The notes under the pieces are model-generated. The model was not told where the DNA came from, did not search any database, and was given only the letters and a program-made list of their open reading frames with translations. Below, in pieces: positions 1 to 64,000 of a DNA stretch of 64,000 nt. Made by a program: the position numbers and the translations under genes. Source of the DNA: Acidobacteriota bacterium (GTDB lineage Bacteria; Acidobacteriota; Vicinamibacteria; Vicinamibacterales; CAVVIG01); NCBI GenBank assembly GCA_003222395.1, contig QHWB01000044.1:186001-250000 (forward strand), in the 5' to 3' direction. Each line of letters begins with the position of its first letter. The stretch's first letter is position 1.

Positions 1-1
1 C

Positions 2-409
2 GTGAATCAGGGCGCCGCGCAGGGGCAGCTCGCGTCGCGTCTCGACGATTTCGCGCGGTCGATCGCGGCGCTCGTCTCCGACCTGGGCGATCGCATGGCC
101 GACACGGTCGTGCTGACGATGTCGGAGTTCGGGCGTGCGGTCAAGGAGAACGGAAACCGCGGCACCGATCACGGCCACGGCAACGCGATGCTCGTCATCG
201 GCGGGGGCGTCGGCGGCGGCCGTGTATACGGCGCGTGGCCAACTCTCGACGTCGATCGGCGCTACGATGGACGCGACCTCGCGGTGACGACCGACTTCCG
301 CGACGTGTTCGCCGAAATCGTCGTCAGGCATCTCGGCGTCGGCGACGCGCGCGCCATCTTTCCCGGCTATCGCGTGTCGGCGGCGCGGTTCGCCGGCCTT
401 TTCGCGTAG
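2..409 (+). CDS. DUF1501 family protein, C-terminal part (5' end outside window)
   Basis: The reading frame is open from the window edge and ends with TAG at 407-409. The visible 135 residues carry the C-terminal signature of DUF1501 (sulfatase-like fold) proteins: a stretch VLTMSEFGR, then GTDHGHGNAMLVIGGGV, then VYGAWP, and a final TTDFRDVFAEI segment. DUF1501 proteins are usually about 400-480 residues and often exported by Tat, frequently next to DUF1800 genes; neither can be checked here. The GTG at position 2 is probably not the start. Function is not established for the family; membership is secure. Confidence 0.85.
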   Translation: MNQGAAQGQLASRLDDFARSIAALVSDLGDRMADTVVLTMSEFGRAVKENGNRGTDHGHGNAMLVIGGGVGGGRVYGAWPTLDVDRRYDGRDLAVTTDFRDVFAEIVVRHLGVGDARAIFPGYRVSAARFAGLFA

Positions 410-425
410 CGGTACAATCATCGGC

Positions 426-1538
426 GTGCGGCTCGAAGATCTCCCGACACCACAGGTCGTGATCGATCGCCGGCGTCTCGTCGCCAACATGGATCGCGTC
501 CAGCAGCTGGCGTCCGCGGCGGGGATGCAGCTGCGCCCCCACGCGAAAACGCACAAGTCGCCGATCGTCGCGAAGTGGCAGCTCGATCGGGGCGCGTCCG
601 GCATCTGCTGCGCCAAGGTCGGCGAGGCCGAGGTGTTCGTCGGCGCCGGCTTCGACAGCGTCCGGCTGCCGTATCCTGTCCACCCGTCGAATGCGCCGCG
701 TCTGCTCGCCCTGATGGACTACGCGGCCCTTTCGATCATCGTCGATCACCTCGAGGTCGCCCACGGCTGGTCAGAGGCGATGCGGGCCGCGGGCCGGACG
801 CTCGACGTGCTCGTCAAGGTCGACGTCGGCTTTCACCGCTGCGGAATCGATCCGAAGGGCGACCCGATTGGCTTCATTCGGGCGATTGCGTCGATGCCCG
901 GGCTGCGATTGCGCGGATTGCTCAGCCACGCCGGGCACGGGTATCAGGCATCGTCGGAGGAGCAGCTGTGCGCCGTCGCCCGGCAGGAAGTCGAAACGCT
1001 GATCGACATTCGCGATCGCGCCGCGGCGTCGGGCATCGCGCTCGATGAAATCTCGGTCGGCGCCACGCCCACGCTCCGCTTCAGCGTGCGCCAGCTCGGC
1101 ATCACCGAGCTGCGTCCCGGCAACTACGTGTACTTCGATCGCACGCAGGTGGCGCTCGGCGCCGCGACATTCGACGACTGCGCGCTGACGGTGCTCGCGA
1201 CGGTCGTCTCGAAGCCGGCGAAGGATCGAATGGTGCTCGACTCCGGCAGCAAGACGCTGACCAACGATCAGGCGCGCGGCATCACCAGGATGCCGGGGTT
1301 CGGCGCGGTGCTGGACGCGAACGGCCGCGTCGACGAGACGCTGACGATCGAACGCCTCTCCGAGGAGCACGCGACGGTCCGCGTCGACGGCCTCACGACG
1401 CTCGAGCCCGGCGATCGCGTGCGCATCGTGCCGAATCACGCGTGCGTCGTCTCGAACCTCGTCGACGTGGTGCGGCTGGTCGAGGGCGATCACGTCGTCG
1501 ACACGCTTCCGATTACGGCTCGTGGACGGATTACCTAG
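426..1538 (+). CDS. PLP-dependent D-amino-acid lyase (D-threonine aldolase / D-serine dehydratase-like, alanine racemase N-terminal fold)
   Basis: A 370-residue fold-type III PLP enzyme. RPHAKTHK near residues 37-44 holds the predicted PLP lysine (K41), and the C-terminal domain has PNHACVVSNL with H338 and C340. The His-x-Cys pair matches the zinc ligands of eukaryotic-type D-serine dehydratase rather than the His-x-Asp of classical D-threonine aldolase, so dehydration or cleavage of a D-beta-hydroxy amino acid is likely but the substrate is open. The start is GTG at 426, 17 nt after the DUF1501 stop, so the two may be cotranscribed. The alternative is a related racemase-like enzyme; the fold call is firm. 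Confidence 0.85.
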   Translation: MRLEDLPTPQVVIDRRRLVANMDRVQQLASAAGMQLRPHAKTHKSPIVAKWQLDRGASGICCAKVGEAEVFVGAGFDSVRLPYPVHPSNAPRLLALMDYAALSIIVDHLEVAHGWSEAMRAAGRTLDVLVKVDVGFHRCGIDPKGDPIGFIRAIASMPGLRLRGLLSHAGHGYQASSEEQLCAVARQEVETLIDIRDRAAASGIALDEISVGATPTLRFSVRQLGITELRPGNYVYFDRTQVALGAATFDDCALTVLATVVSKPAKDRMVLDSGSKTLTNDQARGITRMPGFGAVLDANGRVDETLTIERLSEEHATVRVDGLTTLEPGDRVRIVPNHACVVSNLVDVVRLVEGDHVVDTLPITARGRIT

Positions 1539-1620
1539 AACGTTCTTGAGATATAGTCACTCAGCGTCAGCGCGAACGAAATCAACTATCCACCTCTTTC
1601 GTTGACGGTGTGACGATTCG

Positions 1621-1920
1621 ATGGCGGACAACAAGGAAAAACGGCAACTCGGAGACGCGCTCGGCCTGGTCGAAACGCGCGGGCTCGTCGGCATGATCGA
1701 GGCGGCGGATGCGATGGTGAAGGCGGCGAACGTCGTCTTCGTCGGGTGGCAGAAAGTCGATGCCGGCCTCGTCACCGCGATCGTGCGCGGCGACGTCGGA
1801 TCGGTGAAGGCGGCAACCGATGCGGGCGCCGCCGCCGCGCGGCGCGTGGGCGAGCTGGTCGGCGTCCACGTGATCCCGCACCCCGCGGACGACCTCGAGA
1901 AAATCTTTCCTATCTCCTGA
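1621..1920 (+). CDS. Bacterial microcompartment (BMC-H) shell protein, isolated copy
   Basis: A 99-residue single BMC domain protein of the CcmK/PduA/EutM type. It reads [20 protein letters not shown] at 13-32, [13 protein letters not shown] at 34-46, then [19 protein letters not shown]. Such proteins form cyclic hexamers that tile the facets of protein organelles. The pore loop, usually a G-S-G-like turn, is here D47-A48-G49, which would change the charge of the central pore. No other shell gene, aldolase, dehydratase or CoA-acylating aldehyde dehydrogenase lies within reach, so this is a solitary shell gene. It is followed 1-3 nt after its stop by repeat R-A and faces the merR gene. Confidence 0.9.
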
Positions 1921-1921
1921 A

Positions 1922-2077
1922 ATTGCTGATTGCAGATTGCAGATTGCTGATTGATTGCTGATTGATTGCTGATTGATTGCTGTTGATTGCTGATTGAATT
2001 GAATGAACGACTCAATCAATGACTCAATCAATGAAGCAATCAATCTGCAATCAGCAATCAGAAATCTGCAATCTCTT
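1922..2077. repeat. R-A: heptamer-type array folded as a long inverted repeat
   Basis: Left arm (about 1923-1998) is built from variants of GATTGCT and GATTGCA; right arm (about 2010-2077) carries the complement (CAATCAATGA, GCAATCAGCAATC, ATCTGCAATCT). The whole is an imperfect palindrome lying between two convergent genes and could act as a bidirectional terminator. It begins at the stop codon of the shell gene and runs into the last codons of merR. AT-richer than all surroundings. Confidence 0.9.
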
Positions 2078-2536
2078 CTTTCTCCTTCTTCGCCTCGGCC
2101 TGATCCACGCGCTGAGATCCTTCAGCAGACCTTCGTTGCCGATCACGAGCAGCGGCTGGCGCGGCGCCTTCAGCAGGTTGAAGAACCCGCCGTCGGCGCC
2201 GCGAGCGTAAATCTCCCGGCCGTCGGTAAGCACCTGCACCGACCCGCCGCCGCCGGTCGCGTCGAACAACCGCTCGCCGAACTCCTCCTTCAGAATGCGG
2301 ACGACCTGATGCAACTGGTGGACGCTGAAGCCGCGCCGTCTGAGATCCGCGAGCACGAGGAGCTCGAACAGCTCGATCGGCGTGTACCGCCGCTCGGTGT
2401 AGCCCCCCGCCGCGGTACGCCGTGGACGCATGGTCGGAATGAGAAGGCCGCCCGCGTCCCACACCTGGAGCTGCCGCGCCGTGAGTCCCGTCAACGCCGC
2501 GACCTCGCGCGACGAGTAAGTCTTCTTGAGCCTCAT
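2051..2536 (-). CDS. MerR family transcriptional regulator
   Basis: 161 residues. An N-terminal winged helix of MerR type is clear: YSSREVAALTGLTARQLQVWD at about 7-27, followed by a wing with GGYTERRYTPIELFELLVLADL. No cysteine metal-binding loop or drug-binding domain follows, only about 90 residues ending in a basic run, so the ligand is unknown. Its start ATG overlaps the phhB stop (ATGA at 2533-2536), indicating translational coupling. The last seven residues (RLQISDC) and the stop codon are encoded by repeat R-A, so the original C-terminus was probably replaced or extended by the repeat. Confidence 0.82.
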   Translation of the reverse strand: MRLKKTYSSREVAALTGLTARQLQVWDAGGLLIPTMRPRRTAAGGYTERRYTPIELFELLVLADLRRRGFSVHQLHQVVRILKEEFGERLFDATGGGGSVQVLTDGREIYARGADGGFFNLLKAPRQPLLVIGNEGLLKDLSAWIRPRRRRRKKRLQISDC

Positions 2537-2811
2537 GCGAGGCGATCGGCGGCTGCAGCGCCCGCGAAGTCCTTCTCGGTGAGGCCGCCTTCGCTGTGGG
2601 TCGAGTACGTCAGCGTCACCCGCTTGTAGTTGATCAGGATGTCGGGATGGTGATCCGCCCTCTCCGCCTCCGGCGCGAGTCGGTTCACGAACGCGACCGC
2701 TTCCGGGAATCCGGCGAAGGTGTACTGCTTCTTGATCGCGTCCCCTTCGAGGGTCCAGCCGCGGAGCTTCTTCACCCGTTCTTCGATTTCGGCGCGAGAC
2801 AGTTTGGGCAT
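2533..2811 (-). CDS. phhB: Pterin-4a-carbinolamine dehydratase
   Basis: A 92-residue PCD/DCoH family protein of normal length. The signature H54-H55-P56 in ADHHPDILINYKRVTLTYSTH and the later H72 are the expected active-site residues for dehydrating 4a-hydroxytetrahydrobiopterin, which regenerates the cofactor of aromatic amino acid hydroxylases. No hydroxylase is in the window. The ATG at 2809-2811 was chosen because MPKLSRAEIEERVKKLRGW is the usual family start; a longer frame upstream has no homology. The stop overlaps the start of merR and the gene lies 2 nt after the preceding ORF, so it is the third gene of a four-gene operon. Confidence 0.93.
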   Translation of the reverse strand: MPKLSRAEIEERVKKLRGWTLEGDAIKKQYTFAGFPEAVAFVNRLAPEAERADHHPDILINYKRVTLTYSTHSEGGLTEKDFAGAAAADRLA

Positions 2812-2813
2812 GA

Positions 2814-3167
2814 TTAATTCTCCGGCCGGCGCGCGCGAACCTCGTCGAGCCTGGCGCGCGCGGCTTCGACCGCTTCGAGCGATTCCTTCTGCAGCTCGAT
2901 CGCCGACGGCCCTTCGGTGGGACTGATGAAGGCGCTGCCGGCGATCGTGCGATGGTACGCCCGCTCGGCCAGCTGGAGCGCCTCGAGCGCGGCGGCGTGT
3001 TCGCGCTGCCATTCGAGCCAGCGCGTCAGGCGATCGACCGCGTCCTCCCGCGTCGCCCCGGCGCATTCGACGCCGAACCGATCGCCGTTGTCCTCGCGCT
3101 CCGCGTGCGCGATCCAATCGCCCTCGCGCTCGACGCACACGATGCGGAGAGACGGGTCGTTTGTCAT
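2814..3167 (-). CDS. Small hypothetical protein
   Basis: 117 residues, not assigned to a family. The N-terminal half (about 7-55: RIVCVEREGDWIAHAERED then a helix TREDAVDRLTRWLEWQREH) resembles small HicB-like or DUF1508-like beta-beta-alpha modules; the C-terminal half is charged and helical, likely a short coiled coil. No signal peptide or membrane segment. ATG at 3165-3167 overlaps the TAA of thiO by one base, and its own stop is 2 nt from phhB, so translation is almost certainly coupled to its neighbours. Confidence 0.7.
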   Translation of the reverse strand: MTNDPSLRIVCVEREGDWIAHAEREDNGDRFGVECAGATREDAVDRLTRWLEWQREHAAALEALQLAERAYHRTIAGSAFISPTEGPSAIELQKESLEAVEAARARLDEVRARRPEN

Positions 3168-4288
3168 TACAAATCCCCGAAACGCGACGGCTTCACGCGC
3201 TCGAGCAGCGGATCGATCCTGCCGTCCAGCATCGCGTCGGCGACGAGCTGAGCGGTGAGAGGCGCGAGCAGAACGCCGTTGCGGAAATGACCGGTTGCGT
3301 ACATCACCTCGGGGACGGCGCGCGAGGCGCCGATGACCGGCAGCGCGTCGGCGGTTGCGGGACGCAGGCCGACGCGCACATCGCGGAACGACGCGGTCCA
3401 GGCGTGCGGCGTCAGATCGCATGCGGCGCCGAGCAGATCGTGCACGCCGCTCACCGTTGCGCGCTCGTCGAATCCCGCCTCTTCCGCCGTCGCGCCGACC
3501 AGCACGGTGCCATCGTCCCACGGCACCATGTAACAACGCCGGCTCCATGTCACGCGGCGCAGCGGCGGCTCGCTCCATCCCAGATGCAGCAGCTGGCCTC
3601 GGACGGGACGAACGGGTACGCGCGTCATCACGCCGTCGATGTCGATTGCGCCCGACCACGTGCCCGCCGCCAGGACGACGGCGCCGCTCGTCAGCGATCC
3701 GCGGTCGGTGTCGACGAGCACCTCGGCGCCGCTGCGCCGAATGCGCCGGACGCGGCTTTGCTCGACCAGCTGTGCGCCGTGGCGGCGCGCCGCCGCGACG
3801 AGCGCGTGCGTCAGCTGTGCCGCGGCGACGAACCCGTGATTCTCGATCAGCAGACCGCCCGCGACGCCGTCCGCGAGCAGCGGCTCCTCGGCTCGCGCCG
3901 ATGCGGCGTCGAGGAGAAGTGACGGAACGGCGCGCCGGCGCAACACGCTGGCGATCGTCCTCAGCGCGGCAAGCTCGCTCTCGTCCGTCGCCACGTCGAG
4001 CGTGCCGGTGCGGCGATACGGTACGGCGATGCCGCTGTCGTCGGCAACGCGCGCGATGAAGTCATCGTACAGATTCAGGCTGCGGACGGCGAGATCGAGC
4101 AGCGGGCTGTCTTCGCGCGCCTCGATGTAGGGCGCAAGGACGCCGGCCGACGCCTGCGTCGCTCCCATTGCAACGGGCCGCTCGTCGACCACCTCGACCG
4201 ACGCGCCGCGGCGCGCCAGTTCGTACGCGACGGCGCATCCGACGATGCCCGCGCCGACGACGAGGATGTCGGAGGGACGCGACGCCAT
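3167..4288 (-). CDS. thiO: FAD-dependent glycine oxidase ThiO-like (D-amino acid oxidase family)
   Basis: 373 residues with an N-terminal Rossmann dinucleotide motif, ILVVGAGIVGCAVAYELARRG at about 8-28, and a C-terminal ATGHFRNGVLLAPLTAQLVAD block near 333-353 typical of ThiO. Glycine oxidase supplies dehydroglycine for the thiazole of thiamine. No other thi gene is nearby, so a general D-amino acid or sarcosine oxidase role cannot be excluded. It heads the reverse operon thiO - hypothetical - phhB - merR, in which every junction overlaps or is 2 nt apart. Confidence 0.85.
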   Translation of the reverse strand: MASRPSDILVVGAGIVGCAVAYELARRGASVEVVDERPVAMGATQASAGVLAPYIEAREDSPLLDLAVRSLNLYDDFIARVADDSGIAVPYRRTGTLDVATDESELAALRTIASVLRRRAVPSLLLDAASARAEEPLLADGVAGGLLIENHGFVAAAQLTHALVAAARRHGAQLVEQSRVRRIRRSGAEVLVDTDRGSLTSGAVVLAAGTWSGAIDIDGVMTRVPVRPVRGQLLHLGWSEPPLRRVTWSRRCYMVPWDDGTVLVGATAEEAGFDERATVSGVHDLLGAACDLTPHAWTASFRDVRVGLRPATADALPVIGASRAVPEVMYATGHFRNGVLLAPLTAQLVADAMLDGRIDPLLERVKPSRFGDL

Positions 4289-4339
4289 CCATGATCAGCT
4301 TATCTCCAACGCCAACGACAACGAACCCTTCACGGATTC

Positions 4340-4525
4340 CGCATCGTCGATCGCGCGCTCGACCTGTCGGGCGGCTTCGGCATGTTCAAGAAGAGCGAGC
4401 TCGAACGGCTGTTCCGCGATTGCCGCGCCGGCCGCTTCCATCCGGCGAACTCGGCGTTTGCGCACGAGCTCGTGGCCAAGCTGACGCTTGGGATCAATCC
4501 GGACGAGCAACCGAGGTGGGGATAG
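4340..4525 (+). pseudogene. Acyl-CoA dehydrogenase, C-terminal remnant
   Basis: An open stretch of 61 codons ending with TAG at 4523-4525 and lacking a start encodes the typical end of an acyl-CoA dehydrogenase: ALDLSGGFGMFKKSELERLF, then RDCRAGRFHPANSAFAHELV and ALGINPDEQPRWG-like sequence. Upstream of 4340 the same frame has no family similarity. The rest of the gene, some 300 residues, is gone, so this is a deletion scar between thiO and the CocE gene. Confidence 0.85.
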
Positions 4526-4552
4526 GGCTGGGCGCTGGGGACTGGAACCGCA

Positions 4553-4579
4553 CACGCTCGCCTGAAAGGCTCGCGCTAC
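4553..4579. repeat. R-F copy 1 (GTAGCGCGAGCC...GGCGAGCG palindrome)
   Basis: The sequence CGCTCGCCTGAAAGGCTCGC followed by GCTAC is an imperfect palindrome of family R-F. Read on the minus strand it starts with GGTAGCGCGAGCC and provides the TAG stop codon (4576-4578) of the CocE hydrolase. Related copies lie at 21573-21652, 26654-26756 and 33446-33507. Confidence 0.85.
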
Positions 4580-6540
4580 CGATCGTGATTATCAAGCACC
4601 GGCAACGTGACGAATGACGGCAGCGTCGCCGAGCGGAAAACCCTGTGGGTCGCCTTGCGATAATCCGAATCCTTCGCATGGTAGATGTCGACGAAGGTCT
4701 GCGGATTGCGATCGAACATCGGGAACCACGAGCTCTGGACTTGAACCATCAGCCGGTGGCCTTTGAGGAACGTGTGGTACTTGTCGCCGAGCGTGAAGGC
4801 GAGCTTCGCCGGCTGATTCGGGACCATCGGTTCGGGCCTGCTCATGCTGTTCCGGAATTTCGCGCGCAGGATGTCGCCGGCGAGCAGCATCTGAAAATGT
4901 CCCATCGGCGCCGGCAGATTTCCAGGATACACGTCGATCACCTTGACGACCCAGTCGCCGTCGGTTCCAGTGGTCGAGACGTTGAGGCTGACGTCGATCG
5001 GTCCGGCGATCGTCAGATCCTCGGCGAGCGGCGGCGTCTGATAGACGAGCACGTCCGGACGGCCCCAGACGAACCGCTGATCCTCGACCATGAACAGGTG
5101 ACCTTCCGTCGTCGTGATCTCCGCCGTGTAGGGCACCGGCTTCGCCGGATCGCTGACGTAGTCGTCGAACGCGTCATCCGATCGCACTGACGGCGCGTCG
5201 AACGACAGGCCGCCGTTCGCCTGTAAATAGACGTTGCGGGCGCGCGTGCCCTTCGGCGGCCACGCTGGATACGTGTGCCACCTGTTGCCGCCGGTCTCGA
5301 ACACGATCGCCTCACCGAGGTTCAGGCGGCCCTTGTCCTTCAGATAGAAGTTGAAGAACGGCAGCTCGATCGTGGTGCGAAAGTGCTCCGCCGTCTTCGA
5401 TCCGAACTCGATCCTGCCGAGCGAGCTGCCGTCGCCGCGCGCCCATCCGCCGTGCAGCCACGGTCCGACGACGAGCGACGTCTTGTTCGCGGGGTTCTTC
5501 TCCTTCATCGCGCGGTACATGCGGAACGGGCCGTAGAAATCCTGCGCGTCGAACCAGGCGGCGACGATGAGCACCGGGTGGTTGATGTTCTCGAGATCCT
5601 TCGGCACGTTGCGCGCCTGCCAGTACTCGTCGTACGTGCCGTGCGCCAGGTGATCCTTGTAGGTCGGCACATCGTCTGCAAAATATCTCAGCGCGTTGGC
5701 GGCCGATCCCATCTCGAGGAAGAAGCGGTAGCCGTCGGGGGTGCCGTAGTCGAACCGCTCGGTGTCGCGCTCGTTCGGCGCCACGCGCGCGCGGGCGTTG
5801 GTCGACATCCAGTTGAAGCCGTACATCAGCTGATATGCGCCGCCGGAGTGATAGTCGTCGCCCAGGAACTGATCCTGCGGCGGCGCCTGCGGAGACGAGG
5901 CCTTCAGCGCGGGATGCGCGCCGATCATCCCCATCGACACTTCCCACCCGTCCCACGAGATGCCCCACTGCCCGACGCGGCCGTTGTTGTTCGCCACGTT
6001 CTTCACGAGCCAGTCGATCGTGTCCCACGTATCGGTGCTCTCGTTCGGCTTCGTGGCCCCGCGAGTATAGGGAAGCGCCTGCGGCTCGCGCGAGGAGAGC
6101 GAGTCGGCGCCCGCGGCCGACGGCGATGCCCGCCGCAGCGCGGGCTCGAGCGGGGGTGGGGCTCCGCGAACATAGGGGACGTGATGGATGAACTCGCCTT
6201 CGGACTTGAACTTTCCGCGCGTGTCCTGGTAGACGAAGACGTAGCTCTCTCTCGCGAAGTCGTTGTTCGGGCCGAGAACGGTGCGGTAATTGTCTGCGCC
6301 GTACGGTCCGATGCCGTATGCGGTGCGCGTCATCAGGATCGGATAGCGCGCCGTCGTCTCCTTCGGCGAGTACACGATCGTGAAGAGCTTCACGCCGTCG
6401 CGCATCGGGATGTAGACCTCGCGCTTGACGTAGTGCGCCTTCACGTCGTACGGCGTCTGCGCCGGCGTCTGCGCGATGAGCGCTGCAGCCGCGAGCAGCA
6501 CGCCCGCGACGACAGTCGTTGTCACGCGTCGTTTGTCCAT
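4576..6540 (-). CDS. CocE/NonD family hydrolase (peptidase S15-like), exported
   Basis: 654 residues: a signal peptide (about 1-24), an alpha/beta hydrolase domain with the nucleophile motif GQWGISWDGWE (S195 predicted), and a C-terminal jelly-roll domain of X-Pro dipeptidyl peptidase type. These enzymes cleave esters or amides such as glutaryl-7-ACA or N-terminal dipeptides. In place of a continuous SEGEF...KPNESTDTWDTIDW segment there is an in-frame insertion at about residues 122-158 derived from repeat R-H, with 14-bp near-direct repeats at its edges. The insertion is in a loop ahead of the nucleophile elbow and may be tolerated. The stop codon is inside repeat R-F. Confidence 0.9.
   Translation of the reverse strand: MDKRRVTTTVVAGVLLAAAALIAQTPAQTPYDVKAHYVKREVYIPMRDGVKLFTIVYSPKETTARYPILMTRTAYGIGPYGADNYRTVLGPNNDFARESYVFVYQDTRGKFKSEGEFIHHVPYVRGAPPPLEPALRRASPSAAGADSLSSREPQALPYTRGATKPNESTDTWDTIDWLVKNVANNNGRVGQWGISWDGWEVSMGMIGAHPALKASSPQAPPQDQFLGDDYHSGGAYQLMYGFNWMSTNARARVAPNERDTERFDYGTPDGYRFFLEMGSAANALRYFADDVPTYKDHLAHGTYDEYWQARNVPKDLENINHPVLIVAAWFDAQDFYGPFRMYRAMKEKNPANKTSLVVGPWLHGGWARGDGSSLGRIEFGSKTAEHFRTTIELPFFNFYLKDKGRLNLGEAIVFETGGNRWHTYPAWPPKGTRARNVYLQANGGLSFDAPSVRSDDAFDDYVSDPAKPVPYTAEITTTEGHLFMVEDQRFVWGRPDVLVYQTPPLAEDLTIAGPIDVSLNVSTTGTDGDWVVKVIDVYPGNLPAPMGHFQMLLAGDILRAKFRNSMSRPEPMVPNQPAKLAFTLGDKYHTFLKGHRLMVQVQSSWFPMFDRNPQTFVDIYHAKDSDYRKATHRVFRSATLPSFVTLPVLDNHDR
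6058..6176. repeat. R-H copy inserted in the CocE coding sequence
   Basis: CCGCGAGTATAGGG at 6058-6071 is repeated as CCGCGAACATAGGG at 6163-6176, 105 bp (35 codons) apart. Between them lies GC-rich sequence sharing GAGCCGCAGGCGCTT (minus strand) with 44731-44815 and a GGGGGTGGGG block as in the other R-H copies. The arrangement looks like an insertion with duplicated or element-borne ends. Confidence 0.75.
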
Positions 6541-6556
6541 ATTGAGCCTGCGGTCA

Positions 6557-6569
6557 TACTATGGTAGTA
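6557..6569. promoter_or_regulatory. Candidate operator palindrome before the antitoxin gene
   Basis: TACTATGGTAGTA is a perfect inverted repeat (5-bp arms, 3-bp centre) in the 36-bp space between the divergent CocE and antitoxin starts. Ribbon-helix-helix antitoxins bind such short palindromes to repress their own operon. Position and symmetry are seen; the function is inferred. Confidence 0.4.
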
Positions 6570-6576
6570 CCCAGGT

Positions 6577-6813
6577 ATGAAAATCGCGTTGTCGGTTCCG
6601 GACGAACTGTTTGAATCCGCCGAACGACTCGGCAAACGCCTCGGAATATCGCGCAGCCGCCTGTATGCAACGGCCCTCGCCGATTATGTTGCGAAACATC
6701 AGAGCCGGAAGGTGACCGCGCGACTCAATGCTGTATATACGAACGAAGACAGCGGGCTCGACAAACGGATCCGTCGCGCCCAGCGCCGCTCTCTTTCACG
6801 GAACGCATGGTAA
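6577..6813 (+). CDS. Ribbon-helix-helix antitoxin (MazE/CopG-like)
   Basis: 78 residues. MKIALSVPDELFESAERL followed by LGISRSRLYATALADYVAKH is a ribbon-helix-helix DNA-binding fold of the kind paired with MazF toxins; the C-terminal half, rich in charge, would be the toxin-neutralising tail. It overlaps the following mazF-like start by 7 nt. With the toxin broken (next entry) the antitoxin is probably a relic or an orphan repressor. A palindrome immediately upstream may be its operator. Confidence 0.8.
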   Translation: MKIALSVPDELFESAERLGKRLGISRSRLYATALADYVAKHQSRKVTARLNAVYTNEDSGLDKRIRRAQRRSLSRNAW

Positions 6814-7039
6814 TCGAACGAGGCGACGTCTGGTGGGCTGATTTGGGAGAACCGGGCGGATCGGAACCGGGGGATCGCCGTCCGATCCTTGTCGTGCAGA
6901 GCGATTCATTCAATCGAAGCCGATTGCGTACGGTCGTGGCCCTGGTCTTGACCTCTCTTTCGATGAGCGATCCGGACGCATTCATGGTTCGCTGCTGAAG
7001 GACGTCGAGAACGGCTTGCGGCTCGTGCTCGATCTCTGA
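6807..7039 (+). pseudogene. MazF-like endoribonuclease toxin, frameshifted and internally deleted
   Basis: The frame from ATG 6807 begins as an ordinary MazF/PemK toxin, VIERGDVWWADLGEPGGSEP then DRRPILVVQSDSFNRSR and TVVALVLTS, but stops at 6998 after 63 codons. The expected end of the family reappears in another frame just beyond, LLKDVENGLRLVLDL with TGA at 7037-7039. About 40 residues between LTS and this tail are missing, so a deletion with a frameshift inactivated the toxin. Confidence 0.85.
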
Positions 7040-7048
7040 TGGCACCGG

Positions 7049-8002
7049 TCATCGCGAGTTGGCGGTCAGTCCCAGCAGACGCGCCGGATTTTGTCTGGAC
7101 ATCTGATCGATCTCGCGCTCGCTGAATCCTTTCGCGGCCATCGCCGTCAGGAACTCGCCGTAGCCGTCGGGCGGCAGCGGGTTTCCCTTCTGACCGAGAT
7201 CCGACGACAGGATGCACGACTGCGCGCCGACCTGGCGGATCGCGTCGGCGATGCGATCCATCCGTTGCTGAGCGTCGGCGCTGTGGAGCGTGCTGCCGAC
7301 GAATTCGACGAACGCGCCGAGCGACGCCGCTTCGCGCATCTGCGCGACGTTCATCTCGATCGGCGCATTTGAGGCGTGCGTCACGACCAGGTGCTGCACG
7401 CCCTGCTGCCGCGCTTCGCGAAGCAGCATCAACCCTTCCTGCGACGACACGTGCCCGGTCGCCAGCACGAGCTGATGCTTCGCGATCGCCGAAATGACCG
7501 CTTTCGTCTCGGGCAACAGCGCGCCGCCGCTCGATACGCGCACGAACGGACGATTCTCCTTCGAGTAGCGCACCTGATTTTCAGCGTCGAACGTCGACAT
7601 CCAGACGACGCGGCCCCATCCGCCGGCGACTTGGGTGAGGTGTTCGACCGCCGCGGGGTTCATGCCGCCGACCGAGAGATTCAGATCGATGCCGCCGAAC
7701 ACTTCCAGACCCGGCGCCTCTTTGCGCGCGAGGTACGCGAGCCCCGCGGTCGGATCGTAGTGATTCTTCAGAACGAGGCCGCGCATGCCTTTCGTGCGCG
7801 CCAGCTTCGCGACGTCGATGCCGTCGATGGAACGCGGCACGTTGTCGGGATCGGAGTGAACGTGGATGTCGATCGTTCCGCGGAGCAGTTGCGCGGAGTC
7901 GCGCCCGGCGCCTTGCGGACCGGTGCGCGCCGCGGTGCGTCCCAGCGCGGCCAACAGCGACAGCATGACGGCGACGAAGGCGATGCGACTGCCGGTGCTC
8001 AC
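7049..8002 (-). CDS. Exported metal-dependent hydrolase-like protein (DUF6282 type)
   Basis: 317 residues with a signal peptide (about 1-26) and an amidohydrolase-like TIM barrel. Metal-site candidates are the N-terminal GTIDIHVHSDPD, K99-containing GLVLKNHYD, LATGHVSSQEG, HLVVTHASN and near the C-terminus SSDLGQKGNPLPPDG followed by NPARLLGL, which is a common amidohydrolase end. The substrate is unknown. It stands alone between a broken toxin gene and another reverse-strand ORF 62 nt upstream. Confidence 0.75.
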   Translation of the reverse strand: MSTGSRIAFVAVMLSLLAALGRTAARTGPQGAGRDSAQLLRGTIDIHVHSDPDNVPRSIDGIDVAKLARTKGMRGLVLKNHYDPTAGLAYLARKEAPGLEVFGGIDLNLSVGGMNPAAVEHLTQVAGGWGRVVWMSTFDAENQVRYSKENRPFVRVSSGGALLPETKAVISAIAKHQLVLATGHVSSQEGLMLLREARQQGVQHLVVTHASNAPIEMNVAQMREAASLGAFVEFVGSTLHSADAQQRMDRIADAIRQVGAQSCILSSDLGQKGNPLPPDGYGEFLTAMAAKGFSEREIDQMSRQNPARLLGLTANSR

Positions 8003-8064
8003 GCCACCTCGCAGATTCGATCTGGAATCGTAATCGCAATCGTGAAGTCAGCGATCCTAAATAA

Positions 8065-8685
8065 TCAGCGGACGCGGCGGCGGCCCGGGCTCAGTTGAAT
8101 CGGCGCCGGGCAGTCGTTGACGAACGTCGATCGCGTGCCGACGAATCGGCTCGCCGGCGTCACCGGCGCGGTGCAGAGGCCGCGATCGCGGGCGACGTCG
8201 CGATGCGACGTGAAGGGAGCGGAGTAGAACGGCGTGTACGCGGCGCCGTACGGAACGGCATACGGCAGAAACGGCGGCGCACCGTGATAGTACCCGGGAT
8301 AGTCGTCGTACCCGTAGTGCGTGGTATTCGGCGTCTCGGGGCCGTGTCCGACGATCAGGACTTCGGGCGCCGTCGACAGCGACGCGAGAATGCGCGCAGC
8401 GTTGGAGGCCGCCTCGGCGCGCGCCGCGGCTTCGCCTTCTTCGCGGCCGCTCTTCAGCATCGCCATGATGATGGCGTCGCTGAGCCCCTGCTGCTTGAGC
8501 GTCGGCAACTGCTCGGGCTCGATCGGAAAAATCGTCTTGTCGCGATCGATCAGCGCGAGAATCACCGGCTCGGACACGCCGGCTCTCGACAGCGCGACGA
8601 TTTGATCGACGGTCGCGGCGTCCGCGCGCTCCGGCACGAGCGCGGCCGCGCCAACACACAACACGAACGCCAGAATCGCGCGCAT
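8065..8685 (-). CDS. Small exported hypothetical protein
   Basis: 206 residues from the chosen ATG at 8685, which gives a standard signal peptide (MRAILAFVLCVGAAALVPER, cleavage near ADA-AT). An ATG at 8733 would add 16 residues. Two short helix repeats follow: VDQIVALSRAGVSEPVILALI and LKQQGLSDAIIMAMLKSG, a motif seen in many exported acidobacterial proteins. The rest is rich in Tyr, Pro and Gly (HYGYDDYPGYYHGAPPF) and ends in a basic tail. Probably periplasmic or surface-bound; function unknown. Confidence 0.65.
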   Translation of the reverse strand: MRAILAFVLCVGAAALVPERADAATVDQIVALSRAGVSEPVILALIDRDKTIFPIEPEQLPTLKQQGLSDAIIMAMLKSGREEGEAAARAEAASNAARILASLSTAPEVLIVGHGPETPNTTHYGYDDYPGYYHGAPPFLPYAVPYGAAYTPFYSAPFTSHRDVARDRGLCTAPVTPASRFVGTRSTFVNDCPAPIQLSPGRRRVR

Positions 8686-8906
8686 GCCCGCGAAGAGTGC
8701 AACCCGCTCGCCAGCGTAGAGGCCCCGGAACATGCGGTCATTCTAGCAACGGACTGCTCTCGCTCAAGGACACATTCACGTGAAATGGACAGTCGGACGG
8801 CGGGAGCTGATCTGATAAGCTGCATATTTACGCGGACTTACGTTGATTTGCGTCCCTGCCGGCCGGGTACGCCGCTTGCCTCAGGGGGACGCGAGGAGTT
8901 TCCGTC

Positions 8907-9902
8907 ATGCTTTCGAATCGACTCGCGTTCGCTGCGTTGGCCGTCGCCTGCGTCGCCGCTGCGGCGGGAGGCGGATATCTCGCCTCGCGGCAGAATGCGG
9001 TTCCGGCGCCCGCTGCCGCGCAGACGCAGCCCGTGGCCGCGACCACACCTGCGCCCGCAGCGCCTGCGGCTGTAGCCGAACGTCCCGTCCAGGAAACCGA
9101 AGCGGTCGTCGCTGAGCCGAAGACACCGGTGAAGAGCGAGGCGCCGAAGATCGCGGCGGCGAAGCGAGCGGAGAAGGCTCCCGCCCGCGCCGCGGCGACT
9201 CGGCAACAGCCTCCGCCGCTCGCGAGCACGTGGCCGTCGAGCGCGGCGGGATCGCAGCCGTCTCCTGCGACGGCGCCTGCGCCGACGACACCGGTCGAGC
9301 CGCCCGCCGCGCCAAGGCCCGACGAGCACGCGGCACAGACGCCGCCGCCGGCGCCCGAGCCGCCGCAGAAGCAGTTCGAGGAGCTCGTCGTCTCGCGTGA
9401 TTCGGTGATCGGTCTGCAAACCGAGAATCGGATCTCGAGCGACACCGCGCGCGTCGAGGATCGCGTCGAAGCGCGCGTGACGCGCGACGTCAAGGTGGGC
9501 GACCGCGTGGCGATTCCGTCGGGCGCGCGCGCGATCGGCGCGGTGACGCTCGTCGAGCGCGGCGGCAAGTTCAAGGAGCGCGCGCGACTCGGCATCCGCT
9601 TCCACACACTCGTGCTCGCCGATGGCACGCGCATCCCGATGAACACCGAAACGATCTTCCGTGAAGGCGACGCGCCCGGAAACAGCAGCGCCGCGAAGAT
9701 CGGCGGCGGCGCCGTGGGCGGCGCGATCATCGGCGCCATCCTCGGCGGCGCGAAAGGCGCGGCCATCGGCGCGACGACCGGCGCCGGCGCGGGAACGGCC
9801 GCCGTCGCCGCCGGCGATCGCAGCTCGGTCGTGCTCCAGCCCGGCACGCCGCTCACCGTCCGCGTCCAGCAGCCGGTGACCGTGACCGTCGAAAAAGAGT
9901 AA
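8907..9902 (+). CDS. Exported Ala/Pro-rich protein with C-terminal glycine-zipper segment
   Basis: 331 residues. A signal anchor (about 5-27) is followed by a long Ala/Pro linker (28-150) and then a folded region of about 180 residues: EELVVSRDSVIGLQTENRIS, a beta-rich part DRVEARVTRDVKVGDRVAIP, and a glycine zipper GGGAVGGAIIGAILGGAKGA near 272-291. A good ribosome-binding site (GAGGAG) precedes ATG 8907. The linker could span periplasm or peptidoglycan and the zipper could insert into membrane. Not otherwise recognised. Confidence 0.7.
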   Translation: MLSNRLAFAALAVACVAAAAGGGYLASRQNAVPAPAAAQTQPVAATTPAPAAPAAVAERPVQETEAVVAEPKTPVKSEAPKIAAAKRAEKAPARAAATRQQPPPLASTWPSSAAGSQPSPATAPAPTTPVEPPAAPRPDEHAAQTPPPAPEPPQKQFEELVVSRDSVIGLQTENRISSDTARVEDRVEARVTRDVKVGDRVAIPSGARAIGAVTLVERGGKFKERARLGIRFHTLVLADGTRIPMNTETIFREGDAPGNSSAAKIGGGAVGGAIIGAILGGAKGAAIGATTGAGAGTAAVAAGDRSSVVLQPGTPLTVRVQQPVTVTVEKE

Positions 9903-9959
9903 GCGCAAACCCGGGCCCTTTCGTAGGATGATGAGGCGCTTCTCAGAAGGAGTTCCCTC

Positions 9960-10490
9960 ATGCGTTTACATGTGCCCGTCCTGATCGCTCTTCTTGCGAC
10001 CGCCGTTCCGCTCCTGGCGCAGCAGGTGACGAAGCAATCGGTTCCCGGCGTCACGAACTTCGCGCGGCTGGAAACGACGGTGGCGTGCGGCGGCGCGACG
10101 ACGGCGGCGGCGGTGCCGGAAATCAAGAAGATGGGGTTCGCGTCGATCATCAACGTGCGGCAGCCGACCGAGAACGGCGCGAACATCGACGGCGAAGCGG
10201 CGGCGGCGAAAGAAGCCGGCATCAGGTTCTACAACATCCCGCTCAACGGGCAGGCCCCCGATCCGAAGGTCGCCGACACATTCATCGAGACGATCACGAC
10301 ACCGGGCAACGAGCCGGCGTACATTCACTGCGCCGCCGGCAATCGCGCCGCGGCGATGTGGATGATCAAGCGCCTCGTCGTCGATCACTGGGAGACCGAT
10401 CGCGCGTTCACCGAAGCGACGGCGCTCGGACTCACGAGCCCGGCGCTGAAGCAGTTCGCGATCGACTACGCGGACACACACAAGCGCTGA
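9960..10490 (+). CDS. Exported tyrosine-phosphatase-like protein (DUF442 / beta-lactamase-hydrolase-like)
   Basis: 176 residues with a signal peptide (1-20, VPLLAQ-Q). The domain contains GFASIINVRQPTENG (the conserved Asn-Leu/Val-Arg strand) and YIHCAAGNRAAAMWM, where C-A-A-G-N-R is the phosphate-binding loop with four residues between Cys and Arg, as in the DUF442 branch rather than the five of classical PTPs. AGAAGGAG lies upstream of the ATG. Being secreted, it is unlikely to act on cytoplasmic phosphoproteins. Confidence 0.8.
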   Translation: MRLHVPVLIALLATAVPLLAQQVTKQSVPGVTNFARLETTVACGGATTAAAVPEIKKMGFASIINVRQPTENGANIDGEAAAAKEAGIRFYNIPLNGQAPDPKVADTFIETITTPGNEPAYIHCAAGNRAAAMWMIKRLVVDHWETDRAFTEATALGLTSPALKQFAIDYADTHKR

Positions 10491-10493
10491 TCG

Positions 10494-10640
10494 ATGGACG
10501 AGGTCACGCACCTCGCCCGCGATTCGGTCGCGACGGCGAGCGGCGCTGACTGGGGGCGCTTCGCGCCCGGCACCCTTCTCGCCGGGCGCTTTCGCATCGT
10601 CGCTCCCTTCGGCCGCGGCGGAAAGGCGCTCGTCGATTGA
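10494..10640 (+). pseudogene. Serine/threonine protein kinase, N-terminal remnant
   Basis: ATG 10494 opens 48 codons that read like the beginning of an acidobacterial Ser/Thr kinase: APGTLLAGRFRIVAPFGRGG, matching the glycine-rich loop PGTLLAGRYRIVxxLGRGGMG. The sequence then breaks at GGKALVD and a TGA (10638-10640) that overlaps the start of the decarboxylase. The rest of the kinase is absent. Because it retains a start and a coupled stop, it may now serve as a leader ORF of the next gene. Confidence 0.75.
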
Positions 10641-12070
10641 ACCCCGACGATTTCCGTAAACACGGCTACGCGCTCGTCGACTGGATCGCGGACTACCTGG
10701 AACACTCCGACAAGTACCCGGTCCTCTCGCGCGTGAGGCCGCGCGACATCGTCAATGCGCTCCCGCCGGAGGCGCCGGAAGATCCCGAGCCGTTCGAGCA
10801 GATCATGCGCGACTTCGAACGCGTGCTCGTGCCCGGCCTCACGCACTGGAATCATCCGGGCTTCATGGCGTACTTCGCGATCACCGGCAGCGCTCCCGGC
10901 GTGCTCGCCGATTTCCTGTCCGCCGCGCTCAATCAGCAGGCGATGCTGTGGCGCACGTCGCCCGCCGCGACCGAGCTCGAAGAGGTGACGCTCGGCTGGC
11001 TGCGCAAGCTGATCGGGCTGCCCGGGACATTCGAAGGCGTCGTCTACGACACGGCGTCGATCGCGACGATGCATGCGCTCGTGGCGGCGCGCGAGGCGGC
11101 GGTCGCGGACGTGCGCGCGAAAGGGCTCGCCGGACGCAGCGACGTGCCCGCCGTCGCGGTGTACTGCTCCGATCAGACGCATTCATCGATCGACAAGGCG
11201 GTGATCGCGATCGGCCTCGGGCATCAGTCGCTGCGCAAGATTCCGACCGACCGCGACTTCCGCATGCGCGTCGACGCCCTCGAGGCGCAGATCGCGCGCG
11301 ACCGCGCCGACGGCGTGCTGCCGATCGCGGTCGTGCCGACCGTCGGCACGACGTCGACGACCAGCATCGACCCCGTGCCGGCGGTGGCAGACGTGTGCGC
11401 GCGCGAGAGGCTGTGGATGCACGTGGATGCGGCCTACGGTGGCGTCGCCGCGATGCTGCCGTCGCACGCGCACGTGCTCGCGGGCGCCGATCGCGCCGAC
11501 TCCATCGTCGTGAACCCTCACAAGTGGCTGTTCACGCCGTTCGACCTGAGCGCGTTCTACTGCCGCCGGATGGCCGTCGTCCGCGCGGCGTTCTCGCTGA
11601 CGCCGGAATACCTCCGGACGCCCGAGGCGGCGGATGTAAAGAATCTGATGGACACCGGCGTTCAGCTCGGCCGCCGATTCCGCTCGCTGAAGTTGTGGAT
11701 GATCCTCCGCTCCTTCGGCGCGCGCGCGCTGAGGGCGCGGCTCGCGGAGCACATCCGGCTCGCGCAAGAGCTCGCGTCGTGGATCGACGCGCATCCCGAT
11801 TTCGAGCGGCTCGCGCCGGTGCCTTTCAGTGTCGTCTGCTTCCGTTGGAAGCCGGCGGGCATGTCGTGGTCGGACGCGGAGGTCGACGCCGCCAACGAGC
11901 GGCTGCTCGACCTGGTGAACGCGAGCGGCGACATCTTCCTGTCGCACACGCGGCTGCGCGGCCGGCTTGCGATTCGCGTGGCGATCGGGCATCTCCGGAC
12001 CACGGACGAGCACGTCCGCCGCGCGTGGGATCTCCTGCTCAGCTCTCGCGAGCTCATCTCAACTCCTTGA
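10637..12070 (+). CDS. Group II PLP-dependent decarboxylase (aromatic-L-amino-acid decarboxylase type)
   Basis: 477 residues, full length for the DDC/TyrDC family. Seen: THWNHPGFMAYFAITGS at about 69-85, H182 in SDQTHSSIDK, D264 in HVDAAYGGVA and the PLP lysine K296 in NPHKWLFTPFD. Likely substrates are tyrosine, phenylalanine, DOPA or tryptophan. The start is TTG at 10637, overlapping the stop of the kinase remnant, so the original promoter and leader may have been lost in that deletion. It is a different lineage from the second decarboxylase at 43224-44717. Confidence 0.92.
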   Translation: MNPDDFRKHGYALVDWIADYLEHSDKYPVLSRVRPRDIVNALPPEAPEDPEPFEQIMRDFERVLVPGLTHWNHPGFMAYFAITGSAPGVLADFLSAALNQQAMLWRTSPAATELEEVTLGWLRKLIGLPGTFEGVVYDTASIATMHALVAAREAAVADVRAKGLAGRSDVPAVAVYCSDQTHSSIDKAVIAIGLGHQSLRKIPTDRDFRMRVDALEAQIARDRADGVLPIAVVPTVGTTSTTSIDPVPAVADVCARERLWMHVDAAYGGVAAMLPSHAHVLAGADRADSIVVNPHKWLFTPFDLSAFYCRRMAVVRAAFSLTPEYLRTPEAADVKNLMDTGVQLGRRFRSLKLWMILRSFGARALRARLAEHIRLAQELASWIDAHPDFERLAPVPFSVVCFRWKPAGMSWSDAEVDAANERLLDLVNASGDIFLSHTRLRGRLAIRVAIGHLRTTDEHVRRAWDLLLSSRELISTP

Positions 12071-12156
12071 AGGCACTCGCCTTGCACGTCTTCGGTTCGG
12101 ACAACTGCCGGGGCCGATAACTCGCTCCGGCGATTCGATAAAGGAGTGGGAAAGTC

Positions 12157-12738
12157 ATGCGAGGTGTACTCAAGGTTCTTGTGGTGGCAGGCGCGCTCGC
12201 TCTCGTCCTCGCGCCCGCGGCAGCGGATGCCGAGGGCTACTTCAGTCCCTGGGCCTCGACTCAGGCTGGCAGCAGCTTCAACAACGGACGCGCCGGCCTC
12301 GGCTTCGATGCCGGCGGCATGGGCGCGGGAATCATCGGCGGCGAGGTCGACTTCGGCTGGAGCCCGAGCTTCTTCGGGACGCAGAACGACTTCGGCAACA
12401 ACAGCGTCATCAACCTGATGGGCAACCTGATCGTCGGCGTCCCGATCGGCGGCACGCGCGGCGCGGGGGTGCGTCCGTTCGCGACGGCCGGTCTTGGTTT
12501 GCTGCGGACGCAGATTGACGGCGGCACGATCGCCAACGTGCGATCTTCGAACAACGAGCTGGGCTGGAACGTCGGCGCGGGTGTGATGGGCTACTTCAGC
12601 GATCACTTCGGGCTGCGCGGCGACATCAAGTACCTCCGGGGCTTCGAGGATCTGAACACCGGCAACACCGTGATCGACTTGAACGGTAAGAACCAGCTGC
12701 ATTTCTGGCGAGCCGACATCGGCGTGGTTATTCGGTGA
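12157..12738 (+). CDS. Outer-membrane beta-barrel protein
   Basis: 193 residues with a signal peptide (about 1-24, ADA-EG). The mature part is a small OmpA/OmpW-like barrel: alternating strands with Gly/aromatic residues (GFDAGGMGAGIIGGEVDFGW, PFATAGLGLLRTQI, NELGWNVGAGVMGYFSDHFG, LRGDIKYLRGF). AAAGGAG precedes the ATG. Repeats R-B and R-C follow directly. Family-level call only. Confidence 0.8.
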   Translation: MRGVLKVLVVAGALALVLAPAAADAEGYFSPWASTQAGSSFNNGRAGLGFDAGGMGAGIIGGEVDFGWSPSFFGTQNDFGNNSVINLMGNLIVGVPIGGTRGAGVRPFATAGLGLLRTQIDGGTIANVRSSNNELGWNVGAGVMGYFSDHFGLRGDIKYLRGFEDLNTGNTVIDLNGKNQLHFWRADIGVVIR

Positions 12739-12745
12739 CGGTGTT

Positions 12746-12906
12746 GGGATTCGGGATTCGGGATTAGGGATTCGCAGCGAATCCCAAATCCCGAATCGAA
12801 AGTTTGAAGTCTGAAGTACGAAGCACGAAGTGAAAAGCTTGCGTGCTTCTGACTTCGTACTTCCGACTTCTGACTTTTTCACGCGGCATCGAATCCCGAA
12901 TCACGA
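12746..12906. repeat. R-B and R-C heptamer hairpins
   Basis: Four heptamers (GGGATTC, GGGATTC, GGGATTA, GGGATTC at 12746-12773), a GCAG loop and the complementary arm CGAATCCCAAATCCCGAATC (12778-12797) form hairpin R-B. A second hairpin, R-C, follows: GAAGTCTGAAGTACGAAGCA on the left (about 12803-12839) and TGACTTCGTACTTCCGACTT on the right (about 12841-12879), then another R-B piece at 12888-12906 that contains the stop codon of the SixA-like gene. Likely a transcription barrier between convergent genes. Confidence 0.92.
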
Positions 12907-13341
12907 GAGTCGCCACAACTCTCTCCACGTCACTCCTTCGTCCTCGGTGACGAGAGCGACGACGCCGTGCGCCGGGAAGTCGTCTTCACTCCCGCCGACC
13001 AGCAGTGCGCGCAGCCGGGGCAGATGCGGAAAATGTCCCGCGAGCAGGATGTCGCGCGTCTCACCATAGAGCCGATCGCGCAGCCACTGCGGCGGATCGG
13101 CTGGCTGCAGATCGCGAGTCGCCGAAAGTTCCGCGAGCGCATTGCACGCGGTCCAGAACGCCTGCGCCGTCTGCTTCGCTCGCAATTTCCCGCTGTGCCA
13201 CACGACGACCGGGCGCGCGCCGCGCGCCGCGGTTTCCTTCGCCAACCGATCGACGCTCGCGCGCCCCGCCGGCGACAGCGGCCGCTGCGCGTCGATCGCT
13301 TCATCGACCGCTTCGCCGTGGTGGACCAGGAAGAGGTGCAC
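12901..13341 (-). CDS. Histidine phosphatase family protein, SixA-like
   Basis: 146 residues from GTG 13341, chosen because MHLFLVHHGEAVDEAIDAQR aligns with the SixA start. Features: LSPAGRASVDRL, a WHSGKLRAKQTA block (H-S-x-x-x-R) and LLAGHFPHLPRLRALL with the second catalytic His. The usual R-H-G triad reads H-H-G here, that is, the first arginine is replaced. SixA enzymes remove phosphate from histidine of phosphotransfer proteins. Its stop codon overlaps an R-B heptamer. Confidence 0.82.
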   Translation of the reverse strand: MHLFLVHHGEAVDEAIDAQRPLSPAGRASVDRLAKETAARGARPVVVWHSGKLRAKQTAQAFWTACNALAELSATRDLQPADPPQWLRDRLYGETRDILLAGHFPHLPRLRALLVGGSEDDFPAHGVVALVTEDEGVTWRELWRLS

Positions 13342-13401
13342 GAGAAGGACCAAGTATATTGGCAAGGTTTCGTGTGCTTCACGTTTCGTGGTGGATCTCC
13401 G

Positions 13402-13815
13402 ATGGAACGGATAGCCCTCGGTGGTTGGTTGCTCCTGCTCTGCGTGCTGTTCGTCGTGTGGCAGCCACTGACCCTGGGGCTGTCGGCGTCGAGCGTGATC
13501 GATGCGCTGCCGGTTCGCGGGCTGCCGCTGGCAATTGTGCTCGTCGTCCGCGTACTGGCCGCCGCGCTCGGCATTGGCGCCGGCCTCGCCCTGATCGGCC
13601 GGCGTCCCGGCGCGGTCGCGCTGGCGAAAGTCTCGCTCGTCGTTTCGGGTGCGACCGACCTCTTCGTCTACCTCACGCCGTACTTTCCAAGCAATCGCGC
13701 ACCGGGCGATACGATGATCGTTGTCGCCGCATCGCTCGCCTACTATGCAGTCTGGCTCGCGTATCTCTACCGATCGAAGCGGATTCGACGGACATTCGGC
13801 CACGACATTTCTTGA
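13402..13815 (+). CDS. Small integral membrane protein (DUF2569-like)
   Basis: 137 residues with four predicted membrane spans (about 6-26, 43-66, 77-92, 104-122). The start ATG at 13402 is the first that leaves only the hydrophobic domain; a much longer upstream frame is antisense to the SixA gene. The N-terminal GGWLLLLCVLFVVWQP resembles DUF2569 proteins. Function unknown. Divergent from the SixA gene, with 60 bp between starts. Confidence 0.7.
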   Translation: MERIALGGWLLLLCVLFVVWQPLTLGLSASSVIDALPVRGLPLAIVLVVRVLAAALGIGAGLALIGRRPGAVALAKVSLVVSGATDLFVYLTPYFPSNRAPGDTMIVVAASLAYYAVWLAYLYRSKRIRRTFGHDIS

Positions 13816-13820
13816 ACGCG

Positions 13821-13935
13821 TGGGGCCCCACCTTTTCATATGCGGCGGGGCCCCACCCCCGCCGCTGTTGCTCGGCGCATACGCGCCTCGCAACGGCTCA
13901 AGGCTGTCACGCGCTGACGCCCTCGCGCCGTAGCG
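13821..13935. repeat. R-H copy (GGGGCCCCAC family)
   Basis: GTGGGGCCCCACC, a perfect palindrome, is followed by a GCGGGGCCCCACCCCCGC copy and then a GCTCGGCGCATACGCGCCTC block and CGGCTCAAGGCTGTCACGC. The order of blocks matches the copies at 44731-44815 and 56985-57112. Lies after the DUF2569-like gene. Confidence 0.85.
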
Positions 13936-14008
13936 CTCGGGCGTATCTAGAACAGGACGTCGCAGACAAACGTCACAGCGGCAGCATCGGCGCTCATATA
14001 ATCGCGCC

Positions 14009-15022
14009 ATGCTGAAGACGCTGTTCGTCGCCGCCGCGGTCGCCGCCGCGACGCTCGCGCCGCAGAACGACTCGATCCGGCAGGACGATCTGCGCGCCGA
14101 TCTCTTCTTTCTCGCGGGCGACTCGCTGCGCGGACGGTTGACCGATACCGAGGAGAACGGCGCCGCCGCCGATTTCATCCGCTCGCGGTTCGAGCGCATG
14201 GGTCTGAAGCCGGCCGCGCCGAACAATTCGTACTTCCAGGGGTACAACCTGATGACCGCGACGCTCGGCGACGGCAACGCGCTCGACATCATCGTGGCGG
14301 ACGGCGCCAGCCGCCATTTGCGGTCGGGTCAGGATTTCTACCCCCAGCGCATCAGCGCGAGCGGCCGCGCGACCGGCGACGTCGTGTTCGCCGGCTTCGG
14401 CATCACGGCGCCGCGGCTGCAGTACGACGACTACAACGGCGACGTGCGGGGCAGGATCGTGCTCGCGCTCGACCACGAGCCGGGCGAGCGCGATCCGAAC
14501 AGCCCATTCGACGGCGTCGTGACGTCCGAGTGGTCGACGCTGTGGCGGGGGGTGCTCGCGGCGCAGCAGAAGGGGGCGCGCGCGGTGCTGTTCGTCAGCG
14601 ACGTGCACAACCATCCGGGCGCGGCGAACTTCGAGGCGGCGGCGCGCAACGTCTGGCCCGAAATGCCCGCGCGCATCCTTATTTATACGCTCGCGGCGTG
14701 GGCCGACCGCATCCACATTCCGGTCGCGCAGATTTCGCCCGCCCTCGCCGCATCGCTCGTCGCTGGCACGGGGAAATCGCTCGAGCTGAAGAAGCGCTAC
14801 GACAACAACGCCTCGCAGCTCGTGCGGCGGAGCGATCAGTGGCCGTTCCTTCAGAGCGGCGTGCCCGCGCTCGGCTTCATGACGGGTCTCCACCCCGATT
14901 ACCACACGCAGTACGATCGGCCGGAGAAGATCAACTACGCCAAGCTCGAAGAGATCGCACGGCTCATCCACCAGGCGAGCTGGGAGATTGCGAACGCCGA
15001 CTCGCGCCCGAATTCGAGGTGA
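14009..15022 (+). CDS. M28 family peptidase with most of the catalytic domain deleted in frame
   Basis: 337 residues. A signal peptide, the N-terminal M28 part (DSLRGRLTDTEENGAAADFI) and a protease-associated domain are normal up to about residue 257. At GKSLEL/KKRYDNN (residues 255-266) the sequence jumps to the far C-terminal part (RRSDQWPFLQSGVPALGFMT, then GLHPDYHTQYDRPEKINY). About 150-200 residues that should hold the first His-x-Asp, the bridging Asp and the Glu-Glu pair are missing; only the last His ligand remains. It cannot bind two zincs as intact M28 enzymes do (compare the intact one at 19866-21662). Probably inactive although still an open frame. Confidence 0.85.
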   Translation: MLKTLFVAAAVAAATLAPQNDSIRQDDLRADLFFLAGDSLRGRLTDTEENGAAADFIRSRFERMGLKPAAPNNSYFQGYNLMTATLGDGNALDIIVADGASRHLRSGQDFYPQRISASGRATGDVVFAGFGITAPRLQYDDYNGDVRGRIVLALDHEPGERDPNSPFDGVVTSEWSTLWRGVLAAQQKGARAVLFVSDVHNHPGAANFEAAARNVWPEMPARILIYTLAAWADRIHIPVAQISPALAASLVAGTGKSLELKKRYDNNASQLVRRSDQWPFLQSGVPALGFMTGLHPDYHTQYDRPEKINYAKLEEIARLIHQASWEIANADSRPNSR

Positions 15023-15025
15023 TCG

Positions 15026-17044
15026 ATGCGGAGGCTCGTCATCGCCGCGCTCGGGATCGTGCTCTTCTCCTCGCTCGCCGAGGCGCGCGTCGTCCGCCTG
15101 CGCGTCGAGCGGCGCGAGGTCGTGCTGAACGGCCGTCCGTTCGGCGCGGCCGGCCCGTACGAAAAGCTGATCGGCACCGTCGATTTCGGGCTCGATCCCG
15201 ATGCGCCGGCCAACGCGCTGATCGTCGACCTGAAGCTCGCGCCGCGGAACGCCCGCGGCGAGGTCGAGGCGTCAGCCGATTTCTATCTGCTGAAGCCGGT
15301 CGATCCGCGCCGCGGCAACGGCCGGTTGTTCTACGAGGTCGGCAACCGCGGCGGCAAGAGCCTGCTGGCGACGTTTCAGAAAGCCGCCGCGTCGCTCGAT
15401 CCGGCGACGGAGGCGGAGTTCGGCGATGAGGCGCTGATGCGTCAGGGGTTCACGCTGCTGTGGATGGGATGGAAGTGGGACGTGCCCGAGCGCGAAGGCG
15501 TGATGCGGATGCGGATGCCGATCGCAACCGAGAACGGCAAACCGATCACCGGCCTAGTCCGCGGCAACTTCATTCTCAACGAGCGATCGAACACGGCGCC
15601 CGTTGCGGATCGCAATCACCTGGCGTACGCGCCGCTCGATCCGGCGAGCGCCGACTACGTGATGACGGTCCGCGACGACCCGACTGCTCGCGGCAGCGTG
15701 ATTCCGCGTTCTCGCTGGCGCTTCGTCGACGCCGGTACCGTTGCGCTCGATGGCGGCTTCGAGCCGGGCCGCATCTACGATGTCGTGTACCGGAGTCAGA
15801 ATCCGAAAGTCGTCGGCATCGGTCTGTCGGCGACTCGCGATCTGGTCAGCTTCCTCAAGTACGACGCCTCCCCCGACAATCCGTCTCCCGGCATTCGTCA
15901 CGCGCTCGCGTGGGGTGTTTCGCAGAGCGGACGTTTCCTCAGGCATTTCCTCTATCAGGGATTCAACGCCGACGAGCGGGGGCGCAAGGTGTTCGACGGC
16001 GTCTTCGATCAAGTCGGCGGCGCCGGACGCGGCTCGTTCAATCACCGCTTCGGTCAGGCGTCGCGCGACGCGCTGCAGTACTTCAACATCCTCTTCCCGG
16101 TCGATCTCTTTCCGTTCACCGACGGACCTGAGACCGATCCCGACACGAACGTCACCGACGGCCTGCTCGCGCGCGCCGACAAGAGCGGCACGACGCCGAA
16201 GGTCTTTCATCTGCTGACCAACTCCGAGTACTTCAACCGCGCCGGCTCGCTCGTGCACACCGACCCGACCGGCACGCGCGACGCCGACATTCCACCGACG
16301 ACGCGCATTTACATGATGGCGTCGGCGCCGCATGGACCGGGTCCGTTCCCGCCGGCGTCGAATCGCGGCGGCGGCATGGTCGGCCGCGCCGCCCTGAACC
16401 CGCTGAACTACTCGCCGGCGGTCCGTGCGCTGTTCCGCGCGCTCGATCGCTGGGCGGTCGACGACACGATGCCGCCGCCGAGCGCGTACCCGCGGCTGGC
16501 GGATGGGACGCTGGCCGCACCGGATCGCGCCGGCTGGCCGCCGATTCCGGGCTTCCAGTTGCCGCAGCAGCCGCTGCGCGCGCTGCACCTGAATTTCGGC
16601 GCCGACTGGGACAAGGGGATCGTCAGCATCGAGCCGCCCGAAGTCGGCAGGCCGTTCGTCGTCCGCGTGCCGGCGGTCGACGCGGACGGCAACGTGCGAT
16701 CGGGCATCCGTCTGCCGGACATCGAGGTGCCGCTCGCCACGCACGCCGGCTGGAATTATCGCGAGGCGTCGATCGGCGCGCCGGATCGGCTCGCCGGCGA
16801 GATTGGATCGTACATTCCGTTTCCGCTCACGCGCGCCGAACGCGCGCGGACGAACGATCCGCGCCTCTCAATCGAAGAACGCTACCGGAATCGTGATGAA
16901 TACGTCGGCAAGTACGCCGCCGCCACGCTCGATCTGGTCGCGAAGGGATATGTTCTGCCGGAGGACGTCGCCGATCTGCTGCAGCACGCCGTCGAGCACT
17001 ACGAGTGGGTGACGAAAAAGTCGGACGTGAAAAGCCAAAAGTAA
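15026..17044 (+). CDS. Exported alpha/beta-hydrolase-domain protein
   Basis: 672 residues with a signal peptide (1-21). The N-terminal third (VVRLRVERREVVLNGRPFG, YEKLIGTVDFGLDP, FYEVGNRGGKSLL) and the region around GISQSGR-like ALAWGVSQSGRFLRHFLYQG match a family annotated as alpha/beta hydrolase domain-containing proteins of about 500-680 residues; the Ser in GVSQSGR is the likely nucleophile. Substrate unknown. The ATG is preceded by GAGGTGAT and lies 3 nt after the M28 stop, so the two form an operon. The last nine residues (KKSDVKSQK) and the stop come from repeat R-C. Confidence 0.82.
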   Translation: MRRLVIAALGIVLFSSLAEARVVRLRVERREVVLNGRPFGAAGPYEKLIGTVDFGLDPDAPANALIVDLKLAPRNARGEVEASADFYLLKPVDPRRGNGRLFYEVGNRGGKSLLATFQKAAASLDPATEAEFGDEALMRQGFTLLWMGWKWDVPEREGVMRMRMPIATENGKPITGLVRGNFILNERSNTAPVADRNHLAYAPLDPASADYVMTVRDDPTARGSVIPRSRWRFVDAGTVALDGGFEPGRIYDVVYRSQNPKVVGIGLSATRDLVSFLKYDASPDNPSPGIRHALAWGVSQSGRFLRHFLYQGFNADERGRKVFDGVFDQVGGAGRGSFNHRFGQASRDALQYFNILFPVDLFPFTDGPETDPDTNVTDGLLARADKSGTTPKVFHLLTNSEYFNRAGSLVHTDPTGTRDADIPPTTRIYMMASAPHGPGPFPPASNRGGGMVGRAALNPLNYSPAVRALFRALDRWAVDDTMPPPSAYPRLADGTLAAPDRAGWPPIPGFQLPQQPLRALHLNFGADWDKGIVSIEPPEVGRPFVVRVPAVDADGNVRSGIRLPDIEVPLATHAGWNYREASIGAPDRLAGEIGSYIPFPLTRAERARTNDPRLSIEERYRNRDEYVGKYAAATLDLVAKGYVLPEDVADLLQHAVEHYEWVTKKSDVKSQK

Positions 17045-17071
17045 GAAGTACGAAGTCAGACGTAAGAAGTG
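17018..17071. repeat. R-C copy 2 (GAAGTAC heptamers)
   Basis: Units such as AAGTCGGACGTGAAAAG and AAGTAAGAAGTACGAAGTC repeat the R-C heptamer. The TAA stop of the preceding gene (17042-17044) lies inside the array, so the repeat supplies the protein's C-terminal tail. Confidence 0.85.
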
Positions 17072-17120
17072 ACACGCAATGGCCCATCGTGACGCGGTGA
17101 ATGACGCCAAGGAGGTTGCC

Positions 17121-17486
17121 ATGACGAAAGGAAGATCGATCGCGGTCTGGGTCATCAGCGTGCTGCTCGCAGCGTTGTATCTGTTCACGGGAGGGACCAA
17201 GCTGGCCGGCATGCAGATGTACGTCGAAGCGTTCGCAAAATACGGCTATCCCGATTGGTTCCGGCTGGTCGTCGGCGCCGCCGAAGTGACCGGCGCCGTG
17301 CTGCTGCTCGTGCCGCGCGCCGCGTTGTACGGAGCCATCATGCTGTCGGTGGTGATGATCGGCGCGACGGTGACGCACCTGACGCATCAGGAAGCGCCGA
17401 ATGCGGTGGTGCCGATCGTGCTCTTCGTCCTGCTGGCGTTCGTCGCGGCGAGCCGTCGCGAGACCGCCGTGCCCGCTCGCGCATGA
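17121..17486 (+). CDS. DoxX family membrane protein
   Basis: 121 residues with four membrane spans: WVISVLLAALYLFTGGTKLAG (about 9-29), WFRLVVGAAEVTGAVLLLVP (45-64), LYGAIMLSVVMIGATVTHL and VPIVLFVLLAFVAAS. The FTGGTKL motif in helix 1 and the ExTG in helix 2 are DoxX hallmarks. ATG 17121 is chosen over the upstream ATG at 17079 because AAGGAGG sits just before it. DoxX proteins are linked to thiosulfate oxidation or general redox membrane complexes; the role here is unknown. Confidence 0.88.
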   Translation: MTKGRSIAVWVISVLLAALYLFTGGTKLAGMQMYVEAFAKYGYPDWFRLVVGAAEVTGAVLLLVPRAALYGAIMLSVVMIGATVTHLTHQEAPNAVVPIVLFVLLAFVAASRRETAVPARA

Positions 17487-17525
17487 ACGATTGCCCGGCG
17501 TACTGAGCTGAGAGGAGGCGCCCTG

Positions 17526-18404
17526 ATGAACGTGATGAACTTGACGAACACACACACTTGTGCCGCGGCAGTCGTCGTCGCCGCGATCTCTCTTCTCCCA
17601 GGTCCCGGCGAATCCCGAATCCCGAATCCCGAATCCCGGGTCGCTGCCGGCACGCGCGGACAGCAGCCGGTTCTCGGATACGACGACACGCCGATGCAGC
17701 CGAACGGCCGCTGGCGCATCCACGACAGCCGCCGGCCGCAGCCTGCGCTCGTCACGCCTGGATCGATGAGCTCGTCGCCGACCGCCGCGCCTTCAGACGC
17801 GATTGTGCTCGTCGGCGAGGGCGACGATCTGAGCGCCTGGCAGAACGCCGACGGATCGAAGGCGAGCTGGGCGATGAAGAACGGTGTTCTCGAGACCGGG
17901 AAGGGGATGATCCACACGAAGGCGGAGTTCACCGATTTGCAGCTGCATGTCGAGTTCGCCACACCGAGCGCGGTAAAAGGAGACAGTCAGGAACGCGGGA
18001 ACAGCGGCGTCTTTCTGCTCGGCAAGTTCGAGATCCAGGTGCTCGACAGCTATCGGAATCCCACGTATCCCGACGGCCAGGCGGCCGCGATGTACGGTCA
18101 ATATCCGCCGCTCGTGAACGCGTCCCGGAAACCCGGCGAGTGGCAGGCCTACGACATCGTGTTCACCGCGCCGCGACTGGCTCGCGGCGGCACGCTCGAC
18201 AAACCGGCGATCGTCACCGTGTTTCACAACGGCATCGTCGTTCACAACGCGACGCCGTTCTGGGGACCGACCGCGCACAAGAAGATCGAACCGTACACGC
18301 CGGACACGGCGAAGGGACCGATCGCGCTGCAGGATCACGGGAATCCCGTTCGTTATCGGAACGTGTGGATCAGGGCGATCAACGGTTACGACTCTGCGAC
18401 GTGA
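17526..18404 (+). CDS. DUF1080 (3-keto-disaccharide hydrolase / LamG-like) exported protein
   Basis: 292 residues with a signal peptide (about 1-25) and a concanavalin-like DUF1080 domain: DLSAWQNADGSKASWAMKNG, then GNSGVFLLGKFEIQVLDSY, WQAYDIVFTAPR and PIALQDHGNPVRYRNVWIR. Family members in Planctomycetes and Acidobacteria are linked to sugar degradation, some cleaving 3-keto-glycosides. Residues 29-39 (ESRIPNPESR) are encoded by a run of four GAATCCC heptamers (R-B) right after the signal peptide. GAGGAGG ribosome-binding site. Confidence 0.9.
   Translation: MNVMNLTNTHTCAAAVVVAAISLLPGPGESRIPNPESRVAAGTRGQQPVLGYDDTPMQPNGRWRIHDSRRPQPALVTPGSMSSSPTAAPSDAIVLVGEGDDLSAWQNADGSKASWAMKNGVLETGKGMIHTKAEFTDLQLHVEFATPSAVKGDSQERGNSGVFLLGKFEIQVLDSYRNPTYPDGQAAAMYGQYPPLVNASRKPGEWQAYDIVFTAPRLARGGTLDKPAIVTVFHNGIVVHNATPFWGPTAHKKIEPYTPDTAKGPIALQDHGNPVRYRNVWIRAINGYDSAT
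17610..17640. repeat. R-B array inside DUF1080 coding sequence
   Basis: Four tandem heptamers of GAATCCC type in frame at residues 29-39. Because seven is not a multiple of three, the four units are read in successive frames and give the peptide ESRIPNPESR. Confidence 0.92.
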
Positions 18405-18470
18405 CGGCCGCGGCGGCTTCACAGTCGCCGATCGTCGACTGATTCGTGACGCCGACCGCCCCACGCACCT

Positions 18471-19805
18471 TTACTGCACGGCCTTGTCCGTGAGGTCGAG
18501 CGCGCGGTCGATGATTCCAAATCCTTCGCGCAGCTCGTTCTCGGTGATGCACAGCGGCGGATTCGTGAAGAATGTGTGCCATCGGACGAAGGTGTAGAGC
18601 CCTTCCTGGCGCAGGAACTTCGCGAACGCCTGCATCTCGTCCGAGGTGCCGTTGAACGGCGCGAGCGGCGTCTTCTTCGCGCGATCGCGAGTGAGCTCGA
18701 TGAGGCCGAAGAGGCCGATCGATCGCGCAGCGCCGATCGACGGATGGCGCAGCGCGAGATCGGTCATCAGGTCCGACATCAGCTTCCCGATCCTGCGGGC
18801 ATTTTCGAGCAGCCGATCCTCTTCGTACACCTGGATGCTTGCCAGCGCCGCCGCGCACGCGACCGGATGGCTGTTGTACGTGAGACCGCCGTAGAACACC
18901 TTGTCCCTGAAGTGATCCGCGACGGCGCGCCGCATCCCGACCGCGCCGAGCTGCACGTACGCGCTCGTCAGCCCCTTCGCCATCGTGATCAGATCCGGCA
19001 CGACGTTCCAGTGGTTGATCGCGAACCACTCGCCGGTCCGTCCGAAGCCCGCCATGACTTCGTCGCAAATCATCAGGATGCCGTGCTTGTCGCACAGGCG
19101 CCGGACGCCCTGCATGTAGCCGTCGGGGGGCACGAGCACGCCGTTCGTGCCGCTCACCGACTCGAGGATGAACGCGGCGATCGTGTGCGGACCCTCGAGC
19201 TGAATGATTTCCTCGAGCATCGCGAGCGACTGCTCCGCCGATTCCCATCCGCCTTCGAGCCCGTGATACGGATCGAGGACGTGGACGACGCCCGGCATGC
19301 CGGGTTCCGAGGCCCAGCGCCGTGGATCGCCGGTGAGCATCATGCTGCCGGCCGTCGCGCCGTGATACGAACGGTAGCGCGCGAGAATCTTGTGGCGTCC
19401 CGTCGCCAGGCGCGCCAGCTTGATCGCGTTCTCGTTCGCCTCGGCGCCGCCGTTGGTGAAGAAGAAGACGTCGATGTCGCCCGGCGCGATCTCGGCGAGC
19501 TTCGCGCCGAGGCGCGCGCGCGGCTCGGTCGCCATGAACGGGTTCGCGTACGCGAGCGTCTCGACCTGCTTCTGGACGGCCCGGATGACGCGCTCGTCGC
19601 CGTGGCCGATGTTCACGCACATCAGCTGGCTGTTGAAATCGATGAACCGCTTTCCTTCGGGCGTCCAGAAGTAAATCCCCTTCGCGCGCGCAACGGGAAT
19701 CGGATCCACTTTGGCCTGCGCCGACCACTCGAACAGCGTGTGCTTCTTCGACAGCGCGATCATCTCCTCGCCGGTCATCGTGGACGTTATCGTCTCGGTT
19801 GCCAT
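18471..19805 (-). CDS. Class III (omega) aminotransferase
   Basis: 444 residues. Motifs of subgroup II/III transaminases: FFFTNGGAEANENAIKLAR (about 114-132), YRSYHGATAGSM, ICDEVMAGFGRTGEWFA with the PLP-ring Asp, and the PLP lysine K277 in LITMAKGLTSAY. The closest annotated types are taurine-pyruvate and beta-alanine-pyruvate aminotransferases, but the amino donor cannot be fixed from sequence. It stands alone on the minus strand. Confidence 0.9.
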   Translation of the reverse strand: MATETITSTMTGEEMIALSKKHTLFEWSAQAKVDPIPVARAKGIYFWTPEGKRFIDFNSQLMCVNIGHGDERVIRAVQKQVETLAYANPFMATEPRARLGAKLAEIAPGDIDVFFFTNGGAEANENAIKLARLATGRHKILARYRSYHGATAGSMMLTGDPRRWASEPGMPGVVHVLDPYHGLEGGWESAEQSLAMLEEIIQLEGPHTIAAFILESVSGTNGVLVPPDGYMQGVRRLCDKHGILMICDEVMAGFGRTGEWFAINHWNVVPDLITMAKGLTSAYVQLGAVGMRRAVADHFRDKVFYGGLTYNSHPVACAAALASIQVYEEDRLLENARRIGKLMSDLMTDLALRHPSIGAARSIGLFGLIELTRDRAKKTPLAPFNGTSDEMQAFAKFLRQEGLYTFVRWHTFFTNPPLCITENELREGFGIIDRALDLTDKAVQ

Positions 19806-19865
19806 CTCCTGCCTTCTTTCATCAGCGAGCGTCGTAAGGTTTGTTTACTTTTTAAACATCTGTGT

Positions 19866-21662
19866 TTACTTTTTCAACATCGCCTCACGCTTCGCCCTGA
19901 ACTCGTTGCCGGGCTTCCAACCCGGAAACTTGTCGGCCTGCGCGACGCGATAGCCGACGGCGAGGAACACGCGCAGGTCGTCGCGCGCGCCGCTGAGATC
20001 CCAGTCGGACGTCACCTCGTCCTGCGGCTTGTGATACCGATGTTCGGTGTAATCGTCGCGCACCTGCTTGCCGTACTCCGGCGGCTTGCCGACGAAGTCG
20101 GTGCCTTCGTCCGGATCGAGCGCCGGCACCCCTTCCTTCGCGAAGTTGAAGTGATCGGATCGATAGTAGAACCCTTTTTCCGTCTCCGGGTCCGGCCGAA
20201 TCACGCGGCCCTGCTCGCCCGCCGCGGCGGCGACGTAGTCATCGAGGTCGGACGCGCCGTACCCGATCAGCGTGAGATCCTTCGTCCGGCCGTTCACGTT
20301 CAAGCCATCCATGTTGATGTCCGCGAGCGTCTTCGCCAGCGGGTAGATCGGCGTCACTGCGTAGTACTGCGACCCCAGCAGCCCCTGCTCCTCGGCGGTC
20401 ACCGACACGAAGAGGATCGACCGCTTCGGCGGCGTCTGCAGCTGCGTAAACGCATGCGCGATCTCGAGGAGGCCGGCGGTGCCAACCGCGTTGTCCTTCG
20501 CGCCGTTGTAGATCGTGTCGCCATTGACCGCGGGCCCGATGCCGAGATGATCCCAGTGCGCGGTGTAGACGACGTACTCGTCCTTCAGCTTCGGATCGCT
20601 CCCCTCGAGCTTCGCGACGACGTTCCGCGAGTCGATCGTGCGGAGCCCGTTGTGCAACGTCATCGAAGCGGTGACGCCGAGCGGCACCGGCTTGAACTCC
20701 CGCGTCGCCGCCTGTTTCTTCAGCGCATCGAAATCGTGGCCGGCCAGCTTCAGGAGATCTTTTCCTCGATCGAGCGAGATCCATCCCTCGATGTTCACGC
20801 GGCCCATGTTCTTGTCGGGCGTCACGAGATCGAATTGCTCCGTCACCTTCGACTGCACGACCTCGAACGGGTAACCCGCCGGTCCGGTTTCGTGAATGAG
20901 CAGGACGCCCGCGGCCTTCTTCTGCGCGCCGATCTCGTACTTATAGGTCCAGCGGCCGTAGTACGTCATCGCCTTGCCGCCGAAAGTCTTCGGGTCGAGC
21001 TGGTTGGCGTTCGCCGGATCGGGTACGGGCGGATCGTTGACGAGCATCACGAGCGTCTTGCCCGCGACGTCCATGCCTTTGTAGTCGTCCCAGTTGTATT
21101 CGGGCGCGACGACGCCGTAGCCGACGAAGACGAGCTCGGATCCATCGAGGCTCGCGGTCGGCGCCACGTGCTTCGTCCACGCCACCACATCGTCTTTCCA
21201 CTTCAACGTCTGCTTTTGCCCGCCGCCGGCGAACGTCAGCGGCGCCGGATCGGGTGTGATGCCGACGAGCGGCACTTTCTGGATGTAGGTGCCATCGGTG
21301 TTGCCCGGCTTGAGACCGAACTTCCTGAACTGATCTTCGAGGTAGCGTACCGTCAGCTCTTCGCCGTTGGTTCCCGGCGCGCGTCCACCGTACTGGTCCG
21401 ACGACAGCACCTTCGTGTGCGCCAGCACGGCGTCGGTGTCGATGGGCGGCAGCTGGCCGATTGGAATCTGCTGCGACGCCGAGGGCGGAGCACCTTCCGC
21501 TGCGCGCTTCGGATCCGACGAACACGCGGCGGCAGCGAGAATGGAAAAGAGAACGCAGCCCGAGACTGCGGTGTAGCGCGAGGCTGCGGTGTAGCGCGAG
21601 GCTGCGGTGTAGCGCGAGGCTGCGGTGTAGCGCGAGGCTTTCAGCCGAGCGTTCCTTATCAT
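19866..21662 (-). CDS. M28 family zinc metallopeptidase, lipoprotein
   Basis: 598 residues. The complete M28 catalytic set is visible: VYTAHWDHLGIG (His, Asp), GAKDNAVGTAGLLEIA (bridging Asp), SVTAEEQGLLGSQYY (Glu-Glu), and a C-terminal EHRYHKPQDE (His). A PA-type insert precedes it. The N-terminus is odd: after the ATG come four in-frame repeats of a six-residue unit (ASRYTA), then VSGCVLFSILAAAAC, a lipoprotein signal with Cys as +1. The repeat, R-F, lies between the start codon and the hydrophobic core, lengthening the positively charged n-region to about 33 residues. Confidence 0.93.
   Translation of the reverse strand: MIRNARLKASRYTAASRYTAASRYTAASRYTAVSGCVLFSILAAAACSSDPKRAAEGAPPSASQQIPIGQLPPIDTDAVLAHTKVLSSDQYGGRAPGTNGEELTVRYLEDQFRKFGLKPGNTDGTYIQKVPLVGITPDPAPLTFAGGGQKQTLKWKDDVVAWTKHVAPTASLDGSELVFVGYGVVAPEYNWDDYKGMDVAGKTLVMLVNDPPVPDPANANQLDPKTFGGKAMTYYGRWTYKYEIGAQKKAAGVLLIHETGPAGYPFEVVQSKVTEQFDLVTPDKNMGRVNIEGWISLDRGKDLLKLAGHDFDALKKQAATREFKPVPLGVTASMTLHNGLRTIDSRNVVAKLEGSDPKLKDEYVVYTAHWDHLGIGPAVNGDTIYNGAKDNAVGTAGLLEIAHAFTQLQTPPKRSILFVSVTAEEQGLLGSQYYAVTPIYPLAKTLADINMDGLNVNGRTKDLTLIGYGASDLDDYVAAAAGEQGRVIRPDPETEKGFYYRSDHFNFAKEGVPALDPDEGTDFVGKPPEYGKQVRDDYTEHRYHKPQDEVTSDWDLSGARDDLRVFLAVGYRVAQADKFPGWKPGNEFRAKREAMLKK
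21573..21652. repeat. R-F: 18-bp direct tandem repeat in the signal peptide of the M28 lipoprotein
   Basis: Three exact copies of GTAGCGCGAGGCTGCGGT (21573-21590, 21591-21608, 21609-21626) and a fourth that changes into the standard R-F end (GCTTTCAGCCGAGCG). The unit length is a multiple of three, so it can expand or contract without breaking the frame. Confidence 0.95.
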
Positions 21663-21749
21663 GACGAGTCAGTTTACCTCCACGCCGTGAGCTGCCGCTC
21701 GCCTGAAAGGCGCGCGCGACGGCATCAACACAAGTCTCGCCAGCCTGCG

Positions 21750-23015
21750 TCACATCAACGCGAGGATCGCGAGCGCGATGACCTTGGTCGCGTTGATGAT
21801 GTCCTCGATGCGGCAGTACTCGTCGGGTTGATGCGCGAGCTCGAGCTCGCCCGGACCGTAGGCGACGCAGTGCGGCACGCCGGCGATGCGCGCGACGTGC
21901 TTGTGATCGTAGGTGCCGGGGCTCGCGACGAGCGACGGCGCCCGGCCGAGCACGCGGTGAATCGACGACTGCAGCGCGGCGATGAGGGGCGAATCGTCCG
22001 GGGTCCTGACCGGGTGCACCACCATCAGATCGCGCAGCTCGAACTGCACCCCTGGCGCCGCCTCGCGCGCGCGCCGGACGAGATCTTCCACTTCGGCTCT
22101 GGTCGCATCGAATCCTTCCTCGAGCAGGAATCGGCGATCGAAGACGACGCGGCAGAGATCCGCGACGCACGGGGTCTGGATGCCGTCGACGCGCTGGCCG
22201 CCCTCGATGCCGTTGACGTTCAGCGTCGCGTGGCACGCGCCCGGCGGCGCCACCGGCATGGCGGTGCGCCGCGCCGCCAGCTTCGGCATCAGCTCGTCGC
22301 GGGCGATCTGCAGCAGGCGCGAGGCGCCGTCGATGGCGCTCACGCCGAGAAACGGCATGCTGCCGTGCGCGATGCGGCCGCGGGCCGTCACCTCGAACCA
22401 ATACACGCCGCGATGGCCGATGCAGATGCGATCGACGTTCAGCGGCTCGGGGATGATCACCGCCGACGTGCGCCCCTTCGCAATGCGGCCGCACTCGGCC
22501 AGATAGGCGACGCCCGCGAAGCCGCCGCTTTCCTCGTCGACGGTCCCGCTGATCTCGACCGATCCGGGCATCCGCACGCCCGCGCGCGAGATCGCTTCGA
22601 CCGCGAAGAGCGCGGCGGCGATTCCGGCTTTCATGTCGCACACGCCGCGGCCGTAGATGCGTCCGTCGCGCACGACACCGCCGAACGGCTCGATCGTCCA
22701 TCCACTGCCGGCGGGCACGACGTCGAAGTGACCGTTCAGGTGCACGACCGGACCTGGACCTCCGCGCCGCGTGCCGACGACGTTCACACGCGGGTGCGCG
22801 GCTGTGTGCTCCGGCCGTCCGTCGGCGGCGATGTACTCGACGTCGAACCGGCGCCGCGCCAGCTCGTCGCCGATCGCGTGCGCGCACACGTCGTACGCGT
22901 CGCCGGGAGGATTGACCGTGGGAATGCGCACGAGATCGGACGTGAAGGCCACAATCTCGTCGGCGGCGCGATCGACTTCGGCAAGGATGCGGTCGGTGTC
23001 AGCAGCAGGACCCAT
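21750..23015 (-). CDS. M20 family metallopeptidase (ArgE/DapE type)
   Basis: 421 residues with the M20 metal ligands: HLNGHFDVVPAG (His, Asp), GRGVCDMKAG (bridging Asp), GTVDEESGG (Glu-Glu), plus a dimerisation lid domain in the middle and HQPDEYCRIEDI (last His) near the end. Members remove acyl groups from ornithine or diaminopimelate, or act as carboxypeptidases; the genomic context (several peptidases) does not choose between these. Divergent from the P1 peptidase genes with 29 bp between the starts. Confidence 0.9.
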   Translation of the reverse strand: MGPAADTDRILAEVDRAADEIVAFTSDLVRIPTVNPPGDAYDVCAHAIGDELARRRFDVEYIAADGRPEHTAAHPRVNVVGTRRGGPGPVVHLNGHFDVVPAGSGWTIEPFGGVVRDGRIYGRGVCDMKAGIAAALFAVEAISRAGVRMPGSVEISGTVDEESGGFAGVAYLAECGRIAKGRTSAVIIPEPLNVDRICIGHRGVYWFEVTARGRIAHGSMPFLGVSAIDGASRLLQIARDELMPKLAARRTAMPVAPPGACHATLNVNGIEGGQRVDGIQTPCVADLCRVVFDRRFLLEEGFDATRAEVEDLVRRAREAAPGVQFELRDLMVVHPVRTPDDSPLIAALQSSIHRVLGRAPSLVASPGTYDHKHVARIAGVPHCVAYGPGELELAHQPDEYCRIEDIINATKVIALAILALM

Positions 23016-23044
23016 CGACAGGCAGCACGTCTACAATACTGCAC

Positions 23045-24184
23045 ATGCGTACTGCTCTGATGTTGGCGCTCGTCCTCGTCGCGACCCAACGCGGGGCTGA
23101 AAGCCCGTTGGCCATGAACGATCGCGGGGCTGAAAGCCCCGCGCCACACAGCGGTGTGGCGCGGGCCTTTCAGGCCCGCGATCAGAACACGACGCTGACC
23201 GCAGTGGAAGGATTGAAGGTCGGTCACCACACGCTGGCCGAGCGGCCGACCGGCTGCACCGTGATTCTCGTCGACGGCGACGCGACCGGCGGCGTCGCCC
23301 AGATGGGCGGCGCGCCCGGCACGCGCGAAACGGATCTGCTTCACCCGCTGAACATGGTCGACAAGGTGAACGCGATTGTGCTGTCCGGCGGCAGCGCGTT
23401 CGGACTCGACGCGGCGAGCGGCGCGGTGCGGTGGCTCGACGAGCACAACATCGGGTGGCCGACCGCGTCGGGTCGCGTGCCGATCGTGCCGGCGGCGATC
23501 CTGTTCGATCTCGGCGTCGGCGGCAATTCCAGGGTGCGGCCGACAGCGGACTGCGGCTACAAGGCGGCGGCCGCCGCGTCGATCACGCCCGTCGAGGAAG
23601 GCAGCATCGGCGCCGGCGCAGGCGCGACGGTTGGCAAGCTTGGCGGTCAGGCCGAGCACGACGGCTACCCGGCCGGTTCGCGCAAACCGATGAAAGCCGG
23701 GGTCGGCTCCTCATCGATTGCGCTGTCGAACGGCCTCGTCGTCGCAGCGCTCGTCGCGGTCAACGCGGTCGGCGACATCGTCGATCCCGCGACCGGGAAG
23801 ATCGTCGCAGGAGTTCTCAATCCCGACGGCACATTTGCCGACGCGCGAAAGATCCTGCGGACCGGACAGACGATTCGTCGTCCGCGACCCGCCGAGAACA
23901 CGACCATCGGCGTGGTCGCGACCAATGCGAGGCTGACGAAGGATCAGGCGAACCGGATGGCGCTGATGGCCAACGACGGCTGCGCGCGCGCTATCGTGCC
24001 GTCGCATACGCTTGGCGACGGCGACACGATCTTCGCGCTCGCGACCGGCCGCTGGAGCGGTGACGTCGACGTGACGACGATTGGCGCGCTGGCGGCCGAA
24101 GCGATGGCCGATGCGATCGTCCGCGCCGCGACGCGCGCGACGAGCGTCGCCGGCATCACCGCCGCGCGCGATCTGAAGAAATGA
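23045..24184 (+). CDS. P1 family peptidase (S58, DmpA-like aminopeptidase), copy 1
   Basis: 379 residues. P1/S58 enzymes are N-terminal-nucleophile hydrolases that self-cleave before a Ser; the matching site is KAGVGSSSIAL with Ser222. The fold starts at TAVEGLKVGHHTLAERPTGC. A signal peptide (MRTALMLALVLVATQ) is followed by about 30 residues (16-46) encoded by a REP-like double palindrome (R-G). Downstream it overlaps the second copy by ATGA. DmpA-type enzymes release N-terminal D- or L-residues or beta-alanyl groups. Confidence 0.9.
   Translation: MRTALMLALVLVATQRGAESPLAMNDRGAESPAPHSGVARAFQARDQNTTLTAVEGLKVGHHTLAERPTGCTVILVDGDATGGVAQMGGAPGTRETDLLHPLNMVDKVNAIVLSGGSAFGLDAASGAVRWLDEHNIGWPTASGRVPIVPAAILFDLGVGGNSRVRPTADCGYKAAAAASITPVEEGSIGAGAGATVGKLGGQAEHDGYPAGSRKPMKAGVGSSSIALSNGLVVAALVAVNAVGDIVDPATGKIVAGVLNPDGTFADARKILRTGQTIRRPRPAENTTIGVVATNARLTKDQANRMALMANDGCARAIVPSHTLGDGDTIFALATGRWSGDVDVTTIGALAAEAMADAIVRAATRATSVAGITAARDLKK
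23091..23182. repeat. R-G REP-like cruciform inside the P1 peptidase gene
   Basis: CGCGGGGCTGAAAGCCCCGCG and GCGGGCCTTTCAGGCCCGC are two near-perfect hairpins joined by GCCACACAGCGGTGTGGC, itself a palindrome; a truncated GCGGGGCTGAAAGCCC precedes them. The block is in frame and encodes residues 16-46, right after the signal peptide. Related copies: 41741-41768, 46437-46492 and 58610-58665. Confidence 0.92.
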
Positions 24185-25233
24185 TTGCCGCCGTTCTCGC
24201 GGCCATGGTCGCGCTGCAGGCGTCGAATGGAACGCTGACAGCCATCCGCGGCGTCCGTGTCGGCCATCACGCGCTCGACGAACGTCCTACCGGCTGCACC
24301 GTGATTCTCGTCGACGGCGGCGCCGTTGCGGGGGTCGCGCAGCGCGGCGCCGCTCCGGGCACGCGCGAAACGGATCTCCTGCGAGGCAGTACGCAGTCCG
24401 AAGTCAGAAGTACGAAGTCGGACGCATCCATCGACGGCGTCGATCGAATCGATGCCGTCATGTTGTCGGGCGGCAGTGCGTACGGACTCGACGCCGCGAC
24501 CGGCGTCATGCGGTGGCTCGACGAACATCGCAGCGGCCGGACGGCTTCCGCTGGCGTTCCGATCGTCGCGTCGGCGGTACTCATCGATCTGTGGGTCGGC
24601 GGCAAGCCGCGGATCCGGCCGGGCGGCGATTGCGGATATCGCGCCGCGGCGGCGGCTACTCATGCACGTGTACGCGAAGGTACGGTCGGTGCCGGTGCGG
24701 GCGCCACCGTCGGCAAATTGTCGGGTCGCGATCACGCGATGAAGGGTGGGATTGGGAGCGCCGCGATCGTGCTGCCGAACGGATTGCAGGTCGCCGCCAT
24801 CGTCGCCGTCAACCCGCTGGGCGACGTCATCGATCCGCAAACGGGCCGTGTGATCGCCGGCGTCAGGACGGCCGGCGGCTCGCTCGCCGACGCGCGCAAG
24901 CTGCTTCGCGCCGGCGCAACGATGGCGCCGGCGCCGGCGGGCGGGAACACCACCATCGGCGTCGTCGCCACCAATGCGAGGCTCACGAAGGCCGACGCCA
25001 ACCGCGTCGCGCAAATGGCCGATTCCGGGTATGCGCGCGCCATCACTCCCATCCACACGCCCGCGGACGGAGACACGATCTTTTCGCTCGCCACCGGTCG
25101 CTGGATCGGCGAAGCCGACGCCGCGACGATCGGCGCGCTGGCGGCCGACGTGATCGCGCAGGCGATCGTTCGCGCCGTCACGACGGCGACGTCGGCGGCC
25201 GGCATTCCGGCGGCGCGCGATCTGAAGCGATAA
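24181..25233 (+). CDS. P1 family peptidase (S58), copy 2
   Basis: 350 residues, a tandem paralogue of the preceding gene (shared GVRVGHHALDERPTGCTVIL, NTTIGVVATNARLTKADANR). The predicted self-cleavage Ser is S193 in GGIGSAAIVLPNG. It starts at the ATG overlapping the previous TGA. Residues about 71-81 (STQSEVRSTKS) are encoded by an R-C heptamer array placed between the ETDLL and DGVDRIDAVMLSGGSAYGLD segments, where copy 1 has only a short HPLNMVDK loop. Confidence 0.9.
   Translation: MIAAVLAAMVALQASNGTLTAIRGVRVGHHALDERPTGCTVILVDGGAVAGVAQRGAAPGTRETDLLRGSTQSEVRSTKSDASIDGVDRIDAVMLSGGSAYGLDAATGVMRWLDEHRSGRTASAGVPIVASAVLIDLWVGGKPRIRPGGDCGYRAAAAATHARVREGTVGAGAGATVGKLSGRDHAMKGGIGSAAIVLPNGLQVAAIVAVNPLGDVIDPQTGRVIAGVRTAGGSLADARKLLRAGATMAPAPAGGNTTIGVVATNARLTKADANRVAQMADSGYARAITPIHTPADGDTIFSLATGRWIGEADAATIGALAADVIAQAIVRAVTTATSAAGIPAARDLKR
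24391..24423. repeat. R-C array inside P1 peptidase copy 2
   Basis: ACGCAGTCCGAAGTCAGAAG followed by TACGAAGTCGGAC consists of GAAGTCN-type heptamers as in R-C. The comparison with the tandem paralogue, which lacks it, shows it to be an insertion in a surface loop. Confidence 0.88.
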
Positions 25234-25246
25234 GCTGCCAACCCAC

Positions 25247-26656
25247 GTGAATCTCCACCTCGTCGTTCTCACGGTGTACTCGCTCGCGTTGATGGGGATC
25301 GGTTTGTACATCGGGCGCCGCGTGCGCGGAGCGGGCGACTTCTTCGTCGCGGGCCGGACGCTCGGTCCCGGGCTCATCTTCTCGACGATGCTCGCGGCGA
25401 ATATCGGCGGCGGATCGACCGTCGGCGCCACCGCAGTCGGCTACAGCGGCGGCATCGCCGCCTGGTGGTGGGTCGGATCGGCGGCGATCGGGTCGATCGC
25501 GCTCGCGTTGTGGGTCGGCCCGGCGATGCGGCGGCTCGCGGCGGCGCACGATCTGCGAACGGTCGGCGACTACCTCGAGTTCCGCTACAACGCCACGGTG
25601 CGTGGGTTGATTTCGGCGCTGTTGTGGGTTGGATCGATCTTCATCCTCGCCGGTCAGCTCGTCGCGATCGGATCCATTCTCGAGACGGTCGCATCCATTC
25701 GCGCGGCGGTCGGATGCGCGATCGGCGGCGGCGTCATCATGGTGTATTTCGCGGCGGGCGGCCTGCTGACCTCGGCGCGCGTCAACGTCGTGCAGCTGGC
25801 GGTGAAGCTCGGCGGATTCGCCGTCGCGTTGCCGCTGGCGCTGTCGGCGATCGGCGGATGGGCGGGGGTGACGCAGGTTCGCGCGGGCGATCCCGCGTAC
25901 TGGTCTTTCTGGCGCGCCGGTCCGCCGGGCATCGCGTACCTCGCGATGCAGACGCCCTCATTCATCATTTCGCCGGGCCTGCTGCAGAAGGCGTTCGGCG
26001 CGCGCGACGACCGTGCGGTCCGCCTCGGCGTCGGCCTGAACGCGCTCGGATTGTTTCTGTACGCGATCGTGCCGGCGCTGCTCGGCATCGTCGCGCGCGG
26101 AAAGTTTCCCGAGCTGCCGTCGACGAACAACGCGCTGCCGATGATCCTCATCCACGTGCTGCCGCCGGCGGTCGGCGCGATCGGCCTCGCCGCCGTGTTT
26201 TCAGCCGAAATCAGCGCGTCCGATGCGGTGCTGTTCATGCTCACGACGTCGCTGTCGCAGGACTTGTACAAGCGCTTCGTCAACCGCGCCGCGACCGAGG
26301 CGCAGGTGCTGATCGTGGCGCGCTGGACGACGGTCGTGGCGGCGACGTTCGGCGTCGCGCTCGCGATCGCGCTGGGAAGCGTCGTGGATGCGCTGACGAT
26401 CTTCTACACGCTGCTGAGCGTCAGCCTGTTCGTGCCGATCCTGGCGGGACTGTTCGTGCCGCGCACCGGCAGCGCCGCGGCGCTCGCGTCGATTGCGGCC
26501 GGAGTCGGTGCGATGCTGATCGTGCAATTCGCCACGGGTGGCAGAGGATGGGGTATCGTCACGCCGGCGCTCGGCGGGTTGATTGCCGCGATCGCGGCGT
26601 GGGTCATCGCGTTGACAGCGGGCAGCGGGGTGGGACGGCCGCATGGACTCGTGTAG
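25247..26656 (+). CDS. Sodium:solute symporter (SSS family)
   Basis: 469 residues, about 13 membrane spans. FFVAGRTLGPGLIFSTMLAA and NIGGGSTVGATAVGY match the SSS helix 1 region, ISASDAVLFMLTTSLSQDLY the helix 8 sodium-site region with conserved Ser/Asp. The cargo is unknown; lying 13 nt after two peptidase genes it may import amino acids or peptide products. Start GTG 25247. Its TAG stop is the first part of repeat R-F (GTAGCGCGAGG). Confidence 0.9.
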   Translation: MNLHLVVLTVYSLALMGIGLYIGRRVRGAGDFFVAGRTLGPGLIFSTMLAANIGGGSTVGATAVGYSGGIAAWWWVGSAAIGSIALALWVGPAMRRLAAAHDLRTVGDYLEFRYNATVRGLISALLWVGSIFILAGQLVAIGSILETVASIRAAVGCAIGGGVIMVYFAAGGLLTSARVNVVQLAVKLGGFAVALPLALSAIGGWAGVTQVRAGDPAYWSFWRAGPPGIAYLAMQTPSFIISPGLLQKAFGARDDRAVRLGVGLNALGLFLYAIVPALLGIVARGKFPELPSTNNALPMILIHVLPPAVGAIGLAAVFSAEISASDAVLFMLTTSLSQDLYKRFVNRAATEAQVLIVARWTTVVAATFGVALAIALGSVVDALTIFYTLLSVSLFVPILAGLFVPRTGSAAALASIAAGVGAMLIVQFATGGRGWGIVTPALGGLIAAIAAWVIALTAGSGVGRPHGLV

Positions 26657-26756
26657 CGCGAGGCCTTCAGCCGAGCGTCGTGCGGCAAGCTCGCCTGAAA
26701 GGGCACGCTCGCCCATCTAAAGGCACGCTCGCCTAAAAAGGCTCGCGCTACGCGCT
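26654..26756. repeat. R-F copy 3, partly multiplied
   Basis: TAGCGCGAGGCCTTCAGCCG starts on the symporter stop codon and the block ends with AAAAGGCTCGCGCTACGCG, the complement. Between them GCTCGCCTGAAAGGGCACGC, CTCGCCCATCTAAAGGCACG and CTCGCCTAAAAAGG are three drifting copies of the inner part. Confidence 0.9.
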
Positions 26757-26776
26757 GCGGTGTTCATCGGAGATGA

Positions 26777-27559
26777 ATGGCGGAAAACCTGTTCACGCTT
26801 GAAGGCAAGACCGCCGCAATCGTCGGCGGCGGATCGGGCATCGGCGAAGCGGTGGCGCGCGGCGCCGCGGCGCACGGCGCGCGCGTCGTCGTGCTCGACG
26901 TGAGAGAGGCCGAAGCCGGCCGCGTCGCCGATCAGATTGGCCGCGGCGCGAGCTCGGCGGCGCTCGACATCCGCGATAGCACGGCGGTGAACGCGGCGTT
27001 CGATGACATCGCGAGCCAGCACAGGACGCTCGACATCGTCGTCTGCACGCCGAGCATCAACGTGCGGAAGCCAATCCTGCAATACACGCCCGGCGAATTC
27101 GAGCGCGTCGTCGATCTGAATCTGAAGGGGAGCTTCAACGTGCTGCAGGCGGCGGGCCGTGTCATGACGGCGCAGCGCAGCGGCAGCATCGTCATCTTCT
27201 CGTCGATCCGGTCGCAGGTGGTGGAGCCTGGTCAATCGGTCTACGCCATGACGAAAGCCGGCATCGTCCAGCTCGTACGGACGGCCGCTGCGGAATTCGG
27301 TCCGGCGGGCGTGCGCGTCAACGCGATCGGGCCGGGCGTCGTCGAAACGCCGCTGACCGCGCCGATCAAGGCGCACGCGGCGTGGTACGAGGCGTACGCG
27401 CACAAGAGCGCGTTGAGGCGGTGGGCGCGCGCTGACGAGATGGTCGGGCCGACGCTGTTTCTCGTGTCGGACGCCGCGAGCTACGTGACCGGCACGATTC
27501 TGTTCGCGGACGGCGGATGGACGGCGATCGACGGCCGCTTCACGCCGCCGGGGATGTGA
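26777..27559 (+). CDS. SDR family NAD(P)-dependent oxidoreductase
   Basis: 260 residues of classical SDR architecture: AAIVGGGSGIGEAVARG (cofactor loop, 14-30), a DVRE segment after strand 2 (D41), the serine in VIFSSIRS, and Y156/K160 in SVYAMTK. The end FADGGWTAIDG is typical. Acidic D41 favours NAD. It lies 5 nt before the tartrate-dehydrogenase-like gene, suggesting a hydroxy-acid or sugar-acid pathway; the substrate is not defined. Confidence 0.9.
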   Translation: MAENLFTLEGKTAAIVGGGSGIGEAVARGAAAHGARVVVLDVREAEAGRVADQIGRGASSAALDIRDSTAVNAAFDDIASQHRTLDIVVCTPSINVRKPILQYTPGEFERVVDLNLKGSFNVLQAAGRVMTAQRSGSIVIFSSIRSQVVEPGQSVYAMTKAGIVQLVRTAAAEFGPAGVRVNAIGPGVVETPLTAPIKAHAAWYEAYAHKSALRRWARADEMVGPTLFLVSDAASYVTGTILFADGGWTAIDGRFTPPGM

Positions 27560-27564
27560 GCATC

Positions 27565-28614
27565 ATGCACAAGATCGCGGTAATTGCGGGCGACGGCATC
27601 GGGAAGGAAGTGATTCCGGCGGGGATGGCGGTGCTCGAAGCGGCGGCGAAGGGCCGAAACGCCGCGCTGACGTTCACCGAGCTGCCGTGGGGATGCGAGT
27701 ACTACCTGAAGCAGCACCGGATGCTGGACGAGGACGGCTTCGAGCGGCTCGCGGGCTTCGACGCGATTTATCTCGGCGCGCTCGGATTTCCGGGAGTGCC
27801 CGATGGAGTTTCGGCCGGATTGATTCTCGCGATCCGTCAGCGCTTCGACCAGTACGTCAACCTCCGGCCGATGCGGCTGCTGCCGGGTCTCACGTCGCCG
27901 CTCGCGAACCGTGGCGCGGCGGACATCGACATGGTGTGCGTGCGCGAGAACTCGGAGGGCGAATACTCCGGCGTCGGCGGGCGCATTCACGTCGGCACGG
28001 CGCGCGAGGTGGCGCAGCAGGTCGGCGTCTTCACGCGCCACGGCATCGAGCGCATCGTCCGCTACGCGTTCGAGCTCGCTTCGACGCGGCCGCGAAAGAT
28101 GCTGGCGAGCGCGACGAAGTCGAACGCGCTCACGCACTCGATGGTGTTGTGGGACGAGGTCGCCGAAGGCGTGCGACGCGACTTCCCGTCGATCGACTAC
28201 CGCAAGTACCACGTCGACGCGCTTGCCGCGAGAATGATCACGCATCCGCGGACGCTCGACGTGCTCGTAACGTCGAATCTCTTCGGCGACATCCTCACGG
28301 ACATCGGTTCCGCGATTTCAGGGAGCCTTGGCATCGCGCCGGGCGCGAACATCAACCCGACGCGCAAATTCCCGTCGATGTTCGAGCCAATCCACGGATC
28401 GGCGCCCGACATCGCGGGGAAGGGAATCGCCAACCCGATCGGCGCCATCTGGGCCGGCGCGCTGATGCTCGATCATCTCGGGCACCGCGACGTCCACGAT
28501 CGCGTCATCAGCGCCATCGAACGCGTCGTCGCCGGCGGCACGATCCGGACGCCGGATCTCGGAGGGACCGCGACGACCAAGCAGATGGCAGACGCCATTG
28601 TTCAAGAAGTCTGA
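27565..28614 (+). CDS. Tartrate dehydrogenase-like beta-decarboxylating dehydrogenase (IDH/IPMDH family)
   Basis: 349 residues. GDGIGKEVIPAGM at the N-terminus, the substrate/metal region RQRFDQYVNLRPMRLLPG, CVRENSEGEYSGVGG and the C-terminal FGDILTDIGSAISGSLGIAP and EPIHGSAPDIAGKG are diagnostic of the isocitrate/isopropylmalate dehydrogenase family, and YVNLRPMRLLPG with the SEGEYSG loop places it with tartrate dehydrogenase/decarboxylase (TtuC, YeaU). No leu genes are nearby. The stop codon abuts heptamer array R-D. Confidence 0.88.
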   Translation: MHKIAVIAGDGIGKEVIPAGMAVLEAAAKGRNAALTFTELPWGCEYYLKQHRMLDEDGFERLAGFDAIYLGALGFPGVPDGVSAGLILAIRQRFDQYVNLRPMRLLPGLTSPLANRGAADIDMVCVRENSEGEYSGVGGRIHVGTAREVAQQVGVFTRHGIERIVRYAFELASTRPRKMLASATKSNALTHSMVLWDEVAEGVRRDFPSIDYRKYHVDALAARMITHPRTLDVLVTSNLFGDILTDIGSAISGSLGIAPGANINPTRKFPSMFEPIHGSAPDIAGKGIANPIGAIWAGALMLDHLGHRDVHDRVISAIERVVAGGTIRTPDLGGTATTKQMADAIVQEV

Positions 28615-28655
28615 CAGGGCAGAGGGCAGAGGGCAGAGGGCAAAGGGCAGAGGGC
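28615..28655 (+). repeat. R-D left array (GGGCAGA heptamers)
   Basis: Five contiguous heptamers, GGGCAGA three times, GGGCAAA, GGGCAGA, plus a partial one (28617-28655), beginning 2 nt after the stop of the tartrate-dehydrogenase-like gene and ending 5 nt before the stop codon of the four-helix-bundle gene. Confidence 0.95.
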
Positions 28656-28660
28656 GACTT

Positions 28661-29122
28661 CTATAGGCCGTTGCCTCGATTCGGTGACGATTTGGCTGTC
28701 CGAATGGCCGCCCGAATCATTGCCAGAAGCTGATTGGCCTCGCTGACTTCCCACATCAGTTCGGACGTCGTGGCATACCCGTTCTTGATAATGAGCCGCA
28801 GCCAGTACGTCGTTTCACGCGCCTCCTTGCGTGAAATGCTCATCTTCGCGATGTAGTCCGGTTTGGTCTGCCCTTCCTGGGCTTCTTCCGCATTTGAGCC
28901 GATCGACGTTCCGCATTCCATCAGCTGGCGGCCGACGAGACGCGCCGAAGAACCGCGTTGGTCCAGTCGATCGCACAACTTCAGAATACGCGATGCGAAC
29001 TCAAACGCTCTTTCACAGATGATCGAGTCAGACATGCCAATGAGCACGTTCAACAGTTGCGCCGTCGACATGGCGCGTGTTTTTCCGAACATTTCAGCCG
29101 GCACCTGTCTGACGCGTGGCAA
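28661..29122 (-). CDS. Four-helix-bundle protein (23S rRNA intervening-sequence protein / Avd-like)
   Basis: 153 residues from ATG 29122; ATGs at 29092, 29071 and 29035 are also possible, since the family usually has about 115-130 residues. Conserved features: ICERAFEFASRILKLCDRL, LVGRQLMECGTSIGSNAEEA and IAKMSISRKEARETTYWLRL, ending in a helix ANQLLAMIRAAIRTAK. Homologues are encoded in 23S rRNA intervening sequences and, as Avd, in diversity-generating retroelements, and bind nucleic acid. Here the gene stands free between two heptamer arrays in opposite orientation. Confidence 0.9.
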   Translation of the reverse strand: MPRVRQVPAEMFGKTRAMSTAQLLNVLIGMSDSIICERAFEFASRILKLCDRLDQRGSSARLVGRQLMECGTSIGSNAEEAQEGQTKPDYIAKMSISRKEARETTYWLRLIIKNGYATTSELMWEVSEANQLLAMIRAAIRTAKSSPNRGNGL

Positions 29123-29160
29123 TTACTTCACGCACGTAAACGCGTCGCACTGCAATTCGT

Positions 29161-29297
29161 GCCCTGCGCCCTGCGCCCGCGCCCTGCGCCCTGCGCCCTG
29201 CGCCCTGCGCCCTGCGCCCTGCGCCCTGTGCCCTGTGCCCTGTGCCCTTGCCCTGTGCCCTGTGCCCTTTGCCCTTTGCCCTTTGCCCTTTGCCCTA
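29161..29297 (-). repeat. R-D right array (GCCCTGC to GCCCTTT heptamers), inverted relative to the left array
   Basis: About 19 tandem units. Reading rightwards they change stepwise: about seven GCCCTGC, then GCCCTGT units, then GCCCTTT units, ending at GCCCTAC. On the minus strand this is GGGCAAA, GGGCACA, GGGCGCA, the same core as the left array. It ends 2 nt before the stop codon of the TonB-dependent receptor. Confidence 0.95.
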
Positions 29298-29298
29298 C

Positions 29299-32200
29299 TC
29301 AGAACACGTATCTGACCCCCAACTGAACCACGCGTCCGTCGCCGGCCGTCGTGATCCGGCCGAAGTTCGCCGTCCCGATCTGATTCCCCGGTTGACTGAA
29401 TCGCACCTGGTTGAACAGGTTGAACATCTCGAGCCGCAGCTGCAGCCGCTGGCCGCTCATGACGTCGACGTTCTTGAACAGCGACAGGTCGGTCGACGCG
29501 AACCCCGGTCCGCGCACGGGGTTTCGCGGCTCGGTGCCTGGCCCCGATCCCGTCGTCGCGATCGGCCGCCGAGCGAAGCAGGACGTGTCGAACCACTGAT
29601 CGGCCGTGCGCGGCGCGTTCGCGTCCGGATCGCACGTCATGTTCGGGCGATTCGTCATGTAGCGGATGTCGGTGAGCGGATCGAACACGACGAACGGAAA
29701 TCCGGTCTGCGCCTGCACGATGCCGTTCAGCTGCCAGCCGCCGAGCAGCGCGTGCAGCGCGCGGTTCGAGCCGTCCGGCGCCGGCAGCTCGGCGCCGAAG
29801 CTGACGACGAAGCGGTGGCGCGCGTCGAAGAGCGCCGGTCCCCATTCGTACGCGAGCGACCGATCGAAGCTCGCCTGATCGCCGATCGTGACCGGCAGCG
29901 CCGGGCGCTGATCGCCGCCGATGTTCAGGCCCGAGACGTGATCCATCGACTTGCTCAGCGTGTACGACGCGAGGAAATTGATCCCGTGCGTCGGCCGCAT
30001 GCGGATGCTCGCCTGCAGCGCGTTGTACTCCGACTCGGCGACCGAGAACGTCGGCCGCACCAGCGAGAACGCCGGGAACAATCGGGCGCCCGGCGCGGTC
30101 TGACCCGGCGTGAACAGACCGGGATTCACCTCCATGAAGATCGGCAGATGGCGTCCGAGCGATCCGACGTAGCCGACCTCGGCAGCCATCGACGAACCGA
30201 TCTGATGCTGGACGGTCGCGTTGTAGTGATACGCGTACGGCGTCTGGAAATCGTTGGCCCAGCCGATCACGATGAGGCCTGGCGGAAAATCGGCCGCGGC
30301 GCCGGTCGCGGTATTCAGCGGGCTCTGCAAGGTCATGGCAGCCGGCGCGTCGATCTGCAGGAGCGGGGTAAACGGCGGCGCCAGCACGCCGTTCTGGAAG
30401 AAGTCGCCCTGCCCGGCGAGCGTGTCGTAGAACAGTCCCCACGCCGCGCGCACCGTCGTTCGGCCGTCGCCGTTGACGTCCCACACGGCGCCGAGCCGCG
30501 GCGCGAAATTGTTCTTGTCGGTTGCGTAGGTGCCGCGCGGTACGCCTGGATCGCCGGGATAGACGAGCCCGGTCGGCGCGTTCGGGAACTTCACCGATTT
30601 CTCACCCGGATGGAACGCGTTCAGCGCGTCGTTGACGTCGACGAACGGCGGCGTCACCTCGTACCGCACGCCGTAATTCAGCGTCAACCGCGCCGACGGC
30701 CGGAACTCGTCCTGGGCGAACAGCGCGTAGCTCGGCGCGTTGCCGTCCTGCGCCTGGTTCTTCGTCGTCCGACGGAACTGGAACGGAAGGCCGAGCAGAA
30801 AATCGGCGGCGGCGTTTCCCGTGTAGTTTCCTGAAAACGTGTAGTCGCCGTTCGGCCGGTTGATGAACGCGATCACCATGTGCTGCCGCTGGACGTCGCC
30901 GCCGAACTTCAACTGGTGACGCCCCTTGATCCACGTGAAGTCGTCGCTGACCTCGTACACCTGATTGAGGCGGTTGACGAACGGCTGCTGCGGATCGCCG
31001 AGGTTGAAGAACCCGGTGACGCCGATGAACGCCAGCCCCTGCGCCGCCGCGTTGGTATTCGGCACGTTGATCCCGTAGTCCTGATTGCGCAGGCCGCTCG
31101 TCACCGCCGGATTCGCCGCGATGCGGTTCGACGCGAAGCGCGCCACGTTGATCGCGTCGTTGCCCAACACGTGCGTGTCCGACAGCATGAAATCCTGCAG
31201 CGTCGCCTTCGATTCCTGCGCCGTCGGCGTGATGGTGACGCCGTTCGGCGGCGGTTGGACGCGATCGGTTGTCGTGCGGAGATAGCGCACCAGCAGCGAG
31301 TTGGCGCGCGAGATCTGGTGGTCGCCGCGGAGGCCGGCCGAGTCGCGATCGTCGGTCGTCGTCGGCGACACGACGTAGCGGGTCGCGCCGCTGTTCGCGG
31401 CCGGCACGAAGTCGTTGATCAACTTGAGCGCCGACGGATCGAGGCGGCTGGGCGGAATGACGTTGCCGGCGAACGGCTGACCGGTGAGCGGATCGCGGAT
31501 CGCCGCGCCGCCCGAGAAATCGCCGCGCCGCTGCGCATCCGACAGCACGACGATGTTCGCCGTATTGCCCTGCTGATTGCGGTAGCCCTCGTAGTACCCG
31601 AACAGGAACAACTTGTTCTTTTGAAGCGGACCGCCGGCCGCGCCGCCGAACTGATTCTGTTTCAACGCGGGCTTCGGCTGGCTCGACGGCGCGAAGACGT
31701 TCCGCGCCTGCAGCGCATCGTCGCGGTTGAACTCCCACGCCGACCCGTGCAGCTGGTTGCTTCCCGATTTCGTGACGACGTTGACGACGGCGCCGGCGTT
31801 GCGGCCGAACTCGGCGGTGTACGAGTGCGTTTCGATCTTGAATTCCTGGATGGCGTCTGGCGGCGGACGCAGCACGAACCCGGTGTTGAACGTGTCGTTG
31901 TTGGTCGTGCCGTCGAGCAGGAAGCTGTTGGACTGGTTGCGCATGCCGTTGACGCTGTAGCTCGCCGTGGCCGCGCCGAATCCGCCCGGCGTCGCATCGC
32001 CGGTTTGACCGCCGAGACCTGCAGGCGGCGCGACCACGCCCGGAATGAGTGTGCCGAGCTGCGCGAAGTTCCGACCGTTGAGCGGCAGCTCGACCACTTT
32101 TTGCTGATCGATCGTGATGCCGAGCGTGGCGTGCGCCGTCTCGACGAGCGGCGTCTGCCCCGACACCGTGACGCTCTCCTGGAGTCCCCCGACCGGCATC

Positions 32201-32511
32201 TTCACGTCGACACGCGACGTGTCGCCGACCGACACCGGGATGTTCGGGCGCACGACCGGCTTGAATCCGCCGAGCATCGCCTTCACCGTATAGCTGCCCG
32301 GCTGCACCTGCGGGATGGAATAGAAGCCGTCGGCGCCGGAGACCGCCGATCGCGCCTGCCCCGTCGCCGCATTGGTGACGTCGATCGTCACGCCGGGCAC
32401 GACGGCGCCGCTCTCGTCGGTGACGACGCCCGCGATTGCGCCGGTTGCCTGCGCGGCGGCGAACGATGCCGCGAGAAGAGTGCAGAGAAGCAGCAACGCG
32501 CGTTGGATCAT
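29299..32511 (-). CDS. TonB-dependent receptor with carboxypeptidase-regulatory-like N-terminal domain (Oar-like)
   Basis: 1,070 residues from the ATG at 32511, which has AGGA upstream and opens with a signal peptide (MIQRALLLLCTLLAASFAAA). Next come the Ig-like regulatory domain (GAIAGVVTDESGAVVPGVTI), a plug domain (ELPLNGRNFAQLGTLIPGV, SYSVNGMRNQSNSFLLDGTT), and a 22-stranded barrel ending in the outer-membrane signature VQLGVRYVF. Such receptors import large substrates or bind surface proteins. An upstream ATG (32568) would overlap the divergent gene. The stop codon is 2 nt from array R-D. Confidence 0.95.
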   Translation of the reverse strand: MIQRALLLLCTLLAASFAAAQATGAIAGVVTDESGAVVPGVTIDVTNAATGQARSAVSGADGFYSIPQVQPGSYTVKAMLGGFKPVVRPNIPVSVGDTSRVDVKMPVGGLQESVTVSGQTPLVETAHATLGITIDQQKVVELPLNGRNFAQLGTLIPGVVAPPAGLGGQTGDATPGGFGAATASYSVNGMRNQSNSFLLDGTTNNDTFNTGFVLRPPPDAIQEFKIETHSYTAEFGRNAGAVVNVVTKSGSNQLHGSAWEFNRDDALQARNVFAPSSQPKPALKQNQFGGAAGGPLQKNKLFLFGYYEGYRNQQGNTANIVVLSDAQRRGDFSGGAAIRDPLTGQPFAGNVIPPSRLDPSALKLINDFVPAANSGATRYVVSPTTTDDRDSAGLRGDHQISRANSLLVRYLRTTTDRVQPPPNGVTITPTAQESKATLQDFMLSDTHVLGNDAINVARFASNRIAANPAVTSGLRNQDYGINVPNTNAAAQGLAFIGVTGFFNLGDPQQPFVNRLNQVYEVSDDFTWIKGRHQLKFGGDVQRQHMVIAFINRPNGDYTFSGNYTGNAAADFLLGLPFQFRRTTKNQAQDGNAPSYALFAQDEFRPSARLTLNYGVRYEVTPPFVDVNDALNAFHPGEKSVKFPNAPTGLVYPGDPGVPRGTYATDKNNFAPRLGAVWDVNGDGRTTVRAAWGLFYDTLAGQGDFFQNGVLAPPFTPLLQIDAPAAMTLQSPLNTATGAAADFPPGLIVIGWANDFQTPYAYHYNATVQHQIGSSMAAEVGYVGSLGRHLPIFMEVNPGLFTPGQTAPGARLFPAFSLVRPTFSVAESEYNALQASIRMRPTHGINFLASYTLSKSMDHVSGLNIGGDQRPALPVTIGDQASFDRSLAYEWGPALFDARHRFVVSFGAELPAPDGSNRALHALLGGWQLNGIVQAQTGFPFVVFDPLTDIRYMTNRPNMTCDPDANAPRTADQWFDTSCFARRPIATTGSGPGTEPRNPVRGPGFASTDLSLFKNVDVMSGQRLQLRLEMFNLFNQVRFSQPGNQIGTANFGRITTAGDGRVVQLGVRYVF

Positions 32512-32573
32512 GGGAGTCCTCCGTGGTCGACGAACAGGATAGAGCATAATCTTCCTTCGTCCGTTCATTGCGA

Positions 32574-33449
32574 ATGATCATCAACGACGCGCACTGTCAT
32601 TTCTTCTCCACGCCGTTCTTCGCCGCGCTGGGAGGCGATGCCGCGCTGAAGACGCTCGCGTGGGAGGCGCCGGGCCGCGCCGACGAGCTCGCCGATCGGT
32701 GGGTCGCCGAGCTCGATCGCCATCACGTCTCGCGCGCAGCGGTCATCGCGAGCATGCCGGGCGACGCGGAATCGGTCGGCGCGGCGGCGCGGCGTCATCC
32801 GTCGCGGCTCGTCGGGTTCTTCATGGTCGATCCGACGCAGGCAACCGCCGTGGTGTCGGCGGCGTGCGCCATCGATCGCGACGGCTTGCGGACGATTTGC
32901 CTCTTTCCCGCGATGCACCGCTACCCGCTCCACGACGAGCGCGTCCGCCGCGTGCTCGACGTCGCCGCCGGCCGGCCAGGTACCGCCGTGTTCGTGCACT
33001 GCGGCGTGCTGTCGGTCGGCATCCGCAGGAAGCTCGGGCTGGCAAGCCCGTTCGACATGCGCTTCAGCAATCCGATCGATCTCCACGCGATCGCGCTCGC
33101 GTACGCGAGCGTTCCGTTCATCGTTCCGCATTTCGGCGCCGGCTTTCTCCGCGAAGCGCTGATGGTCGCGGATCTGTGTCCCAACGTGCGGTTCGACACG
33201 TCGAGCTCGAACGCGTGGATCAAGTACCACTCTGGCCTGACGCTCAGCGCGGTGTTCCAGCAGGCGCTCGCGATCGTCGGAGCCGACCGCTTGTTATTCG
33301 GTACCGACTCCTCGTTTTTTCCGAGGGGCTGGGTGAAAGATGTCTACGAACAGCAATCCGCGGCGCTCGACGAGTTGAGCATCAGCGACGAGGTGCGGGA
33401 GAAGATCTTCGGCGGCAATTTCGACCGGTTGTTTCCGGTAAATATGTAG
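32574..33449 (+). CDS. Amidohydrolase family protein
   Basis: 291 residues, cytoplasmic. MIINDAHCHFFSTPFF carries the N-terminal His-x-His metal site; FVHCGVLSV, FIVPHFGAGFL (third His), VRFDTSSSNAW and LLFGTDSSFFPRGW (Asp) complete an amidohydrolase-2 type site related to ACMSD and gamma-resorcylate decarboxylases. The reaction could be decarboxylation or lactone hydrolysis. ATG 32574 is preferred to TTG 32568. Its TAG stop is the start of repeat R-F. Confidence 0.85.
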   Translation: MIINDAHCHFFSTPFFAALGGDAALKTLAWEAPGRADELADRWVAELDRHHVSRAAVIASMPGDAESVGAAARRHPSRLVGFFMVDPTQATAVVSAACAIDRDGLRTICLFPAMHRYPLHDERVRRVLDVAAGRPGTAVFVHCGVLSVGIRRKLGLASPFDMRFSNPIDLHAIALAYASVPFIVPHFGAGFLREALMVADLCPNVRFDTSSSNAWIKYHSGLTLSAVFQQALAIVGADRLLFGTDSSFFPRGWVKDVYEQQSAALDELSISDEVREKIFGGNFDRLFPVNM

Positions 33450-33507
33450 CGCGAGCCTTTTAGGCGAGCGTACCCGAACGGCCGCTCGGCTGAACGCCTC
33501 GCGCTAC
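33446..33507. repeat. R-F copy 4
   Basis: GTAGCGCGAGCCTTTTAGGC and its partner GAACGCCTCGCGCTACC form an inverted repeat that contains the stop codon of the amidohydrolase gene (TAG 33447-33449) and lies 20 bp from the convergent DUF3500 gene end. Confidence 0.9.
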
Positions 33508-33526
33508 CAGTTGGTGTGCTGCACAG

Positions 33527-34603
33527 TCAGTGTGCGACCGACTTCACGTGGTCGCGCAACAGATCCTGTCCAAAGTCTCCACTGAAGTCGCGCCACACCG
33601 AGTGGATGTGGTTCGCGTCGTTCTGGGTGTTGTCGTACTCGATGAGGAACGTCGGCCCCTGCACGCGGTAGTAGTGTTTCTTGCCGCGCTCCACCGGGCC
33701 CGCCCACGCGAACACGATCTTGTCCTCGCCGGCTTTCTTCAGCCGCGCCACGCGGTCTGCGGCGATGTCGGCCGCCATGTAGCCGGTATAGACGTCGATC
33801 AGCTTCGTCAGCAGCGCGCGCTGATTCGCGTTCAGCGCCGACATCGGGATGCCTTCCGGCGCGAGCGGATCGATTTTCACGTTCGCCATCGTGATGATGT
33901 CGCCGGGCGCCTCCTTCCTGAAGATCGCCTTCTCGCGCTGCGACGCGTCGAGCGACTCGACGAGCGCCCGGGCGCCATCTTCCTCGGCGCCGAGAATTCG
34001 CAGGCCTTTCTTCGGCCCTTCGCGCACCTCCGCCGGGTTGCTGCCGAAGAAGGTCGGCGCCGCAGCCACGAGCGATCCGTTCACGACGTTGAAATGCAGC
34101 GAGACGTGATGCCCTTCGACGCGCCATCCCCACGTGTCGTGCGTCGACGGCGTCCCGAAGATCGAGAAGAAGTACTTTTCCGGATCGCGCACGAGCGGCT
34201 GACCGCGCGGAGACGTTTCACGAGTCCGCTGCGCCGCCTCGATCCCATCGAGCACGGTCTCCAAATCCATGATCTGCGAGGCGGTCATGTAGCCGCGCTG
34301 GCTCAATCCCGCCTTCAGCAGATCGTGCGCAAGCCTCCGCTGCGGTTCCGTCATCTGCTTCACGAGCAGGCCCTTGCGCGGGTACATCTCGGTCGGGATG
34401 AAGTGCCATCGCAGGCGCTCGTCCGCGTTGAACGCGAACGTCGCCTCCTGCCGCTGGTCTGGCGTCAGGCTGTCGAGGAACTTCGTCGCGGCCGACGCCA
34501 TCGCGGACGACGACCGGTCGGCGGCAATCGTGGAGCCGACCGCGAGCACCGCGAGCGCCGCGGCGGCGAGAATCAGACGGCTGTTGAGGATTCGTCCGGA
34601 CAT
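33527..34603 (-). CDS. DUF3500 domain exported protein
   Basis: 358 residues with a signal peptide (about 1-27, TIA-AD). DUF3500 features: FLDSLTPDQRQEATFAFNAD, ERLRWHFIPTEMYPRKGL, WGWRVEGHHVSLHFNVVNG and a C-terminal FLIEYDNTQNDANHIHSVWR with DFSGDFGQDLL. The WH...H and NxxNHIHxVWRD motifs suggest a metal-dependent enzyme, but no activity is established. ATG at 34603 was chosen for its signal peptide; a longer frame is antisense to Ku. Confidence 0.9.
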   Translation of the reverse strand: MSGRILNSRLILAAAALAVLAVGSTIAADRSSSAMASAATKFLDSLTPDQRQEATFAFNADERLRWHFIPTEMYPRKGLLVKQMTEPQRRLAHDLLKAGLSQRGYMTASQIMDLETVLDGIEAAQRTRETSPRGQPLVRDPEKYFFSIFGTPSTHDTWGWRVEGHHVSLHFNVVNGSLVAAAPTFFGSNPAEVREGPKKGLRILGAEEDGARALVESLDASQREKAIFRKEAPGDIITMANVKIDPLAPEGIPMSALNANQRALLTKLIDVYTGYMAADIAADRVARLKKAGEDKIVFAWAGPVERGKKHYYRVQGPTFLIEYDNTQNDANHIHSVWRDFSGDFGQDLLRDHVKSVAH

Positions 34604-34693
34604 AGCCGCACATTCTAAGGCCGTACGAGCTGAGGCCGTACCAGCGGTGCGCCACTTGACGTGACGTCGCTCAGCGGTCACGATCGCGGCCTT

Positions 34694-35539
34694 ATGCCTG
34701 CACGACCGACCTGGAAGGGTTATCTCAAAATCAGCCTCGTCAACATCCCCATCAAAGTCTTTCCGGCAACCGACGCCGCCGCGACGCTCAGCTTCAACCA
34801 GCTTCACGGCGAGTGCCAGACGCGGATCCAGCAGAAGCGCTGGTGTCCGAAGTGCGAACGCGAGGTGCCCAACAGCGACATCGTCAAGGGCTTCGAGTTC
34901 GAGAAAGGGCGCTACGTCGTCATCGACGAGGAAGACCTCGAGAAGGTGCGCGTCGAGTCGACGCGCGTCATCAGCCTGGAGAAGTTCACCGACGACACGG
35001 CGATCGATCCCATCTATCTCGAGCGGCCGTACTACCTCGCGCCCGACGGTCCGGTGGCGCGCGACGCCTTCGCGGTCATCCGCGAGGGGATGAAAGGCAT
35101 GGCGGGCATCGGCAAGGTGGCGCTCTACGGCCGCGAGTACCTGGTGAAGGTCCAGCCGCGCGAGAAGGGGCTCGTGATGTACACGCTGCGGCACGCGAAC
35201 GAGATCCGCAGCATGGATGCGATCGACGAGCTCTCCGACATGCCGGCCGCGGTGAAAGCCGACGAAGTGAAGCTGGCAAAGCAGGTGATGGGCACGTTCG
35301 AGGGCGAGCTCGACTTCGATTCGTACCGCGACGACTACCAGGTGGGCCTGCGCGAGATCATCGACGCGAAGATCGAAGGCCGTGAAATCGTCGCGCCGGA
35401 AGTCGAGGCGCCGCCGAAGGTCGTCAACCTGATGGAGGCGCTGCGCAAGAGCCTCGATTCGATCAGCACCAACAGGAAGAAGACCGCGGCACCTGTGTCG
35501 CGCATGGCCACGGCGCCGAAGAAGCGGGCACGCGCCTGA
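34694..35539 (+). CDS. ku: Ku DNA end-binding protein
   Basis: 281 residues, the usual size of bacterial Ku. The core beta-barrel reads SLVNIPIKVFPATDA, HGECQTRIQQKRWCPKCERE, VIDEEDLEKVR, and YLAPDGPVARDAFAVIREGM; the C-terminal lysine-rich tail (NRKKTAAP...KKRARA) is normal. Ku rings bind double-strand ends and recruit LigD for end joining. No ligD is in the window. It may be cotranscribed with the PQQ dehydrogenase 5 nt downstream, which is functionally unrelated. Confidence 0.95.
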   Translation: MPARPTWKGYLKISLVNIPIKVFPATDAAATLSFNQLHGECQTRIQQKRWCPKCEREVPNSDIVKGFEFEKGRYVVIDEEDLEKVRVESTRVISLEKFTDDTAIDPIYLERPYYLAPDGPVARDAFAVIREGMKGMAGIGKVALYGREYLVKVQPREKGLVMYTLRHANEIRSMDAIDELSDMPAAVKADEVKLAKQVMGTFEGELDFDSYRDDYQVGLREIIDAKIEGREIVAPEVEAPPKVVNLMEALRKSLDSISTNRKKTAAPVSRMATAPKKRARA

Positions 35540-35544
35540 ACCCG

Positions 35545-37479
35545 GTGCGCGAACGCCGCATCCGACCGCAGGCGACGATCACGGCGTCGGCGCTGATGAT
35601 CGGGATCGCCGCCGTGCGCCTGGCAACGGTGGCGGGCGGCCCTGCCGACGGATGGCCGTCCTACGGCCACGATCCCGGCGGCATGCGCTTCTCGCCGCTG
35701 ACCGAAATCGATCGAACCAACGTCGCACGCCTCGAAGTCGCGTGGACCGTTCACACCGGCGACATCTCGGACGGCAGCGGCGGTCGCTCACGCAGCGGCT
35801 TCGAGACGACGCCGATCGTCGTCGACGAGGTCCTGTACTTCAGCACGCCGTTCAATCGCGTCATCGCGCTCGATCCGGAAACAGGCAAGGAGCGATGGTC
35901 CTACGATCCGAAGATCGACAAGACGACGAGCTACGGCGACGGTCTGATCAATCGCGGCGTCTCGACGTGGCTCGATGCTGCTCGCCGCACGAACGAGCCG
36001 TGCCGCAGGCGCATTTACGAAGCGACGCTCGACGCGCGGCTCATCGCGCTCGATGCGCGGACCGGGGCGCCGTGCGCCGACTTCGGCCGCGGCGGTCAGG
36101 TCGATCTGACGGGCGTCGCCGCTTATCGCAAGGGTGAGTACCACATGACGTCGCCGCCGGCTGTCGTCGACGATGTGGTGATCGTCGGATCCGCGATCGA
36201 CGACAACGGACGCGTCGACATGTCCGACGGCGTGGTGCGCGCGTTCGACGCGCGCACCGGCGCGCCGCGGTGGCGGTGGGACCCGATATCGCGCACCGCC
36301 GCAGCGAAGACCGGCGCAGCCAACGCATGGTCGATCATGAGCGTCGATGCCGAGCGTCACCTCGTGTTCGTGCCGACCGGCAGCGCGAGCCCGGACTACT
36401 ACGGCGGACTGCGGCCCGGCGACAACAGGTGGGCGAGCTCGGTCGTCGCGCTGCGCGCGAAGACGGGCGAGGTCGCGTGGGGATTTCAGCTCGTTCACCA
36501 TGATCTGTGGGACTACGACACGGCCGCGCCTCCGCTCGTCGCGACCGTTCACCGCGACGGACGCGACGTTCCCGTAGTCATCCAGGGCAACAAGACCGGG
36601 TTCGTGTACGTGCTCAATCGCGACACCGGCGCGCCGGTGTTCCCCGTCGAAGAGCGGCGCGTGCCGGCAAGCGACGTCGACGGCGAGCGCGCGTCGGCGA
36701 CGCAGCCGTTTCCAGTCGATCTGCCGCCGCTCGCGCCGCAGTCGTTCTCGGCCGATGCGGCGTGGGGCGCGACCGATGCCGACCGCGACGCGTGCCGCGA
36801 CGCGGTTCGATCGCTGCGGAACGACGGCATCTTCACGCCGCCCAGCGTGCGCGGCACGCTGGCGATGCCGGGCAATCTCGGCGGACTGACGTGGAGCGGC
36901 TACGCGTACGATCCCGGGCGCGGACTGCTCATCGCGAACGTCAACAATCTGCCGGCCAGAGTGCAGCTGTTCGCGCGCGCCACCTTCGATTCGATGGCGC
37001 GCACCGGTAATGGTGAATACGCCCCGCAGGCGGGTTCACCATTTGGAATGTTCCGCCGGTTTCTGCAGGCGCCGTCGGGGCTGCCGTGCGGCATGCCGCC
37101 ATGGGGCTCGCTGGTCGCTCTCGATCTGACTGCGAAGCGGATTCGCTGGCAGGTGCCGCTCGGATCGATGCAGCGCTTCGGTGCAGATCATGCCGGTTCG
37201 ATTCCGCCCGGATCCGTCGGCCTCGGAGGGCCCATCGTGACAGCGGGCGGTCTCGTGTTCATCGCCGGCGCTGTCGATTCGTACCTGCGCGCGTTCGACG
37301 TGGAAACCGGGCGCGAGCTGTGGAAGGGCCAGCTGCCGGCGAGCGGGCACGCGACGCCGATGACGTATCGCATCGGGCCGGCGGGCCGTCAGTACGTCGT
37401 CGTCGCCGCCGGCGGCCACGCGAAGATCACCGAAGAGAAGCTGAGCGACGCGCTCGTCGCGTTCGCCCTTCGCAACTGA
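35545..37479 (+). CDS. PQQ-dependent dehydrogenase (quinoprotein, eight-bladed propeller)
   Basis: 644 residues with an N-terminal signal or anchor (about 10-30), then DGWPSYGHDPGGMRFSPLTE, the typical opening of quinoprotein glucose/alcohol dehydrogenases, and propeller tryptophan-docking motifs such as ALDPETGKERWSYDP, ALRAKTGEVAWGFQLVHHDL followed by WDYDTAAPP, and VETGRELWKGQLPASGHATP. HHDLWDYD is a PQQ-region signature. Acts in the periplasm on sugars or alcohols and passes electrons to quinone. Start GTG 35545. Confidence 0.9.
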   Translation: MRERRIRPQATITASALMIGIAAVRLATVAGGPADGWPSYGHDPGGMRFSPLTEIDRTNVARLEVAWTVHTGDISDGSGGRSRSGFETTPIVVDEVLYFSTPFNRVIALDPETGKERWSYDPKIDKTTSYGDGLINRGVSTWLDAARRTNEPCRRRIYEATLDARLIALDARTGAPCADFGRGGQVDLTGVAAYRKGEYHMTSPPAVVDDVVIVGSAIDDNGRVDMSDGVVRAFDARTGAPRWRWDPISRTAAAKTGAANAWSIMSVDAERHLVFVPTGSASPDYYGGLRPGDNRWASSVVALRAKTGEVAWGFQLVHHDLWDYDTAAPPLVATVHRDGRDVPVVIQGNKTGFVYVLNRDTGAPVFPVEERRVPASDVDGERASATQPFPVDLPPLAPQSFSADAAWGATDADRDACRDAVRSLRNDGIFTPPSVRGTLAMPGNLGGLTWSGYAYDPGRGLLIANVNNLPARVQLFARATFDSMARTGNGEYAPQAGSPFGMFRRFLQAPSGLPCGMPPWGSLVALDLTAKRIRWQVPLGSMQRFGADHAGSIPPGSVGLGGPIVTAGGLVFIAGAVDSYLRAFDVETGRELWKGQLPASGHATPMTYRIGPAGRQYVVVAAGGHAKITEEKLSDALVAFALRN

Positions 37480-37701
37480 GGCGTGTCGGCAAGTACCAGG
37501 ACCATTGACGCGTACGGTTGGAGCCCAGCCCGGCCCAGTTGGGGCCATTAAAATCGGCTCACCTCCGGCTGAGCTGATTGCATTCTATTCGCAGGATCAA
37601 TCTGTCGCTCTCGATCGCGGTCGCATTCGCATCCGGCGATCCACTTGAAACGCGAATGGCTGGCTCCGTGGTTGCATTCACAGCAGGCGGAGGGTGCAGC
37701 T

Positions 37702-38094
37702 ATGGCGGAGCGAGTGGCAGCTCGTGTCAGTAGTCCTTCGTACCAGGCATATCAAATTCTTCACGTAGCCTTTACAGTGGCGCCGGTAGTGGCCGGCCTC
37801 GACAAGTTCACGCATTTCCTCGTCAACTGGGATCAGTACCTGTCGCCGATGATGCCGCGCTTCGGGGTGAGCGTGCACACATTCATGCTCGGCGTCGGCG
37901 CCGTTGAGGTCGTCGCCGGTCTCATCGTGGCGTTCGCACCGCGCATTGGCGGCTGGATCGTCGGATTGTGGTTGTGCGGAATCATCCTCAACCTGCTGAC
38001 GATCCCCGGCTACCTCGACATCGCGTTGCGCGATCTTGGACTGGCCCTCGGCGCGTTCGCGCTCGCGCGGCTGAGCGAAGAGTACGCGAGTTGA
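37702..38094 (+). CDS. Small membrane protein, DoxX-like
   Basis: 130 residues with four membrane spans (about 17-35, 59-80, 83-103, 105-122). VAFTVAPVVAGLDKFTHFLV and LGVGAVEVVAGLIVAFAPRI resemble DoxX-like families (GxxKF in the first helix). ATG 37702 has GGAGGG upstream. The 222 bp before it hold no gene. Its C-terminus (LDIALRDLGLALGAFALARL) is duplicated, in degenerate form, just downstream. Confidence 0.75.
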   Translation: MAERVAARVSSPSYQAYQILHVAFTVAPVVAGLDKFTHFLVNWDQYLSPMMPRFGVSVHTFMLGVGAVEVVAGLIVAFAPRIGGWIVGLWLCGIILNLLTIPGYLDIALRDLGLALGAFALARLSEEYAS

Positions 38095-38184
38095 TCAGGA
38101 GGCGATGTGACTGCAATGGATCTCCCGACCCGAAATGAGCGTGACGCGTATCGCCTGTTATAACGCGGGCTTCGTCGACCACAG

Positions 38185-38340
38185 TATCGGGACATCGCGT
38201 TGCGAGACGTCGGCCTGGCATTGAGCGCATTGGCATTGGGGCGACTCGCTGCGATGTGTCCCGCGCGCCAGCATAAACACAGTGCGCGACGCCGAGGTCG
38301 GCACGATGCGCGGCCCGCCAAACGATGTCTATCGCCCTGA
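38185..38340 (+). pseudogene. C-terminal duplicate of the DoxX-like gene
   Basis: YRDIALRDVGLALSALALGR at 38185-38244 repeats YLDIALRDLGLALGAFALAR of the gene just upstream, with many third-position differences. No start or N-terminal part remains; the frame runs on to a TGA at 38340. A remnant of a tandem paralogue, older than a simple recent duplication. Confidence 0.8.
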
Positions 38341-40553
38341 TTCGTCCCAAGACGTTGTGCGCCTGGAAAGGGCCGTCGCTGCTCATCGTGAACACACGCG
38401 GTGATTGCGGCGATGATGAACCGCTGGCCGGGTATTACTTTCGCGAGACCCGGTTCCTTCGCACGCTCCGGTTCGAGATCAACGGCGACGAGCCGTGGTT
38501 GTGCGAATCCGCGAGCCTTGAGCCGGCCACGCTCGCGTTCACGTACGCTTACCCGGAGGTCGCCGAATACGGCGGGGGCGGCAGCGGCCAGTCCGGCGAC
38601 GAGGTGCCGACCGACGCGCATGGCATCCCGCAACGTGCCCTAACCATCTACCTGACGTACGCGGTCCAGCTGGACGGATTCACGATTGCCGCGACAATCG
38701 CGAACCACTCGCCGAGACACCGCGTCGATTGCGACCTCGGGTGGTCAGTCGATGCGGATTTCGCCGATATCCAAGAAGCCCAAAGTGGCAAACGCGAACA
38801 GAACGCCGACGTCGAGACCACGGCCGGCGCGACCGGAATCGCGCTGATCTATCGGCACACCCGGCTTCGATATCGCTCCTCGCTTGAAGTGATCGCTCAC
38901 GCGGACTGGACCATCACACCGTCGAGGATCGCGACCCGGGTCAGTCTGGAACCGCAGACCTCGATCGAGCTGAGCCTGCGGATCTCTGCGAGCGCCGCCG
39001 ACGGCTCGTCGCTTCCAGACGACGTCGACGACCGCGATCGCGTGCTGCGCGCATGGCGCAACAGCTTCGCGCACGTGGCGATTCCCGGCAATCGCACGGC
39101 GGAGCTCCTCATTGCGAAAAACGTTCGCGACTTTGCTTCGTTTCCTCTGCTGGAGGGAGATCGCGATGAGTGGCTCGCGCTGCAGGCAGGCATGCCGCTG
39201 TATCCCGCGCTGTTCGGGCGCGATACGCTCACCGCCGGCTGGCAGGCTGCGTGGGTCGATCGCGGACAATCGCTCGACGCGAGTCTGACGCGCCTCGGTC
39301 GGCTGCAGAGCGATCGCATCGACAAATGGCGCGACGAAGAGCCCGGCCGAATCCCGTATCAAGTCCGGCGGGGCCCTCTGGCGCTCCTCGAGATCAACCC
39401 GTACGCGGCGTACTATGCCGACTTCGCCAGTCCGTTCATGTTCGTCATTGCGCTCGGGCATCTGTATTCGTGGACCGGCGACGTCGCGGTAGTTCGGCGG
39501 CACTGGGATACCGTCCGCCGCATCCTCGATTGGGCACGCAGCTACGGGGATCGCGATGGCGACGGATACCTCGAATACCAGACACAATCCAGCAAGGGCA
39601 CGAAGAACCAGGGATGGAAAGACAGCGGTGACGCGATCATCTACGAAGACGGGACTCCCGTTCCTGCGCCACTCGGCACGTGCGAGCTGCAGGGCTATTG
39701 GTTCGCGGCGCAGCAACTCGCTGCGGTCATGAGCTGGGCGCTCGGCGCGCGATCGGACGCACGAGGCCATTGGCGCAGCGCGATGGCGCTCAAGAAACGC
39801 TTCAACCGTGATTGGTGGATCGACGATGACGCGTGCGTGGCATTGGCGATGGATTCAGGGAAACGCCCGGTACCGGCGGTGTCGTCAAATATCGGCCACT
39901 GCATCGCCACCGGCATCGTCGGCAAAGAACACCTGCGAGCGGCGGTCGGACGTCTCTTCGCGCCGGACATGTTCAGCGGCTGGGGCATCCGCACGTTGTC
40001 GACGGAGCATCGTTCCTACAACCCTATGAGCTATCACTGTGGCAGTGTCTGGCCGGTTGAACAGGCGACGATCGCTTTCGGTTTGCGCCGGTTTGGCTTC
40101 GACGCACGTGCCTTGGAGCTGGCGGAGGCGCTCTTTGATCTTGCGCAGGTCTACCCGGAACACCGCATTCCGGAATGCGTCGGCGGATACGCGCGCGGCG
40201 ATCGCCCGACGCCCGGCGCCTATCCACAAGCCAATACGCCGCAGCTCTGGAACGCCACGGCGTTTCCGCTCATCGTCCATACGGTGCTCGGTCTCCAACC
40301 AGTCGCGCCCTTCCATCTTCTGGCGGTCAGCCCCGCGCTGCCGGCTTGGCTGCCGGAAGTCATGCTGCATGACGTGCGCCTGGGCGATGCGAAAGCGACC
40401 GTTCGGTTCTGGCGCGATGCCAACGGCGAGTCTCACGGCGAAGTTGTCGAAAGCCGGGGCACGTTCCGATTGGTGCAGCAACCGCCTCCGGAATCAATCT
40501 CCGTGCATATGGGCGATCGGCTTCGCGCACTGTTCGATACGGTGCGCCATTAA
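38325..40553 (+). CDS. Glycogen-debranching-enzyme-type glycoside hydrolase
   Basis: 742 residues. The N-terminal about 200 residues match the beta-sandwich domain of some debranching enzymes (ETRFLRTLRFEINGDEPWLC), followed by an (alpha/alpha)6 barrel: FPLLEGDRDEWLALQAGMP, FGRDTLTAGWQA, QTQSSKGTKNQGWKDSGDAI and YNPMSYHCGSVWPVEQA. KDSGDAI and SVWP(H/V) are typical of amylo-alpha-1,6-glucosidase and MGH1-like enzymes. Acts on alpha-glucans or mannosylglycerate-like compounds; exact substrate unknown. ATG 38325 overlaps the remnant frame. Confidence 0.88.
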   Translation: MSIALIRPKTLCAWKGPSLLIVNTRGDCGDDEPLAGYYFRETRFLRTLRFEINGDEPWLCESASLEPATLAFTYAYPEVAEYGGGGSGQSGDEVPTDAHGIPQRALTIYLTYAVQLDGFTIAATIANHSPRHRVDCDLGWSVDADFADIQEAQSGKREQNADVETTAGATGIALIYRHTRLRYRSSLEVIAHADWTITPSRIATRVSLEPQTSIELSLRISASAADGSSLPDDVDDRDRVLRAWRNSFAHVAIPGNRTAELLIAKNVRDFASFPLLEGDRDEWLALQAGMPLYPALFGRDTLTAGWQAAWVDRGQSLDASLTRLGRLQSDRIDKWRDEEPGRIPYQVRRGPLALLEINPYAAYYADFASPFMFVIALGHLYSWTGDVAVVRRHWDTVRRILDWARSYGDRDGDGYLEYQTQSSKGTKNQGWKDSGDAIIYEDGTPVPAPLGTCELQGYWFAAQQLAAVMSWALGARSDARGHWRSAMALKKRFNRDWWIDDDACVALAMDSGKRPVPAVSSNIGHCIATGIVGKEHLRAAVGRLFAPDMFSGWGIRTLSTEHRSYNPMSYHCGSVWPVEQATIAFGLRRFGFDARALELAEALFDLAQVYPEHRIPECVGGYARGDRPTPGAYPQANTPQLWNATAFPLIVHTVLGLQPVAPFHLLAVSPALPAWLPEVMLHDVRLGDAKATVRFWRDANGESHGEVVESRGTFRLVQQPPPESISVHMGDRLRALFDTVRH

Positions 40554-40713
40554 CCACAACCTCACACGCACCGGCGAGCCGAAGCATCTGGTCGAGAGCA
40601 TCGAGTGGCAGGTGTACTGGTTCGAGAAATACCTCGACGGCAACGCGAACGCCGCGCCACCCGATGCGCCCGCGCGCACCACGACATCGACGACGAGCGA
40701 TCGGCAACCCTGA
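40552..40713 (+). pseudogene. S9-type prolyl oligopeptidase, C-terminal remnant
   Basis: Directly at the end of the debranching-type gene another frame encodes NLTRTGEPKHLVESIEWQVY and WFEKYLDGNANAAPPD, which is the customary end of acylaminoacyl-peptidase or S9 family hydrolases. No start and no other domain remain. Evidence of a deletion that fused two loci. Together with R-I it fills the 380-bp stretch before the next gene. Confidence 0.7.
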
Positions 40714-40722
40714 TCGAGCTCG

Positions 40723-40880
40723 CGAGACACAGAGACGAAAGAACACCACAGAGACACAGAGACACCGAGAAAAGCAAACGCGGCGATCGCTGAGCACGCA
40801 GTGTGGACGCCGAGGCGCTCTGTATCTCCGCGTCTCGGTGGTTGATTTTCTTTGCGTGCTCAGCGGTCTCTGCGTTTGCC
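40723..40880. repeat. R-I: ACACAGAGA-type inverted repeat
   Basis: GAGACACAGAGACGAAAGAA, CACCACAGAGACACAGAGAC and GAGAAAAGCAAACGCGG on the left pair with CTCCGCGTCTCGGTGG, TTTTCTTTGCGTGCTC and GGTCTCTGCGTTTGCCC on the right. This is the purine-rich 8- to 9-nt repeat also at 48298-48372. No gene seen in it. Confidence 0.88.
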
Positions 40881-40933
40881 CAACTTCCTCAACAGTTCCT
40901 CACGATCGACTCGTGATATCTTTTCGCCGACAC

Positions 40934-41737
40934 ATGCCGTCATTTTTTCGGGTACTACGCGTCTCGTGTGTCGTGTGCGCGCTGTCGGTGGCGTCGCGGG
41001 CCGCCGCGCAGGATCTGTTCGAGATCCAGGTCTATCCGTACGAGACGGTCGCGCCGGGCGTCACGATGTTCGAGTTCCACACGAACTTCACGCCGAGCGG
41101 CTCGAAAGGTGTCGAGGACGGCGTCTACGGGAACAACCGGCAGTTCCACGAAACGCTCGAGATCACGCACGGGTGGACGAAGAACTTCGAGACCGGCTTC
41201 TACATCGAGACGGCGCCGTACGTGCCCGGCATCGGCGCGAAGTTCACCGGCTGGCACGTTCGCCCGCGATTCAGCTTCCCGGAATTCAAGCAGTTCCCGT
41301 TTCACGTCAGCTTGAGCTTCGAGTACGCCTTCACGCAGCCCGGCTTCGACGTGAACCGGCAGTCGCTCGAGATCCGGCCGATCTTCGAGCGCGAGCAGGG
41401 GCGGCTGTACTTGTCGATCAATCCGGATCTGTCGGTCCCGACCAAGGGGCCTGAAGCGGGATCGGCGCCGGCGTTCGAACCGAACTTCAAAGTCGGCTGG
41501 AATTTCACCGAGCACGTGAACGCCGGCATCGAGTACTACGCCGAGACCGGCACCGTGAAGCGCTTCGATCCGCTTGGCGACGAACATCACATCCTGTTCG
41601 GCGCGGCCGACCTGAACGTCTCGCCCGACTGGGAACTGAACTTCGGCGTCGGCAAAGGGCTTACGGGTACCAGCGAGCAGTGGATCCTCAAGGCCATCAT
41701 CGGCTATCGCTTCAGGCACGGCGGCGAGAAGCCGTAG
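40934..41737 (+). CDS. Exported outer-membrane beta-barrel-like protein
   Basis: 267 residues with a signal peptide (about 1-25, AAA-QD). The remainder is a series of amphipathic strands (GWTKNFETGFYIETAPYVPG, PFHVSLSFEYAFTQPGFDV, EPNFKVGWNFTEHVNAGIEY, ADLNVSPDWELNFGVGKGLT) ending in IIGYRF, as in barrels related to phenol-degradation transporters or OmpL. Role unknown. Followed by an R-G hairpin terminator. Confidence 0.75.
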   Translation: MPSFFRVLRVSCVVCALSVASRAAAQDLFEIQVYPYETVAPGVTMFEFHTNFTPSGSKGVEDGVYGNNRQFHETLEITHGWTKNFETGFYIETAPYVPGIGAKFTGWHVRPRFSFPEFKQFPFHVSLSFEYAFTQPGFDVNRQSLEIRPIFEREQGRLYLSINPDLSVPTKGPEAGSAPAFEPNFKVGWNFTEHVNAGIEYYAETGTVKRFDPLGDEHHILFGAADLNVSPDWELNFGVGKGLTGTSEQWILKAIIGYRFRHGGEKP

Positions 41738-41740
41738 ATC

Positions 41741-41768
41741 GCGGCCCTGAAAGGGCCGCGCCACACAG
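41741..41768. terminator. R-G hairpin between convergent genes
   Basis: GCGGCCCTGAAAGGGCCGC is a stem of 7 bp with a TGAAA loop, followed by GCCACACA. It fills the 35 bp between the stops of the barrel gene and the RNB gene and is the minimal R-G element, so a REP-like repeat probably serves as terminator here. Confidence 0.6.
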
Positions 41769-41772
41769 ACCA

Positions 41773-43227
41773 TCACGCCCGAACGAAATCGATGTAGCCA
41801 CGCTCGACGTCGACGTTGGCGAGCCGTACGCGCGCGCGGTCGCCCACGTCGAGGCCGTGCATCCCCTGCACGAGCATCCCTTCCATCGGCGGTGTGGCGA
41901 CACGTACGAACGTGCCCTTCGGCGAGGCGCCGGTCACAATTGCGTCGAACTGCTCGCCGACACGCGACCGAACGAGCATCGCCACCGCGGACTTCCGCAC
42001 CTGGCGCTCGACTTTGTTCGCCGCATCTTCCTGACGCGTGCAGTGCGTCGCCAGCGACTCGAGCTCCTCGATCGTGTACGGGCTCGGCCGTCTGGCAAGC
42101 GACGCCTTGATGAGCCGCTGCGTGACGACGTCCGGATAGCGGCGGTTCGGCGCGGTCGAATGCGTGTAGTCGCGCACGGCGAGGCCGAAGTGTCCCGGCG
42201 GCTCGACGCCCGGCGGATCGACGACGTACTCGCCCGAGCCGAGCAGCTTGATCACCGTCCGCGAGAGATCGGCGAACTGATCGGGTGCCGCCGCCTTCCG
42301 CCGCGACAGGAATGCGCCGAGCGCCGCCGAATCGGCAAGCGACGGAAGGTCGTCGCCGAACTGCCGCGCGAGCGCGCGAATCCGATCCCATCGTTCGGGC
42401 GATCGCACGACGCGGCGCAGCAGCGGGAATCCGCGCCCTTCCAGGAACCGCGCGGTGACGCCGTTGGCCGCGATCATCAGGTTCTCGATCAACTTCTTCG
42501 CGCGATTCGAGCGCGCGGGTTCGACCGAGCGGAGCGTCTCCCCGTCGAACACGTGCTCCACATCGTCGCTCTCGAACTCGAGCGCGCCGTGCGTATGACG
42601 CAGCTGGTCGAGCGCCTGCGCCGCGCGGTCCTGAATCCGGAGCTGTTCCTCCATTTCCGGCACCGCCGCAGCCGCCGCCGGCAGCGGACCCTCGTTCGCG
42701 AGCCAGGCGCCGACGCTCTTGTAGGCGAGCTTCGCGCGGTTCCTCACCACGGCGGCGTACACGTCGGACGATTTCAGATCGCCCTGTTGACCGATGACGT
42801 ACTCGATGACGATGGAGAGGCGGTCCTGCTGATCGGCGAGCGACGTGAGATCGGTCGACAGCTTCTCCGGCAGCATGGGAAAGATGACGGCCGGCGTGTA
42901 CACCGACGTCGTGTTCTGCGCCGCGTGACGATCGACTGCCGATCCTTTGTGCACTGCGGCATCGACGTCGGCGATGGCGACGAGGATCTTCACGTCGTGG
43001 TTCGCCGACGGCTCGGCGACCGACAGCTGATCGAGGTCGCGCGACTCGTCGTTGTCGATCGAGCACCACGGGCGTCCGCGAAGGTCGCGCGTGGCGCGTC
43101 CGGTCGGCTGCGGCGCTCCGCGGAGGGCGGCCACTTCGGCGAGCGCGGGCGGCGGAAAGTCGGGGTCGAGACCGCGGGCGCGCATCGCGGCGACGGCTAT
43201 CGCGCGCAGCTCGTCGCGCTGGGTCAT
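41773..43227 (-). CDS. RNB domain ribonuclease (RNase II/R-like)
   Basis: 484 residues from ATG 43227, overlapping the stop of the upstream decarboxylase (ATGA). The RNB catalytic region is SIDNDESRDLDQLSVAEP, where the usual D-x-D-D reads D-L-D-Q; this variant is common in the short RNB branch. YTPAVIFPMLPEKLSTDLTS, EHVFDGETLRSVEPARSNRA, VRDYTHSTAPNRRYPDVVTQ and a C-terminal S1-like segment (FDAIVTGASPKGTFVRVATP) follow. No cold-shock domains at the N-terminus. 3'-5' exoribonuclease by family. Confidence 0.9.
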   Translation of the reverse strand: MTQRDELRAIAVAAMRARGLDPDFPPPALAEVAALRGAPQPTGRATRDLRGRPWCSIDNDESRDLDQLSVAEPSANHDVKILVAIADVDAAVHKGSAVDRHAAQNTTSVYTPAVIFPMLPEKLSTDLTSLADQQDRLSIVIEYVIGQQGDLKSSDVYAAVVRNRAKLAYKSVGAWLANEGPLPAAAAAVPEMEEQLRIQDRAAQALDQLRHTHGALEFESDDVEHVFDGETLRSVEPARSNRAKKLIENLMIAANGVTARFLEGRGFPLLRRVVRSPERWDRIRALARQFGDDLPSLADSAALGAFLSRRKAAAPDQFADLSRTVIKLLGSGEYVVDPPGVEPPGHFGLAVRDYTHSTAPNRRYPDVVTQRLIKASLARRPSPYTIEELESLATHCTRQEDAANKVERQVRKSAVAMLVRSRVGEQFDAIVTGASPKGTFVRVATPPMEGMLVQGMHGLDVGDRARVRLANVDVERGYIDFVRA

Positions 43228-44717
43228 GATCGATCCGAGCGCGCGGTCTCGGCGGCGACGATCGAATCGATCGACGCCGCGAAATCGTCGACGAGCGCGT
43301 CGACGTGGCGCTGGTGCGTTCGGAAATTGAGGATGCACACGCGGCCGAGATAGCGCCCGTGCGTCGTGCACCCCGTCACCATCACGCGGCCGCGGGCGGT
43401 CACCTGCTCCATCAGCGCGTTCGTCGCCCGATCTTCGTCGGCGCGCGTGGCGCCGGGCCACGTCAGATGAAAGGCAAACAGCGACAGCTCCGGCGGCGCA
43501 TCGACGACGATGCCGGGCAGGGCGGCGACGCGGCGGAAGGCGTCGAGCGTGAGCGCGCGTTTCTCGGCGATTGCTTCGCGAAACGCCGCGGATCCGTACA
43601 GCTTCACCGCCAGCCACACGCGAAGTCCCGGAAAGCCCCGCGACAGCTCGGGACTGTGCTGGCTGGGATCGTAGAAATCCTCGGGGTGCGGCGCCGCCGG
43701 CAGATACGCCGCCGTCGCCTCGTGCGCGGCGCGCAACGCGGCGCCGTCGCGGACGAGCAGCGCGCCCGTGCCGTACGGCAGGAACAGGCCTTTGTGCGGA
43801 TCGAGCGTCAACGAGTCGGCGCGCTCGAGGCCGCGCAGCGCTGTGCGCAGCTCGGCGCACAGATAAAAGAAGGCGCCGTACGCGCCGTCGACGTGGTGCC
43901 ACAGCCCTTCGCGCGCGCAGAGATCGGCGATGGCGTCGAGCGGATCGACGGCGCCGGTGTTGGTCGTCCCGGCGCTCGACACGACGGCGAACGGGGCCAG
44001 GCTGGCGCGGCGATCCGCGGCAATCGCCTCCTGCAGACGATCCATCCTGAGCCGGAAACGATCGTCCGACTCGATCGGTCGCACGCGGTCGGGCATGATG
44101 CCGGCGAGCTTTGCCGACTTGAGCACCGAGTGATGCGCCTGATCGGACGTATACAGCACGCCCGCCCGGATGTCGGCGCCGAGGTGGCGCTCGCGCGCGC
44201 AAACGATCGCGTTGAAGATGGCCATCGAGCCGCCCGTAGTGAACAGGCCGCGCGCCTCCGGCGGAAAATCCATCCACTCGCGCAGCCAGTCGAGCGCGTT
44301 CGCCTCGAGCTGCACCAGCGCGGGCGCCGCTTGCCACACGCCGGTGTAGCGATTGGTCGCATCGGCGATGAAATCGGCGAGCGCTGCCGGATACAGTCCG
44401 CCGCCCGGGATGTAGGCGATGTAGCCCGGTCCGGCCGACGTGAACGAGCGCGGGATCCAGTCGCGGAACAGCGGGTCGAGCAGCTGATCGAGCGGCGTGC
44501 CGCGCTCCGGCGCCGCTTCGCGCATCGAGCGGCACAGATCGCCGGCGCGTGCCGGATCGACGTCGCCGCAGCTCGGCTGGCGATCGAGCGTGGCGATGTG
44601 ATCGATGCAGCGCGCGACGACCTGATCGGCCATCTCGCGCATCTGCCCGACTGAAAATTCGAGATCTATTGGTGTTGGCGGTGGTGTTGGTCGTGCTGTC
44701 GTTGTCGCCATCAACAT
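43224..44717 (-). CDS. Group II PLP-dependent decarboxylase, second type
   Basis: 497 residues. GPGYIAYIPGGGLYPAALAD near 97-116, HHSVLKSA (the stacking His), HVDGAYGAFFYLC with the PLP-N1 Asp, and K309 in LDPHKGLFLPYG. The DPHKG variant and FTSAGPGYIAYIPGGG distinguish it from the DDC-like enzyme at 10637; related proteins act on diaminobutyrate, glutamate-like or aromatic amino acids. Translationally coupled to the RNB gene. Starts at ATG 44717 just after the FAD oxidoreductase and an R-H repeat. Confidence 0.88.
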   Translation of the reverse strand: MLMATTTARPTPPPTPIDLEFSVGQMREMADQVVARCIDHIATLDRQPSCGDVDPARAGDLCRSMREAAPERGTPLDQLLDPLFRDWIPRSFTSAGPGYIAYIPGGGLYPAALADFIADATNRYTGVWQAAPALVQLEANALDWLREWMDFPPEARGLFTTGGSMAIFNAIVCARERHLGADIRAGVLYTSDQAHHSVLKSAKLAGIMPDRVRPIESDDRFRLRMDRLQEAIAADRRASLAPFAVVSSAGTTNTGAVDPLDAIADLCAREGLWHHVDGAYGAFFYLCAELRTALRGLERADSLTLDPHKGLFLPYGTGALLVRDGAALRAAHEATAAYLPAAPHPEDFYDPSQHSPELSRGFPGLRVWLAVKLYGSAAFREAIAEKRALTLDAFRRVAALPGIVVDAPPELSLFAFHLTWPGATRADEDRATNALMEQVTARGRVMVTGCTTHGRYLGRVCILNFRTHQRHVDALVDDFAASIDSIVAAETARSDRS

Positions 44718-44730
44718 TTTCTAATTTGCG

Positions 44731-44815
44731 AGTGGGGCCCCAACCCCCGCTCGCCTCACTCTCGCTTCGCGCTCGCTCGAGCCGCAGGCGCTTCGGCTCG
44801 CCGCGGTCTTCGCGG
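44731..44815. repeat. R-H copy (GGGGCCCC family)
   Basis: GAGTGGGGCCCCAACCCCCG then GCTTCGCGCTCGCTCGAGCC and CGCAGGCGCTTCGGCTCGCC. The last block shares GAGCCGCAGGCGCTT with the insertion inside the CocE gene. Lies between two minus-strand genes, just ahead of the decarboxylase start. Confidence 0.85.
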
Positions 44816-44824
44816 CATCTTTGC

Positions 44825-46108
44825 TCAACCTACGAGATCACGGAGGCGGTAATACACTCCTATCAGTGGCAGAAACCACGGGGTGCCCCGATAAAACGGA
44901 ATCGCGGCGAAGCGATCGTCGATCAGCGGATGCTCGATCGGTTCGCCGGCGACGCGCCGTGCGATCAAATCGCCGAGGTACGTGGCCATCGCGATGCCGT
45001 GGCCGCAGTAGCCGGCCGCGAAGTACGCGCCTTCGAGCTTACCTGCGCGCGGCATCTGATCGCGAGTAAAGGCGACGTTGCCGCCCCATGCGTACTCGAT
45101 CGATTTGTCCGCAAGCTGCGGGAAGACGCGCGCGAGGCCGCGGCGCAGAATCGCCGCGGCGCGGCGTGTCGATGCGGCGGGGTGCGCGCTGAATTCCGCG
45201 CGGCCGCCGAAGAGCAGCCGGCTGTCGCGCGTGAGGCGGAAGTAATACAGAAAATGCTTCGAATCGAACGCGACGCGCCTGCGCGGCAGGATCGCTGCTG
45301 CTTCGATCGCCGTGAGCGGCTCGGTCGCGATGATGTAGCTGCCAATCGGAACGAGCCGCCGGGTGAGCGCGGGCGATGCCGCGCCGGTGTAGCCGTTGGT
45401 CGCCAGCACCACGTTCGCAGCGTCGACATCCCCGCCCGTCGTCGCGACGCGCCAGCGCCCTCCGCGGCGCTCGAGCGTCGTGACGCCCGTGCCCGTCGCG
45501 ATGCACGCGCCGCGGCGCCGCGCCGCGGAAGCCAGTCCCTGCACGTATCGCGCCGGATTGATCGAACCGCTTCGTTCGTCGACGAGCAACCCGTAATACG
45601 CGTCCGTGCCGATCTCGGACCGCTGCTCGGCGCGCGACACCAGCTCGACGCGGTGGCCGAACATGCGGGCGAGCAATGCCTGCTCGATGCGGAACGCGTC
45701 GAAATGCCGCGGTTTCCACGCCGCCTGAAGATGGCCCGTCCGCTCGTACTCGCAGTCGATGGACTCCTGCGCGATCACTGTTTCCAGATGCGCGATCGAC
45801 GCGGCCGCGGCCGCGAACGTCTCCCGCGCGCGTGCCTCTCCGAACCGATCGACCAGCGTCTGCGCATCGAGCTTGAGGCCCGCGAGCACCTGGCCGCCGT
45901 TGCGGGAGCTGGCGCCCCAGCCGACGGTCTCGCGCTCGATCACGAGCACCGATGCGCCAGCCATCGCGAGCCGCCGCGCCGCCGACAATCCTGTGTAGCC
46001 GGCGCCGACGACGACGACGTCAGCCTCTCGTGGAAGGAATTCGGGGTTCGGGATTCGGGATTCGCTCGGCCGGGGAATCGTGTCGAGCCAGTAGGAGTAT
46101 TCGTTCAC
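44825..46108 (-). CDS. FAD-dependent oxidoreductase (gamma-glutamylputrescine oxidoreductase-like, DAO family)
   Basis: 427 residues. The N-terminal EYSYWLDTIPRP matches the PuuB/OrdL opening, then the FAD motif DVVVVGAGYTGLSAARRLA, ETVGWGASSRNGGQVLAGLK, and the C-terminal AGYCGHGIAMATYLGDLIAR. Oxidises a primary or secondary amine. Residues about 12-25 (RPSESRIPNPEFLP) are encoded by R-B heptamers between the two conserved N-terminal parts. Start GTG 46108 overlaps the DUF1223 stop (GTGA). Confidence 0.9.
   Translation of the reverse strand: MNEYSYWLDTIPRPSESRIPNPEFLPREADVVVVGAGYTGLSAARRLAMAGASVLVIERETVGWGASSRNGGQVLAGLKLDAQTLVDRFGEARARETFAAAAASIAHLETVIAQESIDCEYERTGHLQAAWKPRHFDAFRIEQALLARMFGHRVELVSRAEQRSEIGTDAYYGLLVDERSGSINPARYVQGLASAARRRGACIATGTGVTTLERRGGRWRVATTGGDVDAANVVLATNGYTGAASPALTRRLVPIGSYIIATEPLTAIEAAAILPRRRVAFDSKHFLYYFRLTRDSRLLFGGRAEFSAHPAASTRRAAAILRRGLARVFPQLADKSIEYAWGGNVAFTRDQMPRAGKLEGAYFAAGYCGHGIAMATYLGDLIARRVAGEPIEHPLIDDRFAAIPFYRGTPWFLPLIGVYYRLRDLVG
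46036..46075. repeat. R-B array inside the FAD oxidoreductase gene
   Basis: GAATTCGGGGTTCGGGATTC followed by GGGATTCGC: about four GGGATTC-type heptamers, in frame, encoding the peptide SESRIPNPEF at the linker before the FAD-binding strand. The same peptide SRIPNPE appears in the DUF1080 protein from an independent insertion. Confidence 0.9.
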
Positions 46109-46944
46109 GGGCGCCCGATCAGCGGAACCGACGCGGCCGCGACGATGCCGCGATCGCGCCGCTGCTGGACGAACGCGACGATGTTCAGGTGTTCGCGCTG
46201 CCAGTCCGGTTGGACGGCAATCGTCGTCTCTGCCGACGCGGCCGGACCGGTCGCCTCACCGATCGTCGTCAGCCGGCGGACCACCGCTGCGTGCGTCAGC
46301 GTCCGCCCGCGGTTCTCGCCGCTCTTCACGTCGGACCGCAGAGCATCCTCGGTGACGGCGACGAGGATGTCGGCGCGATCGCCGCGAGCGATCGGCGGCA
46401 GATTCTCGACGCTCACAGAGACAGAGACAGAGGGTGGTGGGGCGGGCCTTTCAGGCCCGCCTGGGGCGCGGCCCTGAAAGGGCCGCGCCACGTCTGAGAA
46501 CCTCGCCGCAACGATCATCGTCCCGTGAGAAACCGTTGCCGCCTTCGCGATCGCGCGCCGGGCGGCGGCCGAATCGCTGCCGACGAACTCGGCGTGGCCG
46601 TCGACGACCATCTGAGGCGTGTACGCGCTGTCGAGATTGAAGCGGCGCGCGTACAGCTCCTGACGGCTCGTGAACGCCGCCGAGGAAAACCGGTCCCGCC
46701 AGCCGAGCCGATCCCAGTAGTCGACGTGCTCGCCGAGGGCGACGACCTTCGCGCCGTCGTCGGCAGCCGCGGCCGTCAGCCGATCGAGCAGCTGATCGGC
46801 CGGCGGGCAACTCGAACATCCCTCGGACGTAAAGAGCTCGACGACGACCGGCGCCGGCGACGGAGCGCGCGACCGCACTTGCGCGACAACGCTAATGCTC
46901 GCGATCGCGGCAAGCAGAACCAAACGCACGATTGTCATTCGCAT
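46105..46944 (-). CDS. DUF1223 family exported thioredoxin-like protein
   Basis: 279 residues with a signal peptide (about 1-21). PVVVELFTSEGCSSCPPADQ at 32-51 holds the C43-x-x-C46 pair of the DUF1223 fold, followed by VVALGEHVDYWDRLGWRD and YTPQMVVDGHAEFVGSD. Function unknown, probably thiol-disulfide chemistry in the periplasm. Residues about 151-170 (VARPFQGRAPGGPERPAPPP) are encoded by an R-G palindrome pair between two domain segments. Confidence 0.9.
   Translation of the reverse strand: MRMTIVRLVLLAAIASISVVAQVRSRAPSPAPVVVELFTSEGCSSCPPADQLLDRLTAAAADDGAKVVALGEHVDYWDRLGWRDRFSSAAFTSRQELYARRFNLDSAYTPQMVVDGHAEFVGSDSAAARRAIAKAATVSHGTMIVAARFSDVARPFQGRAPGGPERPAPPPSVSVSVSVENLPPIARGDRADILVAVTEDALRSDVKSGENRGRTLTHAAVVRRLTTIGEATGPAASAETTIAVQPDWQREHLNIVAFVQQRRDRGIVAAASVPLIGRP
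46437..46492. repeat. R-G palindrome pair inside the DUF1223 gene
   Basis: GCGGGCCTTTCAGGCCCGC and GCGGCCCTGAAAGGGCCGCG are two adjacent hairpins of the R-G type, in frame. Upstream, GACAGAGACAGAGAC codes for the following SVSVSVS run. Confidence 0.92.
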
Positions 46945-46971
46945 GACCGTCTGTCTTTCTGACTTTTTGCC

Positions 46972-47571
46972 CTATAGCTTCTTCTCCAGCCTGATCTCGT
47001 CGCGCACGGCAATTCCCGCGAAGCCTGCCACCTCCTGCTGCGTGTGTTCGATGACGCTGTTGGGGACGAGATCGGTCAGCCGGTAGCCGCGGCGCTGATA
47101 GAAATACAGCGCGGGCAGGTTGTCGTTCGTTGTCGCGACGACGAGGCGCTTCAGATTGAGACGGCGCGCGAGGAGCTCCGCTTCGGCGAGCAGGTGGCCG
47201 CCCACTCCGGATCGCTGCCACATCGGATCGGTCGCCAGCGCGACGATGTGCAGCGCGTCGCCGAGCAGGCGGTACGTGAGCGCACCCGAGGGATCGGCAT
47301 ACATGACGGCGACGAGCGCCGGCATCTGATCGATGTCCATCACCTCGCCGAAGGCGACGATCTTCGTCCGGCCGAAATCCTGCTCGAACAGCGCCCGGAC
47401 CGCGCGGCGGTCGTCGTCGGTTCCTTCGCGGACGAGAACCGGGGGCAGGGTGATGCGGGGCGTACACGTGCAGATGATCTGCACGTGCGCGTCCTCCCAG
47501 TCGACGAACTTCCCGCACCGCGAGCAGCGCAGCACGGCCGGCTTCGCCCCGAACTGATCGTCAACTGGCAT
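46972..47571 (-). CDS. GNAT family N-acetyltransferase with N-terminal zinc-ribbon-like motif
   Basis: 199 residues. An N-terminal CSRCGKF...CTC cluster (C16, C19, C34, C36) suggests a small zinc ribbon, followed by a GNAT domain: VREGTDDDRRAVRALFEQDF, LHIVALATDPMWQRSGVGGH (acetyl-CoA loop) and LPALYFYQRRGYRLTDLVPN. Acceptor unknown. It overlaps the upstream membrane-protein gene by 11 nt, so both are likely cotranscribed. Confidence 0.85.
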   Translation of the reverse strand: MPVDDQFGAKPAVLRCSRCGKFVDWEDAHVQIICTCTPRITLPPVLVREGTDDDRRAVRALFEQDFGRTKIVAFGEVMDIDQMPALVAVMYADPSGALTYRLLGDALHIVALATDPMWQRSGVGGHLLAEAELLARRLNLKRLVVATTNDNLPALYFYQRRGYRLTDLVPNSVIEHTQQEVAGFAGIAVRDEIRLEKKL

Positions 47572-48397
47572 GGGTTCTTTCTCGCGGGACCGTACCGGAT
47601 TCGACCCGCGCCGGGGCGCGCTTCAGGATCCACCAGATCACGAAGAGGAACGCGATCGCCACGGCGACGAAGGTGGCGGCGAAGAGCCACAGCGTTCTGT
47701 AGAGGATCGATTGCGTCTGCATGCGCGCTTCGATGTCGACGGGTGCGCCGCGCAGGCGATCCGCGAGCGTCTGCTCCCAGACGAGGATGTTGCCGCGGCG
47801 GACGTCGCCGCCGGAGTTGTTGCCGACGATCTTGCTCGGCAGATGCAGTCGGAAGGCGACGAGCTCGCGGCCGCTCCAGCTGGCGCCCGCACCGGGGCCG
47901 CCGTCGCGCCCCGGCGGCGCGCCGATCGCCTGCTTGAAGACGTAGCGATCGCCGTCCTGATAGAACTGGTACGCCGACCACGAGAACGGCGCGACGGCAT
48001 TCAGCCGCCTGATGTCGTCGACGTCGAGCCGGACGTGCACGAAGCGGCGATTGTTGCGGCGCGAGGATCGCACCCACGCGACGCGCGTCGCCGGCGACGA
48101 GTAGTAGGCGCGAACCGCGTCGCGATCGACGCGCGCCGTCGGCCTCGCGTCGAACGAAGTGCCGTGCAGCGCGTTGAGCGCCGGGAGCGAAGCGTTGACG
48201 TAGACCGTCGCAGTGCCGTCGAGCGAAAGGTAGACGTCTTCTTCGTATTCGTACTGGCGGAAAAGGCGCGTGGGGCTGCACGCGGTATCGAATGCCAAGG
48301 AAACGCAGAGAGCGCAGAGACCGCAAAGAACGCGGAGTCGCGCTGCGGACTTTGCGTGATCCGCGTTCGATCGTGAGCGCGTTGCCCGAAAGCGCAT
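47561..48397 (-). CDS. Exported membrane-anchored hypothetical protein with repeat-derived signal peptide
   Basis: 278 residues from ATG 48397. The mature part is beta-rich (EYEEDVYLSLDGTATVYVNA, DDIRRLNAVAPFSWSAYQFY, KIVGNNSGGDVRRGNILVWE) and ends in one transmembrane helix (LWLFAATFVAVAIAFLFVIW) with a basic tail. The N-terminus, residues 9-33, comes from repeat R-I and reads RLRVLCGLCALCVSLAFDTA, a hydrophobic stretch that ends before a Cys and would work as a signal or lipoprotein peptide. Function unknown. Confidence 0.75.
   Translation of the reverse strand: MRFRATRSRSNADHAKSAARLRVLCGLCALCVSLAFDTACSPTRLFRQYEYEEDVYLSLDGTATVYVNASLPALNALHGTSFDARPTARVDRDAVRAYYSSPATRVAWVRSSRRNNRRFVHVRLDVDDIRRLNAVAPFSWSAYQFYQDGDRYVFKQAIGAPPGRDGGPGAGASWSGRELVAFRLHLPSKIVGNNSGGDVRRGNILVWEQTLADRLRGAPVDIEARMQTQSILYRTLWLFAATFVAVAIAFLFVIWWILKRAPARVESGTVPRERTHAS
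48298..48372. repeat. R-I copy forming a signal peptide
   Basis: AACGCAGAGAGCGCAGAGAC, CGCAAAGAACGCGGAG and the complementary GCGGACTTTGCGTGATCCGC form an R-I element wholly inside the coding region. On the minus strand the purine repeat becomes CTCTGCG/TTTGCGG codons for Leu, Cys, Ala and Val. Confidence 0.9.
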
Positions 48398-48433
48398 AAA
48401 CCCCAATGATATAGTAAGAATTTCCCCTCGCTC

Positions 48434-51133
48434 ATGGCCTCCAGACCGATCGTCTATCTCATCGACGGCAGCTCGCAGATGTACCGCGCGTTTCACGCGC
48501 CGGTCCGTACTGCGGAAGGCGGATTCCTCCGCAACGCGCAAGGACGTCCCACGAACGCCGTGTACATCTTCGTCACCATGCTGCGGAAGCTGCTGACCGA
48601 GCACAAGCCGGAGTACATCGCGGCGTCGTTCGATCTGCCGGGACGCACCTTCCGCGACGATCTCGTCACCGATTACAAGGCGAACCGCACGCCGATGCCC
48701 GACGAGCTCGCCGAGCAGATTCCGATGGTGCACGCGGCGTGCGAGGCGCTCGGCGTGCCGATCCTCACGTCCGAGCGCTACGAAGCCGACGACGTGATTG
48801 GAACGCTCGCCACGAAGGCGGCGGCGGCCGGCTTCGATGTCGTCATCGTCACGATGGACAAGGACTTTTTTCAGCTCGTGCACGGCGGCATCCGCGTGTT
48901 CAATCCGCGCGATGAAGGCACCTGGTACGACGCCGGCGGCGTGAAGGAAAAATTCGGCGTGACGCCGGAGCAGGTCGTCGACGTGATGGCGCTCATGGGC
49001 GACACGATCGACAACATCAAAGGGGTACCCGGCATCGGCGACAAAGGGGCGCGCGAGCTGATTGCGACCTACGGGACGCTCGAGAACCTCATCGCGCACG
49101 CGGGCGAGGTGAAGAACAAGCGATACCGCGAAGGGCTGCAGGCGCATGCCGGCGACGCGCGGCAGAGCCAGGAACTGGCGCGGATTCGGACGAACGTGCC
49201 CGTCGAGTTCGACCCCGAGGCCGTGCGATTCCGCGGCGGCTCGCGCGAGCAGTGCTTCCGGATTTTCAACGAGCTCGGGTTCCGCGCGTTCGTGGCCGAG
49301 TACGCGCCGACGGCCGATACGATTGCGAAGACCTACCGCGTCGTCAACACCGAGGCGGATCTCCGCGCGCTCGTCGAGCGGCTGAAAGAGGCCGGAGCGT
49401 TCGTGCTGCGCGTGCTCCCCGACCAGCCTTCGGCGATGCGCGCCGGCGTCGTCGGCCTCGCCTTCTCGACCGAGGCGCGCGTCGCGGATTACGTGCCGAC
49501 CGGACATCGGGCGCTCGGCTCGGTGGCATCGCTGCCGATCGAGACGGCGCTGACCGTGTTGCGTCCCGTGCTCGAGGACGCGTCGACCCCGAAGTCGGGA
49601 CACGATTTGAAGTTCGACGCGATCATGCTCGCGCGCCACGGCGTGACGCTGCAGGGCCTCGGAACCGACACGATGCTCACGAGCTACCTGGTCGACGCGA
49701 CGCGTTCTGAGCACAAGCTCGAAGACCTCGCGCTCGAGTACACGAGCTACAAGGCGCTGAAGGACGAAGACGTCTGCGGGCGCGGCGCCAAATCGGTGTC
49801 GCTCGCCGACTTGCCGGTCGAGGCGGCCGTGACATACGCCGGCGAGCGCGCCGATCTCGTCGTCCAGCTCGCGCCGATCTTCCGCGAGATGCTCGCCAGA
49901 GAGCAGCTGACGGATGTGTACGACACGCTCGAGAAGCCGCTCATCCCGGTGCTCGTCGCCGTCGAGCGGGCGGGCATCCGCATCGACGGTCCCTCGCTCG
50001 CGTCGCAGTCGCAGCGGCTGGAGCAGGATCTCGCGAAACGGACGAGGGAGATCTACGAGGCCGCCGGCGGCGAATTCAACATCAACTCGCCGAAGCAGCT
50101 CGCCGAAGTGCTGTTCGACAAGATGCAGCTGCCGGTGCTGAAGCGGACCGGCACGTCACGCGCGCCGTCGACGGCCGTGGAAGTGCTGGAGGAGCTCGCG
50201 CTCGCCCACGATTTGCCGCGGATGATTCTCGAATGGCGCGGCCTGATGAAGCTGAAAGGGACCTACATCGATGCGCTGCCGCAGCTCGTCAACCCCGAGA
50301 CCGGTCGCGTGCACACCTGCTTCAATCAAGCCGTCGCCGCCACGGGCCGCCTGAGCAGCAGCGATCCGAACCTGCAGAACATCCCGATCAAGACCGAGCT
50401 CGGACGCGAAATCCGGCGCGCGTTCATCGCCGAGCCGGGGCACGTGTTGATCTCCGCCGACTATTCGCAAATCGAATTCCGCGTGCTGGCGCACCTGTCC
50501 GAGGACCCGGTGCTGCTCGAGGCGTTCCGCGAGGGCGCCGACTTTCACGAGCAAACGGCTGTCAAGATCTTCGGCGCCGACAGCGGACGCGATCCGCACC
50601 AGCTGCGCAGCATCGCGAAGATGGTGAACTACGCGCTGTTGTACGGGAAGAGCGCCTACACGCTGTCGAAGGACATCGGCGTCACGCAGGAAGCGGCGCA
50701 GAAATTCATCGATGCCTACTTCGCCGGTTTCCCGCGCGTTCGCGCGTTCATCGATCGCACGCTCGAGGAGGGGCGTCGGACCGGCGTCGTGAAAACGATG
50801 TACGGACGCCGGCGGCTCGTGCCGGAGTTGAACAGCCGCAATTTCCAGGTGCGCTCGGCCTCCGAGCGCATCGCGGTCAACATGCCGATCCAGGGCTCGG
50901 CGGCCGACATCCTGAAGCGCGCGATGATCGACGTGCACGCGGCGCTGGCGGCGCACCCGCGCGCGCGGATGATCCTCACGGTCCACGACGAGCTGCTGTT
51001 CGAGGTTCCGCGGGAGGATGCAGACGAAATGGCCGACGTGGTGCGGACACACATGCAGGGCGCCGCGCCGCTCAAGGTGCCGCTCACGGTCGACGTCGGC
51101 ATCGGCGAAAACTGGAAAGAGGCCAAGTCGTGA
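48434..51133 (+). CDS. polA: DNA polymerase I
   Basis: 899 residues with 5' nuclease (1-290), a 3'-5' exonuclease-like domain (about 300-500) and polymerase (about 520-899). Polymerase motifs: ISADYSQIEFRVLAHLSED (A), RSIAKMVNYALLYGKSAYTL (B) and TVHDELLFEVP (C). In the proofreading domain the metal ligands are lost: where D-x-E is expected the sequence is R326-V-L328, and the Y-x3-D motif reads YAGER; only GHDLKFD is kept. Proofreading is therefore predicted absent. Tyr733 is at the position of E. coli Phe762. The stop codon opens repeat R-E. Confidence 0.96.
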   Translation: MASRPIVYLIDGSSQMYRAFHAPVRTAEGGFLRNAQGRPTNAVYIFVTMLRKLLTEHKPEYIAASFDLPGRTFRDDLVTDYKANRTPMPDELAEQIPMVHAACEALGVPILTSERYEADDVIGTLATKAAAAGFDVVIVTMDKDFFQLVHGGIRVFNPRDEGTWYDAGGVKEKFGVTPEQVVDVMALMGDTIDNIKGVPGIGDKGARELIATYGTLENLIAHAGEVKNKRYREGLQAHAGDARQSQELARIRTNVPVEFDPEAVRFRGGSREQCFRIFNELGFRAFVAEYAPTADTIAKTYRVVNTEADLRALVERLKEAGAFVLRVLPDQPSAMRAGVVGLAFSTEARVADYVPTGHRALGSVASLPIETALTVLRPVLEDASTPKSGHDLKFDAIMLARHGVTLQGLGTDTMLTSYLVDATRSEHKLEDLALEYTSYKALKDEDVCGRGAKSVSLADLPVEAAVTYAGERADLVVQLAPIFREMLAREQLTDVYDTLEKPLIPVLVAVERAGIRIDGPSLASQSQRLEQDLAKRTREIYEAAGGEFNINSPKQLAEVLFDKMQLPVLKRTGTSRAPSTAVEVLEELALAHDLPRMILEWRGLMKLKGTYIDALPQLVNPETGRVHTCFNQAVAATGRLSSSDPNLQNIPIKTELGREIRRAFIAEPGHVLISADYSQIEFRVLAHLSEDPVLLEAFREGADFHEQTAVKIFGADSGRDPHQLRSIAKMVNYALLYGKSAYTLSKDIGVTQEAAQKFIDAYFAGFPRVRAFIDRTLEEGRRTGVVKTMYGRRRLVPELNSRNFQVRSASERIAVNMPIQGSAADILKRAMIDVHAALAAHPRARMILTVHDELLFEVPREDADEMADVVRTHMQGAAPLKVPLTVDVGIGENWKEAKS

Positions 51134-51246
51134 ATCGGGAAGTGGTGAATCGGGAAATCGGGTAATTGGATAATCGGGTAATTGGATAATTGGGTAATTA
51201 GGTAATTGGATAATGTAATCGAGTAGTCTTTGGCCGGGTAATTGGC
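51131..51246. repeat. R-E: GGGTAATT/GGATAATT octamer array
   Basis: Starts on the polA stop (TGAATCGGGAAGTGGTGAAT), then GGGTAATTGGATAATCGGGT, AATTGGATAATTGGGTAATT and AGGTAATTGGATAAT, a period of eight. Two units with an inverted CC/GG context recur at 51233-51246 just ahead of the STAS gene. Very AT-rich for this genome. Confidence 0.92.
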
Positions 51247-51251
51247 CTGTG

Positions 51252-51587
51252 ATGAAGATTGGGCAGCGCACCGTCGGAGACGTGACGATTCTCGATCTCG
51301 ACGGCCGCCTGGTTGCGGAGGACGGGTTCGAGCTGCTGCGTCAGGCGCTCAATCGGCTCATTGGAGAAGGGCACACCGAGATCCTGCTGAACATGGACCG
51401 TGTGACATATCTGGACAGCGCCGGCATCGGCCTGATCGCGTGCAAGTACGTGACGCTCAACCGGCACAACGGACACCTGAAGTTGTGCAACCTTCACTTG
51501 CGCAGCTTCGAAGTGCTGAACGTCACCAAGTTGTTGACGGTGTTCGAGACGTTCGACTCCGAAGCCGACGCGGTCAAGAGTTTTTGA
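51252..51587 (+). CDS. STAS domain protein (anti-sigma-factor antagonist type)
   Basis: 111 residues from ATG 51252 (GTG 51249 also possible). One STAS domain: GDVTILDLDGRLVAEDGFEL, EILLNMDRVTYLDSAGIGLI with the phosphorylatable Ser of DSAG, and VLNVTKLLTVFETFDSEADA. Such proteins bind an anti-sigma kinase in the dephosphorylated form. No kinase or sigma gene is nearby. The upstream region is entirely repeat R-E. Confidence 0.92.
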   Translation: MKIGQRTVGDVTILDLDGRLVAEDGFELLRQALNRLIGEGHTEILLNMDRVTYLDSAGIGLIACKYVTLNRHNGHLKLCNLHLRSFEVLNVTKLLTVFETFDSEADAVKSF

Positions 51588-51593
51588 GGGTCC

Positions 51594-52391
51594 TCACCGT
51601 CTCCAGCGTTCCTTGAATCGTTCCCAGTCGGCCTGCAGCGTCTGCGGCGGCTGACCGACCGCTCTCGCGCGCTCGGGGACGATGCCGCGCAGCATCAGCC
51701 GATCGAGGTCTTCGCGCAGCGCCGTGGCGCGATCGCCGGCGAGCGGCGCGCGGACCCACCCGGCCTCCACGGCATCCCAGGCGGCCTGCAGATCGCCCTG
51801 CGCCCGCGCGGCCGACGCGAGCCAGTACAACGCCGCGCCGTTGCCGGGGCGAACGGCGATCTCCTCTTCCATTCGTGTGCGGATGCGGTGGTAGACGTTC
51901 TGGCGATCGATGTCCGGACGCGGACGCGCGTCGCGGTCGAGCGCATCGGCCCACCAGTCGACGACGCGCTCGCGGCCGCCGGCGGCCTGAAGATCGCCGC
52001 TGTTGAGGATGGAATCGAAGATGTTCGCGGCGGCGCCGTACGCGCCGTCCAGATACAGCGTCTCGCCGAGCCCGATGATGTACTCGGCGCGCTCGCGCGG
52101 CGCGAGCCGCTGCGGATCGAGACGCGCCAGTCGATCGCGCGCGTTGGTCAGATCGTCGGACGCGACGCTCAGCCGAAACCGTTCGAGGTACGCGCGCGCC
52201 GCGACGAGATCCGCCGCGTCGGCGCGTTGCGGTATCAGCCGCGCCTGCTCTGCTGCGTTGATCGCCGCTTCGTACTGCCGCTGGTTGTACAGCTGACGGG
52301 CTTTCGCGAGCGGATCGTCCGCGGCGCGCGCGAGTGAGGCCGGCACGCCGGCGATCGCGACACACGCGAGGACGCGGGCGAGACGCGTCAT
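51594..52391 (-). CDS. Exported TPR-like helical repeat protein
   Basis: 265 residues from ATG 52391, giving a signal peptide (MTRLARVLACVAIAGVPASL, cleavage ARA-AD). The mature part is a chain of helix pairs similar to TPR: PLAKARQLYNQRQYEAAINA, DLVAARAYLERFRLSVAS, GLGETLYLDGAYGAAANIFD, NGAALYWLASAARAQGDLQA. Likely a periplasmic scaffold. Divergent from pcnB (30 bp apart) and convergent with the STAS gene (6 bp). Confidence 0.78.
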   Translation of the reverse strand: MTRLARVLACVAIAGVPASLARAADDPLAKARQLYNQRQYEAAINAAEQARLIPQRADAADLVAARAYLERFRLSVASDDLTNARDRLARLDPQRLAPRERAEYIIGLGETLYLDGAYGAAANIFDSILNSGDLQAAGGRERVVDWWADALDRDARPRPDIDRQNVYHRIRTRMEEEIAVRPGNGAALYWLASAARAQGDLQAAWDAVEAGWVRAPLAGDRATALREDLDRLMLRGIVPERARAVGQPPQTLQADWERFKERWRR

Positions 52392-52421
52392 GGCGCGATG
52401 GTAGCGTACAATGCCGGGCTG

Positions 52422-53717
52422 ATGGCCGGACCGCGGATTGTTCCGCGCGAGCAGCATCCGATATCACGCCGCGACATCGATTCTGATGCGCTCAAAGTCC
52501 TGTATCGGCTTCGCCAGTTCAACCACGCTGCGTATCTGGTCGGCGGCAGCGTCCGCGATCTGCTGCTGAGCCGCCGGCCGAAAGATTTCGACGTCGGCAC
52601 GTCGGCGCATCCGTATCAGGTCAAAAAGCTCTTCCGCAACTGCTGGATCATCGGCCGCCGTTTCCGACTGGCACACGTCAAGTTCGGCCAGAAGATCATC
52701 GAGGTCGCCACGTTCCGTCGTCAGGTCGCGGCGGGCGAAGAAGTGGTCCAGGACGGTGTCCCCGCGCCGGTCCATCACGCGCCGGCGGAGCGGGGCGCAG
52801 GGGCCCCCGGAGTAAACAACGAACATCTGATTCATCGCGACAATACCTTCGGCACGCCCGAAGAGGACGCCTTCCGCCGCGACTTCACCATCAACGCGCT
52901 GTTCTACGACATCGCGACGTTTTCGATCATCGACTACGTCTCGGGCCTCGACGACCTGCGCGATCGAGTCGTCCGTTCGATTGGCGAGCCGGATCTCCGG
53001 CTGCGCGAGGATCCGGTGCGCATGCTGCGCGCGATCGCGCTCGCGGCGCGGCTCGATTTCACGATCGAGCCGGGGCTGCTGCAAGCCATCCGCACGCACC
53101 GGCAGGAGATCGCGAAGAGCTCGCCAGCGCGGATGCTCGAGGAGTATTACAAGATTCTGCGCGCGGGGTCGTCGGAGCGCGCGTTCAGGGGGCTCGGCGA
53201 CGTCGGGCTGCTCGAGCCGACGGCGCCCGAGCTGCATCGCAGCGCCGGCGACGTACTGTGGCGCTCGCTCGCCGAGCTCGACGCCTACCGGCGTCGATTC
53301 GAGGCGACGCCCGACACGCTGACCAACCCGATTCTGCTCGGTACGCTGCTCGTGCCGCTGGGATTGACGTTCAACCGCAACGAGGCGCCGCCACGGCTCG
53401 GCGCACTGCCGCTCGCGCGGCGCGATGTGGAGCGCCTGCGCCAGATCCTCGGGCTCCAGCGCCGCCTGCGCGACGTCGCCGCCGCGCCGCGCGCGCAGCG
53501 TGCAGTTGCGCACCGCGGCATCTTCCGCGACGCGCTGGCCTGGCTCGAGATTCACGGCAACGCGCCCGATCTCGTCGTCCATTGGAAGAAGTTGGTCGAG
53601 AGCGGAGCGCCGGCCGCAGCGCCGGGACAGGGTGTCGAGGGAGAGCCGCCTCCGTTCAGGAGGCGAAGGCGCAGAAGACGCCGCCGCGGACCGCTACATC
53701 ACAAGGGGGCCGGGTAG
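52422..53717 (+). CDS. pcnB: Poly(A) polymerase / tRNA nucleotidyltransferase family protein
   Basis: 431 residues from ATG 52422 (52398 would add 8). Class II nucleotidyltransferase core: YLVGGSVRDLLLSRRPKDFD with the DxD-type carboxylates, LAHVKFGQKIIEVATFRR, FTINALFYDIATFSIIDYVS and RLREDPVRMLRAIALAARLD. The N-terminus ISRRDIDSDALKVLYRLRQF and a final arginine tract (RRRRRRRRR) are features of bacterial PcnB. It adds A tails to RNA 3' ends; a CCA-adding role cannot be excluded. Confidence 0.92.
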   Translation: MAGPRIVPREQHPISRRDIDSDALKVLYRLRQFNHAAYLVGGSVRDLLLSRRPKDFDVGTSAHPYQVKKLFRNCWIIGRRFRLAHVKFGQKIIEVATFRRQVAAGEEVVQDGVPAPVHHAPAERGAGAPGVNNEHLIHRDNTFGTPEEDAFRRDFTINALFYDIATFSIIDYVSGLDDLRDRVVRSIGEPDLRLREDPVRMLRAIALAARLDFTIEPGLLQAIRTHRQEIAKSSPARMLEEYYKILRAGSSERAFRGLGDVGLLEPTAPELHRSAGDVLWRSLAELDAYRRRFEATPDTLTNPILLGTLLVPLGLTFNRNEAPPRLGALPLARRDVERLRQILGLQRRLRDVAAAPRAQRAVAHRGIFRDALAWLEIHGNAPDLVVHWKKLVESGAPAAAPGQGVEGEPPPFRRRRRRRRRRGPLHHKGAG

Positions 53718-53725
53718 GCCTGCGC

Positions 53726-54460
53726 CTACGCCGCGACTTCTTCGATCGTCTTGTACGGTTTTGCGAGCTTGAGCGCGATCAGCAGCTTGATGATCGGCCA
53801 CGCGGGATCGATCTCGCTCGGCCGGAAGCTGAACTTCGGGCTGCGCGGGTAGCCGTGATGATTGTTGTGCAGCCCTTCGCCGCCGGTCAGCAGCGCCAGG
53901 AACCGAAGGTTGGTCGCCGTGTTGTCGAAGTTCCTGTAGCCGACGTGATGGCAGAGGCCATTGATCGAGGATGACAGCACGAACACGTACATGACGGCGT
54001 GAATGCCCGCGGCCAGCAGGCCCCACCCCAAACCGATCACCATGCAGAGCGCCGTCGTCCCGACGGCGAGCCCGAGCAAGCCGTGGCGGAACACGTGCCT
54101 GTCCCACCAGCCGTGCTTCACATCGCGGGCATAGCGCTCGACGACATCGGTGTTCTTCACTTCCTGCATGTAGTAGTAGACATTGCCGAGCTGAACCTTC
54201 CAGAAGCCTTTCAGCATCGGGCTGTGCGGGTCGCCTTCCTCGTCGGTGAACGCATGATGCTTCCGGTGAACGGCCACCCATTCCTTCGTCTCGATGCCGG
54301 TGGTCAGCCACAGCGCGAACTTGAAGAGCCATTCGAGGGCTGGCGTCATGACCAGCGCTTTGTGCGTCGCTGTCCGATGAAGGTAGATCGTCGTGCTGAA
54401 TACCGCGATCTGAATGAGGACAACAGCGACGACAAGGCTGATTACGAGCGAAGCAAGCAC
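53726..54460 (-). CDS. Acyl-CoA / fatty acid desaturase (delta-9 type)
   Basis: 244 residues, four membrane helices. The three histidine boxes of membrane di-iron desaturases are present: HRTATH (about 28-33), HRKHH (65-69) and HNNHHGYPRSPKF (about 198), with GLCHHVGY as an additional His pair. The N-terminus is short, so no cytochrome b5 or ferredoxin domain is fused. Makes monounsaturated acyl chains for membrane fluidity. The 137 bp upstream presumably hold its promoter. Confidence 0.93.
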   Translation of the reverse strand: MLASLVISLVVAVVLIQIAVFSTTIYLHRTATHKALVMTPALEWLFKFALWLTTGIETKEWVAVHRKHHAFTDEEGDPHSPMLKGFWKVQLGNVYYYMQEVKNTDVVERYARDVKHGWWDRHVFRHGLLGLAVGTTALCMVIGLGWGLLAAGIHAVMYVFVLSSSINGLCHHVGYRNFDNTATNLRFLALLTGGEGLHNNHHGYPRSPKFSFRPSEIDPAWPIIKLLIALKLAKPYKTIEEVAA

Positions 54461-54597
54461 TAAGCTACCCTCCGAGAATTACCTGAACTGCTGAACCCGC
54501 TATACCGGGGGGTCTAATCGAGTGAAAACATAAGATCGTAACACGGAAAACGTAAACCGGCCACCCAAACAGCCAGGACGTGTATCGTTTCGCATCG

Positions 54598-55698
54598 TTA
54601 CCCGTGCGTGCGCTCGAATTCACGCATGAAGCCGACGAGCGCATCGACGCCGTCTTCCGGAAACGCATTGTAGATCGACGCGCGCATCCCGCCGACGGAG
54701 CGATGGCCCTTGAGGCCATCGAGACCGGCCGACTCCGATTGCTTCACGAACTGGTTCTCGAGCTCTTCGTTTGGGAGGCGAAAAGTAACGTTCATCAGCG
54801 AACGGCTGTCCGTCCGCGCGGTGCCGCGATAGAAGCCGGTCCGATCGATTTCGGCGTACAGCTTCGCGGCCTTGCGCTCGTTCGCCCTGGCAATCGCGGG
54901 CAGTCCGCCGAGGCCGAGCAGCCATTTCATCACCAGCCCGAGCGTGTAGACGGCGAATGCCGGCGGCGTGTTGTAGAGCGACTTGTTCTCGGCGTGAACC
55001 GCGTAGTTGAGCATCGTCGGCAGCGACGACTTTCTTTCGAGGGATCGCTGAAGCAGATCGTCGCGAACGATCACGATCGTGACGCCGGCGGGTCCCATGT
55101 TCTTCTGAGCGCCGGCGTAGATCAGAGCGTGCCGCGCGACGTCGATCGGCTTGCTGAACATGTCGGAGGACGTGTCGCTGACGAGCGGAACGTCACCGAC
55201 ATCAGGCAGATCCTTGTGCTCGGTGCCTTCGATGGTGTTGTTCGACGTCATGTGCACGTACGCCGCACCCGGTGTGAGCTTCAGCTCCGTCTGCGACGGC
55301 ACGCGCGAGTAATTGTCGGACCTGGTGCTCGCGGCGATGTTGACGTTGCCGATTTTCTTCGCTTCCTTGATCGCCTTCTCGCCCCACGATCCCGCATCGA
55401 TGTAGTCGGCGGTCGCGGCGGGCGCGAGCAGGTTCATCGGCACCATCGAGAACTGCAGGCTCGCGCCGCCCTGAAGGAACAGCACCTTGTAGCGCGGCGG
55501 AATGTTCGCGAGCGCGCGAATGTCGGCCTCGGCCTGCGCGAGGATCGATTCGAACGTCTTCGATCGGTGGCTGATCTCGAGGATCGAGATGCCCGCGCCC
55601 GGCAGCGCGAGCAGATCGCGCTGGACTTCCTGGAGAACCGGGAGCGGCAGCACCGCGGGCCCCGCCGAGAAGTTGTAGATGCGATGAACGGTGGCCAT
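54598..55698 (-). CDS. serC: Phosphoserine aminotransferase
   Basis: 366 residues, normal SerC length. YNFSAGPAVLPLPVLQEVQR at the start, LFLQGGASLQFSMVPMNLL, VSDTSSDMFSKPID with the cofactor Asp, and YAGAQKNMGPAGVTIVIVRD with the PLP lysine. Converts 3-phosphohydroxypyruvate to phosphoserine (and serves pyridoxine synthesis). ATG 55698 chosen at the conserved MATVHRIYNFSAGP. It follows serA on the same strand after 55 nt. Confidence 0.97.
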   Translation of the reverse strand: MATVHRIYNFSAGPAVLPLPVLQEVQRDLLALPGAGISILEISHRSKTFESILAQAEADIRALANIPPRYKVLFLQGGASLQFSMVPMNLLAPAATADYIDAGSWGEKAIKEAKKIGNVNIAASTRSDNYSRVPSQTELKLTPGAAYVHMTSNNTIEGTEHKDLPDVGDVPLVSDTSSDMFSKPIDVARHALIYAGAQKNMGPAGVTIVIVRDDLLQRSLERKSSLPTMLNYAVHAENKSLYNTPPAFAVYTLGLVMKWLLGLGGLPAIARANERKAAKLYAEIDRTGFYRGTARTDSRSLMNVTFRLPNEELENQFVKQSESAGLDGLKGHRSVGGMRASIYNAFPEDGVDALVGFMREFERTHG

Positions 55699-55753
55699 GT
55701 GGAATCTCGAGAGTTTTTCGTGTGTTTCGTAGTTTCGTCCTCGTCGTGGCGCC

Positions 55754-56968
55754 CTAAATCGCGACGAGATGCAGATCGAGGATATCTCCATTCCCTTGCT
55801 GAATCGTTTTCATGAGCGCGTCCGACGGCGCGCCGTCGAGATTGATGCGCGCGACCGCGGCCTGCGCTCCTTCGAAGATGACGTTCTCGGTTTCCTGCAC
55901 GTTGATGTCGCCGCTGCGCAGATGGTCGAACACGTGCGCGAGGACACCCGGCCGATCCCGATGACGGACGACGAGCATGTGCGTCGCCGGCGTCTTCTTC
56001 GCGAGGTTCACGACGTTCGGCACGTTGCCGGTGTCTTTGTAGGCGGAGACGATGCGCACCGTTTCCGCGGCAATCGCTTCCTGCGCCTGATCGGTCGACG
56101 CGCCGATGTGGTGCGTGCCGTAGACGCCGGGCAGCGACGCGATCGCATCCGTGAAGTCGCCCGCCGCGCCGGTCGGTTCGGCCGCGAACACGTCGAGCCC
56201 GACGCGAATGCCCTTCTCGCCGATCGCCCTGGCGAGCGCCGCGTAGTCGACGACTTCCGCCCTCGCCGTGTTGATGAAGTACGAAGAAGGTTTCAACCGA
56301 TCGATGACCGATGCGCTGACGAGACCGCGCGTGTCGGGGGTGAGCGCGAGATGGACGCTGAGGATGTCACTCAGCGCGGCCGTCTCTTCCGGCGTCTTCG
56401 CGAAGTGCATCGGAACGACTTGATCGCCGACGTCGGCCCTGCCGGTCGCAAATCGCCGGCTCCACACGACGATCGGCATGCCGAACGCATGCGCGCGCTT
56501 CGCCACTTCCTGGCCGATGTTCCCGTAGCCGAGCAGGCCGAGGGTTCGGCCGAACAAGCCTTTGGCTCTCGAATACTCCTTCTTGTTCCACTTTCCGGCG
56601 CGCAGCTCGATGACGTTGTCGGCGACGCGCCGATCGAGCGCGAGGATCAGCGCGAGCGTGAGCTCGGCGACGGCAATCGCATTCTTGCCCGGGCAGTTCG
56701 ACACGTAGATGCCGCGCCTGGACGCCGTCGCCACGTCGATCGTGTTGTAGCCGGCTCCGGCGCGGACGACGAGCGACAGCGCCCCCGCCTCGAGCATCGG
56801 CGCCGTCACCTGCGTGCTGCGGACGACGAGCACATCCGCCGCCGTCTCGCGGATCGCGCCGGTCAGCGCGTCGCCGCTCGCGTCGGGCTGATACACGACC
56901 TCGCATCCCGCGGCTTTCAGTCCGTCGAGCCCGCTCTTTTCGAATTTGTCGGCGACGAGGACTTTCAT
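55754..56968 (-). CDS. serA: D-3-phosphoglycerate dehydrogenase
   Basis: 404 residues: catalytic/NAD domains followed by a C-terminal ACT domain (TPATHMLVVRHRDRPGVLAH onwards), the 400-residue type of SerA. GLLGYGNIGQEVAKRAHAFG is the NAD loop; VNTARAEVVDY-like NTARAEVVDYAALARA and GTHHIGASTDQAQEAIA hold the catalytic Arg/His regions. First step of serine synthesis, in an operon DUF1015 - serA - serC. Confidence 0.97.
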   Translation of the reverse strand: MKVLVADKFEKSGLDGLKAAGCEVVYQPDASGDALTGAIRETAADVLVVRSTQVTAPMLEAGALSLVVRAGAGYNTIDVATASRRGIYVSNCPGKNAIAVAELTLALILALDRRVADNVIELRAGKWNKKEYSRAKGLFGRTLGLLGYGNIGQEVAKRAHAFGMPIVVWSRRFATGRADVGDQVVPMHFAKTPEETAALSDILSVHLALTPDTRGLVSASVIDRLKPSSYFINTARAEVVDYAALARAIGEKGIRVGLDVFAAEPTGAAGDFTDAIASLPGVYGTHHIGASTDQAQEAIAAETVRIVSAYKDTGNVPNVVNLAKKTPATHMLVVRHRDRPGVLAHVFDHLRSGDINVQETENVIFEGAQAAVARINLDGAPSDALMKTIQQGNGDILDLHLVAI

Positions 56969-56984
56969 TATTTACTTCGTGCGC

Positions 56985-57112
56985 GGGGCCCCACATCTGT
57001 CACTGCGCCCGGGGCCCCACCCCCGGGCGCTCCCGCTCGCGCGTTGCGCGCTCGCTCGGGCTCAAGGCTGCCACGCACCGGTCGCGGCTCGCCTGCTGAG
57101 GGCACATCTAGA
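56985..57112. repeat. R-H copy
   Basis: GTGCGCGGGGCCCCACATCT, GCCCGGGGCCCCACCCCCGG, CGCTCCCGCTCGCGCGTTGC and GCTCGGGCTCAAGGCTGCCA. Block order matches the copy at 13821-13935. Separates the DUF1015 gene from serA. Confidence 0.9.
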
Positions 57113-57118
57113 TCGCAT

Positions 57119-58351
57119 CTAGATCAGGTGTATCAGCAGGCCATCTCGCAATTTTGGCTCGAACCATGTCGATTTCGGCGGCATGATCGCGCCGGCGTCG
57201 GAAACGGCCATCAGATCCGACACGCCGACCGGATACAACGAAAACGCGACCGCCGCTTTTCCCTCGTCGACCAGCGTCTCGAGCGCACGCGTTCCGCGCG
57301 CGCCGCCGACGAAATCGATCCGTTTGTCGGTGCGCACGTCGGCGATCTTCAGCACCGGCGCCAGCAGCTGGTCCTGCAGCACGCTGACGTCGAGCGACCC
57401 GATCGGATCCGAGGCGTCCGGCCGCTGTCGGGGTCGCAGCGTTTGCCACGCCCCGCGAACGTACATCGCGATCTCGCCGCGCCTGCCGGGCGTCGCCGCC
57501 GCGGGCGCGACGTCGAATCGCTCGCGCACCGCCTGCAGAAAGCCGTCAGGCGACAAGCCGCCCAGGTCTTTCACGATCCGGTTGTACGGCAGGATTTGCA
57601 CCTGATCATGCGGAAACGCCACCGCCAGCATCGTCGAATAATCGGCGCCATCGTTCAGCGAGCGCGACGATCCACCGCGGGCCGCGAGATCGGCGCGCGC
57701 CCGCGCGGCGCTGGCGGCGCGATGGTGGCCGTCGGCGATGTACAGAGCCGGAATCCGGCTGACCGCCGCGACGAGCGCGTCGCGGCCGGCGCCGCCGATG
57801 CGCCAGATCGTGTGGCGCACGCCGTCGGCCGCTTCGAAGTCGAAGAGCGGCGCGGCGGATGCCTGCTGCTGCGCGATGCGGTCGACCTCGGCCGATGCGC
57901 GGTACGTGAGGAACACCGGTCCGGTCTGCGCGCCGAGCGCCATCATATGACGCGTGCGGTCGTCTTCCTTGTCGCGCCGCGTGCGCTCGTGCTTCTTGAT
58001 CACGTCGCGGTCGTACTCGTCGAGTGAGAAACAGGCTGCCAGACCGGTCTGCGTGTGACTGCCCATCCGCAGTCGATAGAAATAGACGCTCGGCTCGTCT
58101 TCGACGACGAGCGATCGTTCCATCAGCTGCTTGAAATTCGCGACGGCGCGTTCATAGACCACGTCGGCGTACGGATTGGTGCCGGCCGGCAGCTCGAGCT
58201 CCGGACGCGACACGCGCAGAAAACTTGCGGGGTTGCCGTCGGCGAGCGCGCGCGCTTCGTCGGTGGTGACGACGTCGTAGGGGACGGCGGCGATGCGCGC
58301 CGCTTCGTCCGGCTTCGGGCGCAGCGCACGGAACGGCGTGAGCGTGGCCAT
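57119..58351 (-). CDS. DUF1015 family protein
   Basis: 410 residues, full length. Family marks: TPFRALRPKPDEAARIAAVP, DVVTTDEARALADGNPASFL, YADVVYERAVANFKQLMERS, IPALYIADGHHRAASAARA with the HHR(Y/A) motif, and a C-terminal YPVGVSDLMAVSDAGAIMPP. DUF1015 genes commonly sit next to serA and serC, as here, and are suspected to act in serine metabolism (a serine kinase-like fold has been proposed). Cytoplasmic. Confidence 0.92.
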   Translation of the reverse strand: MATLTPFRALRPKPDEAARIAAVPYDVVTTDEARALADGNPASFLRVSRPELELPAGTNPYADVVYERAVANFKQLMERSLVVEDEPSVYFYRLRMGSHTQTGLAACFSLDEYDRDVIKKHERTRRDKEDDRTRHMMALGAQTGPVFLTYRASAEVDRIAQQQASAAPLFDFEAADGVRHTIWRIGGAGRDALVAAVSRIPALYIADGHHRAASAARARADLAARGGSSRSLNDGADYSTMLAVAFPHDQVQILPYNRIVKDLGGLSPDGFLQAVRERFDVAPAAATPGRRGEIAMYVRGAWQTLRPRQRPDASDPIGSLDVSVLQDQLLAPVLKIADVRTDKRIDFVGGARGTRALETLVDEGKAAVAFSLYPVGVSDLMAVSDAGAIMPPKSTWFEPKLRDGLLIHLI

Positions 58352-58393
58352 CGGGGCTCGGATTATATCGCCGCCCCGATCGCCGGCCGCCTG

Positions 58394-59305
58394 CTACAGA
58401 TCGTCGCGAATCACGATCGCGTGGCGCAGCCAGCGCAGCCGAAGCGTGTCGAGCACACCGCGCGACGCGGTCTTGCGGCTTGGAGGATGTTGATCGCGCG
58501 GCGCAACGCGCGGCTGCGGCACAGCCCGTTTCCGTGACGCGGTCCTTTCAACCCTTGACGTGTTCCGCATGCCCTGAGCCGGTCGAACGGCAGGGCGGCC
58601 ATCCACGGCGCTTTCTTCTGGCGCGGCGCTTTCTTGTGGCGCGGCGCTTCCAGCGCCGCGATCCGTTCGCGAACTCGACGAGCCGGTGCCGCCGGCCGTC
58701 AACAGGCAAAGGATCGCCGCGCCGACGATGCGCAGACGCGAACGCATCAGCTGCGACCCGGGCGGCGGCGTCAGGACGACGCGCCGCTCGAACAACTCCC
58801 GATCGGCTTCGCGCAGCAGACGCCGCAGCTCGCTGGACGAGGGTCCGCCCCGCCGCCGATCGATCGTCATTCTCGAAACCGATGCGACACGGCGATGCGG
58901 CTCCATCTTTGCCGCCAGTGCACGCAACACGTGAATCCGGACGCCGCGCTCGTAGTGGGCGAGCACGACGGAGAAATCGTCCACCGAGTCGAACGGGGGC
59001 GCGTCGACTTCATGCATAGCGCGTGCGATGGCATAGCGCAAGCCGCCGGGAACGGACGGCCCGTTCGAGAGAACGGCTTGCAGGAAGATTGCGATTTCAG
59101 ACGCAGTCGGCGTGACCATGCAGCCACGGCAGGCGACGGTTCCATCGGCGCCGATCGATACATTGTCCGGCGACGGGGAGCCGAAAGGCGGTTCGGCGGC
59201 ACGCGCGCGCCGATCGTGAATCAGGTGCTGCGCGATCGCCACCGCCTCGTGGGCGGCGATGGCGATGCCTGCACGCTGCAGCTCGGCTATCGAGATGGAG
59301 GTCAT
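58394..59305 (-). CDS. Hypothetical single-span membrane protein
   Basis: 303 residues from ATG 59305. The N-terminal about 150 residues (ISIAELQRAGIAIAAHEAVA, SPSPDNVSIGADGTVACRGC, DSVDDFSVVLAHYERGVRIH) resemble a cytosolic module seen in acidobacterial regulators and look like a degenerate kinase-associated or CHAT-like input region; then a hydrophobic helix (LRIVGAAILCLLTAGG, about 210) and a low-complexity basic tail. The tail, residues about 214-250, is encoded by repeat elements. Function unknown. Confidence 0.6.
   Translation of the reverse strand: MTSISIAELQRAGIAIAAHEAVAIAQHLIHDRRARAAEPPFGSPSPDNVSIGADGTVACRGCMVTPTASEIAIFLQAVLSNGPSVPGGLRYAIARAMHEVDAPPFDSVDDFSVVLAHYERGVRIHVLRALAAKMEPHRRVASVSRMTIDRRRGGPSSSELRRLLREADRELFERRVVLTPPPGSQLMRSRLRIVGAAILCLLTAGGTGSSSSRTDRGAGSAAPQESAAPEESAVDGRPAVRPAQGMRNTSRVERTASRKRAVPQPRVAPRDQHPPSRKTASRGVLDTLRLRWLRHAIVIRDDL
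58556..58665. repeat. R-G-like and GCCCTGAGC elements in the hypothetical gene
   Basis: GCCCTGAGCCGGTCGAACGG with CAGGGC is a copy of a common bacterial CCCTGAGC...GCAGGG dispersed repeat; it is followed by three GGCGCGGCGCTTTCTT-type blocks and GCGGCGCTTCCAGCGCCGCG, an R-G-like hairpin. All in frame. Confidence 0.75.
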
Positions 59306-59535
59306 CGATACGCGGCACTGCCAAACGTACGCCACTCGACGCAGCGAGCAATTCTGACATTCTGTTTCCGCAAAACCGTGCGTCGATTTCTGCCGAGGTC
59401 GGCCGCGCGGCGTCCTTACGCGCAAGACAACAGAGTGCTTCTTTCACGGAACGTTTGAATTCCAGACGTCGCAAGCGGACGCGACGTTCCTCTCGAACCG
59501 ACCTGCGATTGTCGACGACGAATCGCACGAAAAAT

Positions 59536-59562
59536 GGCCCGGGATTTGGTCAGCTCCGGGCC
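59536..59562 (+). promoter_or_regulatory. Leader hairpin before the SBBP gene
   Basis: GGCCCGG (59536-59542) pairs with CCGGGCC (59556-59562) about 30 bp upstream of the ATG 59594. In the 288 bp between divergent starts nothing else stands out. It could be a leader attenuator or a chance hairpin. Confidence 0.3.
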
Positions 59563-59593
59563 GAAACACTCGCGCAAACGCTCGGAGGTTCTC

Positions 59594-62500
59594 ATGCGCC
59601 GGATCGCCTCGGCTGCCTGTGCCGTTGCGGCGCTCATTCTCTTCGCCGCCATCGAACCGCGACAAGGCGAGCTCCGCGCTGCGGAAGCGGCGCCTTTTCC
59701 GATCGACTTCATCGAGAACCGCGGCCAATGGGATCGGACGATCAGTTTCGCCGCCCGACACGGACCCATCGCCGCCACGATCGAACACGCGACGGTGACG
59801 CTGAGCTCCACCGCCGACCTTACGACTGCCGTCTCGCTCACGTTCGAGAGCGCCGCGCCGGACGCTGCGCCAGTCGGCGAGGGCAGACGTCCAACGCGCT
59901 ACAACTTCTACATCGGCCCGGATCCTGGCCGCTGGCGATCGGACGTGCCCGCATTCGCGGCCGTTGCGTTCCGACACCTGTACCCGGGCATCGACGTCCG
60001 GCTGCACGAGCGCGCGCGCCTGCTCGAATATGAGGTCCGTCTGGATCCCGGCGCCGCGCTCGATCGTGTGGTGCTCCGCGCCGATGGTGCATCCCGCCTT
60101 CGAATCGAAGACGACGGCGCGCTGGCGCTCGACGCGAAGAGCGGAACGCTCCGGCAGTCGCCGCCGGTGAGCTGGGAGGAGCTGCCGGGTGGACATCGGC
60201 GGTTCGTCGCCAGCCGATTCCGCAGAATCGATGACCATCGATACGGCTTCGACGTCGACGAGCGTGATCCGTCGCGTCCGCTCGTCATCGATCCCGGCAT
60301 CGTGTGGTCGACGTTCCTCGGCGGTTCGGGTTCGGACTTCATCGGTCCGGCAATAGCGGCGCGCGACGGCAGCGGCGACGTGTTCGTCGGCGGCACGATG
60401 GCATCGGCCGATTTCCCGTCGTTCGCCGATCCGTCGTTCGCGCCGGGCGTTCAATCGCCTGCGTTCGTCGCGCGTCTCGGCTCGAACGGATCGATCCTGC
60501 GCTACGCGACGTTCATCGGCGGCTGGCACGCGCAGCTGGTGCACCGCGGCCTGACCGTCGACGCGGCCGGCAACGCGGTGCTGGTCGGCCAGACCTTCTC
60601 GCCCGACTTTCCGACGACGGCGGGAGCCTTCGACCGCGTCGGGGTCAACAAGGACGCGTTCGTCGTCCGACTCAATCCAACCGGCGGTCTGATCTTCTCG
60701 ACGCTCGTCGGCGGGTCGGGCGAAGACGACGCGGCCGCCGTCGCCTACGATCCTGCAGGCAATATCGTCGTCGGCGGCACCACGGCCTCGCGTGATTTTC
60801 CGACCACGCCCGGTGCGTTCCGCACGACCTACAACACGCCGAACGCGCCGGCAGACGGCGGCGCCGAAGGCGACATGTTCGTCGCCCGGCTGACTCCCGA
60901 TGGGACTTCGCTGACCTACGGCACGTTCCTCGGCGGACCGCAGAGCGACGTCCTCGAAGACCTCGTGGTCGACTCGAACGGCTTCGTCACGGTGTGCGGA
61001 TGGGTCACGGGCAACAACGTCCAGGTGTTCGTGACCACGCCCGACGCGTTCGATCGGACCTGGAACGGATCGCAGGACGCGGCGATCGCGCGCCTCAAGC
61101 TCGATGGCGCCGGCGCGGCCGATCTGAAGTACGCGACGCTCATCGGCGGCGCGAGCCAGGACAACCTGTGGAAGGCGGCGATCGATCCCACGAACCCTGA
61201 GCTGGTCACGTTCGCCGGACGCAGCTGGTCGAACAACTATCCGGTGACGGCTGGCGTCGTGCGGCCGACGAACCCGCCGTTCTCCGCGCTCTTCCCCGAC
61301 GTCGAGGCCGGCATCATCACGCGATTTCGATTTCCCGCCGCGGGCGGAGCGTCGCTGGTGTGGTCCACCTATCACCACGCCGATCGGATCACGGGGCTGA
61401 CCGTGAACAATGCCGGCGAACCGATCGTCGTCGGACCGTCGGCCCCGTGGGACCTCGTCACGACGCGCGGCGCGTTCGTTCGCACCGCGGACGGATCGGG
61501 TGCGCCGGGCAGCGGCTTCATCAGCCGTCTGAGCGCCGACGCGACGCAGTACGTCTACCAGTCGTTCTTCGGCGGCAGCGGCGGCATCGCCGACAATTTC
61601 CAATCGGTGCCGCAGGTCGCGTACGTGTCGGGCAACACCGTCATCGTGAGCGGCCAGACGACGTCGAACGATTTTCCAATCACGGCGGGCGCGGTCGATC
61701 CGACGTCCAGCAACGCGATCGGCGGCGGCGCGTCCAACGAAGGATTCGTGACGAAGATCGCGCTCGACGCGGATGCGAGCGGCGACGTCACGGCCGACGC
61801 CCCGACGCTCACGTCGCCCGCCGACGGCGCGACGTTCCACAACGGGCTCATCGGCCGGATCGACTGGAACGGCGTGGCGGATCCGTCGGGTGTTCACGCG
61901 TACGAATTCCAGGTATCGACGCGCTCGGATTTCTCCAAAAACTTCATCCTGTTTCGCGGCGCCGTCCCGGACACATCCGTCGTCATCCCACCGAGCGTCG
62001 GGAACAGCGGCGGGCTCTGCATATGCACGTTCTTCTGGCGGGTTCGAACGAACGATCGCGCAGGGAATCTGAGCGCCTGGTCAGTCGCGCGCACGTTCAC
62101 GGTCAGTCAGACGGCGGGACAGCCGACGATATCGTCGATCGACGTCGACTCGCCGACCGTCACCGGCGGATCGCAGGCAACCGGCATGCTGCAGCTCTAC
62201 GACCCGGCACCCGCAGGCGGACTCGTCGCGAAGCTCACGGCCCACCACGATCGCTCGCAAGGGCTCGACCGCACGCGCGCGCTTCCAGTGCCCGTCACGG
62301 TGCCCGATCTCGTCAGCATTCCTGCCGGCGCGCTCTCGGCGTCGTTCCCGATCACGACTTCCACCGTGTCGGACGTCGCGACGATCAGTCTCGTCGGCAC
62401 AATCAACGGCGTCGGGGGAACGGGAACGATGAGTGTGGGACCGCCTGGCGCGCCGGCGCCGATGGATTTGATCGTGCGCCCGGGAAGCGTCACCGGCGGT

Positions 62501-64000
62501 ACGCCGGCGACGGCGGTCGTCACCTTGAACCAGGCGGCGCCGGCGGGCGGCACCGTCGTGAATTTGTCGAGCACGCATCCCGCCGTCGCGAGCGTGCCGG
62601 CAAGCGTGACGGTCGCGGCAGGATCGCGTTCGGCGCAATTCCCGGTCACGACCTCGTCGTCATTGACGACCGACATTGACGTCCTTCTGTTCGCCAAGAG
62701 CGGCGGCACCGCATGGAACAGACCGTTCTACGTGCGTCCGCCGAATCGATTGCCGAAGCTGACCTCGATGGTGATTTCGCCGAACGCCGTCGCGGGCGGC
62801 AGCAACTCGGGCGGCACGCTCACCTTCAGCGGACCGATCCCGCTCGGGACGTGGCCGGCCCTGCCGGATGCTGTCGTGAGATTCTCGAGCAGCGATCCCG
62901 ACGTCGCGGCGTTGTTTCCAGGCGACGACTACATCGTCGCCGGCTCGACGAGCCACACGTTCCGCATCTTCACTCGCGGCGTGCCGACGACGCGGAATGT
63001 GACGTTCACGGCGTACTTCGATGCCACCGCGCTCAGCAGCGTCCTGAGCGTCGGCGCGCTCACCGGCGTCACGGTCACGTCGCTGGGCGCAAACGTCACG
63101 ACGCTGCGCGGCGGCGAAGGAGGCGTCGCGACCGTCTCGCTCGCGGCGCCGGCGCCCGCGCCCCTTCTTGTGAGCGTGTCGACGAATCATCCCGAGCTCT
63201 TCACCTCGCTGCCGGCGAACGTCACCGTCTTCAGCGGATCGACCACCGCCTCGTTCGCATTCGTGACGGCGAAGTCGATCGCGAGCCCCACGTCCGTCTC
63301 GCTGACGTCGGCGTACGGCGCGAGCGCTGCGAGCCTCGCGTTGACCGTGAATCCGCCGGCCGACGCGATGCCGCCGCTCGTCAACGTGACGGTGTCTCCG
63401 GCGACCGTCAACGGCGGCGCATCATCGATCGGAACGGTGACGCTTCAGAGCGCGGCGCCGAGCGGCGGCGCAGTCGTGCAGCTGTTCAGCTCGAGCACGA
63501 CAGCGAGCCTGCCGCCGAGCGTCACCGTACCCGCGGGCGCGGCGACGGCGACGTTCCCCATCACGACGCAATCGGTTGCCGCCAATACGGCGGTGACCAT
63601 CTCCGGACTGCTTCGGCTGAGCGCCTCGACTTCCATGACGGTGACGGCTTCGGGCGCGCCACCGCCGCCGCCGCCGGGACCGGCGCTGTCGGCGATTGCA
63701 ATCGCTCCGGCGAGCATCGTCGGTGGGAACGTCGCGCAGGGAACCGCGACGCTGGCGAGCGCGGCGCCCTCGGGGGGCGCAGTCGTCGCGCTGTCGAGCA
63801 GCAACACCGCGGTCGCGACCGTCCCGGCAAGCGTCACCGTCGCCGCCGGCGCGACGAGCGCAACCTTCGGCGTGACGACGGCGAGCGTGAGCGCGTCGAC
63901 CACGGTGACGATCGCCGGCACGTTTGGCGGCGCGACCAAGACGGCCGGCCTGACGGTGACGCCCCAGTCGGCGCCGCCGCCAGCAGGAACGTCGACGCTG
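59594..64000 (+). CDS. Giant exported SBBP beta-propeller / Ig-like repeat protein (3' end outside window)
   Basis: The frame is open for 1,469 codons to the window edge. GGAGG precedes the ATG. Signal peptide (about 1-33); N-terminal domain [19 protein letters not shown] to about residue 235 (DUF7948-like); then several SBBP propeller blades of the form [11 protein letters not shown]...[19 protein letters not shown]; a fibronectin-like module ([39 protein letters not shown]) near 735-835; and at least six Ig-like modules of about 95-115 residues from 840 on, each with a VTGG or VNGG start and PASVTVAAG. Probably cell-surface adhesin or matrix protein. Confidence 0.88.

Follow-up and report, generated by a model that had tools for sequence, protein, structure and literature searches.

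The closest described counterparts of the locus reported here are the intervening sequences (IVSs) of 23S rRNA. In Coxiella and Leptospira, as the accessible parts of the literature describe them, IVSs are hairpins of ~430-440 nt whose loop carries an ORF of the S23/IVP family. According to the available portion of PMC4990558, the Coxiella IVS is closed by a 28-bp terminal stem and has, immediately upstream of its S23 ORF, tandem GACAGAT heptamers that vary from strain to strain; the same text cites Ralph and McClelland for the hypothesis, dating from 1993, that IVSs are mobile. In those parts of the respective sources that were available, PF05635 is noted to resemble Avd (PMC10053308), IVP genes are placed in cas loci (PMC3936711), inserts are described in CPR rRNA (PMC11270868) and a figure legend names IVP (PMC10910872).

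Heptamer repeats have been described separately. Rehm et al. (2015) reported GGGNATC heptamers in Xanthomonas and Nostoc and counted convergent inverted pairs for two genomes, 70 in one and 75 in the other (PMC4692102). The accessible part of that paper finds no general association of the repeats with mobile elements and draws no link to an IVP gene. In the P6b region of the Nostoc trnL intron, paired 7-nt repeats form stem-loops whose classes I and II interchange and whose origin is called not known in the available text of PMC4476775. The heptamers and stem of the Coxiella IVS, the 1993 mobility idea and the inverted GGGAATC pairs of Xanthomonas are thus already known. The open-licence literature, in its accessible parts, contained no link of IVP genes to repeat arrays or repeat-armed hairpins outside rRNA, a description elsewhere being possible.

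The locus described here is a cassette in which an IVP gene is enclosed by inverted heptamer arrays. It resembles a 23S IVS in its protein family and in the position of its ORF, but its neighbours are protein genes and no rRNA is near it, and cassettes of this kind are set apart from the published description of IVSs by unit-matched arms of 7-, 8- or 9-mers, by gene-less derivatives and by a unit that follows the protein. GGGAATC, known from Xanthomonas, forms the arms of a Luteimonas cassette and is close to the GGGATTC of a Dokdonella cassette. The Nostoc trnL stem-loops, compared by description, likewise consist of paired 7-nt repeats, but they lie within a group I intron and the available text mentions no gene in the loop.

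The cassette and its protein

The window is the whole 64,000-nt stretch analysed, taken from contig QHWB01000044.1 of an Acidobacteriota bacterium (genome G000). The cassette has the following parts.

28615-29298, no strand assigned: whole cassette, in the spacer of the Iso_dh and TonB-type genes
28616-28655, forward strand: left arm, heptamer array AGGGCAG, 5.7 units, 40 nt, the G-rich strand pointing inward
28661-29035, reverse strand: IVP/S23 four-helix-bundle gene, likely 124 aa (listed ORF 28661-29122, likely ATG at 29035)
29161-29296, reverse strand: right arm, ~20 heptamers GCCCTGC/GCCCTGT/GCCCTTT, 136 nt, reverse complement AGGGCAN, inverted relative to the left arm

The cassette occupies the entire spacer between two convergent genes, with the Iso_dh stop at 28614 and the stop of the TonB-type outer-membrane gene at 29299. 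The left array begins one base beyond the Iso_dh stop, and the right array ends two bases before the stop of the TonB-type gene. The arms run in opposite orientation and enclose one four-helix-bundle gene whose stop lies 5 nt from the left array, as the first-pass annotation of this DNA had described; they have AGGGCAN in common. When the cassette is folded as RNA, the arrays close the predicted stem (z=-4.06, 20 shuffles); z values for RNA folds, this one included, were -3.5 and -4.1, with the arrays in the closing stem. An IVP-family ORF inside the loop of a terminal inverted repeat is a trait shared with IVSs, whereas Rfam gave no RNA, and hence no 23S rRNA, in window positions 26500-31000.

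The window protein matches PF05635 (1.1e-17, 64.6 bits, cut-off 33.8) and TIGR02436 (1.2e-22, 80.2 bits, cut-off 24). Its AlphaFold (AF2) model, with a mean pLDDT of 92.1, has four long helices and was matched by Foldseek to 2rld (TMt 0.92) and 2gsc (TMt 0.84). The earlier assignment of the gene to the four-helix-bundle IVP family is upheld by two curated cut-offs and by the predicted fold. The model also matches Avd of diversity-generating retroelements (DGRs; 4dwl, TMt 0.82) and the DGR RNP subunits in 8ub7 (TMt 0.68-0.73), with poor Foldseek E-values of about 0.1-0.6 for the Avd matches. The bAvd profile gave weak matches in four of six IVPs (best 2.9e-5) and none over the cut-off: the window protein had no match, and the other five scanned reached at most 25 bits against 40. 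The four-helix-bundle fold is common to IVP and Avd, but the IVP profile match stays under the cut-off and the contig of the G000 cassette has no reverse transcriptase. Core IVPs, with a median net charge of +1 (n=82), are not strongly basic.

Arrays beside IVP genes across phyla

In the family of G000, 25 of the 27 sampled genomes have IVPs; 93 of 104 hits were used, the 11 below the Pfam cut-off being left out. Among the 76 loci with 500 bp on each side of the gene, period-7 arrays lay on both sides in 26, on one side in 17 and on neither in 33. Two-sided arrays were found in 10 of 2358 control windows from the same loci and in 2 of 3715 from 400 kb of G000, counts that are not independent because control windows overlap each other. 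The denominators of the period-7 counts exclude loci with less than 500 bp next to the gene, and those of the alignment and any-period tests exclude loci with less than 300 bp.

The count was extended to named loci, the best 80 of 582 relatives found, whose record titles include Acidobacteria, Bacteroidota, Cyanobacteria, Planctomycetota, Nitrospirae, Proteobacteria, Omnitrophota and others. Of the 69 with room, again from the best 80 of 582, period-7 arrays were two-sided in 26 and one-sided in 15, against 25 and 177, respectively, of 2014 controls. Arrays of periods 5, 6, 8-11 and 13 were both-sided in just 0-3 of these 69 loci. When any period from 5 to 15 was allowed, unit-matched inverted arrays were detected at 88 of 152 IVP loci (the family of G000 plus over a dozen phyla) and at 14 of 1481 controls. 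The periods of the 88 matched loci were 7 (58), 8 (16), 9 (9) and 14 (5); in the other 64 loci such arrays were absent at the threshold used. The first-pass annotation had proposed comparing array frequency at homologues with that at random genes, and the enrichment over the controls is very strong.

Two-sided arrays are mostly inverted. All two-sided family cases (n=30) comprised 27 inverted, 2 direct and 1 tied, and the named cases (n=32) 27 inverted and 5 direct. Among 30 more loci from the phylum of a Treponema-titled genome (L302 excluded from the count), 13 were two-sided at a lower threshold, with 8 inverted, 3 direct and 2 tied, so that the direct minority stands at 2/30, 5/32 and 3/13. 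The inward-reading strand was G-rich in 54 of 62 two-sided cassettes, and array length varied. In the family, gaps from one array to the next form two classes, one of 350-700 bp (32 pairs, of which 27 span an IVP) and one of 30-200 bp without an IVP (17 pairs, of which 16 are inverted). Other pairs without an IVP were half inverted and half direct at 0-30 bp (16 pairs), and 6 inverted, 6 direct and 4 tied at 700-1500 bp (16 pairs).

In local alignments, inverted similarity of the flanks exceeded the 95% null at 51 of 56 loci with two-sided, 22 of 32 with one-sided and 52 of 64 with no period-7 arrays; the corresponding values for direct similarity were 12/56, 3/32 and 10/64 (25/152 in total). 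Inverted similarity above the 95% null was lacking in 27 of the 152 loci. Synteny of the gene without arrays had been named at the outset as evidence against a cassette. Syntenic IVPs do exist without period-7 arrays, but the 52 of 64 loci just mentioned still show inverted flanks, partly as 8- or 9-mers. In three genomes that belong to different genera, a syntenic IVP (L096, L104 and L105) had no detected period-7 arrays throughout; L096 has an inverted repeat and L104 has period-8 arrays.

Period-7 arrays are not rare in G000 (28 in 400 kb, about one per 14 kb), which would fit a reading in which heptamer arrays are common in intergenic DNA through chance or bias and IVP genes merely happen to be there. 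The same-loci controls, the inverted orientation, the matched units and a period shared with the protein lineage contradict this reading, which we consider extremely improbable. The pattern of arrays around IVP genes is confirmed as real and general.

Repeat units, protein lineage and dispersed arrays

The repeat word and its length follow the IVP lineage. IVP identity correlated with unit distance among 49 family cassettes (r=-0.41, 0/1000 permutations), among the pooled 99 cassettes (r=-0.22, 0/1000) and among 4708 cross-genome pairs lacking homologous flanks (r=-0.20, 0/1000); for named versus family loci alone, r was -0.12 (6/1000). The correlation is carried by the closest pairs and is weak beyond them, with just 9 of 73 non-syntenic pairs at 60-85% IVP identity lying within one unit mismatch. 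On the IVP tree, in which many forks are unresolved because of the few columns, period changed 10 times among 87 rows, whereas 300 shuffles gave 23.5 changes on average and never fewer than 20. This covariation could partly represent whole cassettes inherited together. Copying from arm to arm gained no support from shuffling of unit order: the variant order was not colinear, exceeding 95% of shuffles in 5 of 48 where 2.4 would be expected.

G000 has six PF05635 genes, all of them with inverted arrays of matched unit: four of heptamers, one of octamers and one of 9-mers. Two of these genes first seemed array-less, and it was the finding of inverted period-9 and period-8 arrays that brought the count to six of six. 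Each of the four period-7 cassettes has one unit for its inverted pair, and this unit differs from cassette to cassette.

Arrays away from IVP genes repeat these words. Of 113 dispersed arrays, 71 were within one mismatch of a cassette unit of the same genome, against 17.0 expected (0/2000); 30 of 37 matched in G000, and 41 of 76 (about 10.5 expected) when G000 was excluded. This is the pattern that an autonomous element with non-autonomous copies would leave. In the window, five of the seven other period-7 arrays and one of the two other period-8 arrays (51148-51214) exactly match the unit of another G000 IVP cassette, whereas none of the three period-9 arrays matches any of the six. The matching features are as follows.

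1922-2074, no strand assigned: gene-less inverted heptamer pair ATTGCTG ... CAATCTG, unit of G000 IVP cassette L004
12746-12772, forward strand: heptamer array GGGATTC, unit of IVP cassette L005
17609-17638, reverse strand: heptamer array CGAATCC (other strand GGATTCG), unit of IVP cassette L005
46040-46064, forward strand: heptamer array TTCGGGA, unit of IVP cassette L005
51148-51214, forward strand: octamer array AATTGGGT/AATCGGGT, unit of period-8 IVP cassette L006

Judged by its unit, the gene-less pair at 1922-2074 would be a MITE-like derivative of cassette L004, and the other short repeats of the window appear to belong to the same story as the IVP cassette. Arrays of CACAGAGA / CGCAGAGAG at 40747-40770 and 48304-48333 are akin to CACAGAG-type words of a relative and are without a match to a G000 cassette. 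Heptamers of the AAGTATG / GAAGTAC type at 12800-12830 and 24386-24418 match no G000 IVP cassette either; these arrays are perhaps remnants of a lost master element.

Filled, empty and deleted sites

The 19 Iso_dh orthologues were scanned over 900 nt past the stop, and arrays were detected by script in six: G000 and G020 (period 7) and G021, G017, G014 and G012 (period 8). Viewing 11 of these sites by eye added inverted repeats in G001, G022 and the IVP-bearing G007; the remaining 7 of 19, apart from the window's own, were viewed over 60 nt only. Across the orthologues, the site holds an IVP cassette, a gene-less hairpin of another unit or nothing, and in G023 and G005 the next gene begins at the Iso_dh stop. 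The gene-less octamer GAATGCAG after Iso_dh in G021 is the unit of cassette L086 of the same genome. After the Iso_dh stop of G020 (L340), a second, period-9 inverted array of the CACAGAG type lies, by eye, seemingly in the loop of the period-7 hairpin; the two hairpins seem to be nested elements.

A spacer in Luteimonas offers a larger series. With one Luteimonas cassette and its flanks of 1.1-1.2 kb as query, the spacer was read in all 52 genomes of the genus. Its right gene is a biotin carboxylase gene by the annotation of matching records, and its left gene is presumably accB. The spacer was empty in 29 genomes (5-17 bp) and held a full cassette of 438-463 bp in 13, one deleted cassette, two gene-less heptamer hairpins, and other contents in seven. 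The deleted cassette measures 157 bp and has lost its interior, both ends matching the cassette of another species; the two gene-less hairpins, recognised by eye, are self-complementary. The seven other contents are five palindromes and two residues of 40-45 bp. Empty sites, which the first-pass annotation had suggested looking for in sister strains, occur both here (29/52) and, in relatives, at the window's own locus.

The five palindromes (L259, L276, L252, L253 and L255) are GC-rich and REP-like as judged by eye; their presence in five genomes would make this spacer a possible hot spot for several kinds of hairpin element. In seven cassettes of the G058 type (L229-L231, L233, L235, L237 and L238), the left end is, by eye, an inverted ~11 bp copy of the end of the upstream gene. 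This copy is perhaps a snap-back trace or a terminator, and its occurrence in seven cassettes may go back to one event. At the Luteimonas site, where the species are diverged and the 5-17 bp spacer is replaced, no target-site duplication could be discerned.

Cassette carriers do not form one clade. On the flank tree they need at least 9 changes, and a single clade was rejected (p-AU 3.9e-8). G064 and G087 are sisters by their flanks (support 100/99), yet their cassette IVPs are just 57% identical and their words differ; the G087 IVP is 76% identical to that of G058, which is placed elsewhere on the tree (the rows of G028, G062 and G082 are excluded from this identity comparison). Presence and absence on the tree alone cannot separate gain from loss. 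The genus has 17 IVPs in 16 of 52 genomes, four of them outside this spacer, with arrays on both sides in G054, on one side in G057, and on neither at threshold in G052 and for the second IVP of G084. G054 combines an IVP cassette at another spacer with a gene-less hairpin of similar word at this one. The IVP gene of G052 (L287), without recognised heptamer arrays, adjoins a plain palindrome, and we take its neighbours to be dnaK and dnaJ.

These states bear on whether the cassette moves at all. It might be a conserved regulatory or RNA-processing module whose IVP binds an intergenic hairpin and whose arrays grow by slippage in place, as the synteny of several cassettes across genera and the variable array lengths would allow. 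Against such a module speak the several states of a single orthologous spacer (empty, full, deleted or gene-less) in carriers that are not one clade, the dispersed arrays that use the cassette's unit, and the different units at the same site in different species, and we regard an immobile cassette as improbable. Synteny marks many similar cassettes as vertically inherited, with movement infrequent.

Candidate enzymes and carriers

An IVS-like retroelement would move by excision of a hairpin transcript by an RNase III-like activity and copying back by a reverse transcriptase in trans, with IVP acting like the Avd of a DGR. The fold matches to 4dwl and 8ub7, the weak bAvd matches and the RNA folds that favour a stem are in keeping with this, and in the genus Luteimonas 9 of the 16 IVP-bearing genomes had an RVT_1 match, compared with 6 of the remaining 36 (Fisher p 0.007). 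This association may reflect larger genomes, however, and 7 of the 16 IVP-bearing genomes have no RVT_1 match. In G000, RVT_1 matches lie on contigs 96 and 8 and the cassette on contig 25, and the Avd comparison is weakened by its E-values and by the missing bAvd match of the window protein. We treat retrotransposition in trans as a tentative and rather unlikely explanation. The first-pass annotation had inferred an insertion related to IVSs that moves between intergenic regions, and had named the part played by Avd in retroelement target-primed copying. Insertion and mobility are supported by the present data; target-primed copying would be conjecture, given the IVP-bearing Luteimonas genomes without RVT_1.

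REP/RAYT and MITE systems consist of an autonomous element and many gene-less palindromic derivatives with common ends, and RAYTs act on REPs. Cassettes are alike in having a gene-bearing element and gene-less derivatives with common ends; they differ in that their ends are tandem arrays, no recombinase gene is recognised in them (Y1 being the transposase family searched) and no target duplication is evident at the Luteimonas site. A Y1 (IS200/REP-associated) transposase could move the hairpins with IVP as cargo or regulator, and the REP-like palindromes at the Luteimonas spacer in five genomes point in this direction. Y1_Tnp is present in 11 of 16 IVP-bearing genomes of the genus and in 22 of 36 others, but it is not enriched with IVP there. 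The link of a Y1 transposase to the repeats, as in REP/RAYT, was not found: no Y1 match was retrieved in 7 of 25 IVP-bearing family genomes and 5 of 16 in the genus Luteimonas, some of them incomplete, so that single absences are soft. G054 and G082 have neither Y1 nor RVT_1 matches. Mobilization by Y1 is quite improbable.

One family IVP matched 23 plasmid records, mostly with cyanobacterial names, and none of the phage records. Among the 10 of 28 plasmid matches listed for the Luteimonas cassette DNA, the downstream flank alone matches, annotated, where annotated, as biotin carboxylase.

A proposed minimal hairpin element

The cassette is probably selfish, a minimal hairpin element built as array–IVP–inverted array, whose gene-less derivatives resemble MITEs. 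This reading draws on comparison, which has shown the anatomy, the enrichment, the inversion, the covariation of protein and repeat, the sharing of units and the filled, empty and deleted orthologous sites. Two features of MITEs are seen, namely terminal inverted repeats and internally deleted non-autonomous copies. Counting against the reading are the synteny of many cassettes, the minority with direct arrays, the lack of an evident target duplication and of a recognised recombinase, the non-colinear arms and the modest charge of the protein. Each end is a tandem array of a single 7-, 8- or 9-nt word, inverted relative to the other end, and either strand, as RNA or single-stranded DNA, could thereby close into a hairpin that has the IVP gene in its loop. 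IVP, of Avd/S23 fold and the sole recognised gene, would recognise the repeat of its own element, since word and length follow the protein lineage; it may bind the repeat stem and help mobility. At the sites read, elements lie in short intergenic spacers and often directly abut a stop or start codon. Loss of the interior would yield gene-less hairpins, and these, together with solitary arrays of the same word, could spread within a genome, presumably served in trans by an intact cassette. Our first guess at the mechanism is that replication or repair in the host, or else a borrowed polymerase, captures a folded single strand while IVP serves as a hairpin-binding chaperone; reverse transcription in trans would be the second.

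Kinship between cassettes and 23S IVSs is plausible, given the same protein family and the published heptamers in one IVS, and IVSs are probably a special case of the element. Because Rfam retrieved no rRNA at 40 other IVP loci (20 array-less named loci and 20 from the phylum of the Treponema genome), the IVS link rests on the literature; an unrelated DUF805 RNA was retrieved in L322. What we regard as new is the tie between an IVP gene and repeat-armed hairpins outside rRNA. To our knowledge, no class of mobile elements combines such ends with an IVP gene; if rRNA IVSs are counted as an established mobile class, the cassette is a far-reaching variant of it.

A wider reading, which in our judgement could go either way, is that IVP with 7-, 8- or 9-nt arms forms one minimal mobile class that crosses phyla and moves without a known recombinase. 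Its protein would read both the word and its length, and 23S IVSs, the Xanthomonas and Nostoc heptamers and the cyanobacterial trnL stem-loops would all be its insertions or gene-less remnants. This offers one candidate explanation for the role of S23/IVP, the origin of 23S IVSs, the inverted heptamer pairs of several phyla and the genome-specific words. If true, a mobile element of ~450-700 bp with one non-enzymatic-looking gene would be present in the over a dozen phyla covered here, and a repeat-reading code, pairing a small protein with a 7-, 8- or 9-nt word, would become directly testable.
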